Of a DNA stretch of 64,000 nt, positions 1-64,000 are shown piece after piece; position 1 is the first letter of the stretch, and every line of letters begins with the position of its first letter. Origin of the DNA: Ascidia mentula (taxonomy: Eukaryota; Chordata; Ascidiacea; Phlebobranchia; Ascidiidae); the NCBI GenBank assembly GCA_947561715.1, contig OX387205.1, positions 9,615,001-9,679,000 on the forward strand, read 5' to 3'. The translations under genes and the position numbers were made by a program. Below the pieces are notes generated by a model. The model saw only the letters and a list, made by a program, of their open reading frames with translations, was not told the DNA's origin and ran no database searches.

Positions 1-1337
1 CCAAATGTCCGATTCTGGCCGGTTGCAGCCCTCCAACTCCAAATAAGGTAAGAAAATTACCTTCGATACTCATAGGCCTACATATAGTCGCCTGACGACT
101 AAGCGGAGGTGGTCAGTTTTTGAAAAAGATTTGCGAACTTCGTTTACTTTGATTTTCGCAAAGGTATTTTTTTGATGTTTTTTGAAGAAAATCTATCTTT
201 TCCAACAGCACAGTGTGTGACATATAAATTAAAAACTTTATAACGCGTCTTTTTTGCAATAAACATGTTTCCCAATCTACATATTAGAACAATGTAGAGA
301 GTATAAAATAATAATTAACAGATGTGAATCTTTGATAGATTTTTATTCTCGATGCAAGTAGTTCTGATAAAGTCGTTTTTTTAGGTAGCCTAAAAGAAAA
401 ATATATGTATTATCTCAAGTAGGTGTCTTGGATATTTGTGCAATTATTTAAGTGGCCAGTCCTGATAATCACTTTTTACAAGACGATTCCAAGACCACGA
501 CCAATCGATGTTGTCAGTGTGACATCTGAAGTACGCTTTATATATAAACATTACTGTAAAGGACAAGTGTATTCTCTGAACTGGAAGATGGAATATTTAC
601 GCGATATGGCTTTTGTGTTTGTCGAGGCGTTTTTAACATGTTAGTCATCACCCAACCTCATGGTTTTTGATTGTTTTGTCCTCCTACGAGAACCAGGAGT
701 CAATAAGTGCTACAACGATTACTGTTTCATGGTATGGAAATCACCCTTTACATGGGCGCCTGACTCGACAACCATTAGGGTTTCATCGGTTTCCATGTCT
801 TTTTATTTATTAATGTTACGTCAGGGGCCACAAACCACGTAGCCTACAGGGTGATTTCCTCTTTGTCGGGAGCCTCAAACCAATGCTGGATTTGGCATTG
901 TTTGCCTAGTTATATGTTTCGAAAGCCAGACAATTTTGTTAATATAGATAGGCCACAACCGAATCTATACCTCATGGTTTTGAACCGAACAAATTGCATA
1001 ACAGCCACTTTACGACATTAGGCCTATATATGGAACAAAAATCTATTATTGTCTAGTTTTATTGCAAGCGCAAAATCATATGACTTTGGATTTGGTCACT
1101 TCTCAAATTATAGCCTATATGTTATATTTTTTGGACTCCAATAAAATGATTATAGGAACAGGGTTGAACGATAAAAAAATTCTTACTGAAACGATTGAAT
1201 TTACTGAAAATAAATGAACAATTGTTTTTTCATATACATACTAGGTGAATTCAATTTCTTCAGTTTGTCGTGTCTGTCTCTGATCTATGACTATATGCTT
1301 GCTTGTGCACTGCTTTTATAAGAGACTGACTGTTAAA

Positions 1338-1395
1338 CAACTTTATTGGCACGAGCTTTCGCGAGATTGATCTCGCTTCATCAGGTGCAGCAAAA
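1338..1395. repeat. Penelope-like element remnant with perfect hairpin
   Basis: The stretch contains GCGAGAT-TG-ATCTCGC, a perfect 7-bp stem with a 2-base loop, followed directly by CTTCATCAGGTGCAG. A short hairpin followed by a TCATCAGG-type tail is what I remember from the ends of Penelope-like retroelements in marine invertebrates. No reverse transcriptase is nearby, so this would be a short dead fragment. The family call is from memory of motif style, not from an alignment. Confidence 0.35.
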
Positions 1396-1596
1396 TCTGA
1401 TAGGTGAAGAGTGCATAAATTTACTAAATTTAATTTTCAAACTATGTTAGACACGCCATCCGTTGAATTCTTACCGGAACCGCGTTTCTTCCAGCACTGC
1501 TTGGGAACACTATACCCACGGATTTTCTTATGATTTTGAAACAAAAGCCTGACCCACATTGCAAAAAACAAATTCTTGTTTTCTTTATTTATTTAT

Positions 1597-1640
1597 GACG
1601 TTTAGGCAACAACTTAGGCCATCATCAGTTTCAATAAAAA
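1597..1640. repeat. Second Penelope-like end fragment
   Basis: GACGTTTAGGCAACAACTTA followed by GGCCATCATCAG has the same layout as the piece at 1338-1395: a diverged small inverted pair (TTAGGC... / ...TTAGGCC) and then an ATCATCAG tail. The two pieces sit about 250 bp apart in the same orientation, which would fit two ends or two nested fragments of one old insertion. Evidence is motif style only. Confidence 0.3.
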
Positions 1641-2569
1641 GGCGTGACTGACCAAGCTCCAAAGTTACATGTAGACGACCTGCCTGACGTCACAAACAGT
1701 AAGATAAGGCTCCCGTGATAGGGAAAATGATATGATATTCATTTGAATACTTGAAGAATGGCTGCAACAGGTCGTACAAACTTGTTGCAATATCTTTGCT
1801 CCGTGGAAGTCTAAGGTGGTTATTGCATTTGTGATTGAATTTATGTGAACTTCATGTTGTAGTAACTTATGTGTATTTTGAAGATGTATTTTTTGTATGT
1901 TGTATTGTTTATGTGTCGTTTATTGCGATCTGAAAAACTTCTATTTGTGAATTGCACTTGTTACATACCAGTGTAAATTTTTTCAGATACAATACTTCGA
2001 TTGACTTTATTGGGTTACTGCAAATAAATCGAAATATAACAAGTAGCTTCGCAGACACAACTGAAATGCCAAGTGAAAACGGATGTCACGGATGGCTGAG
2101 CAACAACTGCAGTTGAACTTTGCGTGCCTTCGCGAGCGACGCGTTAGCAGTTTCGGAAAAAAATAGCAGACTGGCGTGAAGGTGTCGTGGTTCACAAGGG
2201 TGCAAGTTCGCATTGCGTATTCTTGTAAGTGCATGTGATAAACGCAATTTTGTGTGCAGAAAAGGGATACATTGAATCTAGAAAATATGATTTTGTTTAC
2301 TAAGTAGCTGAGATGTTTGAATTATATGCACCAATATCGTATCGTTCAGCATGCTTCTTTTGTTATTGAAGCGTTATAAAGAGGTGTTCAATTGGCTTGA
2401 AATTTTTGAGTAAATCATATTTAAAAACTAAGTAAGAGTAACATAAGATAATAGTAGGCACCTTTTCATTGTAAAAGTGTGTCTTTGACCCTAGTTTTAG
2501 TTTTACACAACTTAAACAGAGCAAACAAAACTTATCTTTAATAACAGGCATGAAACTATTAAATAAGGG

Positions 2570-2580
2570 TATTTTCTAGA
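2570..2580 (+). promoter_or_regulatory. Splice-acceptor-like site 19 nt before the SNUPN start
   Basis: The run TATTTTCTAG ends at 2579, and the mature message would begin at 2580, leaving a 19-nt leader before the ATG. There is no coding exon upstream that would need this acceptor. An acceptor this close to the start codon is what spliced-leader trans-splicing gives in tunicates; a non-coding first exon joined in cis would look the same. The site is seen; its use is inferred. Confidence 0.45.
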
Positions 2581-2598
2581 GAATAGCTGTTTTAAATA

Positions 2599-3501
2599 AT
2601 GGATGACTTGGTTGAATCTCTGTCCAGTACGTTTGGAGTGTCAAAGAATCCAAACAACATTTATTCAAATCATCCACGTTTTGATCAGTTCAAGCAGAAA
2701 ACTGCCAGAGGCTCCGACCAAAATGTGCGCCGCGAAAAGTACCTTGCAAATCAGAAAAAGCGAAGATTTGATTTTCAAAATCATGTTCGTTGCTTAGCTC
2801 TTGATGAATGGAGTAATAGAGAAAAACAGTCCAGTGATGAAGAGAATGAAGGCATGGATATTGCAGAAACCATCAAAAAAACACAAAAGCAATACAAAGA
2901 TCAACTCATGCTGTCAGAATGGCTTGTAGAAGTGCCTAGTGATTTTGAAAAGGAATGGGTGATGCGCATATGTCCATGGGGTAAAAGAAATTTGGTGGTG
3001 GCGTCACGTAGTCGGACATGTGCCTACTCAAAAAGTGGATATTGTGTGAATAAGTTTGCCTCAAAATTGCCTGGGGGCAGTTTTGACACAAACTCAGGGT
3101 ACACTGTGCTTGACTGTGTGTTTAATGAGGTAGAAAAAACGTATTATATTTTGGATGTTATGTGTTGGAATGACCATCCTATGTATGACAGTGAAACTGA
3201 ATTCCGCCTGTTTTGGTTGGTCAGCAAGCTTTCAGAGACTCCAGAACTGTTGAAGATAAACAAGAACAATACTTTCAAATTTGTTGGTGTGCCACAACAT
3301 TCCTGTGACAAAGAGTCAATATCCAAAGCCCTCGTGTCTACAGAGAAGGACAAAATTGATGGCCTGTTGTTTTACCACAAGCGTACGCATTACACATTTG
3401 GGTCAACACCGTTGGTTACTTGGCTGAAAGTTCACATGATTAAGGACATTTTAGATATAAACCTACCAGAACCTAGTGCTCAATCTGAAATGACCTTATG
3501 A
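2599..3501 (+). CDS. SNUPN: Snurportin-1, snRNP nuclear import adaptor (intronless)
   Basis: Snurportin-1 binds the trimethylguanosine cap of spliceosomal U snRNPs in the cytoplasm and links them to importin beta for nuclear import. The 300-residue product matches the known family along its length. Residues about 25-65 form the basic importin-beta-binding region (RREKYLANQKKRRFDF). The cap-binding domain starts near QLMLSEW (Trp108) and ends near STPLVTW (Trp275); these correspond to human Trp107 and Trp276, the latter stacking on the cap. Other family blocks are KSGYCVNKF, YYILDVMCW and DGLLFYHK. The human protein is about 360 residues, so this one lacks most of the C-terminal tail, which lies outside the cap fold. 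The frame is uninterrupted, whereas vertebrate SNUPN has several introns; an old retrocopy that replaced its parent, or intron loss, would explain this. The start is the first ATG, preceded by an acceptor-like site and aligned with the human N-terminus. Confidence 0.95.
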   Translation: MDDLVESLSSTFGVSKNPNNIYSNHPRFDQFKQKTARGSDQNVRREKYLANQKKRRFDFQNHVRCLALDEWSNREKQSSDEENEGMDIAETIKKTQKQYKDQLMLSEWLVEVPSDFEKEWVMRICPWGKRNLVVASRSRTCAYSKSGYCVNKFASKLPGGSFDTNSGYTVLDCVFNEVEKTYYILDVMCWNDHPMYDSETEFRLFWLVSKLSETPELLKINKNNTFKFVGVPQHSCDKESISKALVSTEKDKIDGLLFYHKRTHYTFGSTPLVTWLKVHMIKDILDINLPEPSAQSEMTL

Positions 3502-3573
3502 AAACCAACTTTTAATGAAGTAATTAGTAATATGTTGGTGATGGTACAATTACTACAAATTAGTCCATAACCC

Positions 3574-3579
3574 ATTAAA
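3574..3579 (+). terminator. Probable SNUPN polyadenylation signal (ATTAAA)
   Basis: ATTAAA lies 73 nt after the SNUPN stop codon. It is the common variant of AATAAA, and it is the best signal before the acceptor-like site at 3681. It is short and could occur by chance in AT-rich sequence. Confidence 0.4.
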
Positions 3580-3669
3580 ATCAGAAGCCAGTTTCGCCAA
3601 TATTATTAAGAGATTAACTATATCATTTACTTTTAGCCTCAAATGCTATCTTTGCCTTGACCATTTTAT

Positions 3670-3682
3670 TGTCACTTTCAGG
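3670..3682 (+). promoter_or_regulatory. Acceptor-like site before the second gene
   Basis: TTGTCACTTTCAG ends at 3681 with a good pyrimidine tract. It lies about 100 nt after the probable SNUPN poly(A) signal and 139 nt before the ATG at 3821. No coding exon that could supply a cis donor is visible between SNUPN and this site. The layout (stop, poly(A) signal, acceptor, next ATG within 320 bp) resembles a two-gene operon resolved by trans-splicing, as known in tunicates. A downstream gene with its own promoter and a non-coding exon is the alternative. Confidence 0.4.
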
Positions 3683-3820
3683 ACAAAGACTATGCTAGTG
3701 TGGACTGTTTGCTTAGAGGTTTAATCTTTTGTGTCTGAATGCCTGACTCTCACATAGCTGTCAATTGGTTTGTGCTGTTGCTACATTAGCTGAAAACTCT
3801 ACAACAGCTGACTGAAAGCA

Positions 3821-3858
3821 ATGGATACAAGCAGCCCTCACAATGATGACATAAATGG
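3821..3858 (+). CDS. First coding exon (U1) of an unrecognised upstream gene or RAR isoform
   Basis: The exon encodes MDTSSPHNDDIN plus two bases, then the donor GG|GTAGGT (phase 2). It was chosen because it supplies an ATG and the right phase for the exon at 4269, whose acceptor needs exactly two carried bases. There is no upstream in-frame coding sequence of note. The exon is short, so on its own it is weak; the support is the phase match and the open frame through the next four exons. Confidence 0.5.
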
Positions 3859-4268
3859 GTAGGTTTCAAAGAAATATGTATAATATACGTTTAGGTGCTT
3901 CAAAGGTATTTAGCTGGTGGAACTTGCTGAACAAGCTTTTAGGTGTTTAGTTTAAAGTGTGATCGTTTTGCTGATCCAAGCATAATACCACGTTGCCTTT
4001 CTGTGGCATTTTGCTAAAGGCAAACAGCTAATGTCATGTTATTTGCAGCTAACCGGCCAGGATTCAAATTCAATGACAAGTTATATTTTAATTGTGCCTT
4101 TTTAATGTTTTATTGTTGTGGGTTTGCAAAAAAGAAATTTAAGAGAATCATGGAACTGTCTGAAATATTCAATATAACAGAAGTTTGTAATTATTGACTC
4201 ATTGTATTACAATGTAAATACCACATTAAATGTTGTTATAACCGCACATATATTACTGCAAATTTTAG

Positions 4269-4398
4269 TGGGTTTGTCGGCTTGCAAAGAAACACATCTG
4301 TTGAAAGTCAAGCAACTAGTGTGGACGGAGCACATTCACCTCACCTGTTGCCCTCTTCCCCCCGAACACATCCTTTTTATCCATCTTCAACCCAACAG
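4269..4398 (+). CDS. Coding exon U2 of the same transcript
   Basis: Bounded by TGCAAATTTTAG| and CAACAG|GTATTG. It reads GFVGLQRNTSVESQATSVDG and then a Ser/Pro/His-rich stretch ending YPSSTQQ, and leaves in phase 0. The composition (Ser, Thr, Pro, Gln, little charge) is that of a disordered activation segment. No known domain is seen. The other frames of the exon are closed. Confidence 0.6.
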
Positions 4399-4900
4399 GT
4401 ATTGACAAAATCATGTTTATTGGTCAAAATATTTAAAATAGGGCTTGAAGACAATCATCAGTTTTGTTATTGGATGACTATATTTCGAAATTTTGCATTC
4501 AACGTAGTATTTTTTCCAATTTTCAGTGATTGAATAAAGCAAAAATATAGTTTTGGTCTGTAATGAGATTGTTTTAGTGAATGAGTGTTTTTTAGTAACA
4601 CAGTCCAGTTTTTAAAGAGCTGCAATGCAATAATTTTTGGTGAAGTTTACCAACAATATCAATAAAACTGAAGTTTTTATATAATTGACTTACTTTGTTA
4701 ATTTTGTATATATGCATGGGATATATATTTAGGTAATGGTAAATATCATTTGATTTCGGCACTTGATTGTATTTTAATAGTCTTTTGCAAGTACGGCCAA
4801 GTATATATATATACTGCATTTGCAGTTACCCCATTAATATAAGCATTGCAAATTACTTTAACTTCATCATTGCAATAAAAAAATAATTATAATATTTCAG

Positions 4901-5159
4901 ATGGCCAAACAACTCAGCCAGCACACTGCTTTCAACCCTAAAATACTGGATGCCATGAAAGCTGATGCCAAGATGTTTCCCTACCCTTTCTACCCAATGC
5001 ATGCGGCCAATGGAGAAAATATTCAGGCAGATGCAGGTAGCACTCCGGCATCTATTGCTGCTGCCGTGTCAACAGCTAATGGATATCATAATTCATTGAT
5101 GAATCAAGCTTTTGGCAACATGACTGGGCGATTACCATCCATTCCCTACAGCCATCCTG
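4901..5159 (+). CDS. Coding exon U3, with an aromatic/Pro motif
   Basis: Acceptor AATATTTCAG at 4900, donor CCTG|GTGAGT at 5159, phase 0 in and phase 1 out. It encodes 86 residues starting MAKQLSQHTAFNPKILDAMK. Near the middle is MFPYPFYPMHAANG, an aromatic/proline cluster loosely like the YPVPPYAFFFPPM segment in the A region of vertebrate RARA1. An Ala/Ser-rich stretch follows (TPASIAAAVSTANGYH). No enzyme or DNA-binding domain is visible. The exon begins with an ATG and could itself be an alternative start. Function is unknown; a transcription-factor activation region is the most natural reading. Confidence 0.75.
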
Positions 5160-5363
5160 GTGAGTCAACTGTTGGTTCAAAAGTGCAAAAGGAAATGCAT
5201 GGTGTCAGTCGGGAGTTTATTAGGTAAAATTTTGTCAGGTAGAAACTGCAGTAATATCCTGACATACTGCGTATATATACCAATATCCCAGCTTTCATTT
5301 GAAACAGAAAACTGTGTACATACAATATATACTTCATGAAACCCATTCAGAACTCATTTTTTT

Positions 5364-5374
5364 GGGGGGGGGGG
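5364..5374 (+). repeat. Poly-G tract (11 G)
   Basis: A run of T followed by eleven G in the intron after exon U3. It is a simple mononucleotide tract, a likely site of length variation or assembly error, with no function visible. Confidence 0.85.
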
Positions 5375-5722
5375 CTGGCTGTATCAAATAGAGCAAACGA
5401 ATGATTGGCATATTTAGTAAACAGTCTTAAAATATTAAGAGGTTGTTTAAGAATTGTCAACAAGTATTTGAGGCTTTCAATCACAGCAATACAGGTCACA
5501 GACTGTTATCATATTCTCTTTTATGGGTATTTGTAATTATATTTTGATTGATAACCTACAAATATTTTGTCCCATGTAAATCTTTTGCACATTTGGAATT
5601 CCAATCAACCTTTAAGTCCACGTTTGATTACAAGAACTAACAGCAGGCGAATTGACGTATCATGTGACTCTCTCCCAATTGTGTTTATGTGTTCCCACGT
5701 TCAATGTCTCACTTTACTCAAG

Positions 5723-5902
5723 ATATCCAAGGATTCTTCATTAATGCTGCGGCCCAGGCGATAAGCGCGGCACTGAAACCCCTTTCGCTATCACCTCCCG
5801 CGACTGGCGGCGGACTTATGGGAGTAAAATGGCAGCAGGCAACAACAGATTCCCCGACGTCCTCCAACAAGCGTATGTGTATGGATCAGCCAACGGCGAC
5901 AG
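5723..5902 (+). CDS. Coding exon U4 (symmetric phase 1-1)
   Basis: Acceptor TTTACTCAAG at 5722, donor GACAG|GTAAAA at 5902; exactly 60 codons, phase 1 in and out. It reads DIQGFFINAAAQAISAALKP, then Ser/Pro/Gly-rich sequence and SSNKRMCMDQPTAT. Low complexity and lack of a folded domain again suggest an activation region. The GC content and CpG frequency are clearly higher than in the flanking intron, which supports coding. Because the exon is symmetric it could be skipped without changing the frame. Confidence 0.7.
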
Positions 5903-6167
5903 GTAAAATGCTTCTTAGTCATGTGCAGTGTAGGTACGACCCGATTAAACTGTCACATCGTGCGGTCCCAGGGCGTGTTCTTGTCTGACCTGTGGCTGCA
6001 TTAGCGTCCGCACTGCAACTGTGCAGACAGTCTGCGCCAGTTTTAACGCCACTGCAGCCAAATCGAATCACAGATCAAGGTACACTAATCTATGATATGT
6101 GGTTGTGTTTAAGAGAAAATCGAAATGGTCCAAAGGTTAATTTACATTTCTGTAAGGTTGGATTCAG

Positions 6168-6215
6168 ATGGCCACTGTTTCGCCCTATAAGGTCTCATCA
6201 GTGCAGTTTGGTGCG
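6168..6215. repeat. Penelope-like end fragment
   Basis: CTGTTTCGCCCTATAAGGTC followed by TCATCAG resembles the GTTTCG-hairpin-TCATCAG ends of Penelope-like elements and the pieces at 1338 and 1597. It lies in the intron after exon U4. No coding part of such an element is present. Confidence 0.3.
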
Positions 6216-9200
6216 ACTCTTAGACAACTTTGCCGATCAAACGGTCATTTGCTTATATACATTTTTATTTTCATCTTTATAAAAAAATATCCGAAACGTT
6301 TGCTTGCAGTGCGCAACGTCACGCGGGAACCAATAACCGCCTTGCGTTTTTCTGTAATGGGCGATTCACATCCAAAATCACTACCTCGGGCTAGGTGCGA
6401 ATACGAACTTACGTCCGATCCAAAATTATGCATTCCAACCAAATGTGCGTAGTGTGTGTCGGGTGCGGCTCCTGAATAATGTATCTGCCTGCAGTAGCGC
6501 CCGATCACGACCTTAAACGCTCCGAACATACGATGATCGTTCGTGCCGCTCCTGGACACGTTTGTTTGTTGGCCGAAGCACCGAGATATCACGAATCGGT
6601 GACGGAGAAAACCCCTTAAGCTGCGTGCATTGTCTGTATGATGTCTGCCGGGTGGACTGGTTCAAGGTATATAGTCACGCGGCCTCGCATGTGGATGGCG
6701 CAAGCTTTGTACAGGTTTGAGGTCCGTTGGTTTAGTTGCGGCATTCCTGTACAACAACCATATCACTCCTTAAATAGCAGTTTGTCGAAATAGTAAACCT
6801 GCACATAGTATTACCACGTATTTTTAATTTTGACTGTCAAATTCGTTGAAAAACACCCGTCGAATTTCATCAACTTGGCAATGGACCGAACCAAAATGTT
6901 GTCACAATTGTCAGAAATACATAAAAGAGTAAAGTACCCAAATCTCCGCACTTGATACGGCACGCCTGCGTTCACCTTCCGTGGCAAACTCTAGAACAAA
7001 CTCGTCCGTTTCAGGTTATAGAGTTCGTCTAATTTGCAACGACCCTTGTACTAGGGCTCATAAATCACACAGCCCGCATTACCGGCGGTGACACGTATTC
7101 CTCCTATACCTCCACAGCCGGCACTAGTCGCGCGGTCATGACACGACACCGTGCTTGATGGCTTTGTTTGATTGCCGCGACCGAAGGCTTCCTTGTCGGG
7201 ACAGCCAGTTTCCAGCGTTCCTCGCTGACCTTTAGGCTTGTTCGACTGGAGGAACTGAATGCTCACGCAAATGCCGCTTTTGTCTCCAAACTGCACGAGG
7301 TGTATGCGTTTGATAGAATGAACTGTGGTCACCTTCAAGTCCGCGTGAACTGTGGTCACCTGCATATATTTTAGTGAAGTTTTTGTCCCCCAAACAACAC
7401 CGAACTGTTTGCATTATGATATTTGTTGTGGCGTGGCTGCAGCTCACAGAACGTTATTGGCCGTACATTGTTTCTTCATTGCTTAACAATTTAACAAAAC
7501 AACCACTAAATTGACAGTGCAGATTATGTGGTATGTGCGTCAAAGGTTCACGACTTTGTAGCAGGCCTTTTGCCTCGTAACCAAAACTTTAAATTGTTAT
7601 CTTCTTCTGGTGTTTTGGGTGCAAAGTGCGTCAATGTACAATTCATTACCCCACGAAAACTCCCCAATTCACTTTCCAACAATAGCTGTAAAGTGTTCAT
7701 CGAAAGTCAGATGTTTTTACTACAAATAAGGTAGTTATATATGTTGAATGCCAAAAGCTAATAGCAGACCTGTCTCTCGAAAGTAAAACATTTGGTGCGG
7801 TTAGCAATGCCCACGGTGCTTGCGTATCTCGTTGTGTTCATCGCAATTGCACCAAGAAGTTGGCACAATTAAAGTGTGGTATCGACAAGTAGTTTTTGAG
7901 TAAAGGCCTGCGATTTTTTTTTTTCTAAAAGCCTTTAGCTTCGTTCTCCTACTGCAGCAGTGTGCTTGTGTCACATGCTGCAACTCGGCAATCGGTGGCC
8001 ACCTGCTGGGAAAAATGACCTTTACTATGCCCGCAACATTAACCGCAAAACGCCAGGCCCGTTTGCATGGTTGGCGACGGGAGCGGAAGCCCACCGATCA
8101 ATAAAAAGCACTCGTCGAAATGGCGCTCGGCGTAAAATAGTTTTGTGGCTGAGCGACGCGACTGGAGGACGGCTGGTGACTTGCCTTACTTGACCCTTCT
8201 TATCCTTACGAGGCTTTAAAACATAATCGTGTTACTGCTGGTAGTCGATGCGTTCGTTTTTGTCTGTTGTTTTGTGATGTGGTTGTAGTTGCTTGGTGTG
8301 ACTTTCAATTCTTGTTTAGGTGAAAACATACACTTTTAAAGTTATAAGACCTCTTTGAACAAGTATCTAGATCACTAAACAGTCTAATATGCAAATAAAG
8401 ACTTAATATCTGATTTTTTTTGACAAGTTATGATTAAAGCATTTAGTTTTTGTTTATTAGTAAAGACTTCTAATACCACAAAACCTCATCCACTTACACA
8501 CCCTTGTATTATGCCAAAGTCGCTTATTCGAAATCCCAAGAACTTTGTGCTTAAAATCAGCCATATCAAAATAAATTTTTTCCCCTGGTTGAGTAGAAAT
8601 AAAATAACCCACAATACCATCACGGACCTTACATAAGACACTCGTCTAAAGACGGAAATGTTAATAAAACGGCCAGAGAACATTGTTATTTGCCTAAGAC
8701 ACGTACCGTTCCGGCCATAAATCACGTAGATCTTGAACCACCTTGTGGAGTGGAACGTAGCCGAACGGTTCCGAGACCTAGATACCATCAATAACTGGTA
8801 CCTGCGTATTTTTGTCTTGAATAGCTTAATAAAGACTTTCACATAAAGGTCCCAACATATAGGTTTGTCCGTCTATTTAATTTTGAGGTTCGGGTTATTT
8901 ATGTTTTGGAAATGAACCATGCAGTGAACGGCAAATCTGTCATTGCGGCTGCAAGAAAATTGCGTCAGGCATTCGGCCGTACCGTGCTCTTGCTCTGACA
9001 GGATACCACAGAAATTGGTGATTGGAATTTGTACACACCCCTTATTCATGCAACCACAAAACACACATTAATACTCGTGGGATCGTTTCAAGGGCTCATT
9101 TTTCAATGTCAGCTGCGCATAATTCGGTCATCTTGTATTCAACAGGGATCGCAAACGTAATTAGTTAAGACAAGCCCCCACTCAGTCCCACTTAATTGCA

Positions 9201-9243
9201 ACAGTGCTTAACGAACTTGACACACATTTATTTTTCTGCCCAG

Positions 9244-9384
9244 GCTTCAGCGTTCCCGACACGATGAGTGATGTGTCACGTGACCGCCGCTTCTCGTCGT
9301 CACGGTCGGACGGTTTTCCAGCATCCCGTTCCCTGGCAACCGGGTGTCGAAAGAGACGCAACACCACCGAATACGGAAACCCAG
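9244..9384 (+). CDS. Coding exon U5 (symmetric phase 1-1, basic, Ser/Arg-rich)
   Basis: Acceptor TTTTTCTGCCCAG at 9243, donor CCCAG|GTGAGC at 9384; 47 codons, phase 1 in and out. It continues the frame of U4 with GFSVPDTMSDVSRDRRFSSS and ends CRKRRNTTEYGNP. The RDRR and CRKRR clusters are basic and could be nuclear localisation signals. The joined exons U1-U5 encode 249 residues plus one base. The phase-1 end fits the acceptor of the shared RAR exon at 57656, but I found no proof that these exons belong to RAR. A TCACGTGACC E-box lies inside the exon. Confidence 0.65.
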
Positions 9385-10982
9385 GTGAGCCCAACGACCT
9401 GTCATACTTGATATATATGTATTGAAAAAGAAAGGCCTGCTGATAACGCCACTGTGTGCGTCAGTGACCGCAGTCTCTCGCGACTTGCGGTTATTTACTG
9501 ACGTTGTATGTTTACGTGTGCACGTCGGTGGTGGTATTGCAATGTCAATGCTGTCTCTTAAATGTCGAAGTGTGTTGAGGCACAACATGGTGTCAAGTAT
9601 GGTTTGAGGGTCAGCCTTTAGGACTTACTCCGTTCTGTTACAAACAGCCCTACAACATGCTTTTGTACCTTTCCCACGTTATCTGCAATTTGTGTTAAAA
9701 TGTATTGTGATTGGTGACAAGTATTACCTTCCCGGTAATGTTGGCAGGAATCATTCACCCACACAACACACCTATACATCTACTGGTATGTTTATCAATG
9801 AATGATTTTGGCTATGAGCGTGTTTATCCCCGTGGCGCCTGCGTCCAAGCAAGTTAAGTCGATATCTTTGTTGGCATACTCCGGTGGCATTTAGAAAGTT
9901 GAGCAGTACTGTATGTGGAAGCGCCGCACGGATCAGTTGTATGCTGGCGATGTTAATAAGCACCCACCAAGCTTAGGCAAATGTAGGAGCGTTAATATAA
10001 AGTGCAACCAATATCAATTTGCTCTCAGAATCGTTAAAACGTTGCCCTTCTGCCAAGCCTGGCAGAGTGTTGCAGTGGGTGCTTTTTTGTGCGTGCGGCT
10101 GTGATGCTGTGCGGTCACGCTCTTGTGGTGATATCGTGCGTTCACAGACTGACTGCGATTACTACATTTAGTTCACCAAACGTTATTCTGTATTGCCTAA
10201 GTGTTACAACGATCCCTGCGCTTCCAGTTTTTCCGGGACCTTGCGTTCATCATCTATCGCACGGTTGAGCATCCCGACTTGATTGGTTGCTTCTCCGACA
10301 ACCTGGTCTTGTATCTCGGTTGAATGAATCCGATGTGTACTTAGTACGTTGTTGTTTGATGGCAGACCAAATTGGTCGTGGATCTGCGTGACACAACAGG
10401 TCAAGATAGGCCATGTCACTGCATGGTTGGTTGGCGTGTGACATATCAAATATGCAGTCCTTTTTAATGGGCAAATTTCCAAAATTTCAAAGTGGTACTC
10501 ACAAACGCAAAGGAGTGTTCTGTTTTACTGTCGTGGTTACAGGCGTGTAGATGTGTTTAAAAAAGACCAACAAGCTACAGAGCTATTGGTGCTGATTTCT
10601 GTTTTTTTGTTATGTTTTTTTATGATGAGGATTATGTTGCCATGATTACTATTGTAATGTCCAGTATACACAAAAGTAACGATATTGGTTGGTATGAAGC
10701 GTTAATGATACTACTGCAAACAATCAACGTTAGGGTCCGTTTTAAGGCCTGTGGTTTGCCGGGTAAAAATACCTGTGTAAAAGCTATTGATTTGGTGTCG
10801 AATTTTTCAAAAGATATCAACCTTGCGATTTTTCGAAATCGTGTCCCAATGACCGGAATTTCGCTTGAGTTTGTGCAAACCGAGGGTTTAACCATTAACT
10901 CATTGACGCAAGTCCAGTAACATCTTTATTGCCACAAACGCCAAGAATTACTCGACTGCCGCCGCGCCGAGCTCTCCCTTTC

Positions 10983-10992
10983 GTCACGTGAC
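10983..10992. promoter_or_regulatory. CLEAR-type E-box palindrome
   Basis: GTCACGTGAC is a perfect palindrome and matches the motif bound by MiT/TFE and USF basic helix-loop-helix factors. It sits in a CpG-rich island in otherwise AT-rich sequence, 31 bp before an inverted nuclear-receptor site. Use is not shown. Confidence 0.4.
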
Positions 10993-11023
10993 CCTTGTGA
11001 GTGGCCGTCGATGGCACTTTAAT

Positions 11024-11036
11024 AGGTCATTGACCT
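11024..11036. promoter_or_regulatory. Perfect IR1 nuclear receptor element
   Basis: AGGTCA-T-TGACCT is a perfect inverted repeat of the consensus half site with a one-base spacer. IR1 elements are bound by RXR heterodimers of the FXR/EcR group. A GGTTCA half site follows at about 11050. It lies in a small CpG-rich patch (about 10960-11100) with the E-box above, which makes a regulatory module plausible. Confidence 0.45.
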
Positions 11037-14000
11037 TTCAAGAGCCCGGGTTCACTTGCGAAACGACCGGACTGGCGGCTGGCGCCGTCTCTGACCCACC
11101 GTCCCACCTATGACGCCCACAAGGCTATTGTGTTTGGACAGTGCGCACTAGAACTGTGCTGCTCCAAGACCGGCCGCTCTGTGTGTATAAGAGGGGTTCG
11201 TTCGCTTATGCGGAACAGGATTGGATTTATGTCGCTTTGTAAAACTGTCGGCTGGTATTTGATGTGGAGTGTACACGTTTCTCTCCTAGCGGCAATGGAG
11301 TTGTAAAGTATGTGTTGCTCGTGGTGAACTTCACTATTTTTTCCATTGGGCATTATCTTCGTCTTTTGAATCCATTGCGAATGGACCTGGAATTGTGTAT
11401 TTATTGTATGAGACAGTTTTTAAGAAAATCTTCCACCTTTTTGAAGAGTTGCTTGACCAACTGCATCTGGTGCTTTTCTTTGTCACCATCATTGATTTAC
11501 CGACTCTGTACACAAAATTTTGGTCCGGCAATTTGTCTGTCCCTCAGTGCATTCCAAAACATATTGTATTCAAGGAAAATAAATTCTTCAAGTTGAACCG
11601 GATACATTTTGCTGAGCAACAAACACGTGTTGAAAAGTTATCAGGCCTGGTGGTGGCCGGGACTTCCAAGAAATGTTTCGTGTGTTCCGGCGAACGCATG
11701 TGTTTGCACCTACTGATGCCGCGGCCCGCTTAAGCGCAAAGCTGTTTACATTTGGCTTCTACTGGGACGACCTTCGCTCGGCTATGCACGTCAGCATTTG
11801 AGCTTCTGGGCAAACGTCATGTTTACTGTTTCCAACTGAATCATTAAAATTCTTCGGTTTCGGTTGGTGGTATTTTTTATAGACAAGGTTTTGCGGTTTA
11901 CAATACTTGATGTTCACGGAGAATCCGTTGCTACTGTTTTTTGGAACATTTTCATCCAAATTTAAAGAAAAATTGGTGTTTATTTTATTCCTCAGATGCC
12001 ACCGTCATAAATCTGTTGTACCTATAAACTTTCACAGACAACATCACGTGGTTGGGAAATGTTTCCGAGTTCACCATCAAAATACCTTTAAACACCCACT
12101 GATTAACTATAGGAGGACATTGCACATTAAATATTGGATACTTGAATGTACGTAATATGTTGCAGGTTTTGAAGGTTATTCAAACAACGTGCAGTACGCA
12201 GTTTGGTTTGCAATGTTTATCATAACGTTATTGCCCCCCTCGAAAAAAACAAAGTATTCCGTTTGCAGAGCCCCAGGCCACAGAAACCTTGCATACGATG
12301 GTTGCAAGCCAACGTCCCCTGAAAACGTGCGTCACACGTAAACCAGCCTGACGAGCGGGCAAACCATTTAACCGTGCCACAGTGACGATAAGGGCCTGGG
12401 CAACGACGCTATTATTAGTTGAAGTCAAGTGCACGCCAAGTGGCTTTCTTCCAAAGCTATTTCATTGTCGCTTTTGTGTCGATACCGATTTCTTCCGTTC
12501 GGCGTGTGCGGCTTTAAGACGTGCCGCGCTGGCTTATCCACAGTACAAGGCCATAGTAGTTTACATTATATACGCGTGCTAAAAAGCGACCTGGGCGTTG
12601 CAAGCCACATTTCTTGGAATCACCCAGTCCCGCTTGGTATTTGTCACAACTGAGATCGCTTCTCAAAAAAGAAGTTCGAAAGTGCACAACGAAGAAGTGT
12701 AACATGCTACTGTAAGACAAAGTGTAGTTCGAAATTCCCCTGCTGCTAAAAAACTTTGTACTTTCCTTGATTCGCTTTCGGTCCCTGTCAAGAAACTATG
12801 TCAGGCGCAAACGTCTTCCTGTGCTTCGTGGTGTTAAAAAGTAGTTGAGCGACGTTATAGATGGGGGTATCGAAGGAAGTCTGACAGGATGGTCTGTTCA
12901 GTGGCTTTAACAAAATGAAGTTCGACCTCAAATCGAACTTTCTGGAAACAATCCTCACAGTTCGTTTATTAGATGGTGGTTCTACGTGAAGTTTGATTAG
13001 TTTCAAAAGATTGAACGTTGTATTCATGTTTATCAGCCAATTAAACAAAATATTTTGCTTGAAAATACAACCATATGTACAAATCGTAACAAAATCACCG
13101 TTGTCGAAATTTTGTAACCTGGAACTTGTGACCCTTAGAGCGCAGAAGAAAGCATGCCTATTATCACATCGCTACCCAAACCATGTTTTTGCCCTCGCTG
13201 TAAACATGGGACTGGTATTACGCGTACTTTGGACATTACACAACCTGCAGTAATTGCCCGTCATCGATTAAATCGTCCCCACATTATCATGTTTGTTATG
13301 TCTGGACGTATACACGACATCGTGATGTGTTTACCTGCTGCGCACGTGTGTGACGATGGGTGAATGTCGCTAATATGACCACAGCTTTGGGCCTGTTATG
13401 TGCAACATACACGAAAAGTGCATTTAGGGCAATGCTTAAATTATGAATATTCGAATCCAAATTATGGGATCAAGCTTATAATCCATGCATACGTTTTGTC
13501 GTTTTCTGTAAAAGTCCTCCAAAAACCGTCCTTCAAGCATTATAAAAAAATCTCCCGTCACCGTAGGTGTTTGTTTCTATCGTACCCTTGTTACACAGAC
13601 ATTTAATAGCTTGCCACAGAAAGTTGCCTTTTCCATTGGTATGCCTGACTGACTATGAAGTCGTACACACGGTTACTACCTGATAAATGCGCTTGACGTA
13701 ATAAATGTGCTTGACACTGGAACAGTTGCGTCATATGTGTTTATCATTCATCCCCTGATGCACGGCAAGGTGATGCCAATGACGATGCTGTTTATTTGCA
13801 ACTGGATGATTAACCTTTGCTCGGTCACCTGCAAAAACATATACACATGCGTGATAGATCGATACTCTGTAATTCGATTTTGTAAAGGAATTGGTTCCTA
13901 TCCAGTTTTATTCGATTAGATGCTGGCGGTAGTGCAATTTATCACTAATACAGACAACTATCCCCTGCTTTGTTTATCTGTACAGATGCTTGATGCAAAT

Positions 14001-17000
14001 GTGTATTTCGTCTGTGTATAAGTGACAGCCGTAGAAAACGACCGAAATTGAGTCGACCCCAGTTTTGCCTGGGTTTCGTAAAACCGTTTGCATTTCCACC
14101 GTGAATGTTCGACCTTGTTTTTGCCTATTGTTGTCTATCGTGGCACATTCGTTTCGTTTCGTGAACATTGGTTCACATAACTTTCTGCTGTATCTTTCTT
14201 GGTAGTTAAATCATCCTTTGACGCTACACAAAATGTACACAAAAATGTGACAATTGGTTAAGTAAGCGATTGGGTATTCCTTCTTTCAAATCGGAGGTCC
14301 TTGTATTTGGGTCAAGTTGTGAATTCGTTTTTCAATTCACCCGTCAAACTAAACATCTCCAAAACCGGAAGACTCGGCCCAAGCAAGCGACCAAAAGAGA
14401 GAAAGATTCTCTTCTAGGAAAATCCAATTAATGGACGCGACATGTAATACCGACAAAGGCGAAACTTCTCATGCCCGCGCTCCGACCAAACGACCTCCTT
14501 TCTGAAGCGTTCCAGTCTAAGCCGGTACACCGTCCTTGTGGCAGCGGTCGGTTTGCTCCATGCTCGACCATCACCGTGTCACGATCTTAACGCGTAATTG
14601 CCATCCTTATGAGCAACCGCTTTTCCTGGTCTTTTAACCCGGGGCTACACGAAGATTTTGCGGTATGTGGCACCTGCAAGACGGCCTGCTTCGTTTTTGT
14701 GTTGCTGCTGCTGCACACTCAACGAAATATTCTCGCTAAATCGACACATCCTCCTCGCCTACAAGCGCTCTGCTTTGTATTGGCTTATGAGATCGGTATT
14801 GTACAATATCGTCGTTGTATTTCAAGAACGCATGGGTGACAAGCACATCGGTAAATTCGCTAAATTTCAATTGAATACCGACATATAGTTTTGACAGTTT
14901 TTTCTCCAATTGCAGATATTCAGAAGTTACGTGCATTGTGCTACTTTATGAGGCATCATCTTGTTTTGCGATCGTGTAGCGGCATTGCATTCAATACCAT
15001 GCTACTGTTCTCGTTGTACTCACTATTACAGGTGGCTTTTCAAATTTGCTACGAAGGAAATTATATCCGACAAATATTCCATGTAATACATGCGGGAGGT
15101 TTTGTTTTGTCTCGCGATCAACACGTTAAACAAGTATGCAACATTACGTTACCATAAGGTACTACTATATAGAAGAGACAGATATAGGATTCGTAGAATT
15201 CCAGTATTAGCATTGCCGCCAACACAGTCACTGACGACTATGGCGATGACGTTTCGATGACGTAACGTTTTGGACGTGGTGCCGATAGGGCCCAACCCCG
15301 TGGGGACAAGCGCTGATAGAAACTATCATAGAAAAAGAGTTAATAGTCCAGGCGACTGCAAATAATAATACCCTAATTTGTGTAACTGTACCTATACTGA
15401 CTGGCTACATTTGGTTATTTGTTTGTCTTTGCCAAATGTTAAGTGTATTTTTGTATATGTTTGTGATAACCTGCGGCAACTATAAAGCCACTGGGTTTCG
15501 GCTGAAAGAAAATCCACTGCGGCCTGACAGCATTGACCGCCAAGGCGTGAAAACTTGACCAATATCACCACACGTTTGGGAAGAAAAACTGAACAATCCA
15601 TTGTGTTCAGCACGACTTGCTACAGTCCTATTCCGTTTCCCTCTGTGCAGATATCATTGGCCGTCCGCAACTGTAACGTGACCAGCGTATTTTGGGCACG
15701 TAACCACTGTTCAGGCCAAGCCTGTGCTATGTACCAGGATGTTGGTGTTCAACTCGAAAATCCGTTGATAAAATCGCAATCAGATATGACCTGGTTGGGC
15801 TTGGGCACCCGCGATATCGCTCTTCAATGCCATTCAGCCGAGACAAGGCCGAGTCAACGTGATTCGCTTCTCCATGGAGGATTGTGGTTTGTCTCGGTGA
15901 CAGAAAGGCTGATGGCATCGCAATTGACAAAACTGCTGTAGAAGTTTGTGGACGATCTGTGACAATTTGATCGCAAGTTCGCCTTGGGTCATGAAACGTG
16001 GTGTCAGTTGTTTTTGATTACTGACAAGCTGAGGCGAAATATATTGAAATTACGGGACTGTTGGAACTTGCCCTAATAAAACGTCTCTATGGCCACATGC
16101 TTTAAACAGATACCAGAAACACTTGTTATGTGGTCTGAGAATACATTACCATACAATGAAAGAGGTGACATTTATTTGGTGGCCTCCCATACTTAGCGAT
16201 ACAGGTTCTGATGGTATCAAACGTTTTTAATTCATGACGACAATATATTTAACATTGTTTCGACTTTTTTCTCTTAGCAATTATACCCAGCTTCGTGGGA
16301 AAGGAATGTAATTTGTCCGCATATATGCTTTCGATCGTATCTGGGCCTATACCCTATAACAGGGGCGTATCTGCGGCTTGCATCTTCTGGCTCGTTGCGG
16401 CGAAACACGGCCCGCGAGTCACTGATAAGGGCAGCATTGCCCACGGGATTTCGCTGATACAAACCCAACCGTTGATAAACGGTGGCGGTGTTTAGGGCTG
16501 AAAATGGTGATTTGACATTTCAGTTCTTACTGGTCTTAATGTGAAAATAAATCATATACTATAGAAAGGTATTTTAAATAACGGCCTAACGCGAGAAACC
16601 AGGGTGAATGCAGGTTGATATATAATGTTGAACTCCCGAATGAAGATTAAGCCCGCAGCTTAAACGTTGACCTCAAAGTTAATGATCCAGCGTGCGTGAC
16701 CGAGTATTGCAAATCTTTTCGTTTATATGGTAAATACCCAAACTTGCTATTGTGTCTGCGTCAAAATGTAAATAGACCTTACAAGGAAACCGTGAAATGA
16801 TAAAAATTTTACAATAAATTTAATATTCAAAGTCCTCTTTTTGAAATACGCTGCATGTTACTGATGATAGATCGATTTTGGTAAATGAAATTATCATATG
16901 AACATCGATTGCTGTTCCAAAATTCGTCAAGTTTTGCATTACTCTCTTGTGGTAAAATACGATCCTACCAAAGGAGCTGAATTTCAATTATGTCAGTCGT

Positions 17001-19456
17001 GCCTGTAACATCTAAAAGCCTTGAGTAAAATTCCAGACGCAAATGCTCGAGATTGTAAATTCAGATTTTCAAGCAGTAGTGAATTGTGATGTAACAAAAC
17101 TCTCTCTGTATTGGCTATGACTTGGATACGTCATCACATCTACGTCCGTGTGCTGAAAGCGTAAAAAACACGCAAATGTGGCAAAGTGTGAAACCTGGGC
17201 CCAATCCGGCTCTATGTTTTTGTACTTCGGTCCAACACCCGCCTGAACAAACCGCTCCGACTTACAAAGTTTTGTATCGTTAGTTTACTCAAAGCGCTTC
17301 CCGTCAGCTTTTGAGTAAACGCGTATCAAACCTCCATAATGAAGCGTCGGTTTAAAACAGTGCATTTCCCGCCTTGCACTGGCGTAATTTTAGAAACGCA
17401 CAAGCACGCAAGCAGCCGTCAAAACATTTCCAGAAAATTGGGCCTCGTGCTTGCTTGTTAGCTCGTCTCGAGATCGTCCAATTACTCTCTGAAGTGGCTT
17501 GCGTAGGTTCCAAGAGCGTAAAATGGCGTTTACAGTTCACCTTGTACTCTGCGTATTCTTCTTCCTTCGTGACTGTCTTGTTTGGTTTATTTTATAACAC
17601 GTTAGAAGTGTCAGTAGCTAAACCAGTAGACGAAAACGGCGCCCGGTACGTGTTAAATGCCCGTTTCGCGGTTGCATGGTAGCCGTAACCAGCAGCCATA
17701 CACAAAGCCTTTCGGTTTTCCTATTGCGCCAGAGAGAAGTACATAGATAGATTATGACTGAGCAACATAGCGGAAAATAAATGCATTTTGCATGCTGCAA
17801 ATGTTTCCCCTTGAATTCGTTTTCTCAGAACGTTGGCGTTGTTTGATAAACACGGATCGACCGAAATGTTGTGCAGTTCATGAACAACATTCAGCGTTGT
17901 TCACTCTTGATCATATAATGCCACTTTGTGGGTTGCCAATATGACTGACAAATGAAACAAGCATGTACCGTCCGTGCTTTACAAGCGGCATTTCACCACA
18001 CCTGAAAATTTCACAAGCCGCAAGCGATTCGAAATGTTGTCCTAATATGTCCTAATACAACCTCTAAGCCTATTGCGGGACTGGCACGGCGACTTGACCT
18101 CTGCAAAGGTTGCCAGGCTCTGTGCCGTAACAAGCGCGTGTATCCGTAATTGGCCTACGTTACTTAGCGGATTCTACACGGCCGACCTCGGGGGAGTTGG
18201 TCGAAGGTTAAGTTCGGCTCGTGGCTTAAGACCAGGCAGACTCCGTCTCTTCCTATTGCTGTGTCGTCCCAAAAGACTAAGTTGCGACGGTTAAACATTA
18301 TACCTGCCCAAGGGCCAATCATGGCCTATTGGTTGCAGTTTGTTGCCTCATTGGGCCACCGAGTCGTTTATTTTTCTGACGGCTTCTTCCAAACAAACGC
18401 AGCTGTTGCGGCTCCCAACTGATGACGTACCTCGGGCGCGGTTGGGTTCGTCTTTACCGCAAACCTGAAGCCAATTCTCGGTACACCAGCAAAGCAACTC
18501 TCGGGCCCCATGCGTGACCGAAAATAGCAAGGTAACGGCGCCTATTTGCGTTCATTATGCAATTATAGCCTTCTTGTTTTGTCCACGGCATCATTGATTC
18601 GATTTCCTGATCTACATTCTGTGGTTTGAGTTCCACCGACGAATCTGATTTCTGTGACAGGTGTAGGCCTGCATTAGGCCATTATGCCGAAAGCAACATT
18701 TATTCAGCGGTTGAAAATATAGCGCTTGGCGGAAAATAGTGCAAAATTATGCATTCATCTGCTAGAACTCACCTAATTGTTTCTCGGTAATGCGCTTAAC
18801 ATTACAGTCTCGTTAAACCACACCTTTAAACACATATTACCAAATCCGCTTAAACTATACTAACAATTTTGTTGTGGATTTGGGTGCGATCAGTTGCCCT
18901 TCTTTTACTGTGTAATGTTTTTTATGACGTTTTGCCATGTTTTTGCCAAATAACCACGTGTTGAAGGTAGCAAATACAAGCTCCAATTACTGTACGATTT
19001 GGAGCGACATTGACACTCGCTGTAATTTTGACCTCGCTTACAATGGTAATTTCTCCGACCGCAAACCATTTTCCATTGCTGCAGGTGCCTTCCAAACCAC
19101 AAGGCCGTGACTGTACAAATCTCGTACATGTACAGGCGAGTGTATGTTGCGTAAGGGTTGTGAACTCTTCATGTCTGCGTTGGAAACCACCTGTACGTTG
19201 TGAATGCCTTCCTGTCTGCGTAATACCTCTTTCCTGTGAAAACGTTAAACACCGGAGGTTCAGTTCACGCTGAGGACAACTTGTGCTATCAGTGCTGATG
19301 CAGCTAATTAAAGTGTCAGTAAATTGTTTGTTGGAAAATTATATTTTTCTTCCCCACAAAATGATCAGGCGTTTGGTCCGAGATTGTGGAGGTTTACAAG
19401 CATTTGCACCAAAACACAACAAGTCACCTCTTCGTTTTTCTGCAACTAGAGTTTCA

Positions 19457-19600
19457 CACTGTTAAAAAAATTTACTGGAAAAACTCCTGGCAGCAATTTT
19501 ACGGACCAGTCCGTAAGTTTTACGGTAAAAGACCGTTTGCGTTACTGCAAAAAGACACGTTACAATTACTGACACCGTCACTGTAAATAAATTACTAAAG
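19457..19600. repeat. Left terminal and subterminal repeats of the CMC transposon
   Basis: The terminal 12 bp CACTGTTAAAAA matches the other end exactly. Just inside are TTTTACGG, CCGTAAGTTTTACGG and related short motifs, some forming small inverted pairs. Subterminal arrays of this kind bind the accessory protein or transposase in En/Spm. Confidence 0.75.
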
Positions 19601-19696
19601 ATCAGTAAATTCTACTGTGTTATAACGTAACGCCTACAGCATTTTTTCAGTATTTAAATTATAACAAAACCACAAAATTTTCATGTGATACGTTGT

Positions 19697-19702
19697 TTTA
19701 TT
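19697..19702 (-). terminator. Poly(A) signal of the transposon second gene
   Basis: AATAAA on the - strand (TTTATT on +), 25 bases after the stop codon of the last exon. The close spacing to a spliced open frame supports the gene model. Confidence 0.65.
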
Positions 19703-19727
19703 GAACGAAAACTGCTCAGTTTAATTC

Positions 19728-21645
19728 TCAGGCGTTCATCAATTTTGCTAATTTCAGTATTTTGGGATTTACCCCAGCATATCTCATTTTCTTCGAACCT
19801 TTTGAACCAGGGTCATTTATTCCTTCAATGAATCTGCAAAAAGGACTCAAAGATTGAATACAATGCAGAAATAAACATGTTGTGTGTGTTTATTTGCAAA
19901 TAAACACTGAACAAAGGTAAATAAAACCGCTCAAGTACAAGCATGATAAATGTAGTAGCCAGTATTTATTATGGTACCCACCTCTGGATAAATTCCAAAG
20001 TGCTTTCAGCTGCTTTTGGATAGCTGATGTTGTAAATGTAGAAATGGCAGAAGAAACTGGCAACTGCCAACAAGAAGTTGTTTGTGGAGTGGATAACAAC
20101 CTTATCCACAGCCACCATCACTTTTTCACACATTGCTGGAGAGTCACCTAAAGAGAGAACAAAATTGTAAAGAGAACAAAACAAACCACAAAGCAAAATG
20201 AAACTACTTTCTGACATTTTCCAAAGTAAAACTTACCAAACACAATCAAAAAAGGTGTAGGTGGTATTTCTTCCAAAATATTTTCTAACATGAAATCATC
20301 CTGCACACAGAAGTTAACTTTAGTTAAGAAAAAGTTTCCAATTTTCTTTGCAAGCACACCTTGTAGCACATTATGACAGATTCCTTTTTTTCCTTAAAGT
20401 AGGCTGCCAACAAAGACAGCACCTCCATGGACTGGGCTTCTTTGCTGCCCAGTTGAGAACATTGCAGTTTTATGGACCCAATTAATTCACAAATTGATGG
20501 AGATTTAACTTTTTTCAAACATCTAAACAGCAAGGGTTAAAAAGCATGTTAACCTTCAAAATGAAAAAAAAAAATACTATTTATACCTGTATATCTGCAT
20601 TGATCCTTTGAAAAGCTTCATTGGTAAAGTTGCTTGTGTGTTTGGTCTTCCCATCAAAGTATCATAGTGGTCAAATATGACTAGTGGTTCATGGAGAAAT
20701 GGCCATTCTTTTAAAACATTTGTGATACTTGTTCCTGTGTTAATGATCTCCCGTTGTTGAGAGAATGTCAATCGCATAACTTTTAAAGCCTCATCCTTGT
20801 CAGGATGTGCCTTTGAAAATTCTTTCATAAGCCATGTTTTTGTTGAGTTGCTATCACAATCGTTCACGACTGGTTCCCAATTTTTTGTACCATATGGTCG
20901 TTTCAGTGTACCTTGAATTGATTTTCCAATTATATTTTGCTTGCGAAGCTGATTTTCCCATCGGTAATACAGTTGGTTGGTTAATGTGTTATGGCCATTG
21001 CCAATGCAACCATCTCCAATGACATCTTTAAATGAAGAGGGGTATTTTTTCACAATTTGAAATGCAATTCTCTCTAAATTTTTCCTTCCTGGCCTTTGTG
21101 TAATCTAAAACATTAGGTGTTTTAAACATGGTTGTTCAAACTACTTTACCATGTTAATGAACATTATTACTGCCCAATTAATTTTGCTTACTTTCATAAC
21201 ATCATCGATGCAAGCATGTATAAGTTCTCTAGTTTGGTTATGGTTGGGAATTTCTTTGTTTTCCAAAATACTCATAAGAAGAGGTGAGCATTTTTTCCAA
21301 GGCACTTTAAAGTCATACACCCACTGCCAATCATCACAGCTTCCTTCTGATGAGCATGGTTCGGTAGAAGTTTCTGAACATGTTTCTGAAAAAAGTTTTA
21401 GTAAATTAATTTTCATGTATGTATATATACAGCCAACAACAATCAAACTCACCCAGATTATTTCCAGCTTTAATTAATTTTCTGGCCTGAACAATATTAA
21501 ATTGGCCAAGCAAGTCTGCCAGTTCAACATGTTCAAAATCCTGCAATTTTAGCACACCAAGATTTTCCAAAAACGTAGAACATTTTTCAAGCAAAGTGGC
21601 ATCTTTGCCAAGTTCAGGAAGTATCTTCAGTAAAGTTGCATTCAT
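19728..21645 (-). CDS. Transposon second gene, seven exons, SAM-like N-terminus
   Basis: Seven exons on the - strand join in frame: 21645-21453, 21385-21192, 21104-20587, 20522-20360, 20300-20237, 20147-19982 and 19833-19728. Every border has GT/AG, all phases agree, and the total is 467 residues plus stop. The start is the ATG at 21645. Residues 1-60 (LGVLKLQDFEHVELADLLGQ region) look like a sterile alpha motif, a protein-protein interaction fold; this is a visual call. The middle holds conserved-looking stretches such as QRPGRKNLERIAFQIVKKYP; the C-terminus is basic and ends VNPKILKLAKLMNA. By position it corresponds to the accessory protein of CACTA elements, which binds subterminal repeats, but I cannot show this function. 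The ATG lies only 37 bases after the transposase stop codon. Confidence 0.75.
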
Positions 21646-21682
21646 CGTTTTTTTTTTAATTTGCACTTAACTCTTCCAAAAA

Positions 21683-24028
21683 TTAAAGAACAGTTTGCTT
21701 TAACACAAAGAGCTTTTGCCCATCAATGTGGTAAACGTAAAAAGGAAACTTGCAAGCAAGGTTTTCAAATGCGACACATTCCACACAACAAGGTTTTGCG
21801 ATTAAATGATGTACACCATACTGGGGATAAAAGTTAGAACAATATTTTCGAACAACATACATCACTTTACTTTCAAAAATAAACATAGCAAGTATGCAGC
21901 CAACATACAAATTTAAATCATGTTTTGACATAATCACATACATGCCAATTTCAAACAAAATATTTTCAACTTTCACTGATTTACCCAATGTGCAATGTAA
22001 AATACTATATCCACCCAACTTTATATTATTTACAATTTCAGAGGAAAACGTAACATTTCTATTAATTATCTCAACATTTGAGTCAAAATAGCCAGTCTCA
22101 AGCAGGCATGACTGCAACAATTGGTGACTGTGTGCCAAAGAATAACATACGTTGATGAAATTTTTGGAATGACGGATTACATTTTTAAAATAAGAGTGTT
22201 TACTTTCGAATCGCAATGTGGATGTATAACAAATTGGGCCAAATTGCAAAATAGTCCAAGGGTAATGTTGTAAGTAATGATGCTTGGGGCGTAAAGGCAC
22301 TTTGGGAAAAAAATGTGTTCTGTATTCCAAATATTCAGATATTAAAGAATCTAAATGGCATAGGGCATTTACATCTAAATGACAAGACACAATTATCTGA
22401 ACAATAGAACGCAAGCACATAACAAGTTTCCAAATTGCATTCTCTGTGTCAACAATTTTATCAAAAATCAGTAGGGGAAACATTCTTAGCATACACCAGT
22501 TTTGTGATGCATTTCCTATCAAACGTTTGCCGACAGAAGATAATTTTACTGGTTTTGAAAGGGCATCCAGGGCGTTGAATTTAAACGACTGTATTCTGCC
22601 ATTTAAAAAATCCAAAGTAAACCATTTATGTTTTACAAAATATGCAATGTAAAGCATTAGGTCATACTGTACAACACCTTCAAAAACATCATGAGCTGTA
22701 CATGGGGGCAAACCAGGGGAAGCAACATGAAAATACTGCATGTCATTCAAAATGCTTCCCTTCAATCCGTTACTATTTTCCATGTGCAAATTGTCATATA
22801 TTGATTTAGTGTAAAGTGTTTTTGTACATGCATGGTCTGTGGAAAACTCTGTACGAGTTATGGTACAATATCTACAAAAATAGGTGGAGGAACTAAAGTT
22901 TGTTGTAAAACCACCAAGCCAGTGACTTCCTAGATTGTCACCACATACACATAACAGGCTGCCACGCACATTAAACCCAACACCAACATCAATACCAGTG
23001 GTCTCCAAAGTTTTTAAGTCATCAAGCAATGGTTTAAATAACATGCTTTTGTTTTCCTCATTAACATTGGCCTCTTTGCACAATAAAACCAATTGAAAAC
23101 AATCTATTTTTGATCGGTTACATGGATACAAATTCTGCAGGGTATAATACACAGCCAAAATCTTGTGCTTTCGTTTGGCGGAACCCAAAGGATTGACAAT
23201 TTCAAATGCATCTTGGTATAAAATGATTTTTAGTGAATATCTGTCATTTTGAAAAAGTGGATTTGACTGAAATATTTTTCCATCTGAAAAGTCATGAAAA
23301 CCTTCAAAGTGTACCAAGGGGTTCAAAAATTGTTGCTTAACTTTTTCATCCTTAAAAAATGTTTTCAAAGTGTCCAGAACTGATATATATTGAAATTTGA
23401 AATTTGCTGAGTGCCCCAAACTTAGTTCAATTGGAGGAACATAATTAAACTTCTGCAAAAACTGTTGTTCTCTTAGATAAGATGAGCCAAAATTGGCAGA
23501 ATCCAAAAAACTGTTCAGCGAATCCTGCTTTTTGAGATCATCTAGTATTTTGCTAGATATATCAGTACAAACATTTTCATCTTTCAAAATGGACTCAAGC
23601 TGAAAATATATCTGAGAAGTGTACTTTGATAGCAACTGTTTCCAATACACAATTATTTTATCAACAGTTTGAATTGGTACCAAATATTTATATTGAAGCA
23701 TAAAATGAAACAGCAAAACATCTTTTTCCCAGTCTTTGTTAATCTGCGATGTAACACTTCTTTGCTCTTCAGTTTCTAACAGAGTACAATTAACCTCCTC
23801 AGTTAAAGTTTCCTGATCTGTTTCGTGTGCCTTTTTCTGCAGTCCGTCGTGGCAACGAGAAAAATGAGACGAAAACGAGGACACAACTGAATAAGTTTTG
23901 TTGCAACTTTCCACGGGGCATTTCATTTCAAATCCTTGACGGATGTGGTTTTTGTAATCTTTCATTTTCTCCTCCCACGTGTTAAACATTTTTTTGCAAA
24001 ATTGCAAATCACAGGCCAAGGAGACCAT
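21683..24028 (-). CDS. EnSpm/CMC-type transposase with N-terminal C2H2 zinc finger
   Basis: A single 781-residue frame. Residues 37-60 form a C2H2 finger (Cys37, Cys42, His55, His60; spacing C-x4-C-x12-H-x4-H). The core has blocks I recognise from metazoan EnSpm-like transposases: LYQDAFEIVNPLG (Asp273), CVCGDNLGSHWLGGF (Asp364) with a nearby CRYC pair, CTAHDVFEGVVQYDL (His446, Asp447, Glu450), RPKHHYLQHYP and RFESKHSYFKNV (Glu608). Asp273 and Asp364 are good candidates for the first two catalytic acids; the third is either Glu450 or Glu608. Such enzymes cut the element out at its inverted termini and insert it elsewhere. The frame is intact. An acceptor-like TTTAGTGTAG sits a few bases before the ATG. 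Known from family: blocks; inferred: catalytic residues and activity. Confidence 0.85.
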   Translation of the reverse strand: MVSLACDLQFCKKMFNTWEEKMKDYKNHIRQGFEMKCPVESCNKTYSVVSSFSSHFSRCHDGLQKKAHETDQETLTEEVNCTLLETEEQRSVTSQINKDWEKDVLLFHFMLQYKYLVPIQTVDKIIVYWKQLLSKYTSQIYFQLESILKDENVCTDISSKILDDLKKQDSLNSFLDSANFGSSYLREQQFLQKFNYVPPIELSLGHSANFKFQYISVLDTLKTFFKDEKVKQQFLNPLVHFEGFHDFSDGKIFQSNPLFQNDRYSLKIILYQDAFEIVNPLGSAKRKHKILAVYYTLQNLYPCNRSKIDCFQLVLLCKEANVNEENKSMLFKPLLDDLKTLETTGIDVGVGFNVRGSLLCVCGDNLGSHWLGGFTTNFSSSTYFCRYCTITRTEFSTDHACTKTLYTKSIYDNLHMENSNGLKGSILNDMQYFHVASPGLPPCTAHDVFEGVVQYDLMLYIAYFVKHKWFTLDFLNGRIQSFKFNALDALSKPVKLSSVGKRLIGNASQNWCMLRMFPLLIFDKIVDTENAIWKLVMCLRSIVQIIVSCHLDVNALCHLDSLISEYLEYRTHFFPKVPLRPKHHYLQHYPWTILQFGPICYTSTLRFESKHSYFKNVIRHSKNFINVCYSLAHSHQLLQSCLLETGYFDSNVEIINRNVTFSSEIVNNIKLGGYSILHCTLGKSVKVENILFEIGMYVIMSKHDLNLYVGCILAMFIFESKVMYVVRKYCSNFYPQYGVHHLIAKPCCVECVAFENLACKFPFYVYHIDGQKLFVLKQTVL

Positions 24029-24429
24029 TCTTACCCTACACTAAATAGCAGAACGAAATCTTAACCCAAACAAACATTATTAATTTGTAATTATTCAATT
24101 AATGCTACTTGCTCTATCGCTACAATACATAATCTATAGCAACTAAAAACATGTTGCACGCGAATGATGCAACTCTCGGCTTCGCCACGAGGCAACTTGC
24201 GCATGCGTAGTAGCCGTTATAGACTAACTCGTTATAGCGAAGAAGGCAGCAGAACTTTATTATATTAGACGGTTAAGAAAGTTAACAAACAATATATAAT
24301 ATTACGTAGTTTGTCACAAGCTGAATGGGATGATTTACGTAACATGCCATTTGGCACGAAATATCACCTTTTAACAAGCCATATACATCCCATACATATA
24401 TAGTTACATTGTTCTATCAGTTGTGAAAA

Positions 24430-24572
24430 GCAACTTACGGCATATTTACGGCATGTTTTCCGTAAACCAACATAATTATACGGAAATTTTCCGTAAATCT
24501 AGTTTACGTTCCCATGCCGTAAATACAAAACTGTTACGTTTCAAGTAAATATTACGAAAATTTTTAACAGTG
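24430..24572. repeat. Right terminal and subterminal repeats of the CMC transposon
   Basis: At least six TTACGG/CCGTAA copies occur between 24435 and 24530, in both orientations (for example TTACGGCATATTTACGGCAT and TTTTCCGTAAA twice). The element ends with TTTTTAACAGTG, the exact inverse of the left terminus. Density of the motif is far above the surrounding sequence. Confidence 0.75.
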
Positions 24573-27500
24573 CACACTGCCCGTATGACGCTTTGACGTG
24601 TGTTGGTATAGGATGCTATAGCGTACAAATCCTTCCGGGTCTTTTACCACGTTGCTTCCGCCGTGGGACTCCGTGCCCTCATTGTGAACTCGGCGGCAAG
24701 CTGAACGTTGTTTTGATTAGCGTTATGCACATCCCGCGCCAGCTGTACGGATCATGTTGCCTCTGCGCACTTCTACTGCAGAAGTGCTTGTAGTGGGCAA
24801 AGACTTTATTGGCGTGTGCATATTTGCCCTACTCAAGAGGGCACCAACGGAAATAGGTTTGATGTAACAACGCCTGACAGCCACCTCCTCTGTCTTCGGC
24901 GACAAATTGAATTGCTTGGCCGTCACCTCGTTCACGATTTGCCACCAAATTCAATTTTGCGTGTCGGGAAAATTGCATTTGGTCCTCTTTTATCGATTAT
25001 TAATAAAAACTCCCGTGGGGCTACCTGTTGCTGATTGGCCGATTTTCCTTGCTTTCTCCTTAAAATTTGGAGCTGGTTTGTCCCTATTTTTTTATAGATC
25101 ACAGCTTTGCGTGTGTGTGTTATGAAGATTTTGACGCAGAACTCTTCCATTGTAAAACCTCAACAATATCGCACCTGTGTTTAAACGTTTTCCGCGAACC
25201 GCTTATCCTCGAGAAATTTGTGCGCTGGTATTTTTTCAAAATTGCGGTGAAGCTTAGTTTGCTCAATGGGCGTGAACCATGCGGAAATTATACGAAATTT
25301 GTTTCCCCCACCTAGTTGCGTTATCCGTTGTTTTAATTGCTGTCTGCAGTAAGAAAATGTTACTTACTGCAACTACAGAAGTTTTGGTAACCATTGTATT
25401 CGTAAAGGTCATTTAATGTACACAAATTCCATATAGTCTAAATAAGACGGCCGTTATCGTGGAGGTACCTGTGTCACTACTAACAAAGTACCAACTTACG
25501 CTGCGCTTCGAATCTCGTTAGCGCTGGTTACATGTTTAGCAAACGCCCCGCTTAGCAGGTTCGCCAATGGCTCGGCGATTTCGCACAGTAATACCGCCAA
25601 ATGTAGTCTGTTTGTTGGGCTCTTGCCGGATTTTGGCTGCTAATTACTTGTCCGCTACAGGCTGCTAATGAATCGACAGTCTAGTTTGTGTATCGACAGT
25701 AGACTTGATCGCATTCCGACCGTTAACAACAACATACTACGCGTTTTCATGCCACGCTCCCGCCCCGTGATGACACTACAGAGTGATGTATATAGCCTGA
25801 GGTGCAGTCGCCATTCAGAAGCCGCATATAATATTGCAATCCAGGAAAGTGCGCACTGTACTTTTATGGTGGATAATCCGTTAACGTGTTTTAAGCCTCG
25901 TTTATGTTGTAGTAAAAGTTACAAGCTCGTTTTCGAAGTTATCCCATAAGTTGACACTATACTTTCATGATAAAAGCAACGTTTTTTCCATCACAAATAC
26001 CGGCCATGTGCGCTGTGCTTTCTTCTCTCTAAAAAGTTCATGAGTTGCACTTTCCTTCTGAACTCATTACATATCAGTGGGTTAAGTGTTGACTGTGTTG
26101 TGGCTATGATTGCTTATAAGTAGGGACACAATATTGCATAGGTTTAACACCGCCATGCGATGCAAACAAATAATCCCAGCGAGTGGTTTGATGCTAGCAT
26201 AATATCCATTCACTGCGTTCTTTAATGTGGTGTGTTATGCTGCCTCTGCGAGGGAAAGCTTCAAGATTTAGGGGCAAACGGATTCATTGCTGGAATCTCT
26301 AATGCATTTAGGATCGTGTTTCAGTATCTAAAGGCGGTGTGGCTCTTACTTGTGCTTTAGATGCTCGGATTTCTCTTCGAAACCTGCGATTCCGAACTTT
26401 GTAACAAGTAAAAGGCAATTCCAACCCCCAAACAAAATTCCCAGTGGAGTTGTTAACCGTTGCGAAGAAGGCTTGTTCGTCACCTTTTGCATACAACTTA
26501 AGCTAATGAACGTAAGTTCTGAGAACGTTTTCTTGTCTTGGCACAGGGAGTTGCCATGTTGAGTTGTGGGTTATTTATGAAGTAGACGTGCATGAGACGG
26601 TGAATGTTAATGTCCTATGTCCTGGCCTAGGGTTTAATTGTGGACGAGAGAAGGTCTCTCTTTCCGCCAAAACCACGAAAACAATAACACACGACTGTAT
26701 ATTAAGCTTATTTACGCATATTCCTGGTGGCGCAGGTGATCAATGCGGTTTAATTTTGGACAAAAATCCAGTAGACTTGGTGGGCACCACTTTTAATATG
26801 ATCTAGAAGGCACATTTTTTTCTGCCGAGTATGCCTCTCTGAAGCTGTCACATACAACTTATGAGATCCGTTGAAATATACCTATCCCACCTCGTTTAAC
26901 CACGATCGTAATGCGAGATGAGACACACGTGGCAAGCCAACTTGGTCCAAGTTGATTGTCATGATGGTTTTATCATAAACGCCCCAACAGTGCGATACGA
27001 CCCAAGATATTACTCGTTTCTGGCAGTGAGCCTTCGAAACGCCTCATTAAAATCACCCCTCCGAGCTATTGTTTATCACTATGAATAATAAATACTCCAG
27101 ACATCCGGTGTCAAGAAGGACCTGCATCTTTCATGAAAGTTTATTAAAGGCGGCATAACCTTCAGCAAGCCACACGCCACGGTGTTGACATTTTCGTGTT
27201 GTCTGCTTTGCACAGTGGTCGAAATTGGAAGAACGTTCTCAATAATTAAAGCTGCTGTATTGGGTGCTTGAGCAGAAGTATCCTCCAGTCTTTTTTGTGT
27301 TTTTGTGCTCGGCGGGGACAGCTAGTGTTAGAGTTTCGGTGGTAGGCTTTGTCGATAGGTGTCGCTGTTTGTCCATCGCTCGCTTGCGACTTCATCACCA
27401 AGCTGGAGATTCCTTCGAATTGAGCTCGGAATTAACATTTGTTTATTTTGTGCAAGTGGTTGTACTTTGACACAAATCAATCCTTGCTTTAACTTTCGGA

Positions 27501-29385
27501 AAATAAATGGATTTTTTCAAAACAACGTAAATGCCCACAGTAAATACACGACACCGATATTTTTCAAGTGACAGTTTCCAAGCTTAGAAGCGCTGCTAAA
27601 TAATTAATCAATGTCAAGGAGCTTATCAGCGCCTAAATGACAGCACCCACCCTCGCACAATATATAGCTGATATAAAACCCAATTTTTCTTCATGTTTCT
27701 TGTAATTTTTTATGTTTTGCATCCAATCCAATTTGCTTACATAGGCAGTGTACAGTTTATGTTAGACTTTGTTGTATTTTTACGTAAACTAAGAATTGTC
27801 AAAGCGATGGAAAATCTTGGGCAGAAATATCGCCTTCTTTTTTCAGAAATTGCACCATGTCGAACGTGGTTATTATGTTTGCAAAAAATGTCACTTCGCC
27901 TTCCCCTGCAAGACTATTCGGTCATTCTGGTCTTGTAGTAAATTGTAAATAGCACATTAGGTGGCCGTAAACCCCCTAGCTTATAGGGCGAACACACAGA
28001 ACACGCCTTACATCGTAATGCCTTGTTTAAAACAGTCGATTAATTACCTCCTAGTTAGCGTACTTGAAGAGGTTGCCGTACTACCTTTAAGCACACGAAT
28101 ATAGCTACTTGCGGAAGTTTATTAGCAGGTTACTACCTCCCCGTGGATGCGAATTGACGTCATCGATTACGTATCGCTCACTCGCGTTGCTCTAAAAGCG
28201 TCTCGGAACCACTATACGCAGTTACGAAATAAAAATTCCAATTTCAGGTCCGATGATTGCGTTTTGCACCGAACGATTAGGGGCCAATATAAGGTGCGGT
28301 CGGTTTCCTATGAAATATTAAGCATGGGTCATGAATTGAAAATGTTACAAGAAATTTTTTTGAACTATACTTTTGAGTGTTTTAGGGATGACTAGCAATA
28401 ACAACTTGGGATAAGTGTAGCAGCGATTTACCTGAATTGACCCCTTAAGTGTATATTGCCACTGCACGAGCTGCGTTGCTTTTCAAGACTTAAAAGATAG
28501 TTTGCGTGGCAATCATATGCCGGTAGAATGCATTATATATTCAATGTTTTCATATGCCCGGTTGTCGTTTTTTAATTCCCCAAAGTCTGCACCTTTTCTT
28601 GATCTAATTCGAGTGCCTGCGGCCAAGTTAACGTCAGTTTAATCGTCGTTGTTTGTCTTGACATCTATCTAATGAAGATATTAAGGCTGCTCAAGTAACG
28701 ATTGCGTGTATTTTTAACTTGCAAAATGGTGGATGCCACGCTTGGTGATCAAAGTCCACGGACAACACGGGCTTTGAAAGCAGTGTTTGGGTCGTATATA
28801 TCTCTAAATAGTAACAAGTTGTTCATCAACCACTGCCTTGACAGATCATAGATCAGTAGTGATCGGATTTACGTACACGTGTAGAAGGCAACCCTTCCGT
28901 GCCTTCGTTTTAATATCGTTTATCCACTTTTTTTGGAACTCACGCAATTTTTCAGGACACAGGCAACCATTAATTAATGCTTGTACCTTGTAAACAATGG
29001 GTCAGTTTGAGACCACTCCGTGTGCTATTCGTCAAACGGATATGGCAAAACCTAAAATAGCATCCAGGTCTCCGATTTATTAATATTATAAACCGTTACA
29101 GGAAGTTGAGGGAGTCTTGCTTTATTGTAGCTTGCGCAGGTCCGTTGTTTTGCATGGTTCACGATGATTTTATTTCAGATGCAGCTGGAAAACAGTCATT
29201 GCCCATATGAAGAAAACAGCTTTGTTATCGACACTTAAGTTTCTCCAGAGTTCAATATTTTTGGTTTATTCTGTACTTTATTCACGTTTCAACTCAAGAA
29301 TTTACAAAAATGCGTGTAAATAAAGATTACTTAACTGTGTATGTACTGGGAATGCGACACACGATAATGGCCCGGAAGATACTTT
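24573..29385. other. Stretch without recognised genes
   Basis: Unique-looking AT-rich sequence on the RAR-proximal side of the transposon. Open frames are at most about 93 codons and have no domain, splice context or composition bias. I see no RNA gene or repeat here that I can support. Confidence 0.5.
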
Positions 29386-29387
29386 TA

Positions 29388-29617
29388 CACCGGGTCACAA
29401 AGTTTTTTCCAAACTTGATCCACATATAAGCCTATGTAACATAGAAATCTGTGCGAATGTTAACCCTCCGATTTCGTGTAGTATTTCACGTTAAATATAT
29501 AAACAAAAATAACAGGCGGTGTCCCTGTTTACGCCTAATCATTGAAATTCGTACAGATTTCTGTTTTACACAGACTTATATGTGGGTGAAGTTTGGAAAA
29601 AACTTTGTGACCCGGTG
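29388..29617. mobile_element. Foldback MITE with TA target duplication
   Basis: A 230-bp element whose two halves are near-perfect inverted repeats of about 75-80 bp. It starts CACCGGGTCACAAAGTTTTT and ends with the inverse, ending in GTGACCCGGTG; the arms differ at only a few positions. TA flanks both sides (29386-29387 and 29618-29619), the target duplication of Tc1/mariner-type elements. There is no coding capacity; the small open frame across it is a by-product. Low divergence of the arms suggests a fairly young copy. Confidence 0.8.
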
Positions 29618-29619
29618 TA

Positions 29620-31048
29620 GTAGTATTTTCCTAATGGCCCCAACCAATATCATGAGTCAAGAAAGCTCTCTGTCTCATATGGTATTTTCCTTCTAATTTC
29701 ACAGAAACTGAAGAGGGTTTGGTCGAAAACAATTCTCTCCGCCCAATATGTAAATACAGTTGGCAAGCGCATTTCTCCATTTCGGGGAAAGTGTCGTTAT
29801 TTCACCCTTTTATCTGCAATGCCACATTGCACCCACTCTGCAATTGCACTAAATGTATTGACAGGATTTTCCACAGCGGTTAATTTTCGTTTTCACCGAA
29901 AAATTAGTCTATCTTTATACGAGAGTAAATTTCCAAAGCAAAACTTGCGTCTGTGTTGTGGTTTTAATATGTCAGAGTTCCCATGCAAATGCCTTTTATC
30001 AAAACAAGTCTTTAATGTCAGTAGTATAGTTGCGAAACTTTTCGCTGAGTGAATTTGTTGTCCAACTCTTTACTCTTAATACCATGTTCCACGTTTCCTA
30101 TAAGCGCCGTACTCTATAATTCCCAATTAACCGCATATGGAAGTTACGGCAATTTAGTTTACAACTGTGGAAGAGTTGGCCGAACATCGTCATATCGAAA
30201 AAAAAAATTTCGTACGCCCTTCGAAACCGAAGACGACCTAGTTGCGACCTGACCTGGAATAACCATACGTGCACAAAATCTGAAAAGTACGTCATACTAT
30301 AGGAAACAATATCCGCAATGTCAGTGACTCATTTATAGTTTCCATGTGTAAATTCGTGGTGACCGATTCCATGTCTTACGGTTTTTGTTGGGCATTTTTT
30401 CGAGACCCAAAGAAATTTCGGTTAGTCGTATTTATTCGCCCGATACTGAAGTTGTTTCAAAATTTGAGTGTTAAATGAAAAATAATGTTTTACTGTTATA
30501 CAAATAAAAATAGTTATATAATACCATTTTAGTGTTGTAGACTTTTAAAGTATCTTTCAGGAAATGTATAAAGCACATTGTGATTATAACTACCTTAAAG
30601 TCCATGGTAATTACATTTTATTTGCAGTCTTTATACTATTGTGAAATTTCGTTCAGAATCAATATACAATCACTAATGCTAATGCATCAACATGCATCTA
30701 TAGAGAATGTTGTAAAACTGGCGTTAAGTTTTAAGATGGAGAAAATGTTGATGGGAACGTGGGATTGACCTCATGTATATGCGCAAAATAACACATCAAA
30801 AAAATGTTACCTTGTCTGGAAGATCGTTTTTTTTAGCACATTTTAACAACAGTAAATTGGTAGCGAACGCAAAGTGGAGCAATTGGAGCATAACACTTTT
30901 GAGCAGTTTCGCTTTTTGTTTCGTTTTCGCACTTGGCTGATGCGTGTGGAGAGTCACGTAACTTCAATTGTGTTCGTCGTTGTTTATTAACGACCCTTTG
31001 TTAGTATGCAAAACAAGAAATGTATACACTAGATAGAAAAACCCCAAA
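29620..31048. other. Stretch without recognised genes
   Basis: Sequence between the MITE and the IS3EU-like element. It is AT-rich, with only short open frames, and I see no exon or repeat that I can support. Confidence 0.5.
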
Positions 31049-31054
31049 CCTATG

Positions 31055-31342
31055 TATGGTGGCCTATGAGTGCCACCCAAAAAATCAACAATGGACATGA
31101 TTATAAAATGAAAAATTATTTGCAAATGAAAAATAATTTGCAAATAAAAATCAAATTGCAAATGAAAAGTAATATGAAAATAAAAATGATTTGCAAACGC
31201 AAAGTGATTTGAATTTTTTTTTCGCTGTCTCGACGTGGCCGAGACGTGCCAGTGCCAAGTGTTTCCCAAAGCAAAACTCTCACTTGCACTTTTTCCCTAA
31301 AGTCAACAAAATTTAAAATGTATTTAATGTCATATTTATTTA
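31055..31342. repeat. Left inverted repeat of the IS3EU-like element
   Basis: It pairs with 32230-32587. The inner part holds repeated units of the form AAATGAAAAATTATTTGC, and the block CGACGTGGCCGAGACGTGCC lies further in. It is shorter than the right arm by roughly one repeat unit. Confidence 0.75.
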
Positions 31343-31495
31343 AAGTTAAAGAAGATTGATAAATGAAAATATACAATTTAACGTTCAGTAATAGAGAGCT
31401 TCACGATGTCTGTGACTAAAATAGTTTGAAAACACTATCGCGCGTTATGGTCGGTTGCGTCGGGCTTAAACTTTGACCGCTTTGACACAGTTATA

Positions 31496-31839
31496 TTGGA
31501 AAATACAAAACATATAGTTATTGGCGATTTACTAATGTTGCCGGTTATCAAAAGAGAAGAAATTCTAGATTTCGTGATACGAGATTTTCCTCGATATGCT
31601 TGGAGCTTGCGAACGTTATGTCGCAGACTCAAGCATTTTGACATTTCTTACACCGATCATTCAGTTGGTGTACATGAAGTAGTGACAGCCGTAAATATGG
31701 AACTAAATGGCCCAGGAAAGTGTTGGGTTATAGAGCCATGCACCAGAAGTTGAGGAAACAACATGGAATGAATGTGCCTAGAGATTTAGTGTGTGCTGCC
31801 ATGTCTGAATTAGACCCTGAAGAATGTTTTCAATGGTGA
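31496..31839 (+). pseudogene. Frameshifted IS3EU transposase fragment
   Basis: The open frame carries FPRYAWSLRTLCRRLKHFDI and later ELNGPGK; after a one-base frame change near 31712-31720 the adjacent frame continues with GYRAMHQKLRKQHGMNVPRD and then SELDPEE. These blocks are familiar from integrase-type transposases of IS3EU elements in fish and cnidarians, from the region before the catalytic core. The DDE core itself is absent, because the coding sequence stops at the TGA near 31838. This is a remnant of the N-terminal part, broken by at least one frameshift and a large deletion. Confidence 0.6.
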
Positions 31840-32047
31840 TTTCGTCGAACAAGTAAGGAACAAATTCCCGAGCTCCAATCTTGGAATATTTTTGGGCTTT
31901 TCCCAAAACTTTAGGGCTACATCTTTGTACTGTTGAAGATTTTTTTTCCACAATCTGTGCGTAATTACCCTTTGGTGTCTTATTTGCGGGATCCTTCGAC
32001 CGCCTCTGCTTCATCTCTTCTTTAAATTTATGCCATGCATTGGCCAT
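31778..32047 (-). pseudogene. Remnant of a second IS3EU open frame on the opposite strand
   Basis: An 89-codon frame begins MANAWHKFKEEMKQRRSKDP and contains GAREFVPYLFDEITIENILQ. This last block is like a short conserved stretch (PYL-x-D-x-T-x-ENI) that I associate with proteins found beside IS3EU-type transposases. It runs tail to tail with, and slightly overlaps, the transposase fragment. The frame is open from its ATG, but the usual domain downstream of ENI is missing, so it is probably truncated. The family link is from memory. Confidence 0.4.
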
Positions 32048-32229
32048 TTTTAGACAAATAAGCAGAAGAAAAATACATATGATGATGTAGAAAAATCAAG
32101 AAATAACCTTCGCTCGTTACACGCACTGGACCATATCGTAGGTTAAGGTTAAGGCACAGTCAGCACAAAAACATTACAAATAAATGTTAAATTGTATATT
32201 TTAACTTTTATAGTTATCACTGCTCGTTC

Positions 32230-32587
32230 AAATAAATATCGCATTCAATAAACTTCCAATTTGTTGACTTTAGAGAAAAAGTGCAAGTGATTGTTTTGCT
32301 TTGGGAAACACTTGGCACTGGCACGTCTCGGCCACGTCGAGACAGCGAAAAAAAATTCAAATCACTTTGCGTTTGCAAATTACTTTTCATTTGCAAATCA
32401 TTTTCATTTTCAAATTACTTTTCATTTGCAATTTGATTTTTATTTACAAATTACTTTTCGTTTGCGAATTACTTTTCATTTGCAATTTGATATTTATTTG
32501 CAAATTAATTTTCATTTGCAAATCATTATTCATTTTATTTTGATGTCCATTGTTGATTTTTTGGGTGGCACTCCATAGGCCACCATA
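32230..32587. repeat. Right inverted repeat of the IS3EU-like element, with internal tandem units
   Basis: The arm contains repeated units of about 19-25 bp of the type TTTGCAAATTACTTTTCAT between about 32365 and 32530. The arm is about 70 bp longer than the left arm, which fits expansion of the unit by one or two copies. Confidence 0.7.
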
Positions 32588-32593
32588 CCTATG

Positions 32594-35227
32594 CTAACCT
32601 GTAGGAACCTATACTTACTTTAAGGAAAACCTTCACTCGCCAATAAAATTTCCCCTGGAGCATCCGTCCTGAAGTTGTCGACCGATATCTCCACATAATT
32701 TGCATGTGCGCCCAACTGTTTTCGCCAAGAAAAAAGTGAACTTCTCTCCGTCGCTCGCTATTTGAAATTCCAGCGCCGTTTTCTGCGAAACCCTCCACGC
32801 GGTACGTTCGGAATTTTCATCGTCGACTTAATTGTAATAATGCGATTTGCGACGAATGGCGCCGATTAATTAGAGAAATTATCTGAAAAGGGCTTTTGGC
32901 GTAACTACCACCTTCCTACGTAATGTTTTTACTGTAATTGGATTTCCAGTCAATCGAAACGTCGTTCACAACTTTGTTTACGTAAATTTCATTTTTAACA
33001 TAATTGTTTTGTATTCCTTATTGGGCCGTTAAAAAATTATGAAAATCGTTTTCTTTTAAACGAGTATTCGTTCATTGGCCCTTTTAAATAAAAAATAGTC
33101 AGTAAGTTAGTAGCGTTCGAAAGTCCAGCAAAGGGACACGCCTTAAAATCTTATTGCCAAACAACTGCTTTCGCGCTTTCTTCACGAGATTTATGAAAGT
33201 ACGAAAATAATTCAAAACTGGAAATACCGCTCTGGTTTTTATGTAACTATTGTTTCCGACAGTTTGAAAATAATGTGCGTCACTTTCACTGAGTTCCTTT
33301 TCAAATTTTTCTGATCAATTCGACATTTCCTTTCCATTCTTTAATGACCAACGACGTCGGGAAAATGCGACTGTGACACAACTTGTTACATGGAATTGCG
33401 GAAGACAACATCTCATAAGTGGATTGCCTTTTGTCTTGCACAATTCCTCTCGTTTCGTGAGGCTTGTGTGGTGCGATGCTTCTTTTGTAACATAGGCCTA
33501 CGTTTTAGAAGATTTAGCTTATGAAAGATATTTTTTTTACTGAGCACACATCTTCGAATACGTTTATGCAGCTTCGTGTGTTTATTGACAAGAGGTTGTA
33601 AGTGTAGTTAATTCTTGCAGTGTTGAAACTTCTGGCGCGTTCAAAGTTGCTTCTTTTTGTGGCAAAGGTATTACTCATGGCACTGAAGTTTACCACAGTG
33701 TATCAAGAAGACGTACATGTAAAGAAAACCTGAACACCCCACAGCAATGTTCCCCGTATAGCTGATATACTGGTGTTTTTAAGAACATTTATAAACGAAA
33801 ACTTGAATTAGGAGAAACATACGGTGCTGTATTTTATTAAGTACGGACCAATTCCCGTATATTTTTCACAACAATTTCACGTTAGAATCGAAGTGCTCAT
33901 TAACGCCTGCGGTGCAAGTCTACACCGTATTGTCCACTTTTTTGCAGTGTTGCAATTGCGACAGAGTTTCAACTTGAAACTTGTTGCTTGCTAAAAGAAA
34001 CTCTTGAGCTGTAGGCCTCGAAACTCCAAGACTTTCCTAACGTATCGTCGTTAGCGTCACAGGTCACCGCCGCCCTTTTGACCTCGCAAACGCCCATTCA
34101 TCGGTTTCAGAATCTCCTTTATTAAAACTCGTGACGTAATTTTCCATCTTTGGCCGGACCGGCAAATAACTTTTTTCCCGTCTTCAGTCGTTACTCAAGT
34201 CTATGAACGATACTCAAGCGCATTGATAAGCGGGAAAGTCCCGCCGTCAAACCTCTCCGGTCTTTTACGCCACAGTAGCCATCAGATGGCACCATACGCT
34301 TGATGGGCGGTTTGGGTTTTTCCAAGCATGCGCATACGCCAGTAGCGAAGCCTCTTTTCCTTGCAGCCAAGGTATCCATTTGTCGTCCACCTTGGTGCAC
34401 GTATGCAGTTGCTTTGGATTTTTTTCCCGAAATAGCCACTGCCGCATGCCAAATGGCACTACTCGGTCCTATATTCTTTTCAACAACTTTGATTGTTGCA
34501 ATTGTCATCGCGGATATAGAGAAATGAGTATTGGCGAGACGACCGGCGCACAATAGTAGCTTCTTTCTGTGGTTAATAAGGTTCGAAAACTCATTTGCTT
34601 TTGTTCTGCGTATTATCTCTATACAGTGCAGAAGTAAGTAAATGGAAAGATTGCTTTCGAGTGAATTGACAGTCAGTGCCAAAAACGCAGTAGGTTATAT
34701 AAATACAGCTGGAAAAATATTACTAAATATATTTTTACGTTTTATCACATTTGCGCTTTAGTGGCGTCAAGATAGATCCTTCAACTGATTTGTTTGCATG
34801 CCACAGCATTGCAATAAACCAGGTAATATTGTGAGGAAAACGTACAAAATATTTCCGCAACATAGTGGCCAGTTAAAGTATTTCGGCAGTACATATGTTT
34901 CGAAAGATAAGGCAAATGCCAAAGATAAGGCAAAGCGCGCACGTTGATGTAACGGTGAGATCAACACTTCTTGCCAATTACGCTCCCATCAAAATGCATC
35001 TGAGGCGGTGCGTTACACTTCCGTTTGGCAACATAAACAACCTTTTAAATTCGCACTACCGTAAAGCTTCCTTTAAAACGGCGAAAACAAGCGCATTTGT
35101 TTTACTTGCAACACGTAACGGAGCCGCGATACAACTTGCAGCATTGTTATTTTCAAGGAAATGACGTAGAGCAATATACTGCGGGATATTTTATTGACGC
35201 AAATAACTCTTGCCTGCGCCACGCGCG
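32594..35227. other. Stretch without a recognised gene
   Basis: It contains a 163-codon open frame on the - strand (34682-34191), which is long for chance but has no recognisable domain, no splice context and no neighbouring exons. I see no other structure until the core-promoter motifs at 35228. Confidence 0.45.
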
Positions 35228-35295
35228 TATAAATAAAGGAGCCATGCGCGTGAACGTCGAATCAGTCAACGTGCAGAGCTTGTGTAGCGGAGATG
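35228..35295 (+). promoter_or_regulatory. Candidate TATA/Inr/DPE core promoter for RAR form A
   Basis: TATAAATA at 35228-35235 is followed by the initiator-like TCAGTC at 35262-35267 (A at 35264 as +1), and AGATG at +28 fits the DPE consensus RGWYV. The TATA-to-start spacing (36) is slightly wider than usual. A strong donor, GTCC|GTAAGT, follows at 35376, and an acceptor (CTCTTCACAG) ends at 37984, 70 nt before the start codon of RAR exon A1. Together these make a consistent promoter and leader model. Each motif alone is weak. Confidence 0.4.
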
Positions 35296-35376
35296 GAAGG
35301 TCCTGCTGAGGCAAATTTCGATGGAATTTTGCCAAGTTTGGGGGTTGCGGTGCATTAAAAATTGCCTTTTTTGTCC
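35264..35376 (+). other. Candidate non-coding leader exon of RAR form A with a 21-codon uORF
   Basis: The stretch between the predicted start at 35264 and the donor at 35376 could be a 5' leader exon. It holds one ATG with G at -3 and +4 (35293), opening a frame of 21 codons (MEGPAEANFDGILPSLGVAV plus one residue) that stops at 35358, before the donor. If transcribed, this would be an upstream open reading frame able to lower translation of the main frame. The exon is inferred from signals only. Confidence 0.3.
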
Positions 35377-38054
35377 GTAAGTTTTGTAATTCGTCGGGTA
35401 ACAGAGCATTAGTCGATATCGTTTGTTACGTACTTGCAAAAATTTTAATACAGAAACGTGAATTGCACGGTAGATTTATAAAAAGGCAGATCTTGTGGTC
35501 ACAATGACGCCTAATTGAAACAAAACTATGTTGCCAAAGCAGATACAAGCTACAAGGAATGGCCCAACGTGATAAAATTAACAAAGTCTCGCGGTTTCGA
35601 TCTTGCATAAACCTAACTGCGACAAAATCACGAGGAAAGTTTAAAAACTACTGTACCCGTGCAGCTGGCAGTTGGGCGTGTAGGCGTTAATTGAGTGTAC
35701 CAAGGCGCTGAAGTTGCGGCGAGTCGTCTTCCATTGCGTGCGGGCAATGATCGCAGTTTAAGTCGCGATCAAACGACTTTTTCATCGTGGTCTCCTAATT
35801 GAAGTCGCAAAGAGCTCTATAAAAAGATGCGGTTGGTGTTAATTTTCCATCGAAAACATGTCTCCTTCGGCTGTGGGTGTAGTGATGCATGATCGATGAT
35901 AAGGATACACCATTAAATGATCGTCTAAGGTAACGCGTTATGTCAGGTCTACGTTGAACTTGTCTGCAAGTTAACCATACGGATTTGTCGTGTTTTGGCG
36001 AATCTTAGAATACATGTTAAGTTTGTGCAAATTTCGTATACTTTTTTCTGCGTTGTGTTGACTTGCGTGTTTAGTTTCATAACAGCGACCCAATCGCCGA
36101 AACAGAAACTTTTTTTCCGTTAGTCTTCTTGACATGAGTAGGCCTGGCGGTACCAGCAACAAACTTTTCGAAGAGACCTTGAATTGTCACTTTGTTGGCT
36201 TCAATAAGGCGCCCTTGTTTAAAACTATGTAGATTCCCCTACCTATATATACTCCACCGGCCCTCATTGCGTACAAAACTCGTTACGGCTATTGATCGCA
36301 ACAAGCAGTACAACATATACAACAATGCGTACAAATCGCCTGGAGAATGCAAAACCGTCGGAACGAAGCAATGCAACGTTGGAATTCTGCGGGCGCCGGG
36401 TGACATAAGACCGTAGTGCACAAAAAAATCCTTCAACGAAACGAATGACGACCGCATTCCAGCGGATAGGCCTCGCCTCGTTTCGCGCACGTAACAAATC
36501 AGACACCTCAAGGCGCATTATGTAAATACTAGCTTACACTTGATTCCGTTGTCGGGCGCAGTCGACTTTCCTGGTCGGTACAAGGCATAGAGTCGACGCA
36601 TAATTACCGCTCGATTGGCTTGTACTAGCCGTGAGGCATTTGATTTGAAGTAAGTTATACGAGCCCAGTCAGCTTCAGTTATTTCGTTATTTTGCGTGTC
36701 TGGTACACTTTGTGTTCATGTTGTCTTTAATCCTTGCCGTCTGTTGAGTGGGTGCAGCGGTGTTGTGATTCATATACACGGTGCAGTTACTCCAATGTGG
36801 TCGCACAACGCTACAAGAGGGTTGGGCAGGCAACCGCAAGATCAAGTTATTATAGCTGTGTTTTCTGCAACCATAATTTGTCTATCAGGGTCTGATTACG
36901 CAATGGCGACTAGGTAGTTTTAGAAAAAGACAGGACAGCCTTATTGACAAGCGCTAATCCACGCGCACCGTTATTCGCTTGAGGGTACGCTTAATTCGCG
37001 CTGCTGGCGCTAAGCTTCGTCTCTAGAAACTCGCGAGAAACTTTCTGGATTCGATAGAAGACCTGACATTCAGGAAGGCGTAGAAATTTTTGAGAGACCA
37101 AGTGATGGTGGTCACGACTTTATGGAAGCGCGCCGTTAGGAAACGCACAAAAATAATTAATTACCAGATAGTAAAACGCGTGATGCGACTTTTTGTGCAT
37201 GATACAAATGAATAGGGCCTAGCGCAGGTGGAAAATTCCGCGCCACCCAAGCCATTGTTCGCACTTCTCTGCGGTGGCTAATTTCACGTTTGCAGGTTTG
37301 TTTATGTGTGGATGGCGGTTCTGTTATTGTTCCGTCAACGTTTGTGAGGTTTCAGTGGGCGAAACTGCCTTGGAGAAACCTTGTAGGATGAGATACGCTT
37401 TGTATTCAGACCCAGTATCATTTTCGGGTAAAGCGTGTTTATACCCAAAAATGGAGTTCAAGTAAAGGTTTCCAGCTGCTAGATGGAAATTGTTATTGTA
37501 AATGATACAGGTTATTTTGAATATGTGAGTATCAGTTAAATACAAATACAACAAAAAAAGTGCCCAGCAAAGGCATTATTGAACGGACGTGACCTTTTTC
37601 GTGAAGTTGATCGCCACTGGTAACTATGCCATTGTCACCTTCCGTGTTCTCGGTGTACGTGCGTAAGTTGCCGTAGCGCAGGACCAATGCTGTACCCACT
37701 TCATATCAAGACAAACAATTACCCAGTTCTGTATCTATTTTTGCTCCAAGCAATTGGGAGAGTTGCACGCGAATGCCGCGGTTTTTCTGCTGATATTGAG
37801 TAATTGGCACTTGACTAATTAAAAAATATGCCTTGTGTGGCAAGTGGCACTGTCAATTTCCTATCGTGCAGTTTTTTTTGTTGGCCGTAGCGCTGTTATT
37901 ACTGTTGTTTTCACCGAATTTTATTCACGCTATCGATTTGTGCAAATTCACCTTTAGTTGAACTGATTTTTCGGCTCTTCACAGATCGGCTAATTAGGAT
38001 TAAGTGACTAATTGAATTTATTACTCTCTATTCCGCTTGTCGGATTCTATCGAA

Positions 38055-38859
38055 ATGGCCACCAATTTCGCTGAACTAGACAGCATCGAGTTCGCCTCGC
38101 TTGCGATTGGTGGATGCAACGGCAAGACGCAGCCAATCAGAAACGGCTACGAGGCCAGTTTTAACGACAATAACAACGCAACGTACAACGGGATCAGTCA
38201 TTTTCCTTCGGCCCCACAACCGAACTTAAACTCGTCTTGTGCGCACTTCGGATCGGACCCAAACATACAACCCCAACCATACGCTGTGAAAAACGAACCC
38301 GCCGCTTATCATCCTAGCACAGGTCCAAACCTTAACGCCTACCCCCAAGCACCCCCAGCAACCCCTGGTGGGTTTCCTCCAGGAATGGCCCCAAATGCCA
38401 ATCAGCCCCCAAACGCCGCTTCAACGATGAGGGCTCTGGGTTTTCTTACCGAAAGAACAATTGAGAAGTTTTTTCCCAATGGTAAAAGGCTTTCTCACGC
38501 GCCGACTTCGCGGAAGTCGAGTTTGGGAGGGCAGCCACCCAAACTGGGTGATACTATGGCCCCTCTGAAACGTTCGCAGCCTTACTCGAACCCGAGGGAC
38601 TCGTACAGTGCGAATTACACAAATTACGGCAACTGTGGTGTGCAGAACGGTCGTACCTTGCAGCATCCGCCATACGCTCACCACAGGCGCCAAAACGGTG
38701 TTCAAGCAGGGCCCTGGGTTCCTGGGGTTCCAAACGACTCCGTTAATGTCGGTATGGGCCCCAACGGACTGCCTGTAAAACGGGAATGGAATGATTACCA
38801 TGACAGGGGAATGTTGCGTCATGAGCAGTACTATCCTAACGCGGGCTATTACCCGCAAG
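38055..38859 (+). CDS. RAR: Retinoic acid receptor, first coding exon of form A (A/B region)
   Basis: The ATG at 38055 opens 268 codons and one base, ending at CGCAAG|GTAAGT (phase 1). A stop at 38013 lies upstream in the same frame with no acceptor between, so this is a true first coding exon. The product starts MATNFAELDSIEFASLAIGG and is disordered, rich in Asn, Pro, Gly and Tyr. Two consensus SUMO sites are seen: VKNE (Lys79) and VKRE (Lys242). A basic Ser stretch TSRKSSLGG lies near residue 155. The region is typical of a nuclear receptor ligand-independent activation domain but is far longer than in vertebrate RARs (about 60-90 residues). Link to RAR: exon A2 follows, and its phase-1 end fits the shared exon at 57656, which carries the RAR zinc finger. 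Assignment to RAR is inference from phase, strand and order. Confidence 0.75.
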
Positions 38860-39085
38860 GTAAGTTTGGCTGAAAATTTGCTTCGTTATCCAAACGAAAA
38901 TGTCGAAGATGATTTTTGTGGTTTTGTCGGTTGTCTCTTCCGTTGGTAGTGCGTGTGGATTGTGATATGCGACATATGGGACTCTGTGATTTCTTGGTCG
39001 CCCTGCTTTACATACATTGTATCATTGCTTTAACATTGTAGCGAATTCACGACATATAAATCTAAGCAACGATCTTATTTTGCAG

Positions 39086-39181
39086 ATGGAGGCAACGAAC
39101 GAACCATGATGCGGGACGAGTCGTTTTCGCCGCCAGGAGGCGCACATCACAACGGATTTCCGGGAGCTGAGCGTTGCAGAG
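39086..39181 (+). CDS. RAR: RAR form A, second coding exon
   Basis: Acceptor TCTTATTTTGCAG at 39085, donor GCAGAG|GTACCA; 32 codons, phase 1 in and out. It reads DGGNERTMMRDESFSPPGGA and ends PGAERCR. The exon is symmetric, so skipping keeps the frame. It joins A1 on one side and, over an intron of about 18.5 kb, the shared exon on the other. It has the same disordered style as A1. No domain is visible. Confidence 0.65.
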
Positions 39182-39741
39182 GTACCAACATTTTGATACA
39201 TATATTTTTAATGCATGAGAATACGGGTACATCGCAATCGCCAGACAGGCATTCAATCCAAACTGAATAAATTACCGACGACAGCCGCTAAAATCGGCAA
39301 GCTTTATGAAACTAAAGCTGTCGGTTTAAATACAGATTACAAGTGCTTCGGCACGAAAACCATGTTCTGGTTCTTTCCTAACTCGGCATACAATGTCTCG
39401 CCCAGGCGTGACTGTCGCTTGGTAAACAACTCCACCGTGGTGTGTTTCGTGGCTCGGTATAATCAGGTAGTTTAATGTGCGCACACCTATCACGTTTCAG
39501 CGAGCCCTGCGCTGTATTGTCTATGTCTGTTGTGTTACACAAGGCTGATTGAGCGAAATGGTTGAGAAACGGGAAATAAATTACAAAGGTTTCTTTATGC
39601 CAGAACCAAATGCTAAGCCGGGTTCAATATTCTTCCAGGATTACGAAGAATAATTTTGCTATCCCCAATCGAATGATTCAATTATCAAAGCTCTCGAATC
39701 AGTAAGAGCTGATTTTGCATTATCACAGCAGCACCTATAGG

Positions 39742-39803
39742 TGCCATCATTCACATATGTGTTCAAAATAGCGTTGCCATCATTCACATATGTGTTCAAA
39801 ATA
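39742..39803. repeat. Two-copy 33-bp tandem repeat
   Basis: TGCCATCATTCACATATGTG followed by TTCAAAATA occurs twice with a period of 33 bp. The copies are identical over 29 bases, so the duplication is recent. Confidence 0.9.
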
Positions 39804-41804
39804 CCCCTCATAAAGCTGTCAAGCAAAAGGTTTCTTTTATTTCCTCACTGGTTTCTTTCGATACCATGACTGGTCCGACATTCATATCCTCTCGCCTCCA
39901 CGCTTGTTGTTCCCGCCGCGATATACAAGGAAACGTTCCTTGGATTTCGAGCCACCACCAACATCTCCTGAAACTCACAGGTTGCGTGGGAACGACTTTG
40001 TTTCGAGTCTTTGTTCATGTAAATGCGTGGATAAGTTTTTCTCGCAGAAATCATCTCCGAACTTGCTTGTTTCACAGTACACGCATAAATAGTTTATTGG
40101 GTAGTGTTTTAATAAAACAGTAAACTAGTGCTCACGTAAGCGCTGAAAACATTTTACGGTTCGTTGACTAATGTTACTAAATCAAAAATGAACTTCACTT
40201 TCGATTTAGATTGTCACAATTTTTCAAACCCGATAATAAAAATCCACCCTTTGACGTTTCCTATTAGTTTGTGCTTAAATCCCAGTGAAAAGCAGCAACT
40301 TCATGTTCATTTCCATTATAACCAGACTCGATTAATTTATAACCAAATCGCAGTGAAGGTAAAATAAAATACATGTTGGCGGTCTGGATATTAACTATCG
40401 CATGCAAAATTGGCCTCGTATCGTTACAGACACTTTCCGTAACGGCGAAGTTCAAAGACACCGTTGTACAGCTGCGCATTTAATTAACTGCTCGCCTAGC
40501 TGCTTATTTTCAAACAACCTGGGAAACGACAGGTCTTGTAACGAGTGCTTTCGTTGCTGAAAAAATTAGGCAAATTACACGGATCCACTTTAGCGAGTGT
40601 TCGATTGAGGAAATCACGATCTTTTCCGACTGCCGGAGCAGTTCTCATTAGACTGCTACTCACCCATTTCTAGGAAACTGCGGTTGGATAGACGGTAATA
40701 TACGTGTTGTCAATTATGAGAACTACTATTTGGCAGGATCCTATGCAAAAACCCTTTTAACGTCAGATTCGTTTGTTTTGTATTTTTGCAACCATATATG
40801 CTGGTAGCATCATTGGAAAATTTCTGTTTTGCAAATATGGGTCATGTGGCAAACGATTCAAACCCATTAGAGGCAAAAAACAGCTTGTAGAGTGTATTTG
40901 TAAACGAAGATCAAAACCACTAGGTTTTTGTCGGACTGAATACATTCACTTTCATATGAGTTAGCGAAAGTCTTGTTTCGTCGTAACACGTGTTTGTGTC
41001 CAAGTATATGTGAATATGTTTGTTCGCAAACAAACAAATCAGTATTTGCGATAGAGCGAAAGATTGCTATTAGTTGCCCACCCTTGATTCCAACCTGATT
41101 GGCTGCTTTTGCTGCCTTATATAGATTTTCAAAAACAAGCTTGTATTCGTTAATTGATGCTTTACCAAATAAATTCAGCACAGTGAAATTCACCTGTTTA
41201 AACTTTCAACAAACAAATTTGCAAAATATTTGTACAGCGAAATATGCGGCACTGAAGCAGCTTTCAAAACGGTGTTGTAGGGCTCACGCCAAAGATGATA
41301 AACAAGCTTTAACAAGCGGTAAACGTGGCACAGGCTACAAACAGTAGACCACGCGATTCCTACCATAACAAAACCGAAGGGCCTTAAACATTTTACGCGT
41401 AAAGCATAACAGCTTGTGACCCCAGTGGGTTGATTTTGTCCTCCGCAAGATTGCAACTTGCGTCCATGCTATTGGTGGCACATTGTCTCAAACGAGTTTA
41501 CATTATCCACTGCCCGCGCTTGCTAAACAACAGCGCCCCCGCGCTGAGACCTTTGAGAAGCTATAATGGACCGAAAATAGACGTTTACTAACAATGAGCA
41601 GCGTCCGACATTCGCTTTCGGTAAACACATCCCCCCACACGCGGCTTATTGATACTTGCTATTCGACAATAATCCCCGGAAATTGGCAAGCCCCACCTAC
41701 ACAGCTTGGTCCTGCTCTGTCTGTTTATTTGTGTAGCCTTTATTTCTACATGTTGATGTCTATGGACCAAGCTCCCCAATTCCTGGAAGTTGTATGTATC
41801 ATTT

Positions 41805-41813
41805 TGACCTTGA
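41805..41813 (-). promoter_or_regulatory. Extended monomer nuclear receptor site
   Basis: TGACCTTGA on + is TCAAGGTCA on -, the extended half site bound by ERR and NR5A (FTZ-F1) receptors as monomers. One 9-bp match in a large intron is expected at low frequency by chance, so use is uncertain. Confidence 0.25.
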
Positions 41814-43872
41814 CTCTGTTTTATATAGCATGTGTTCCGTGAGGACTTCGCTTATGTTTGTTTGTTGTTTTACCGGATGGGGAACTATTTAGCTTTACGT
41901 GAATGCTACGTTGCTTTATGAAACTTTGTTCTGTGTGTATGTTGTCAGGTATAACCTATAGCTTATATCCGATCCTTTTTCTGTCTGTTTAAAGGAGGTA
42001 ACAAACTGCAACATTTTCCTGACAATTATGGTATCGGTATTAGCACGCATATGTTGTCTTTAATATGTTAAAAAATTGGAATTTGCCATTAAACCAGCAA
42101 ACTTTGGAGTTGCGCCGATTATATTACGCGATGCTAAGCAAAATGGCCTCCTACAAAGGCACCAGTTAGTGCCAACGCATCCACAGCACGCGGTTATCAA
42201 ACTGGGATTTTCGCATTTTGGCTCAACTTGTCTCTTATGAAGCCGATTGTGGGGACTTAACTTTTTGATGAAGCGACTACACTGCTAACAAAGTGCACCG
42301 TAAGCGAGATTCACAATCACGTATTACATAGTTTAGTGGTTTTCTGTGTTTATTAGCTGCATTTTTGTCCGTATGCAGCTGTAAAACGTTTCTTAATCGG
42401 TTAGGTGTGGTCTATACAACTTTTGCGTGTATATATTAGCCCTATTATTGGCCATAAAGCTTACAGTTTTGCATGAAATAGCAGTAAGATGTATTGTATT
42501 TATGTTTCATCAATGTATTAAAAGGTTGTACAAACATGAACTCGATTTAATGTTTCTCAATCTCATTTCATTTTACACAAAGGATAAATTTAATCTGTAA
42601 AATTCTACATGCTCGCAACAAGTGTCAAAGCACTGGGTTTGCTCCATTCCGCGGCGTGTCCTAACGTCCACAAAGTGGCAATCATGTCGCACGACCGCCG
42701 GTGTGTCCCGGAAGTCCGAACAGGACCCTTCTCCTTCAGTTGTCCGCTGGGGGCGTTTTGAACGCTGTGCTTGCGCGGATCAACGAAAATACCGCCCGTT
42801 TCCAAAGAAAACAAAATTACTCGTCCCAAACTCGTGGCTGATAGTAATCTCGCACGAAATATCGACCTCCGCTGTGCAATCAAACGTGGCTATGACGTGA
42901 GCAACGTCGCAAGCTTGTTCTCCTTTGTCGGTCGACGGAATCAGATTTTGACTTCCGATTTTGTTTTTTCAAAGCTCCCTTCATCCGGGGAATCCGTTGT
43001 TGTCTTAACCGCCCACATTCAAGTACTTCGGGCAGCAATATGCCATTTTCTTTTTTCGTTTTGTTTCATTGTTTGTTTATTCGAAGGTCTTTAAAGCGTA
43101 TATTATTCGAAAAAGTTTATCTGCCATTTGTACAAAGCTATGCAATGCTTAGTCATTGGTTTTCCATAAAATCGCTTCCAATTTTGCAGGATTAAAATTT
43201 TCCAATATTTTTTCCCAATGTATAAAACACTTATGTCCATGGTGATGTAGTTTGTTTAGCTTGGAGTTAGTTCCAACTACGTTACATTCCCTCACAATGC
43301 CGCAAGTGATATTATCTGTGTGCTTATGGTTGCGGGCGTCGATCGATGGTGGGATAGCCCAACTACCGTTCAAGACTGAATAATGGCCGCGTTCCATGTC
43401 GGCTTTGAGGGTTGTTGCTGTGTAAGTGGTTTGCTGCGTGTGCGTACGCGCTCGTCATTACGTTCAGCTAACAATGTAACACAACTGCCTGCAAGCAAAT
43501 TGGAACTATTTCGATGCGACTTGAGCGCATTTTAGGAAATCGACCCCTCAAAAGATTGATGTGCTCTTTGCAATAACAATTCTTGATTGTAACAAACCGC
43601 ACGCCTTGCTTTTGTACGTTGGAGTGAGAAAATTTAAACAAGAATCTTTGCACCGTCTATAGTTACGTATTGAGTTTAAAACTAAAACGCACTAACGTTG
43701 CCATAGCAATCAGCCCCGGGCCACGTACTGCATGCGTTTAATTCCTTACCAAAACCGCACCTAATCCGCTCACGGCGATTGTGCAAACACAAACAAGCAC
43801 CTCGGGCTGCGAAGCGCTTTCTGCCGCTTGTGGCGCCCTGGCGCTCCACTGCGCAAGCCCCACCGGTGCCCG

Positions 43873-43889
43873 GGTTCACCTGAAGGTCA
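43873..43889 (+). promoter_or_regulatory. DR5 retinoic acid response element 1
   Basis: GGTTCA-CCTGA-AGGTCA: two half sites fitting RGKTCA in direct orientation with a 5-bp spacer, the classic binding site of RAR/RXR heterodimers. The first half site is identical to that of the vertebrate RARB2 element (GGTTCA-CCGAA-AGTTCA), and four of five spacer bases match. It lies in a GC-rich patch in the intron between the two alternative RAR first exons. Confidence 0.8.
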
Positions 43890-43903
43890 GCTCCTCATAC
43901 CGG

Positions 43904-43920
43904 GGTTCATTGAAAGGTCA
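43904..43920 (+). promoter_or_regulatory. DR5 retinoic acid response element 2
   Basis: GGTTCA-TTGAA-AGGTCA: again a perfect DR5 in the same orientation, starting 31 bp after the first, close to three turns of the helix, so both would face the same side. The stretch TTGAAAG keeps the GAAAG that follows the first half site in vertebrate RARB2. In the rest of the window I found no other DR5 when scanning for RGKTCA pairs on both strands. Confidence 0.8.
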
Positions 43921-46900
43921 CTCGGCGTTGTGGAGCTCCCCGCCACGACTGGTCTCGCACCGTTGCCCGCGTCGGTATTTCAGGCGGCGGTAATTTTTGC
44001 GGCTCACGGCTTGTGGCAAGGTGCAAGTCATGCCCGTATTCGACGGTATACGTGTGCTTCAAGGTTGTTTCGACGCGAGCCGTATTAAATGAGGGAGTAG
44101 AGGTTTCGCCTCAAATTATGGCGGTTCTATGCGAATTTTCAAAACCACTGCCCTTGTTGTCGTGCCTTTAATGGACTACTAACTTCTTTGAGCTAATATT
44201 TAAAGCAACATGTTTGTTGTAGTTTTTCTTGTGTTGGGTGCATATGTTTACTTAATGAAGCAAACAACTTTTGCTTGTGCTAACTGCACTCGTGCAGTGT
44301 ATTCAAAACACTTACTTCAGCACACAAGAAGAACAAGATTAGCTCAATGGTTCATTTAAAATGACGCTGTTGATCGGCTATCATGGCTTGTCGCAAAGCT
44401 TGAACTATCACGAACTGGGCAGCGCAACGCGTGTGAACGTGAATGCTTAATTGTTAATACGGTTTTTCCCACCAGTTTATCGTGGGAACACAGTTGCATG
44501 CAAAGCGACAGGAGCATAAGGTGGCCTTGGCATTAACCTGCGACTCGCACTCAAAAATCAATGCCGTGTATTTTGTTGTGTACCAATGTTGGGTAGAGAA
44601 TATGTAAGATATGCAGATCTTCTGTATGTTGTGGTCCGCAGTTCGGCGAATCTTGTTCGATCGGTTCCACAACGGCGTTCATTCGTGTTTAGCCACAGAC
44701 AAACCAACCACTGTTTACAACGAAAAACTATCCTTAGTCAATCCTTCGTGATCGTGTTGGCATGGCTGCCGCAAGAGGCTTACAGTGCGCCGGTGCGGTC
44801 TCGGCTTGCTCGCGAATGCGCAATCCTCCACCTTCTTTAAAGTATTAATTAATATCTAACGCCCCAGGCGCATTTCCGTTGTCCGCGTTGTATTTCAGTA
44901 TCGTCTATGACATTTTGAACGATTGAGTGAATGCCCTTTGTTTTTCAACTGTTTATCGATCGTCAGGACTAATAAAATAGATCAAAATTGGTTGTTTTTC
45001 TGTCGAAAATAATTAAATCTCAAAGCGCCAGAATCGTTTAAATTAGTTTTGTCGTCGCCACCAAATTTCTACAACCAACGCATTTCTAAATTATTCAGAA
45101 GGCTGTCGTATTATGTAACCAGTGTGTCCTGGATGGAAAATGTTAAATGACACTTTATTAGATTCTGATGTACCATACCCTGTTAATTAGGCAACAACAG
45201 TTCCAGTCTATGCGCAAACCGGTTCCATAACCAAACTGACGTTAATTTTGAACCAAAATGACGTTAATTTCGCTTTAGCTTGATGGTGATGAACTGACTT
45301 CGTTTTCGAAGCTAATGATTTAACATGGTGGTTTAAAGCCACATCAAATCGCAGTTTCCTGCATAACAATCTTAGATTATAGTTTAGTCGGAAATTAGTC
45401 CGCAATAATTCCTATTCGTCCTGACATTTTCCACCTCAACAACACCGAAAACTTTGGAGGCATGTTTTATGAAGTTAACAAAGCAGGTTTGTCGCTTGTT
45501 GGGTGTGCGATTCCTTCTTATTCAGGACGTAACATGGTGTACCCGCTTTCCTAATAGTGGTTAACTAGGAGAATGAGCTCAGTGTAATGTTTTCGTGAAG
45601 ATAATTATTATGTGGAATTTTTTCTGCACCCGCTAGAAGTAAATAAACGTTTTGTAGCCAGTTATTCCCACATACATTCAGCGTATCGCTGCAAAGCATG
45701 TGTGAAATGACCTAAATCAACATAAATACACATAAAAAGCAACGGGATCTTCACTACTGAACGTCCCACGCCACATTGGCGCCCTTTCGTCCAATTGTGC
45801 AGCAAGCTGAACACAAGAACTTTGTGTATACCTCTTGAACACTGCTGCTAAATATCCGTTCTGATAATAGAATCCGGCAAATCGCATGGAAAGACATACC
45901 GACTCTGCAATTACATACCGAGTTACCAGCGTTCCTCCCAATTATGTAGGCAGCGGATACAGGAGAAAATATCACGACAAGAAGCGTTCGCTGCCTTTCC
46001 TACAATTAATCTCTTGACTTTTTACACTTAATGCTGGTGATTTTAGACTGTGGATGTATTTTTATGACTCCGCAGCCGTGGGTTTGCCTTGGGTCGATAC
46101 CTTTGTCTTGTTGATGTCGCAAGTGGGCGCTGTTGTCGCCGTTTCAGATGGAAAATAAGAGTTTTCGCCAAACTTCGACTGACTTTTCGCCAAAAAGTGA
46201 ATTTTCTTCCAGGAAAGTCGACTGACTTTGGTTTCAAATACACAAACAGGTTTAACCTGTGAACCGATACTATAGTTGCAGCCGCATATAGAACGTGGTC
46301 CGATACGTAACAAAAACATCGAACTTCTAACATGGCCACGGCGTTATTCTGTGTGCTTAGTCATTCTTCCTCTTGTTACACGTATCCATCCTTTTATGCA
46401 ACGACCTCTACCCAACTATGACGTACAGCATGCAATTCACACAACCAGAACGTGAATTCTCTCGTCGAACGTTCAACTCAGTTCGTGCCGGCGCCGGCTT
46501 GGTTTTCGTTGGCGTCTGTGTCTTTGTCGGAAGTGAGTAATCCTTCCGTGTCTCTTTGATTGACGTACCCCTCCTGTTGATTAATGTTACATAACCAACA
46601 GTCGAACTCGTATTTGGTTTTAGATCTGTTTTAAAACAGTGTATATATAGGTCCAACCCCAAAACGATCTGTAGCACCCCCATGGGTGTACAGTCATCGA
46701 TTTACATCAAACTGCTGTATAATTTACGTTAACTGTTGTATCAGGGAAGTACTAATCACTCGTTACATAACACCTAATTTTTGTACGCTGTATTGCGATA
46801 GTTGCAAATTAATCTTTGCGTTAAAAGCAAAACAAGTTGGGCGTGGTAGCAACTATCACACATATTCTCCACCATCGTAAATTCAAAAGATAAGCAAAAG

Positions 46901-49900
46901 GAAACATGATGGCGGTTTGATAGCGTTGTGAATTAAATACATAAATAAGTGGTTTAAGTAGAAGTGGATGAAACGTTGCTTATAAAACCCCAATGCCCTT
47001 GTCTTGTGTTCGTTGAGCGCTGTTACAGTGACGCATGTGGACAGACGTTATGTTAAATCGTCACAACAATTGCGCTGTTTGTCATACAGTAATTAGTGAC
47101 AGGACCGTGTCTGACTCAAAGCCACTGCTCATCGTCCGTGATTCGGCGCCCTGGCTTTTGTTTTACTCGAACGAAACTTGGCACAAGCGATCTGATGTCT
47201 GTAACGATACACCCCGACGGAGTTAGCAACGTTGTTCTCAGAAGCCGGACCTCTTTGTTGGAACGGCTCAGTAGCTGGCGACGCACCGACGATGCGAAAA
47301 TTGCCTTTTGTGCCCCTTGGGTAACGCCGACGGCTTGTAACTGTAACTACTGCTTGCCGAGACTTGAAGCTTAATTGAACGATGATAAGACGACCCCCCT
47401 TTCGTTACCGTCATCGTTAGACTTTGCGTTGACTGATCGTTGTAACGATTTAGCATGTAACCTTCCCTGTCATTGCAGCATGTTGCAAAATTTTTCCTTT
47501 TGGTCAAGTCCGTTTTTGTGAGAAATCGCGTTCAAATGGGAGAAGCAATGAACGTACCCAACATCACATATCATTTCACCTAAACTACAGAATTGGACAT
47601 GATTTGGACAAACAAAGCACGCTAAGTAACATTGAACGTACTAAAGCGTTAATTGTGTATCAAATGCAATGTCCAACAAATTAGTGTCAACTTCTTGTAC
47701 AGGGCCTCGCGCTAACAAACCGATATTAACATTGGATTAGCGCACAGACAGTGCCAAATGCGTATCGTTTCCTAACTCCCCAAGGTCTGAAGTCCCGCAA
47801 ATCCTTACGTGTTTAGCCTGTGTGAGTGAGTAGGGAATGACATTGAAACATGTCTTGATGTCCTTTAGTTTCCCTTGCAGCTGCGATCGCGGTTTGTGTC
47901 CCAGAGAAGCCACGCCAAGCCTTCAGCTTATCTGATACTCCGGATTAGGCGTCGACAATTATGAGTCGCCTTTGACGCGTTGACAAGCCCTTCTGTGTGA
48001 GGGTGTAATGGGCCTGTCGCCGACGGTCATTCATCACGTTACTGTGGTGTTGTAATGTCTTTCAATTGTCTTTAACAGTAATTTAATTAAACAAGCCTAG
48101 TTTTGTATACCTCCAAATTTATTTAACGAGAGTGAACACCGTTTGTGACTCACATGAGTTTGACTTATTCTCTAGACGCCGTTTAAGAAAAACGTCCGAA
48201 AAGCCCATACTTTTGGTCAAAGTTGCTTCTTTCGTTGTTTTAACGCAATGGCGACGGTTTTATACGGCTTTTATGGGGGTTGTATTGATAATTCATCCCG
48301 TATACGTCCATTTACATGGAAACGTAATGATCATGACGAAGCAAGATAATTTGTTTCTGTACTTGATGCGAATCTACTCAGTCCTTGGCATTGAAAGGAC
48401 AGTCCCAACTGTCTAAAAACAGTAACAGCAACATTTCTAAATGTCAAATTAATTCCTGTCTTAGGCAGTGTGGGAACAGATACGTAGTCGATCAAATTGT
48501 TTCGCTTGCCAGTTTTCGGCTTACGGTGTATGTACCGAACTAGATTATGCGGTCTCTGTTTGCGTCAATGGCATTCAAGTCTTTCAGCTTCTTACGAATC
48601 GCTCGCCCACCGTATACATACACCGTAATTAAAAGAACCACTTTCGCTCGACCGATCCACCTTTTGTGCGCACGCTTTTACCGCAAAATGATGCGGATAC
48701 GTATCCAGCATATATTTAAGGTCTTTCCGTATAGTTTTTCAATACGTAGCCCTCTGCATACCGTCATGGTTTGAAACTGCCCATGACGGAAATGTTTTTG
48801 CGAAAATGCTGGAACGGTCGAAGCATTGCCTTCGCTATGGCTTGTGAACGGCAGCAGTTATGCCCATGGGAAGCTGGGATATTGATAATTGCTGGCAGGG
48901 CTCATGTAGTGTGTGCACTGATTGGCATTTACCAGCTGAATGTCAAGCATTTTAAGTGGTCCCTGTCGGCGTGTTACTGCCTTCAGATCCATTTTCTTCC
49001 TCGTGTCTATAACGAACAAACTATGGTCTGATTAGTTCTTTAATACAGCTTTTGTGGTGGAATTAATGTAAATAACGACCCGCTCGTAATGTGATTAATA
49101 AAGTTTGGTTGGCGAACATAAAATAAATGTAAAGATGAAATGCTTAAATTGAAAATTACATGCAGTATGTATGTGTTATGCGGAATATGATTAAAACGTT
49201 TACTTTTGATATATCCGCGCGATGGTGCATGCAAAATGCATTTAAACTAAGCCATTGCGGTTTGCAACTCTATCCATTTTCTTGTTTTGCTACCCCTATC
49301 TCTAATTTAATCGCCGGTATGAACAATACAGTACTGGTGCGTGTATGTAAACTCCATGGCGCGACTTCGGGCCCCGGGGGCAATTTCAGCCCGTCCGTGA
49401 ACCGTCTGGGACCTTTCAGCCAATGTATCGCACGATTACTAACCATTGTCTTCAATCCAGTTAATCGCCTTCCAGTGTACAACAGTCAAATATCAGCGCC
49501 ATTGTGTGGTAAATAGGTAATTCACAAAGGGGAGCTTTCCAGTCGTCCCACAATCAGATAATTAAACTTCCAAAATGAGCGCCTTTAGCGTAAACATTGT
49601 GACGTAATAATGGATGATATGGGTAGTGACAATGCGTTGTCCACTTGACCGCTCTCACAGCCACTTGGCATAGTTTACCTGCGCAAAAGCAGAGACTCGC
49701 CACCTACAGCTACCTCTCTTAAGATAATAAACAAACACCAGTTCATCTGTAGGACACATTTCCCACGGATTTGTGTGTGAATTGTAACCATGTACCTCGT
49801 GTTATTGTATTGCTTCATGCAGTTTTATATATTGTTGCTAATTACGACATTATTCGACCTTTGGGTTGGAAGAGCAATGTCGTCCCAAAATGATGCAAAC

Positions 49901-52900
49901 ATATCACCGTTTGCAAACATCTATCGTTGCGCAACGTGCAACCACGATTTGATGCAGATATCGTTTATATCGTTTCCGTTTGCGGAGGATGTTGGTTTGC
50001 AAAGTCACGCGCGCCAGTAGAATACATGCGGTTGCGCTTAGTTACTCGTCTATATAGCGTGTATTGACTGGAATCATGCCTCAGCCGTTCTTCTGGGAAA
50101 GGTTTAACTACCGAGCCAATCATGATTTGGGCACGTGATGATGCATCACTGAGTATGAGTAACTTATGCAACCGCATATAGCGAATATTGCGTTCTCACG
50201 TCATGTGCAGCATTTAACGATGTATGGAGCCGACAACGATGATGTTATATACGACAAACGGACTGCATTGCTGCCTTAAGTAGGGTCGCCTGGGTTTGTG
50301 CGTATTCGTTAGGGTGTCTGCGTGTCACATTCGTCACGTTATGCTAATATGTAATGGTGGTGCAATTTCTCGATTCTTAAATTAGAAGTTTGTGCGTAAA
50401 AACTTGCAAACACTTGTAGTCGAATAAATGCGAAAACAACATTTTGGTGGCATGTGTCACATCAAAAAGATTTCAAGTGATTTAAACTACCATACGATTT
50501 TCTTTTGACCAGAATCTCATTGTCTTGGTGTTTTATAAACTCGCGGCGTACTTATATGTGGTTACTTTTAAATAAACCCTTTCTAATCAAACCTTTATTA
50601 TATTTTAATGGTTTCGGCCATCCATGTATTTAACCCATGGTATATTTCTGTCCATTAGTTTGTACACGAAATTGCCCACCTGTTGGACATTTTAATTGCA
50701 AACTGTCGGAAGCCATCTAAAGTTGAACCTCTTTTAGCATTTGACAAACTTCCCACCCATCCGAATTGTACAACTGTCACCGACCTGTCGACATTTCCTC
50801 ACAAGGCACTTGTTAACGAGATATATCGTGGACTTACAAGACATGTTAGTATTTCTTGCCCCACCACGGTCTGCACCTCCTATCCTCTCAATGCACTGAC
50901 CCGACCCCGTGTTTCACCTCTTGGCCGCTCTATAGGAAATGGGCGGTACTGGTGGGCGAGATTCTAAGTACGTTTATTACCACCTGATGTGTGTTTGTAT
51001 ACGCAGACACACATGCGTAACACGTCCGATGCGATATCTTTTGTGGCTCAGAATTCACGCGATTTTAGTTGAAAAGTGCTTTCCAGGTAGTGTTTGATCA
51101 GGAGCCCCACTTTACGTCCAAACAAGAGGGTCTCTTGAATGGGAGTGGTCAGTTCTCACATAATAAATGCCGTATATATGGCGTCGGCCCAGGCCACAAA
51201 CAGACACATGTCTGTTCTGCCCCAAAAATACATCATAACAACACGTTCGCAAACAAGGTTATCGTCCAAATATGCACATACACATGTAAACATTACTACC
51301 CATTAACCCTGCGAACCTAAACGTTTTCTTGCAAGCATTCTGGGTACTACAATGGCTTGCGGTCAACCAGTGTGTCACAGTTCACCTGGGTTTATACTAT
51401 GTTATTGTGGTGTGTTTTGTTACCGCTCAAGCCTGTTCTATCTAATACGTGTGTTGTGAGACACGCTGCCAGTCCGTAGGGTCAACTTTTCGGTCATTAT
51501 GTTTTTCGGAAATGTTTTCTCGTGGTAAGGTGTTTCCCGTGTTTCGAATGGTGATTTAACACCATGTACATTATAAATTGGCGGGACTGTGTTATAAATC
51601 TTACACAGATATGTCGTAACGTTATTAAACAGTTGATAATACGTTGGTGTTTTGACTTCGAATCAATCACTTAACCTTGTGAACTCTGCTGATTACCACA
51701 CTACGCAATACCAACATATGGGTTTTTCATTCAAAATGTGACATATATATAAATACACGCACATACGTTAGCCATCCTAAGTTACCGCTTAACTGCTCCT
51801 CGATTAGTTCTCGCGTGTTTTTGGGGTCTGCTGCGGACAAACCGTTGAACCGTCAGCAAATACATCCATCAACCCCATCCCCGTCAAATGCCAGCAAATG
51901 CTCACCCGCAGTCTGTAGCCGTGAATAACACTACGAATGTTATCTATAAACGTTTCCAAATCCTGTAACCGCAGCTTGCAGTGTCACATTTAAAATGGCT
52001 GCGTTGGCATAAAACTGTGGTTTGACGTTTCATTGAACCGGTTAAGAAAACACCCACAGTATTTGGGCGTAATGCCAAATTCTGTCTACGCCAATTAAAA
52101 TCTACCGTCTTGTCGCGCCACACCATCTTGCCACGACCCGGGATTGCCACTCTTGTGGTCAGGGCAGTGGTTTTATATTTTAGCCTTGTCGTATCTTATC
52201 GCATACCTGTCGCCGGTTGGGTCATTTGCTTGCATGCAAAGTGGCTAATTTGGCTGGACATGGCACGGCTCCGTGCTACACGCGCCCAAAAAAAATTAGG
52301 CACCCAGCCGGAAGTACGTAGTTCGCCCCGGCGCTCAGTGCAAGCAAGCGGCCACAAATTGTTTACGCGTCGGTGGGGCGCACGGGCAAGAAAAAGGCGA
52401 GTGCGAAAGAAGAGTCAAAGCCGCTACGAGGCGTGAAAAAGGCAAGAGGCATCGAGAGAATGAGAGAGAAAAAGGTGTCAGCTCGCGCCTTCGCTCGAGT
52501 AGCTCGCGGATGATGATGGTTGAAAGAAGTTGGCCACCAAACAGGCAGTTGCTGGCTTGCTGCTGTGAGCGGAGAGTTCTGCGTTGTATAGGTGGCCTTC
52601 TCGTTCAGTCAGGAAATAGGCAATGCTAGCTTCTGTGTTCGGCGCGCCAACTACATGCAGTGCGGTGGCCAAATGCATTGATAAGAGCGGGCGTCGTGTA
52701 ATAAGCCTTGTTTGATTCCCACGTTACCAGCTGTAAATAGACTGGGAATGCACTGTTCAATAGAGCGCCTGTTTGACATAGAGGGCTTTTGAAGCTACAT
52801 GCGGCATCACCCGAAAAGGTTTTAGCTCGATTAGGAAAGCCGGTAAACTATGCCACAGTTGGTAGCAACTGCCAGAAGCTGTCAGTTCATCACGCAGTTT

Positions 52901-53578
52901 TGCTCAGTGTAGATTAACGTTTATACAAAATGTGATTGCTAGACCGCTATTACGCCAGTTCGTTTGCAGGTCAGCTCAGCCCTAGACTCCCGTCGTACTC
53001 TTCTGTGTCTACAGTTTAATGTTTCAGTTAACAAATACCCCCATGCTACAAACCGCCAAAAAAACTCATGTTTCACCTAAATAATTATCGAAAAATAGAA
53101 CAGGTTGTTGCGGTCACGTTGTTTACCAGTTTTTGCCCAAACTGTGGGAAAAGCTGCTCTAGTTATCAACTGGCCACACCCCCAACAACTCTTACTACTG
53201 TTCTGCTAGGGTGCCATAAATTGGGCATTATTTAGGAGTGGTGTCAGGTGTAGTCGAAATTGAGCCAAGCTCGTTTTTCAGCCGTCGAATGCGCTTTCAG
53301 TAAGTTTGTGACATTAAAATTGCATGCGCTGCGTGTCGCCGCATTTCAAGTTACAGTCATTCGCGCCAGGTCTTTTAATTCCAATTACCGAGCTCTTTTC
53401 ATTTCTCCACAGTTAAACAAAGAGTCTTGAGACGCTACTGTAGCCCTGAAACTTGTTACCCTTTGATCAAAGTTGGTAAAATCGCGCCTTTTCCAGCGCG
53501 AGCCACTGTCTTGCCTCCCTAAGAATCTGACAAAAGCGCGCATCTTTGTGTGACCCGAAAGAATACTAGTCTGCAACA
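43921..53578. other. RAR intron, part 2, and region upstream of form B
   Basis: No exons recognised. CpG-rich patches occur near 44 kb and 52.3-52.5 kb; the latter (GAGAGAATGAGAGAGAAAAA area) looks like leader-type purine-rich sequence and may belong to a promoter or 5' leader of form B. I see no clear TATA or initiator pair there. The small perfect hairpin ACTGCAC-TC-GTGCAGT lies near 44285. Confidence 0.45.
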
Positions 53579-53810
53579 ATGTCAATGGAATTTCAGCAGC
53601 AATGGCGCAACTGTATGAACGGCATCTTGATGGACATCTTTACCCCAACTACCTCCACCATGTGTGGCCCACCGGTTAACCACGGGATGGGTTGTATGTA
53701 TAGTGGCATGCAATCAATGGATTCGCCACCACCGCTTCATAATCTCAGCCTGAACCCGCAGAACAACTACCATCACAACCAGTACTACCAATGGGAAAAC
53801 AACCAGAGAT
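53579..53810 (+). CDS. RAR: Retinoic acid receptor, alternative first coding exon (form B)
   Basis: The ATG at 53579 opens 77 codons and one base, ending AGAGAT|GTACGT (phase 1). It starts MSMEFQQQWRNCMNGILMDI and continues Met/Asn/Pro-rich to QYYQWENNQR. It is a short disordered N-terminal segment, about the length of the A region in vertebrate RARs. Its phase fits the shared exon at 57656, 3.8 kb downstream. Two mutually exclusive N-termini on a common receptor body, from two promoters, is the known design of vertebrate RAR genes (for example RARA1 and RARA2). The start is the first ATG; a second Met lies two codons on. The upstream acceptor-like TACTAG is weak. Confidence 0.75.
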
Positions 53811-56800
53811 GTACGTAGTTCAGTCATTGGCGTTCTGGTGTTTCGTAACCTGGGTCTTTAACGCAGTAGTTCAAGACGTGCTGGTAAACCGTTTTGGGAC
53901 GAAATTGTCGCCATTCGTTTGTTTACACACCTGTGTAAAATTGCGACCTCGTCTTAAACGCCTGCATCTATATCTAGTAGTGATAGGGTACCAATTTAGG
54001 GGTCGGCGCTCCTTGGGCGGTGGCGTGATTGTGATTGCCTTGAGCTCCCAAACAAACCGCACGAATTGTTTACTGCTGTTGCGGCGGACGATGTGCAGTC
54101 TAATCGCACAAACTGTTTGCTTTGCTTCTCTCGCCTATTGCGCTTCTGATTCCCCGCGGCGAAATCAAGAGCCCGCGGTCATCATTGCTTGGTGTCATGA
54201 CTCCAACGCCGCGGACTGCCACTGCGCCCAGAAATAATGTAATTGCGCTGTTTTGGTGTTGTTCACTTGGTATCTTTAGAAACCAGCTTTTGCTGTGTAT
54301 ATTTTAGGCAACACAAAACTAACGTTTTTAATACGTTATTGGGATGGAATGAATTTTGCAAAAAATTTTGAAATATTTGTTTTGGAATTGCTCACCCCGT
54401 ACTGTATGTTTGGGTATGGGAATTAAACCGTTTAATGTATCACTAAAACGCAGACTTCTTGGTGGGCACAAACCTATACATTGAGATTGTGAAGAGTCGC
54501 TTAACGTCAAAACCGCATTGTCAGCTTGTCCATGACAGGCGATTTGTCTCAACATACTGTAGCTCGTTAGACGAGCTTAACACAGATTGCTTGCCTTGCT
54601 TCCAGTCACAAGCCCTAGTGTCTGTGGGGAATGGGTTTAAATACCTAAGGGAGGCGAACAAAATCACTTGGCGACGTTTTGCCATTGCTAAGCGCGTTCA
54701 ACAGCCTCTGTGTTAATGCAACGTCCCTCCTTCGCGTGCTTATTTATAGAATAAAGGAACTCGCTCCACTTAGGCCAGTTTCCAGGTTAGAAAACTACAA
54801 ATGTTTTCGGTTGCCCTGCCGTCGGATCGTGGCTTTTATCCGTGTCCAAAACTCCTTAACCACGCGCACAACGGACCGCGTTCGCATTTCCCACCGGCCA
54901 TTCAGTGAACTGGTCACATGCTTTTCACATTGTCCGTTGTATGACCCGAATCTATGGGAACTTTAAGTAAACTATATTTACCGGTTTCGCAGAGTCGTGT
55001 GCAAATACTAGGGGTGCTATCTAAACCTCAACAGTTCCTCTTCATCCGCAACCGAGCGTAGAACACACTAGCCTAGAACACGACTGTTGTGGTTTATCGG
55101 CCTATTTAAAACGTTAAGGTCAATTGCTCATGTAAGACCGACATGGACAACTTGTTCCTTTAAATCTTAGCGCGCGTATGTGCTTTTGCGCACTGCAGTA
55201 TTAATCTACGAGAGCGTAATTTAAAGGTTATTTAACGTGTGTGTGCGGGCTTTGTAATATGCGAGTGTTCGTAGTGGTAAACACAGCGCGTTGCCATCAA
55301 TCATGAATCGTCGACTGGCACAGTACACGAAGCAACAGTGCGACGTAGAAACCGTCCCGATGTCCAGCTATATTGGTCGCCCAGTGAGCACGCACTGGCA
55401 GCTCGCCTTGTTTCGACAGACTGGGACGCTTGTCACGGTGCATGCGTTACCCAATTGGGCGCAATCATGCAGTCAGAGCAGACTGCTTCAAAGGCCCAGT
55501 ACTTGCACGCATTTCTGGGCTGGAGGCGGACTTCTTGACGGCGGGTGCGTATGACGAATAAGTTTCCTCTGCGAATTCCTGCCAGGGTATTTATAGCTTT
55601 TTGCTGCGCAAACAGATGCAAGGTTGCCGACAACAAGATACCTATCTTTGTATCTACCGCTTGCCCTTAAAAAAATAAGGTTTTCACTTTTTCACTTTAC
55701 CAGTTTCGACAACAAATACCGCGGGTACTGGCGCGCCATCAGTTGTAATCAACTTGTCAAACGTTTTCTGGTGGAAAGAGTTTCAACGCACGAATTTCCA
55801 CGTCGGTAGGCATTGCCTTGCCCTTTGTATGTGTGGTTGAAGCGTTGACGAAGCATTTTTCAACCTTGTTTCAGTGCGAAGTCACGCGCTGTCGAACAAG
55901 CTCGCAAAAAGCAGTCGTCCCGTAGCTGAACCTTGTCCTCAAGCAGTTTCCGTTTTATATGTTTGTCCAACGCATCTTTACAAACACTTGCAAATTCCGC
56001 GACCTGCATACCAACACGGAATCGTACCTCAAATAAAATATATGCGCGCTGTGCTTGGAGATATTGGAGATGGAATAGCTGCCAGAGGGCAGTTGTTCAG
56101 GCCTGTAATGTGTATGTACAACAACCACAGCGGTTCAGTGCCTTTGAATGATTAACGAGCATTTTGAGCTAGTCGCTTGGGCAGTAAACATGCCTCAATC
56201 AGTCGACCGCATATAGTCCAGCAGCCTGTCGTCGCGTGTACGCAATTAGGTCGGGGACCATAAATTTCACGGCCCATTTGCCCTCGTAAGTTGTTTTACT
56301 TGATGGCAACTGGAAACAGATTGATAACTCAATTAACCGCCTTTCCACACTTCTGTCGAAATTTCTTTAGATCGAAAACTGGCATACTTATAATCTTAGT
56401 TGTCATAAAATGCAAGCCTATCAATGCAAATGTGTATTTTGTTGTTTGTTGCCTGTACAATGATAGTATCCACCTTTTCTATTGCCGGATAGGTGGAATT
56501 TGTGAAGCCACGATTTGTTTATCGTTCATTCCTGCTGTGTGAACGTGTTTACCTGGAATATAGTCACCAACCGGCACCATCGGATCTTGTAATTTGCCAA
56601 ACCAGTCACAGGTTACCATCGTGACCTACGGTTTACGTTTATAAACTGCACACATCCGACGTGCATTTCCAGCAGTACAACCTCTGTCACTTGGTATTCA
56701 CTTCACTGCCCACTCACTTAACTTGTTGTTGTTGTTATGTTTTAACCCAGAAAGCGCGGCATGCCCAGTCGTTTCAAGAGGTTCCTGACGCACGAACCTC

Positions 56801-57655
56801 GGTTTTTACACAACTTCAGCCTCTCCGCCGTTTTGTCGTTTGAGTGACACTCGATCGCTGGAGAATGCTCGTTTGCACCCCTCCACGTTTTGCACCTACC
56901 GCTATTCTCTGTAATGCTTCTTTCAAAGGGACTTGTAGTACTCGTTAATGTACATTCTTTCTGCAATGCGTGCCAGTACTTGTTGGCTCATGACCGTGTA
57001 AAGGAGATAGGTGCGCGCCACTATACCAGACTTGCACCATTCCGTCGTGTTAAAGACGGTTTGTCTAATTGTTGCTGTTATGGGGCTGGATTATAGTGGA
57101 ATCCTGTCGTAATCCACTCCAGTCGTTTCTACGTCTAAAACTAGGCTCTGAATCGACGCCGGTGCTCTTGAGTGATCTGGCGCGTCCATCAGGGCCTTCA
57201 ATCGCTGTCGTGCGACTGGCCGCCAAATAAGCCCCTAACTCACCACTTGACAAACTCGCGCATCGCACCTTTTCATGATGGGAATGCCTCTTAGCACTCA
57301 CTTATGTGTCCGATCGCGGCCCTCGAATACACGCCACCGTTTTGCGGGATGCGAAATCAATAGGAACGTGCCTAAAAGTCCTATCTCTGCTCAGTAGGAG
57401 CAAGAGCTTTTAATCTGCGTTGTTTGAACTTTTTTTCAATTGTAACGGATTTTTGCGGATATTGTGGCTTACCCCTTAAAATTCGTATAATCTGCAATAC
57501 CTTTGAGGTCCTTTAATGCCAATGCCGGTGAACCAGTTTTTATACAAGAACATTTCGCCACACCAAAAATCCAATCCCAAAGTTTCTTACTCAAAAAAAA
57601 AGTATTTTTTTCAACAAATTTTGTATTTCTGCAACGAAGCATTTTTTACTCGCAG
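53811..57655. other. RAR intron between form B exon and shared exon
   Basis: Intron of 3845 bp. The 148-codon frame at 53791-54237 overlaps the donor and reads through it in another frame; I treat it as chance. No repeats or RNA genes seen. Confidence 0.55.
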
Positions 57656-57849
57656 CATCTCCAGATAGCGTTGGATTGTCGTCGACTGGCAGCAGCTACT
57701 CCGGGTCGGAATCGGAGGGTTTGGGCCACATGGCCCAGTCGTGCCCTCCGTCTCCACCTCCACCACCACGAACCTACAAACCTTGTTTTGTGTGCGGCGA
57801 CAAATCGTCCGGATATCACTATGGCGTGGCATCTTGCGAAGGCTGCAAG
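57656..57849 (+). CDS. RAR: RAR shared exon: end of A/B region and first zinc finger
   Basis: Acceptor TTTTTACTCGCAG at 57655, donor TGCAAG|GTAAGG at 57849; phase 1 in, phase 0 out. The exon reads [20 protein letters not shown], then [20 protein letters not shown] and the rest of the first C4 finger, ending CEGCK. The [17 protein letters not shown] block is diagnostic for RAR. The Ser in PPSPPP corresponds to the CDK7 site of human RARA (Ser77) in the proline-rich motif. The P-box (CEGCKG across the junction) is the RAR type that reads AGGTCA. Differences from human are GDK for QDK and ASC for SAC. The exon break after CEGCK is the usual site in this family. A preceding phase-1 exon (A2, B or possibly U5) must supply the first base of the junction codon. 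Confidence 0.95.
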
Positions 57850-60800
57850 GTAAGGACAATTTCTGTCGTGTGTTTGATTTGTTTTACCAGACAGTAAAAC
57901 CTGCAAAAAATTAGGGTGTATATGTTTTAGAATAGTGGTTGCTATACTTTATTCTAGGTGTAATCGGTTTTACCTTCATATCAAGGCTTATTTTCGTGTT
58001 TACTTGAGTAATTTGAAGTCATGCAGATCCTCGAAGCTTTGCGTTGTATATTGTTTCTATGTTTGTATATTGTAAGATAAGGCGATTGTTTGTACAGCTA
58101 GGTTTTAAGCATGCCTTATAGGGTCCCCATTACACATCGATTAATTCACCCAGTGAATGATGTCTCAAAGCATTACCGGCACTCTCGATTCATCAACCAC
58201 TTTCCCGGTGTCATATTTAAAGACATGGTTGACGCGCTGTTGCTCATTCTCGTGCTTAACGTTTTTAACCATGCTCGCGCTGCAGAAGCGCGCGCGATTG
58301 ACGCGATCTCACGCGCAGCGCGACTATCGCCAAATTGATATATTGATGAGCCTGGCCTGGTGCATGAGTTATGACGCGTTAATTGGCGCATCTACAACAA
58401 CAAGTGACGTAACCCTCGCTGACGCGTTCTGTCATCATTGTCAGTGGGGCGGAATCTCGGTTTTTGGTCTTTAATCGGTCCCTGCCACAATGGAACGCTC
58501 TAACCTACTTCTTATAATACTGGTCTTTCAAGGCGTCGCGTTTGACCAAACCCGCTGTGCTCGCTTTCACATCGCGCCAGCTCAGCCCAGGGGGGCAAGA
58601 ATCGTTCGGCATTGTTGTCCTAATACGCCAATAAAAGCCATTTCCGCTGAGTTAATAACGTATTTTCCGCCCGTCACCGCTCCCTGACTACTGCCTTTGA
58701 TTTACTGACAAGTATTAGATTTAGAAATAGTTAATACCAGCTGGGATTGGTGGTGGCAAATCTAGCAACCGTATTCGAGTTGTTTTTGCAAATATAACTG
58801 TTGGTTCAACGCTCCGGTTCGACTTTCACTGCCGTTGCCCAGAGCTTGTGAAGTTGGCTGTGTCCCAAGGGGCCATACTAATTTGCGATGACTAACGGGC
58901 GTTATTGGATGGTACACAAGCCTGTAGCGGTCTGCGTTTGTCCCTTTTGCACTCATTAATTTATAAATGTTTTTTGTTCTAATCGTGTTCACAAATATTT
59001 CGTTTTACATTACGTTTTATGGTGAATGTATTTGGTCATTTGTTTAATCCGAAATTCAAAATGTTGGTCTATCAAGAAATACACAAAAGAAATTCCTCAA
59101 ATTTTTGGGATTGTTTTCGTTGCGACCAAAATTCAAGAGTCCCAAATTTAAAACAACGCTCAAAGAGAAATCCAAAACCTTGAATGATAGACGGAACCGA
59201 ATTCTCACCAAAAATATCGAACATGATCAGTGGATCGCAGCCAAAATCAGCGGATAACAGTATGCGCGGCACGGAGCAATTTTGGCAAAAACTGATTTTA
59301 ATGAAGGCAAGCGGCCGCCACCCTTGATGCCAAATGATGGATGACCACTCGTCTTCGTCTCCCAGCATGTCTTTCAAACCGCTTCGAGTACGTTGAACCA
59401 CGATCAGACTCGCCTGTCAGTCTGTTTTGACAGGGTGTCCGTTCTGTTTTCAGAGCCCCCCGAAGTTGTAGACTGGTTTGATGGCTTGGGTTTGTCACAT
59501 TCAGACAACAGGGCGATTGTCAAAAAAATGGTAAATTCGAAAAGAATAACCAGGGGAAGGGTATACTTCTTTATGTCCCTTATTTGGTTTTGTCGAACGG
59601 AATTTAGTGGTTTTATTGAAAATCATGGTAACCCAGTTCTTTGCGTATTAACAAATACCGAAAACGTAAACCAGATATAACACTGTCACATATAACCGGT
59701 TTTCCCAGTTTTCTAGTACAGAGTGTAAGCTTCTGAATAGTTGCAATCACTACCCATGGCTTTCTCGCCATTTTCACCTGTTAGTTAAAGCACGTAAATT
59801 CTCAAAACCATCCTAAAAGGATTAGTTTACTGTCGCAATAATGGGAGAAATAAGTCAAGCCCGTGTCACGTTCCTTTGGGTTCCTTTTTGTTGTTGTTCG
59901 TCGAGTGATCATGACGTCATGCTCGCTGGCGCCGCTTGGCGTCAAAACGCTTTAATCGCGTCACGCTCCAAATCCTTGAGCGTCCGCATTTTTGTGCGGG
60001 GTTGATAGCCTTGAGATCGCCGGTACCCCGTTTACTGTGCGAACACAACAACAGCTCCATGACATCAATCAACCCTGGATGACAAACTTACGAGAAGATA
60101 CGATATTAGGATGACGCGTAGACGACATTCCGTCATTTTGTTGATAAACATGTGACCCGGGGTACAGAGCCAGCAAATAATTCAAGTTGGTGATATTTTA
60201 ATACTTGGCGTGCCAGAAACACAGACTTGCAAACGGAGTGACATGCGTCAATAGCTTTTCTAGTGTTTTCTGCTGCGCAGTCATTCACTTGAAACAACAG
60301 AACATGTCAGGTTCTGTCAGCTTCCATCAGCTCCCATCAGCTCCCATCAGCAATCCGTTCCTACTGAATGCATAAAATTTGTTTTTTCGGTAAACGAGGC
60401 GAAATGCTGCCCAGCTCATTTTTCGGTTAGTTGACCCCAGTCGGTACGTTTGGTTGCAATAACAACACGGTCTTGTTTGCGAGCTCCGCGCCCGCAGGGT
60501 TTCGGATTTCCAGCTCCCCCTGCTCCTGGTATGGGTTGGCTGTCATTCTATAGCTGAAGGTCGTGCGGTATAGGAATGGTTCCATTTTTTTGTAACATTC
60601 TCCCTCACACATTTATCACATGGATTTTTAATGCGGTGAAATGTATGTCATCTTAATGACTCGAATATTTCGTTTATAGACTACACAGGGCGTGTTTGAC
60701 AACCTTACTTTGTGAGTTTTTGACCTATCATCGAATGTCACATTTAGATTATCATCAATGCGTGGTCACAGCTGATGATATAACCTAAACCAGTTACGCG

Positions 60801-62306
60801 AATCCTGTCTTTAATTAGAACCACTATTAAAGGTGCTGACAGCAGCCACATAGCTGTAATTGTTTCGCACCAGGAACTTCAGACCGCTTGTCAAGGTCTT
60901 GGCCTCATCGTTGTTCGCCCAGGTTTCTCCGCCTATTCAGATTAACATTCTTTCGCTGTCGCCGTCCGGTTTCAAGCGAGCGATTCCCAGATAATTAACA
61001 GACGTCGCTTGCCTGCTTCAGTACTACCTACCACCAAATACGGACAACAGGCGCTTGGCCTAGTCTCTGCGTTGTTGTTAAAATGTTTTGACGCCCTGAC
61101 TTTTGAGATGTAGCAAGGTCCTAGCTTCGTTTTGGCAACGTTAAATATGGCTGAATGGTTTGATGTGAGAATCCTTGTATGTTGCATAAAGTGTGTATTT
61201 TTTAAATTAAATTTTCTAGTGATTAAAGCAAAGGTACGCAAATGGTGTAAAATTGTTGTAGGGAAGTGTGACTTTTTAGCTGTTCCATTAATAAAAAAAT
61301 TCGTCTCTAAAAAAGGTCAATATTTTTCGGGTGCTTCGTTATGACATTTTGGTAGGGACAAGTACGTCACTGATCCATAACAGTTTTGAGAACCACGGAC
61401 TTAAAAGGTAAACAAAGTTATAGAGGTTGTTCGCTCACTGACAATGGACAATTACTGCACACTTTCGTAACATTTATATTGTCCGGTCGGTCATAGCTGA
61501 CGCACGGGCAAATACATTGTTTCTGTACTTTCGTTATAGTTGTTAGGGAATTATAAATGGGACAATTTCGGCCCGTGCTGTGTTTTCACTTTCAGCGTGA
61601 AATCGTGCTACGCATAGTTCACTAAGGAGTCGGACTTTACATTTTTTTTAAATTGAAAATTAATTTCCGGCAATGTTTTGTGTTGATTTATCTGATAAAT
61701 CTGAACTTGAATACCAAACTGTTCGTTCTGTCGGTGAAAGAACAGCATGTATATAAATTAAGCATCCTGGAATTTCACACTTTATTCACGCACTCGGAAG
61801 ATAAACAGGAATTTTAAGCATAATTTCAACAGAAGTTTTCGTATTAACGTAAACCGAAATATTTTAATGGCGAGGTGTTCGTTAAAGAAATGTTTTTAAA
61901 GCAACGCTTCATTTATCACGTTACAAAATGAGTGACGTCAACAATGCAGAAGATTCCAAAAAGCTCTCATTTGAGCTTTTGGCAAAAGCAAAATTTCGTC
62001 GGTTTGCAATGAAATGCGAATAACTTCCTGCTGCCGAGCCGGGAATCCAAATTCGTTTTAAATCAGCCGACTTAACGATGATTTTGTTTACGTGCATTGG
62101 CCATAGGCTGATTCCAACACAGTTGGTCATGTACTGGTTCAACAGTCGCAACCTTCTTACAGTATATAATTTAACATAATTTGATGTATTGAACACTAGC
62201 TGGTCTGATATCAGATAAAACAGGGTAATAATTCGATGTGTTATTCCACAACTACCGCTTTAATGAATCCTAACCACGACATAAATTCTTTCATTTTCTT
62301 TTCCAG
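57850..62306. other. RAR intron between the two zinc finger exons
   Basis: Intron of 4457 bp. It holds CpG-rich patches near 58.3 kb and 59.9-60.0 kb and a five-copy 10-bp tandem repeat at 60301. A 109-codon open frame on the - strand at 59401-59072 has no recognised domain. Confidence 0.6.
60301..60350. repeat. 10-bp tandem repeat, five units
   Basis: Five consecutive decamers all end in TCAG; the last three are CTTCCATCAG, CTCCCATCAG and CTCCCATCAG. The units become more alike towards the right, which fits recent slippage at that end. Confidence 0.85.
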
Positions 62307-62448
62307 GGTTTCTTTCGTCGCAGCGTGCAGAAAAATATGCAGTACACGTGTCACCGCACTAAGAACTGCGAGATCAACAAGTCGACGCGCAGTCGTTGCC
62401 AGTACTGTCGCTTCCAGAAGTGCCTGAATGCTGGGATGTTGAGGGAAT
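62307..62448 (+). CDS. RAR: RAR exon: second zinc finger
   Basis: Acceptor TCTTTTCCAG at 62306, donor GGGAAT|GTAAGT at 62448; phase 0 in, phase 1 out. It reads [20 protein letters not shown], followed by the second C4 finger with [14 protein letters not shown] and the start of the C-terminal extension. GFFRRS(I/V)QKNM-x-YTCHR-x-KNC is the RAR signature. Human has INKVTRNRC where this protein has INKSTRSRC. The four zinc cysteines of the second finger and the dimerisation D-box spacing are all present. Confidence 0.96.
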
Positions 62449-63114
62449 GTAAGTCCTTAAAAGCAAAAGTTTGTGTGACCTTAAAAGCAAAGTTTGAATG
62501 ATGCTGCGTATTGAACCGGACACTGAAAAAAAAAACTTTCAAACACCACTGCACAAAGGCTTATATACCATCCAATAATGTGCACAGTATTTAACTAAAC
62601 GATAACCCGGATCTACAATAGTCAAAATAACTGGCCCGGAACGCTCCTTTATGTAACGTATAATCAATTTTCACGTCAGGGTGTTTGACGTCAGAAATTT
62701 GGCACGTGACGGTCAAGCATCACTACCCGCGCCGTGGTCTGAGAACGGCGGAAATAATTGCGCCTGCTTTAAGACCGACAGGAAACGGCCGGCAACTTTG
62801 AACTGCAAGCGAATCTATTGCTGGCTATTTTGTATGGCAGTGATGGCCTTTGCGTTATCATCTGTATCCGTACCAGGGCCATAAGGCGAACTATTGACTT
62901 TATAACGATTGGCACGGCTTTGAACTCGTATGCAACATGTTAAAATATAAGAAATTTTCATTGTGCAAGTTTGAACAAGCTTTAACTCTGCACGCAACTA
63001 ATAGGCGCATGGCATTCTTGTTTTGGAAATAATAAACGTTCAACAGTGCGCAACGTGTTTTTTATCGGCTGGAAAACGACCTACCTTAATATCATTCTCT
63101 TTTGCGCTCTCCAG
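62449..63114. other. RAR intron between zinc finger 2 and hinge exons
   Basis: A 666-bp intron with no feature that stands out apart from a short direct repeat of TGTGACCTTAAAAGCAAA-like sequence near its start (62455-62500). Confidence 0.6.
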
Positions 63115-63305
63115 CGGTAAGAAACGACCGGAACAAGAAGCGTGGAAAGGAAAAGGAGCAGCGAAATCACTCGACTGAGAATGGAAACCCGACGTCACCG
63201 GAGGAAGTGCTATGTCCTCCTGAGATTGAAAATCTAGTGGCGGCCGTCGCCAAATCACACGTCGAAACCTTTCCAAATACCAGCACGCTGAACCAGTACA
63301 AAGTG
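63115..63305 (+). CDS. RAR: RAR exon: hinge and start of ligand-binding domain (gene continues past the window)
   Basis: Acceptor TTGCGCTCTCCAG at 63114. The junction codon plus VRNDRNKKRGKEKEQ matches human ESVRNDRNKKKKE, the end of the DNA-binding extension and a nuclear localisation signal. A linker (STENGNPTSPEEVLCP) follows, and then helix 1 of the ligand-binding domain, PEIENLVAAVAKSHVETFP, corresponding to human PEVGELIEKVRKAHQETFP. The exon ends at AAAGTG|GTAATT (63305) or, in the same phase, at AAA|GTGGTA (63302). The remaining helices, the ligand pocket and AF-2 are not in the 695 bp that follow, so ligand binding cannot be judged here. Confidence 0.93.
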
Positions 63306-64000
63306 GTAATTATCCTTGGTCTATTCTTACGTTGTTGGTATAACTAGATACTTTTGCATTGACCGAACTGATGGTTGTTGAACATCACATTTCCAACGCC
63401 AAAAATTGTGCGTTGATTAATGAAAAACGGCCATTTTACGTGTAGTGTATTTGGTCTGTGAACAAAGGGTATGATTTAAGTGAGTCAAGGTCTAGAAAAT
63501 TCGCCTCTTTGCTATAAAACGTGATTGAAAAAACCTTCCCTGGACTGCAAAGTGTTTGGGTATCACCCAAATACAAAGCCAATAACTAATGCTGTTATTT
63601 AAAACAGCTTATGCTTGGTCACACGAGCTAATACATAAAGCCCTCTTAGCTCGTCTTGTAACTCGAATGTGCTCGAATTAACCACACAATTAACCAATCC
63701 CGTGGGCAGAAATGTGTGTACACACAAACCCTTTACTTATACGATTGTCTGTTTTAACAAATTGTTTCAGTTCCGTATAAGTATTAACGCTAACCACGGT
63801 TTTTCTTTTTTCGCTTTCTGTTGTTTCTCCCCGCGCATGATACCGACCTGGCCTCAAATAATTAAATGCTTGGCAAAATATGACTGGCCTAAATTTGCAG
63901 AAACGCAAAATGGTATGTTTAGTGTGTGTGCATGCGGCTTAATTGCCATTTAATTTGCTGCTTCATAAGTGAAAACGTACTAATAGTTGCAAAATACCAG
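63306..64000. other. RAR intron running off the window
   Basis: I looked for the next expected exon (YTTNNSSEQ / SLDIDLWDKF-like sequence) in the three forward frames and did not find it. The open frame at 63669-63953 is AT-rich and unrelated. Confidence 0.6.

Follow-up and report, generated by a model that had tools for sequence, protein, structure and literature searches.

A closely spaced pair of DR5 elements between the alternative first exons of the Ascidia mentula RAR gene is a candidate autoregulatory element

Results

The RAR gene of A. mentula has two 5' ends

The window analyzed here is a 64-kb stretch of the A. mentula genome (C73:9615001-9679000), and genome-wide searches covered 195.8 Mb in 79 contigs. 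The features of interest are listed in Table 1; the borders of the exons were set from homology and splice signals. From the B region into the ligand-binding domain, the encoded protein is 77% identical to the RAR of Clavelina lepadiformis, 75% identical to that of Ciona savignyi and about 60% identical to vertebrate RARs, and its DNA-binding and ligand-binding regions align with solved RARs, including a solved RAR-gamma. By homology, then, the gene is RAR. The exons for the ligand-binding domain lie beyond the window, with a match to this domain at C73:9679476.

Table 1. Features of the RAR locus, in window coordinates.
Feature	Position	Strand	Description
RAR first coding exon, long isoform	38055..38859	+	268 codons; phase-1 donor GTAAGT
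Second coding exon, long isoform	39086..39181	+	62% identity to P0123 residues 270-306
G+C peak, candidate enhancer core	43800..43999	.	G+C 0.645; holds both DR5 elements
DR5 element 1	43873..43889	+	GGTTCA-n5-AGGTCA, spacer CCTGA; GGTTCACCTGAAGGTCA; exact match
DR5 element 2	43904..43920	+	GGTTCA-n5-AGGTCA, spacer TTGAA; GGTTCATTGAAAGGTCA; exact match
RAR first coding exon, short isoform	53579..53810	+	starts MSMEFQQQWRNCMNGILMDIF; phase-1 donor
Shared exon, B region and first zinc finger of DNA-binding domain	57656..57849	+	
Shared exon, second half of DNA-binding domain	62307..62448	+	
Hinge region match	63096..63305	+	tblastn with P0123; exon borders approximate

The first exon of the long form shares 60% identity along its length with the N-terminus of the Phallusia mammillata RAR P0123 (694 aa), and the two long-form exons together match roughly the first 306 residues of this protein. 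The match to the second exon slightly overruns both of its borders, which are AG and GT and whose phases join the first exon and the exon at 57656. The short-form exon is 62-63% identical to the N-terminus of the C. lepadiformis RAR, and the C. savignyi RAR is alike by eye. Both first-exon forms join the 57656 exon in phase 1 to give SPDSVGLSS, as in Clavelina and Phallusia. The possibility that the open frame at 38 kb lies outside RAR was dropped; its 268 residues, searched within a 659-aa model, matched the Phallusia RAR, and the exon searched alone gave no match at E 0.001 among 198 candidates of 0.55-1.75 times its length.

The A region of the long form is about 300 residues long (38055-39181), and its first 268 residues matched only the Phallusia RAR, one of 723 candidates; this region is possibly special to the Ascidiidae. 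It also contains two VKxE motifs (VKNE and VKRE) that by eye resemble SUMO sites. A good-looking splice acceptor, TTTCATTTCTCCACAG, is found at 53397-53412 (cut at 53412/53413), 166 bp before the short-form ATG. This acceptor may mean that the 5' end of the short form comes from elsewhere, either as a spliced 5' UTR (in cis) or by addition of a spliced leader (in trans).

Upstream of RAR, the only ordinary gene recognized among six frames scanned was that for Snurportin-1 (coding frame 2596-3501, plus strand; m3G cap-binding domain, E 3e-78). A 785-aa open frame on the minus strand (21683-24040) gave a weak match to Transposase_21 (tnp2; E 6e-6) that falls short of the curated cut-off, and is possibly a DNA transposon.

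Two exact DR5 elements lie between the RAR first exons

Direct repeats of RGKTCA with a 5-base spacer occur twice on one strand within the 18,474-bp intron of the long RAR form, 4,692 bp 3' of the second long-form exon and 9,659 bp 5' of the short-form ATG. They are therefore placed between alternative RAR first exons, as in RARB2, the exons in question (38055, 39086 and 53579) being recognized by homology. The starts of the two elements are 31 bp apart, which by arithmetic amounts to ~2.95 turns at 10.5 bp/turn. A search of both strands of the window for strict RGKTCA direct repeats with spacers of 0-8 bases returned these two elements only. Relaxing the half-site to RGKTSA added two DR5s (16602 and 37948) and two DR4s (7319 and 7346). 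The DR4s belong to a segment of the minus strand (7319-7361) in which AGGTGACCACAGTTCA is present twice, identically and 27 bp apart, and which is probably a small tandem repeat. A preliminary description of this DNA had claimed a RAR gene with two perfect, helically phased DR5s in the same orientation, 31 bp apart, between two alternative first exons and with no other DR5 in 64 kb; our results agree with each of these points, the last of them for the strict half-site on both strands.

Two trivial origins of the pair were considered. When the 31-bp units are compared outside the half-sites, elements 1 and 2 agree at 9 of 33 positions, which is about chance level, and a recent tandem duplication is therefore ruled out. 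An origin from a repeat or transposon was likewise ruled out, since the 380 bp from 43721 to 44100 matched only itself in the genome in a search that skips very common words. The elements lie in the 200-bp window (step 20) with the highest G+C content between 39200 and about 57650, a region with a mean of 0.437 and a standard deviation of 0.060.

An intronic enhancer is favored over a third promoter

The preliminary description had left the choice between an intronic enhancer and a promoter near 44 kb. As a promoter, the pair would be the proximal part of a third RAR start, resembling RARB2, from which a non-coding exon is spliced to the acceptor at 53412/53413. The location of the pair in the G+C peak of the intron is in keeping with such a promoter, as is the acceptor itself if it signals a 5' end from elsewhere; however, trans-splicing, which is frequent for ascidian mRNAs, would account for the acceptor without any exon at 44 kb. 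No TATA-like word was present on either strand of 43701-44700, so that the RARB2 arrangement, in which a DR5 directly precedes the TATA box and the start site, was not found, although a promoter of the TATA-less kind with a weak donor would still be compatible with these results. Furthermore, 43920-44700 contained no strong splice donor: with an approximate matrix, the best donor scored 2.2; two RAR donors reached 8.7 and 7.5, but two further ones scored only 1.2 and -0.5. Because the pair is far from both coding first exons, no TATA-like word is nearby and the donors are weak, an intronic enhancer is likelier than a promoter at 44 kb, which we consider unlikely. Thus, the enhancer half of the original proposal is favored, and the promoter half gained no specific support.

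RAR and RXR are both encoded in the genome

Matches to the DNA-binding domain of RXR were found on the same contig as RAR (C73:11224555 and 11224824). The genome thus encodes both RAR and, as judged from this domain, RXR. It contains many other nuclear receptors as well, with 37 exon-level matches to the DNA-binding-domain family, and the pair might be a genuine site at which the main factor is a relative of COUP-TF, TR2/4 or HNF4 that damps or competes with RAR/RXR. According to PMC10218549, HNF4-alpha also acts on a DR5 of human RARB2, and TR2/4 is said in PMC8387019 to bind amphioxus RAREs. However, an RGKTCA DR5 has the classical spacing for RAR/RXR, as described in PMC5247814, and the position of the pair within RAR is best explained by RAR; a shared site would, moreover, be compatible with autoregulation. 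We therefore regard a main role for another receptor as quite improbable.

DR5s were also sought at other loci. A CYP26-like exon is present at C1:19212687, and the query that identified it had two more matches nearby. A strict DR5, AGTTCAGCAGGAGGTCA (C1:19232617-19232633, minus strand; AGTTCA-n5-AGGTCA), is located about 20 kb upstream of this exon, and was rejected as a CYP26 element because 20 kb is too far to count. Around Hox1, which served as a positive control, no strict DR5 was found in C71:10258001-10266713 (about 8.7 kb), where a relaxed DR2 was present; this result speaks against a broad role of DR5s in the genome. A homeobox exon with a homeodomain that, by eye, looks Gsx-like has another strict DR5, GGGTCACACAGAGGTCA (C72:1547219-1547235), about 1.2 kb downstream.

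The pair exceeds chance expectation in number and arrangement

The shuffled-control check suggested in the preliminary description was run with the strict DR5 pattern. Across 300 dinucleotide-preserving shuffles of the window, strict DR5s averaged 0.13; two shuffles had at least two, and a same-strand pair within 100 bp appeared in none. Genome-wide, with repeats left in, there were 503 strict DR5s (268 + 235) vs 396 (201 + 195) for the reversed pattern, or about 0.16 per 64 kb. The excess over all half-site types is modest, and most DR5 words are therefore probably non-functional. A uniform density predicts 0.065 same-strand pairs within 100 bp for the genome as a whole and about 0.00001 for a 30-kb locus.

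Sites ending in AGGTCA were examined by subtype (Table 2). The 178 RGKTCA-n5-AGGTCA sites (36 + 69 + 25 + 48; the remaining 325 of the 503 strict DR5s were listed in part) include only one pair within 1 kb, the RAR pair at 31 bp, the next closest being 1,386 bp apart, and the RAR pair is likewise the only close one among the 36 sites of its own subtype. AGGTCA-n5-AGGTCA is in excess over its reversed control and AGGTCA-n7-AGGTCA is not, which links the excess of this half-site type to a 5-base spacer. This is as expected if selection keeps RAR/RXR sites, in counts that include repeats and with n7 as the sole comparison spacing.

Table 2. Genome-wide counts of AGGTCA-ending direct repeats.
Pattern	Genome	Reversed control	Remark
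GGTTCA-n5-AGGTCA	36	19	
AGGTCA-n5-AGGTCA	69	18	
AGTTCA-n5-AGGTCA	25	10	
GGGTCA-n5-AGGTCA	48	12	24 of 48 in one C69 array
AGGTCA-n7-AGGTCA	41	43	9 of 41 in one array on C1

Some of these sites belong to repeats. The C69 array (C69:19284520-19619104, minus strand) consists of 24 GGGTCA-n5-AGGTCA copies with a near-identical spacer, mostly 4-20 kb apart, and is a repeat family bearing a perfect DR5. Several of the 36 GGTTCA-n5-AGGTCA sites have one common spacer and resemble repeat copies. A triple-half-site pattern with a 14-bp gap had four genomic matches, against three for the reversed control, and the three other genomic loci with this pattern contained no strict DR5 pair.

Altogether, by shuffles, genome density and subtype counts, the pair is more than chance would give, and it is very improbable that two functionless DR5-like words simply fell close together in a long intron, as the abundance of such words genome-wide might suggest, given how few close same-strand pairs are expected and that the shuffles produced none.

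Discussion

We consider it probable, at roughly 0.66, that the DR5 pair acts as an intronic response element for RAR/RXR and that RAR thereby controls its own gene in the way known from RARB2. We infer that heterodimers formed by A. mentula's own RAR and RXR would occupy both of the helically aligned sites. In the absence of ligand, RAR/RXR bound there would repress RAR, and with retinoic acid it would increase RAR transcription. The likeliest responder would be the short isoform, the first exon of which begins 9.66 kb downstream of the pair.

The DR5 element type and the autoregulation of RAR are already known from vertebrates. What is new is the candidate element in a tunicate RAR gene, between alternative first exons; among the literature matches listed (titles and abstract openings), none described a RARE within the RAR gene of a tunicate. 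Tunicates form the sister group to vertebrates, but few of the retinoic acid response elements known so far come from them. In one account (PMC3227721), retinoic acid elicits little response from Ciona embryos, and another describes a patterning role for retinoic acid in Ciona (PMC3458022). A 48-bp candidate within RAR makes receptor autoregulation outside the vertebrates directly testable, and the pair can be sought in Phallusia and in further ascidian genomes.

Comparison with known response elements

The response element of Ciona Hox1, as cited in PMC3227721, resembles the present case in its setting, an ascidian developmental gene, and differs from it in its target gene.

The DR5 RAREs of amphioxus and vertebrate CYP26 offer a closer parallel. 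Amphioxus DR5s bound by RAR/RXR in vitro follow the spacer rule NNN(A/G)(A/C/G), and 12 of 13 CYP26 DR5s bound RAR/RXR in vitro, according to PMC5247814. The spacers of elements 1 and 2 both fit this rule, as do those of 13 of 33 other DR5s in the A. mentula genome. Further features in common are the consensus and feedback onto a member of the retinoic acid pathway, and, in the account given in PMC5247814, a CYP26 locus is also surrounded by several DR5s, which in some cases lie kilobases away from the start codon. In contrast, the CYP26 target is a degrading enzyme, giving negative feedback, whereas the target in A. mentula would be the receptor.

RARB2 is transcribed from an internal, second promoter. 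There are two DR5s in the human RARB2 promoter, and RARB is under positive autoregulation by retinoids, as reported in PMC10218549; one of the RARB2 DR5s lies 3 bp upstream of the TATA box according to PMC8997856. The A. mentula gene shares with RARB2 the presence of two DR5s in a RAR gene and the first half-site GGTTCA, and each of its elements is identical to the RARB2 element GGTTCACCGAAAGTTCA at 14 of 17 positions. Unlike the promoter-proximal sites of RARB2, the A. mentula pair is separated from the coding first exons by 4.7 kb and 9.7 kb, and its second half-site is AGGTCA rather than AGTTCA. In the spacer and flanks, element 2 matches RARB2 at 7 of 12 positions (binomial 0.014) and element 1 at 4 of 12, and the best of 33 other DR5s reached 6 of 12, a value attained by 6 of them. 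Homology of element 2 to RARB2 beyond the half-sites (GAA in the spacer, then CTCG) is thus weak and was not accepted. Therefore, the close likeness to RARB2 claimed in the preliminary description holds for the half-sites but does not clearly rise above that of other DR5s in the spacer and flanks.

Because this similarity is weak, the present comparison fits an ancestral as well as a separate origin. It is doubtful, in our estimate, that DR5 autoregulation between two RAR first exons predates the vertebrate RAR duplications. If it does, the tunicate layout of two starts and two DR5s would have been kept from the source of the vertebrate P2 promoters (RARB2 and its kin), and this ancestral layout would act in A. 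mentula as an intron enhancer.
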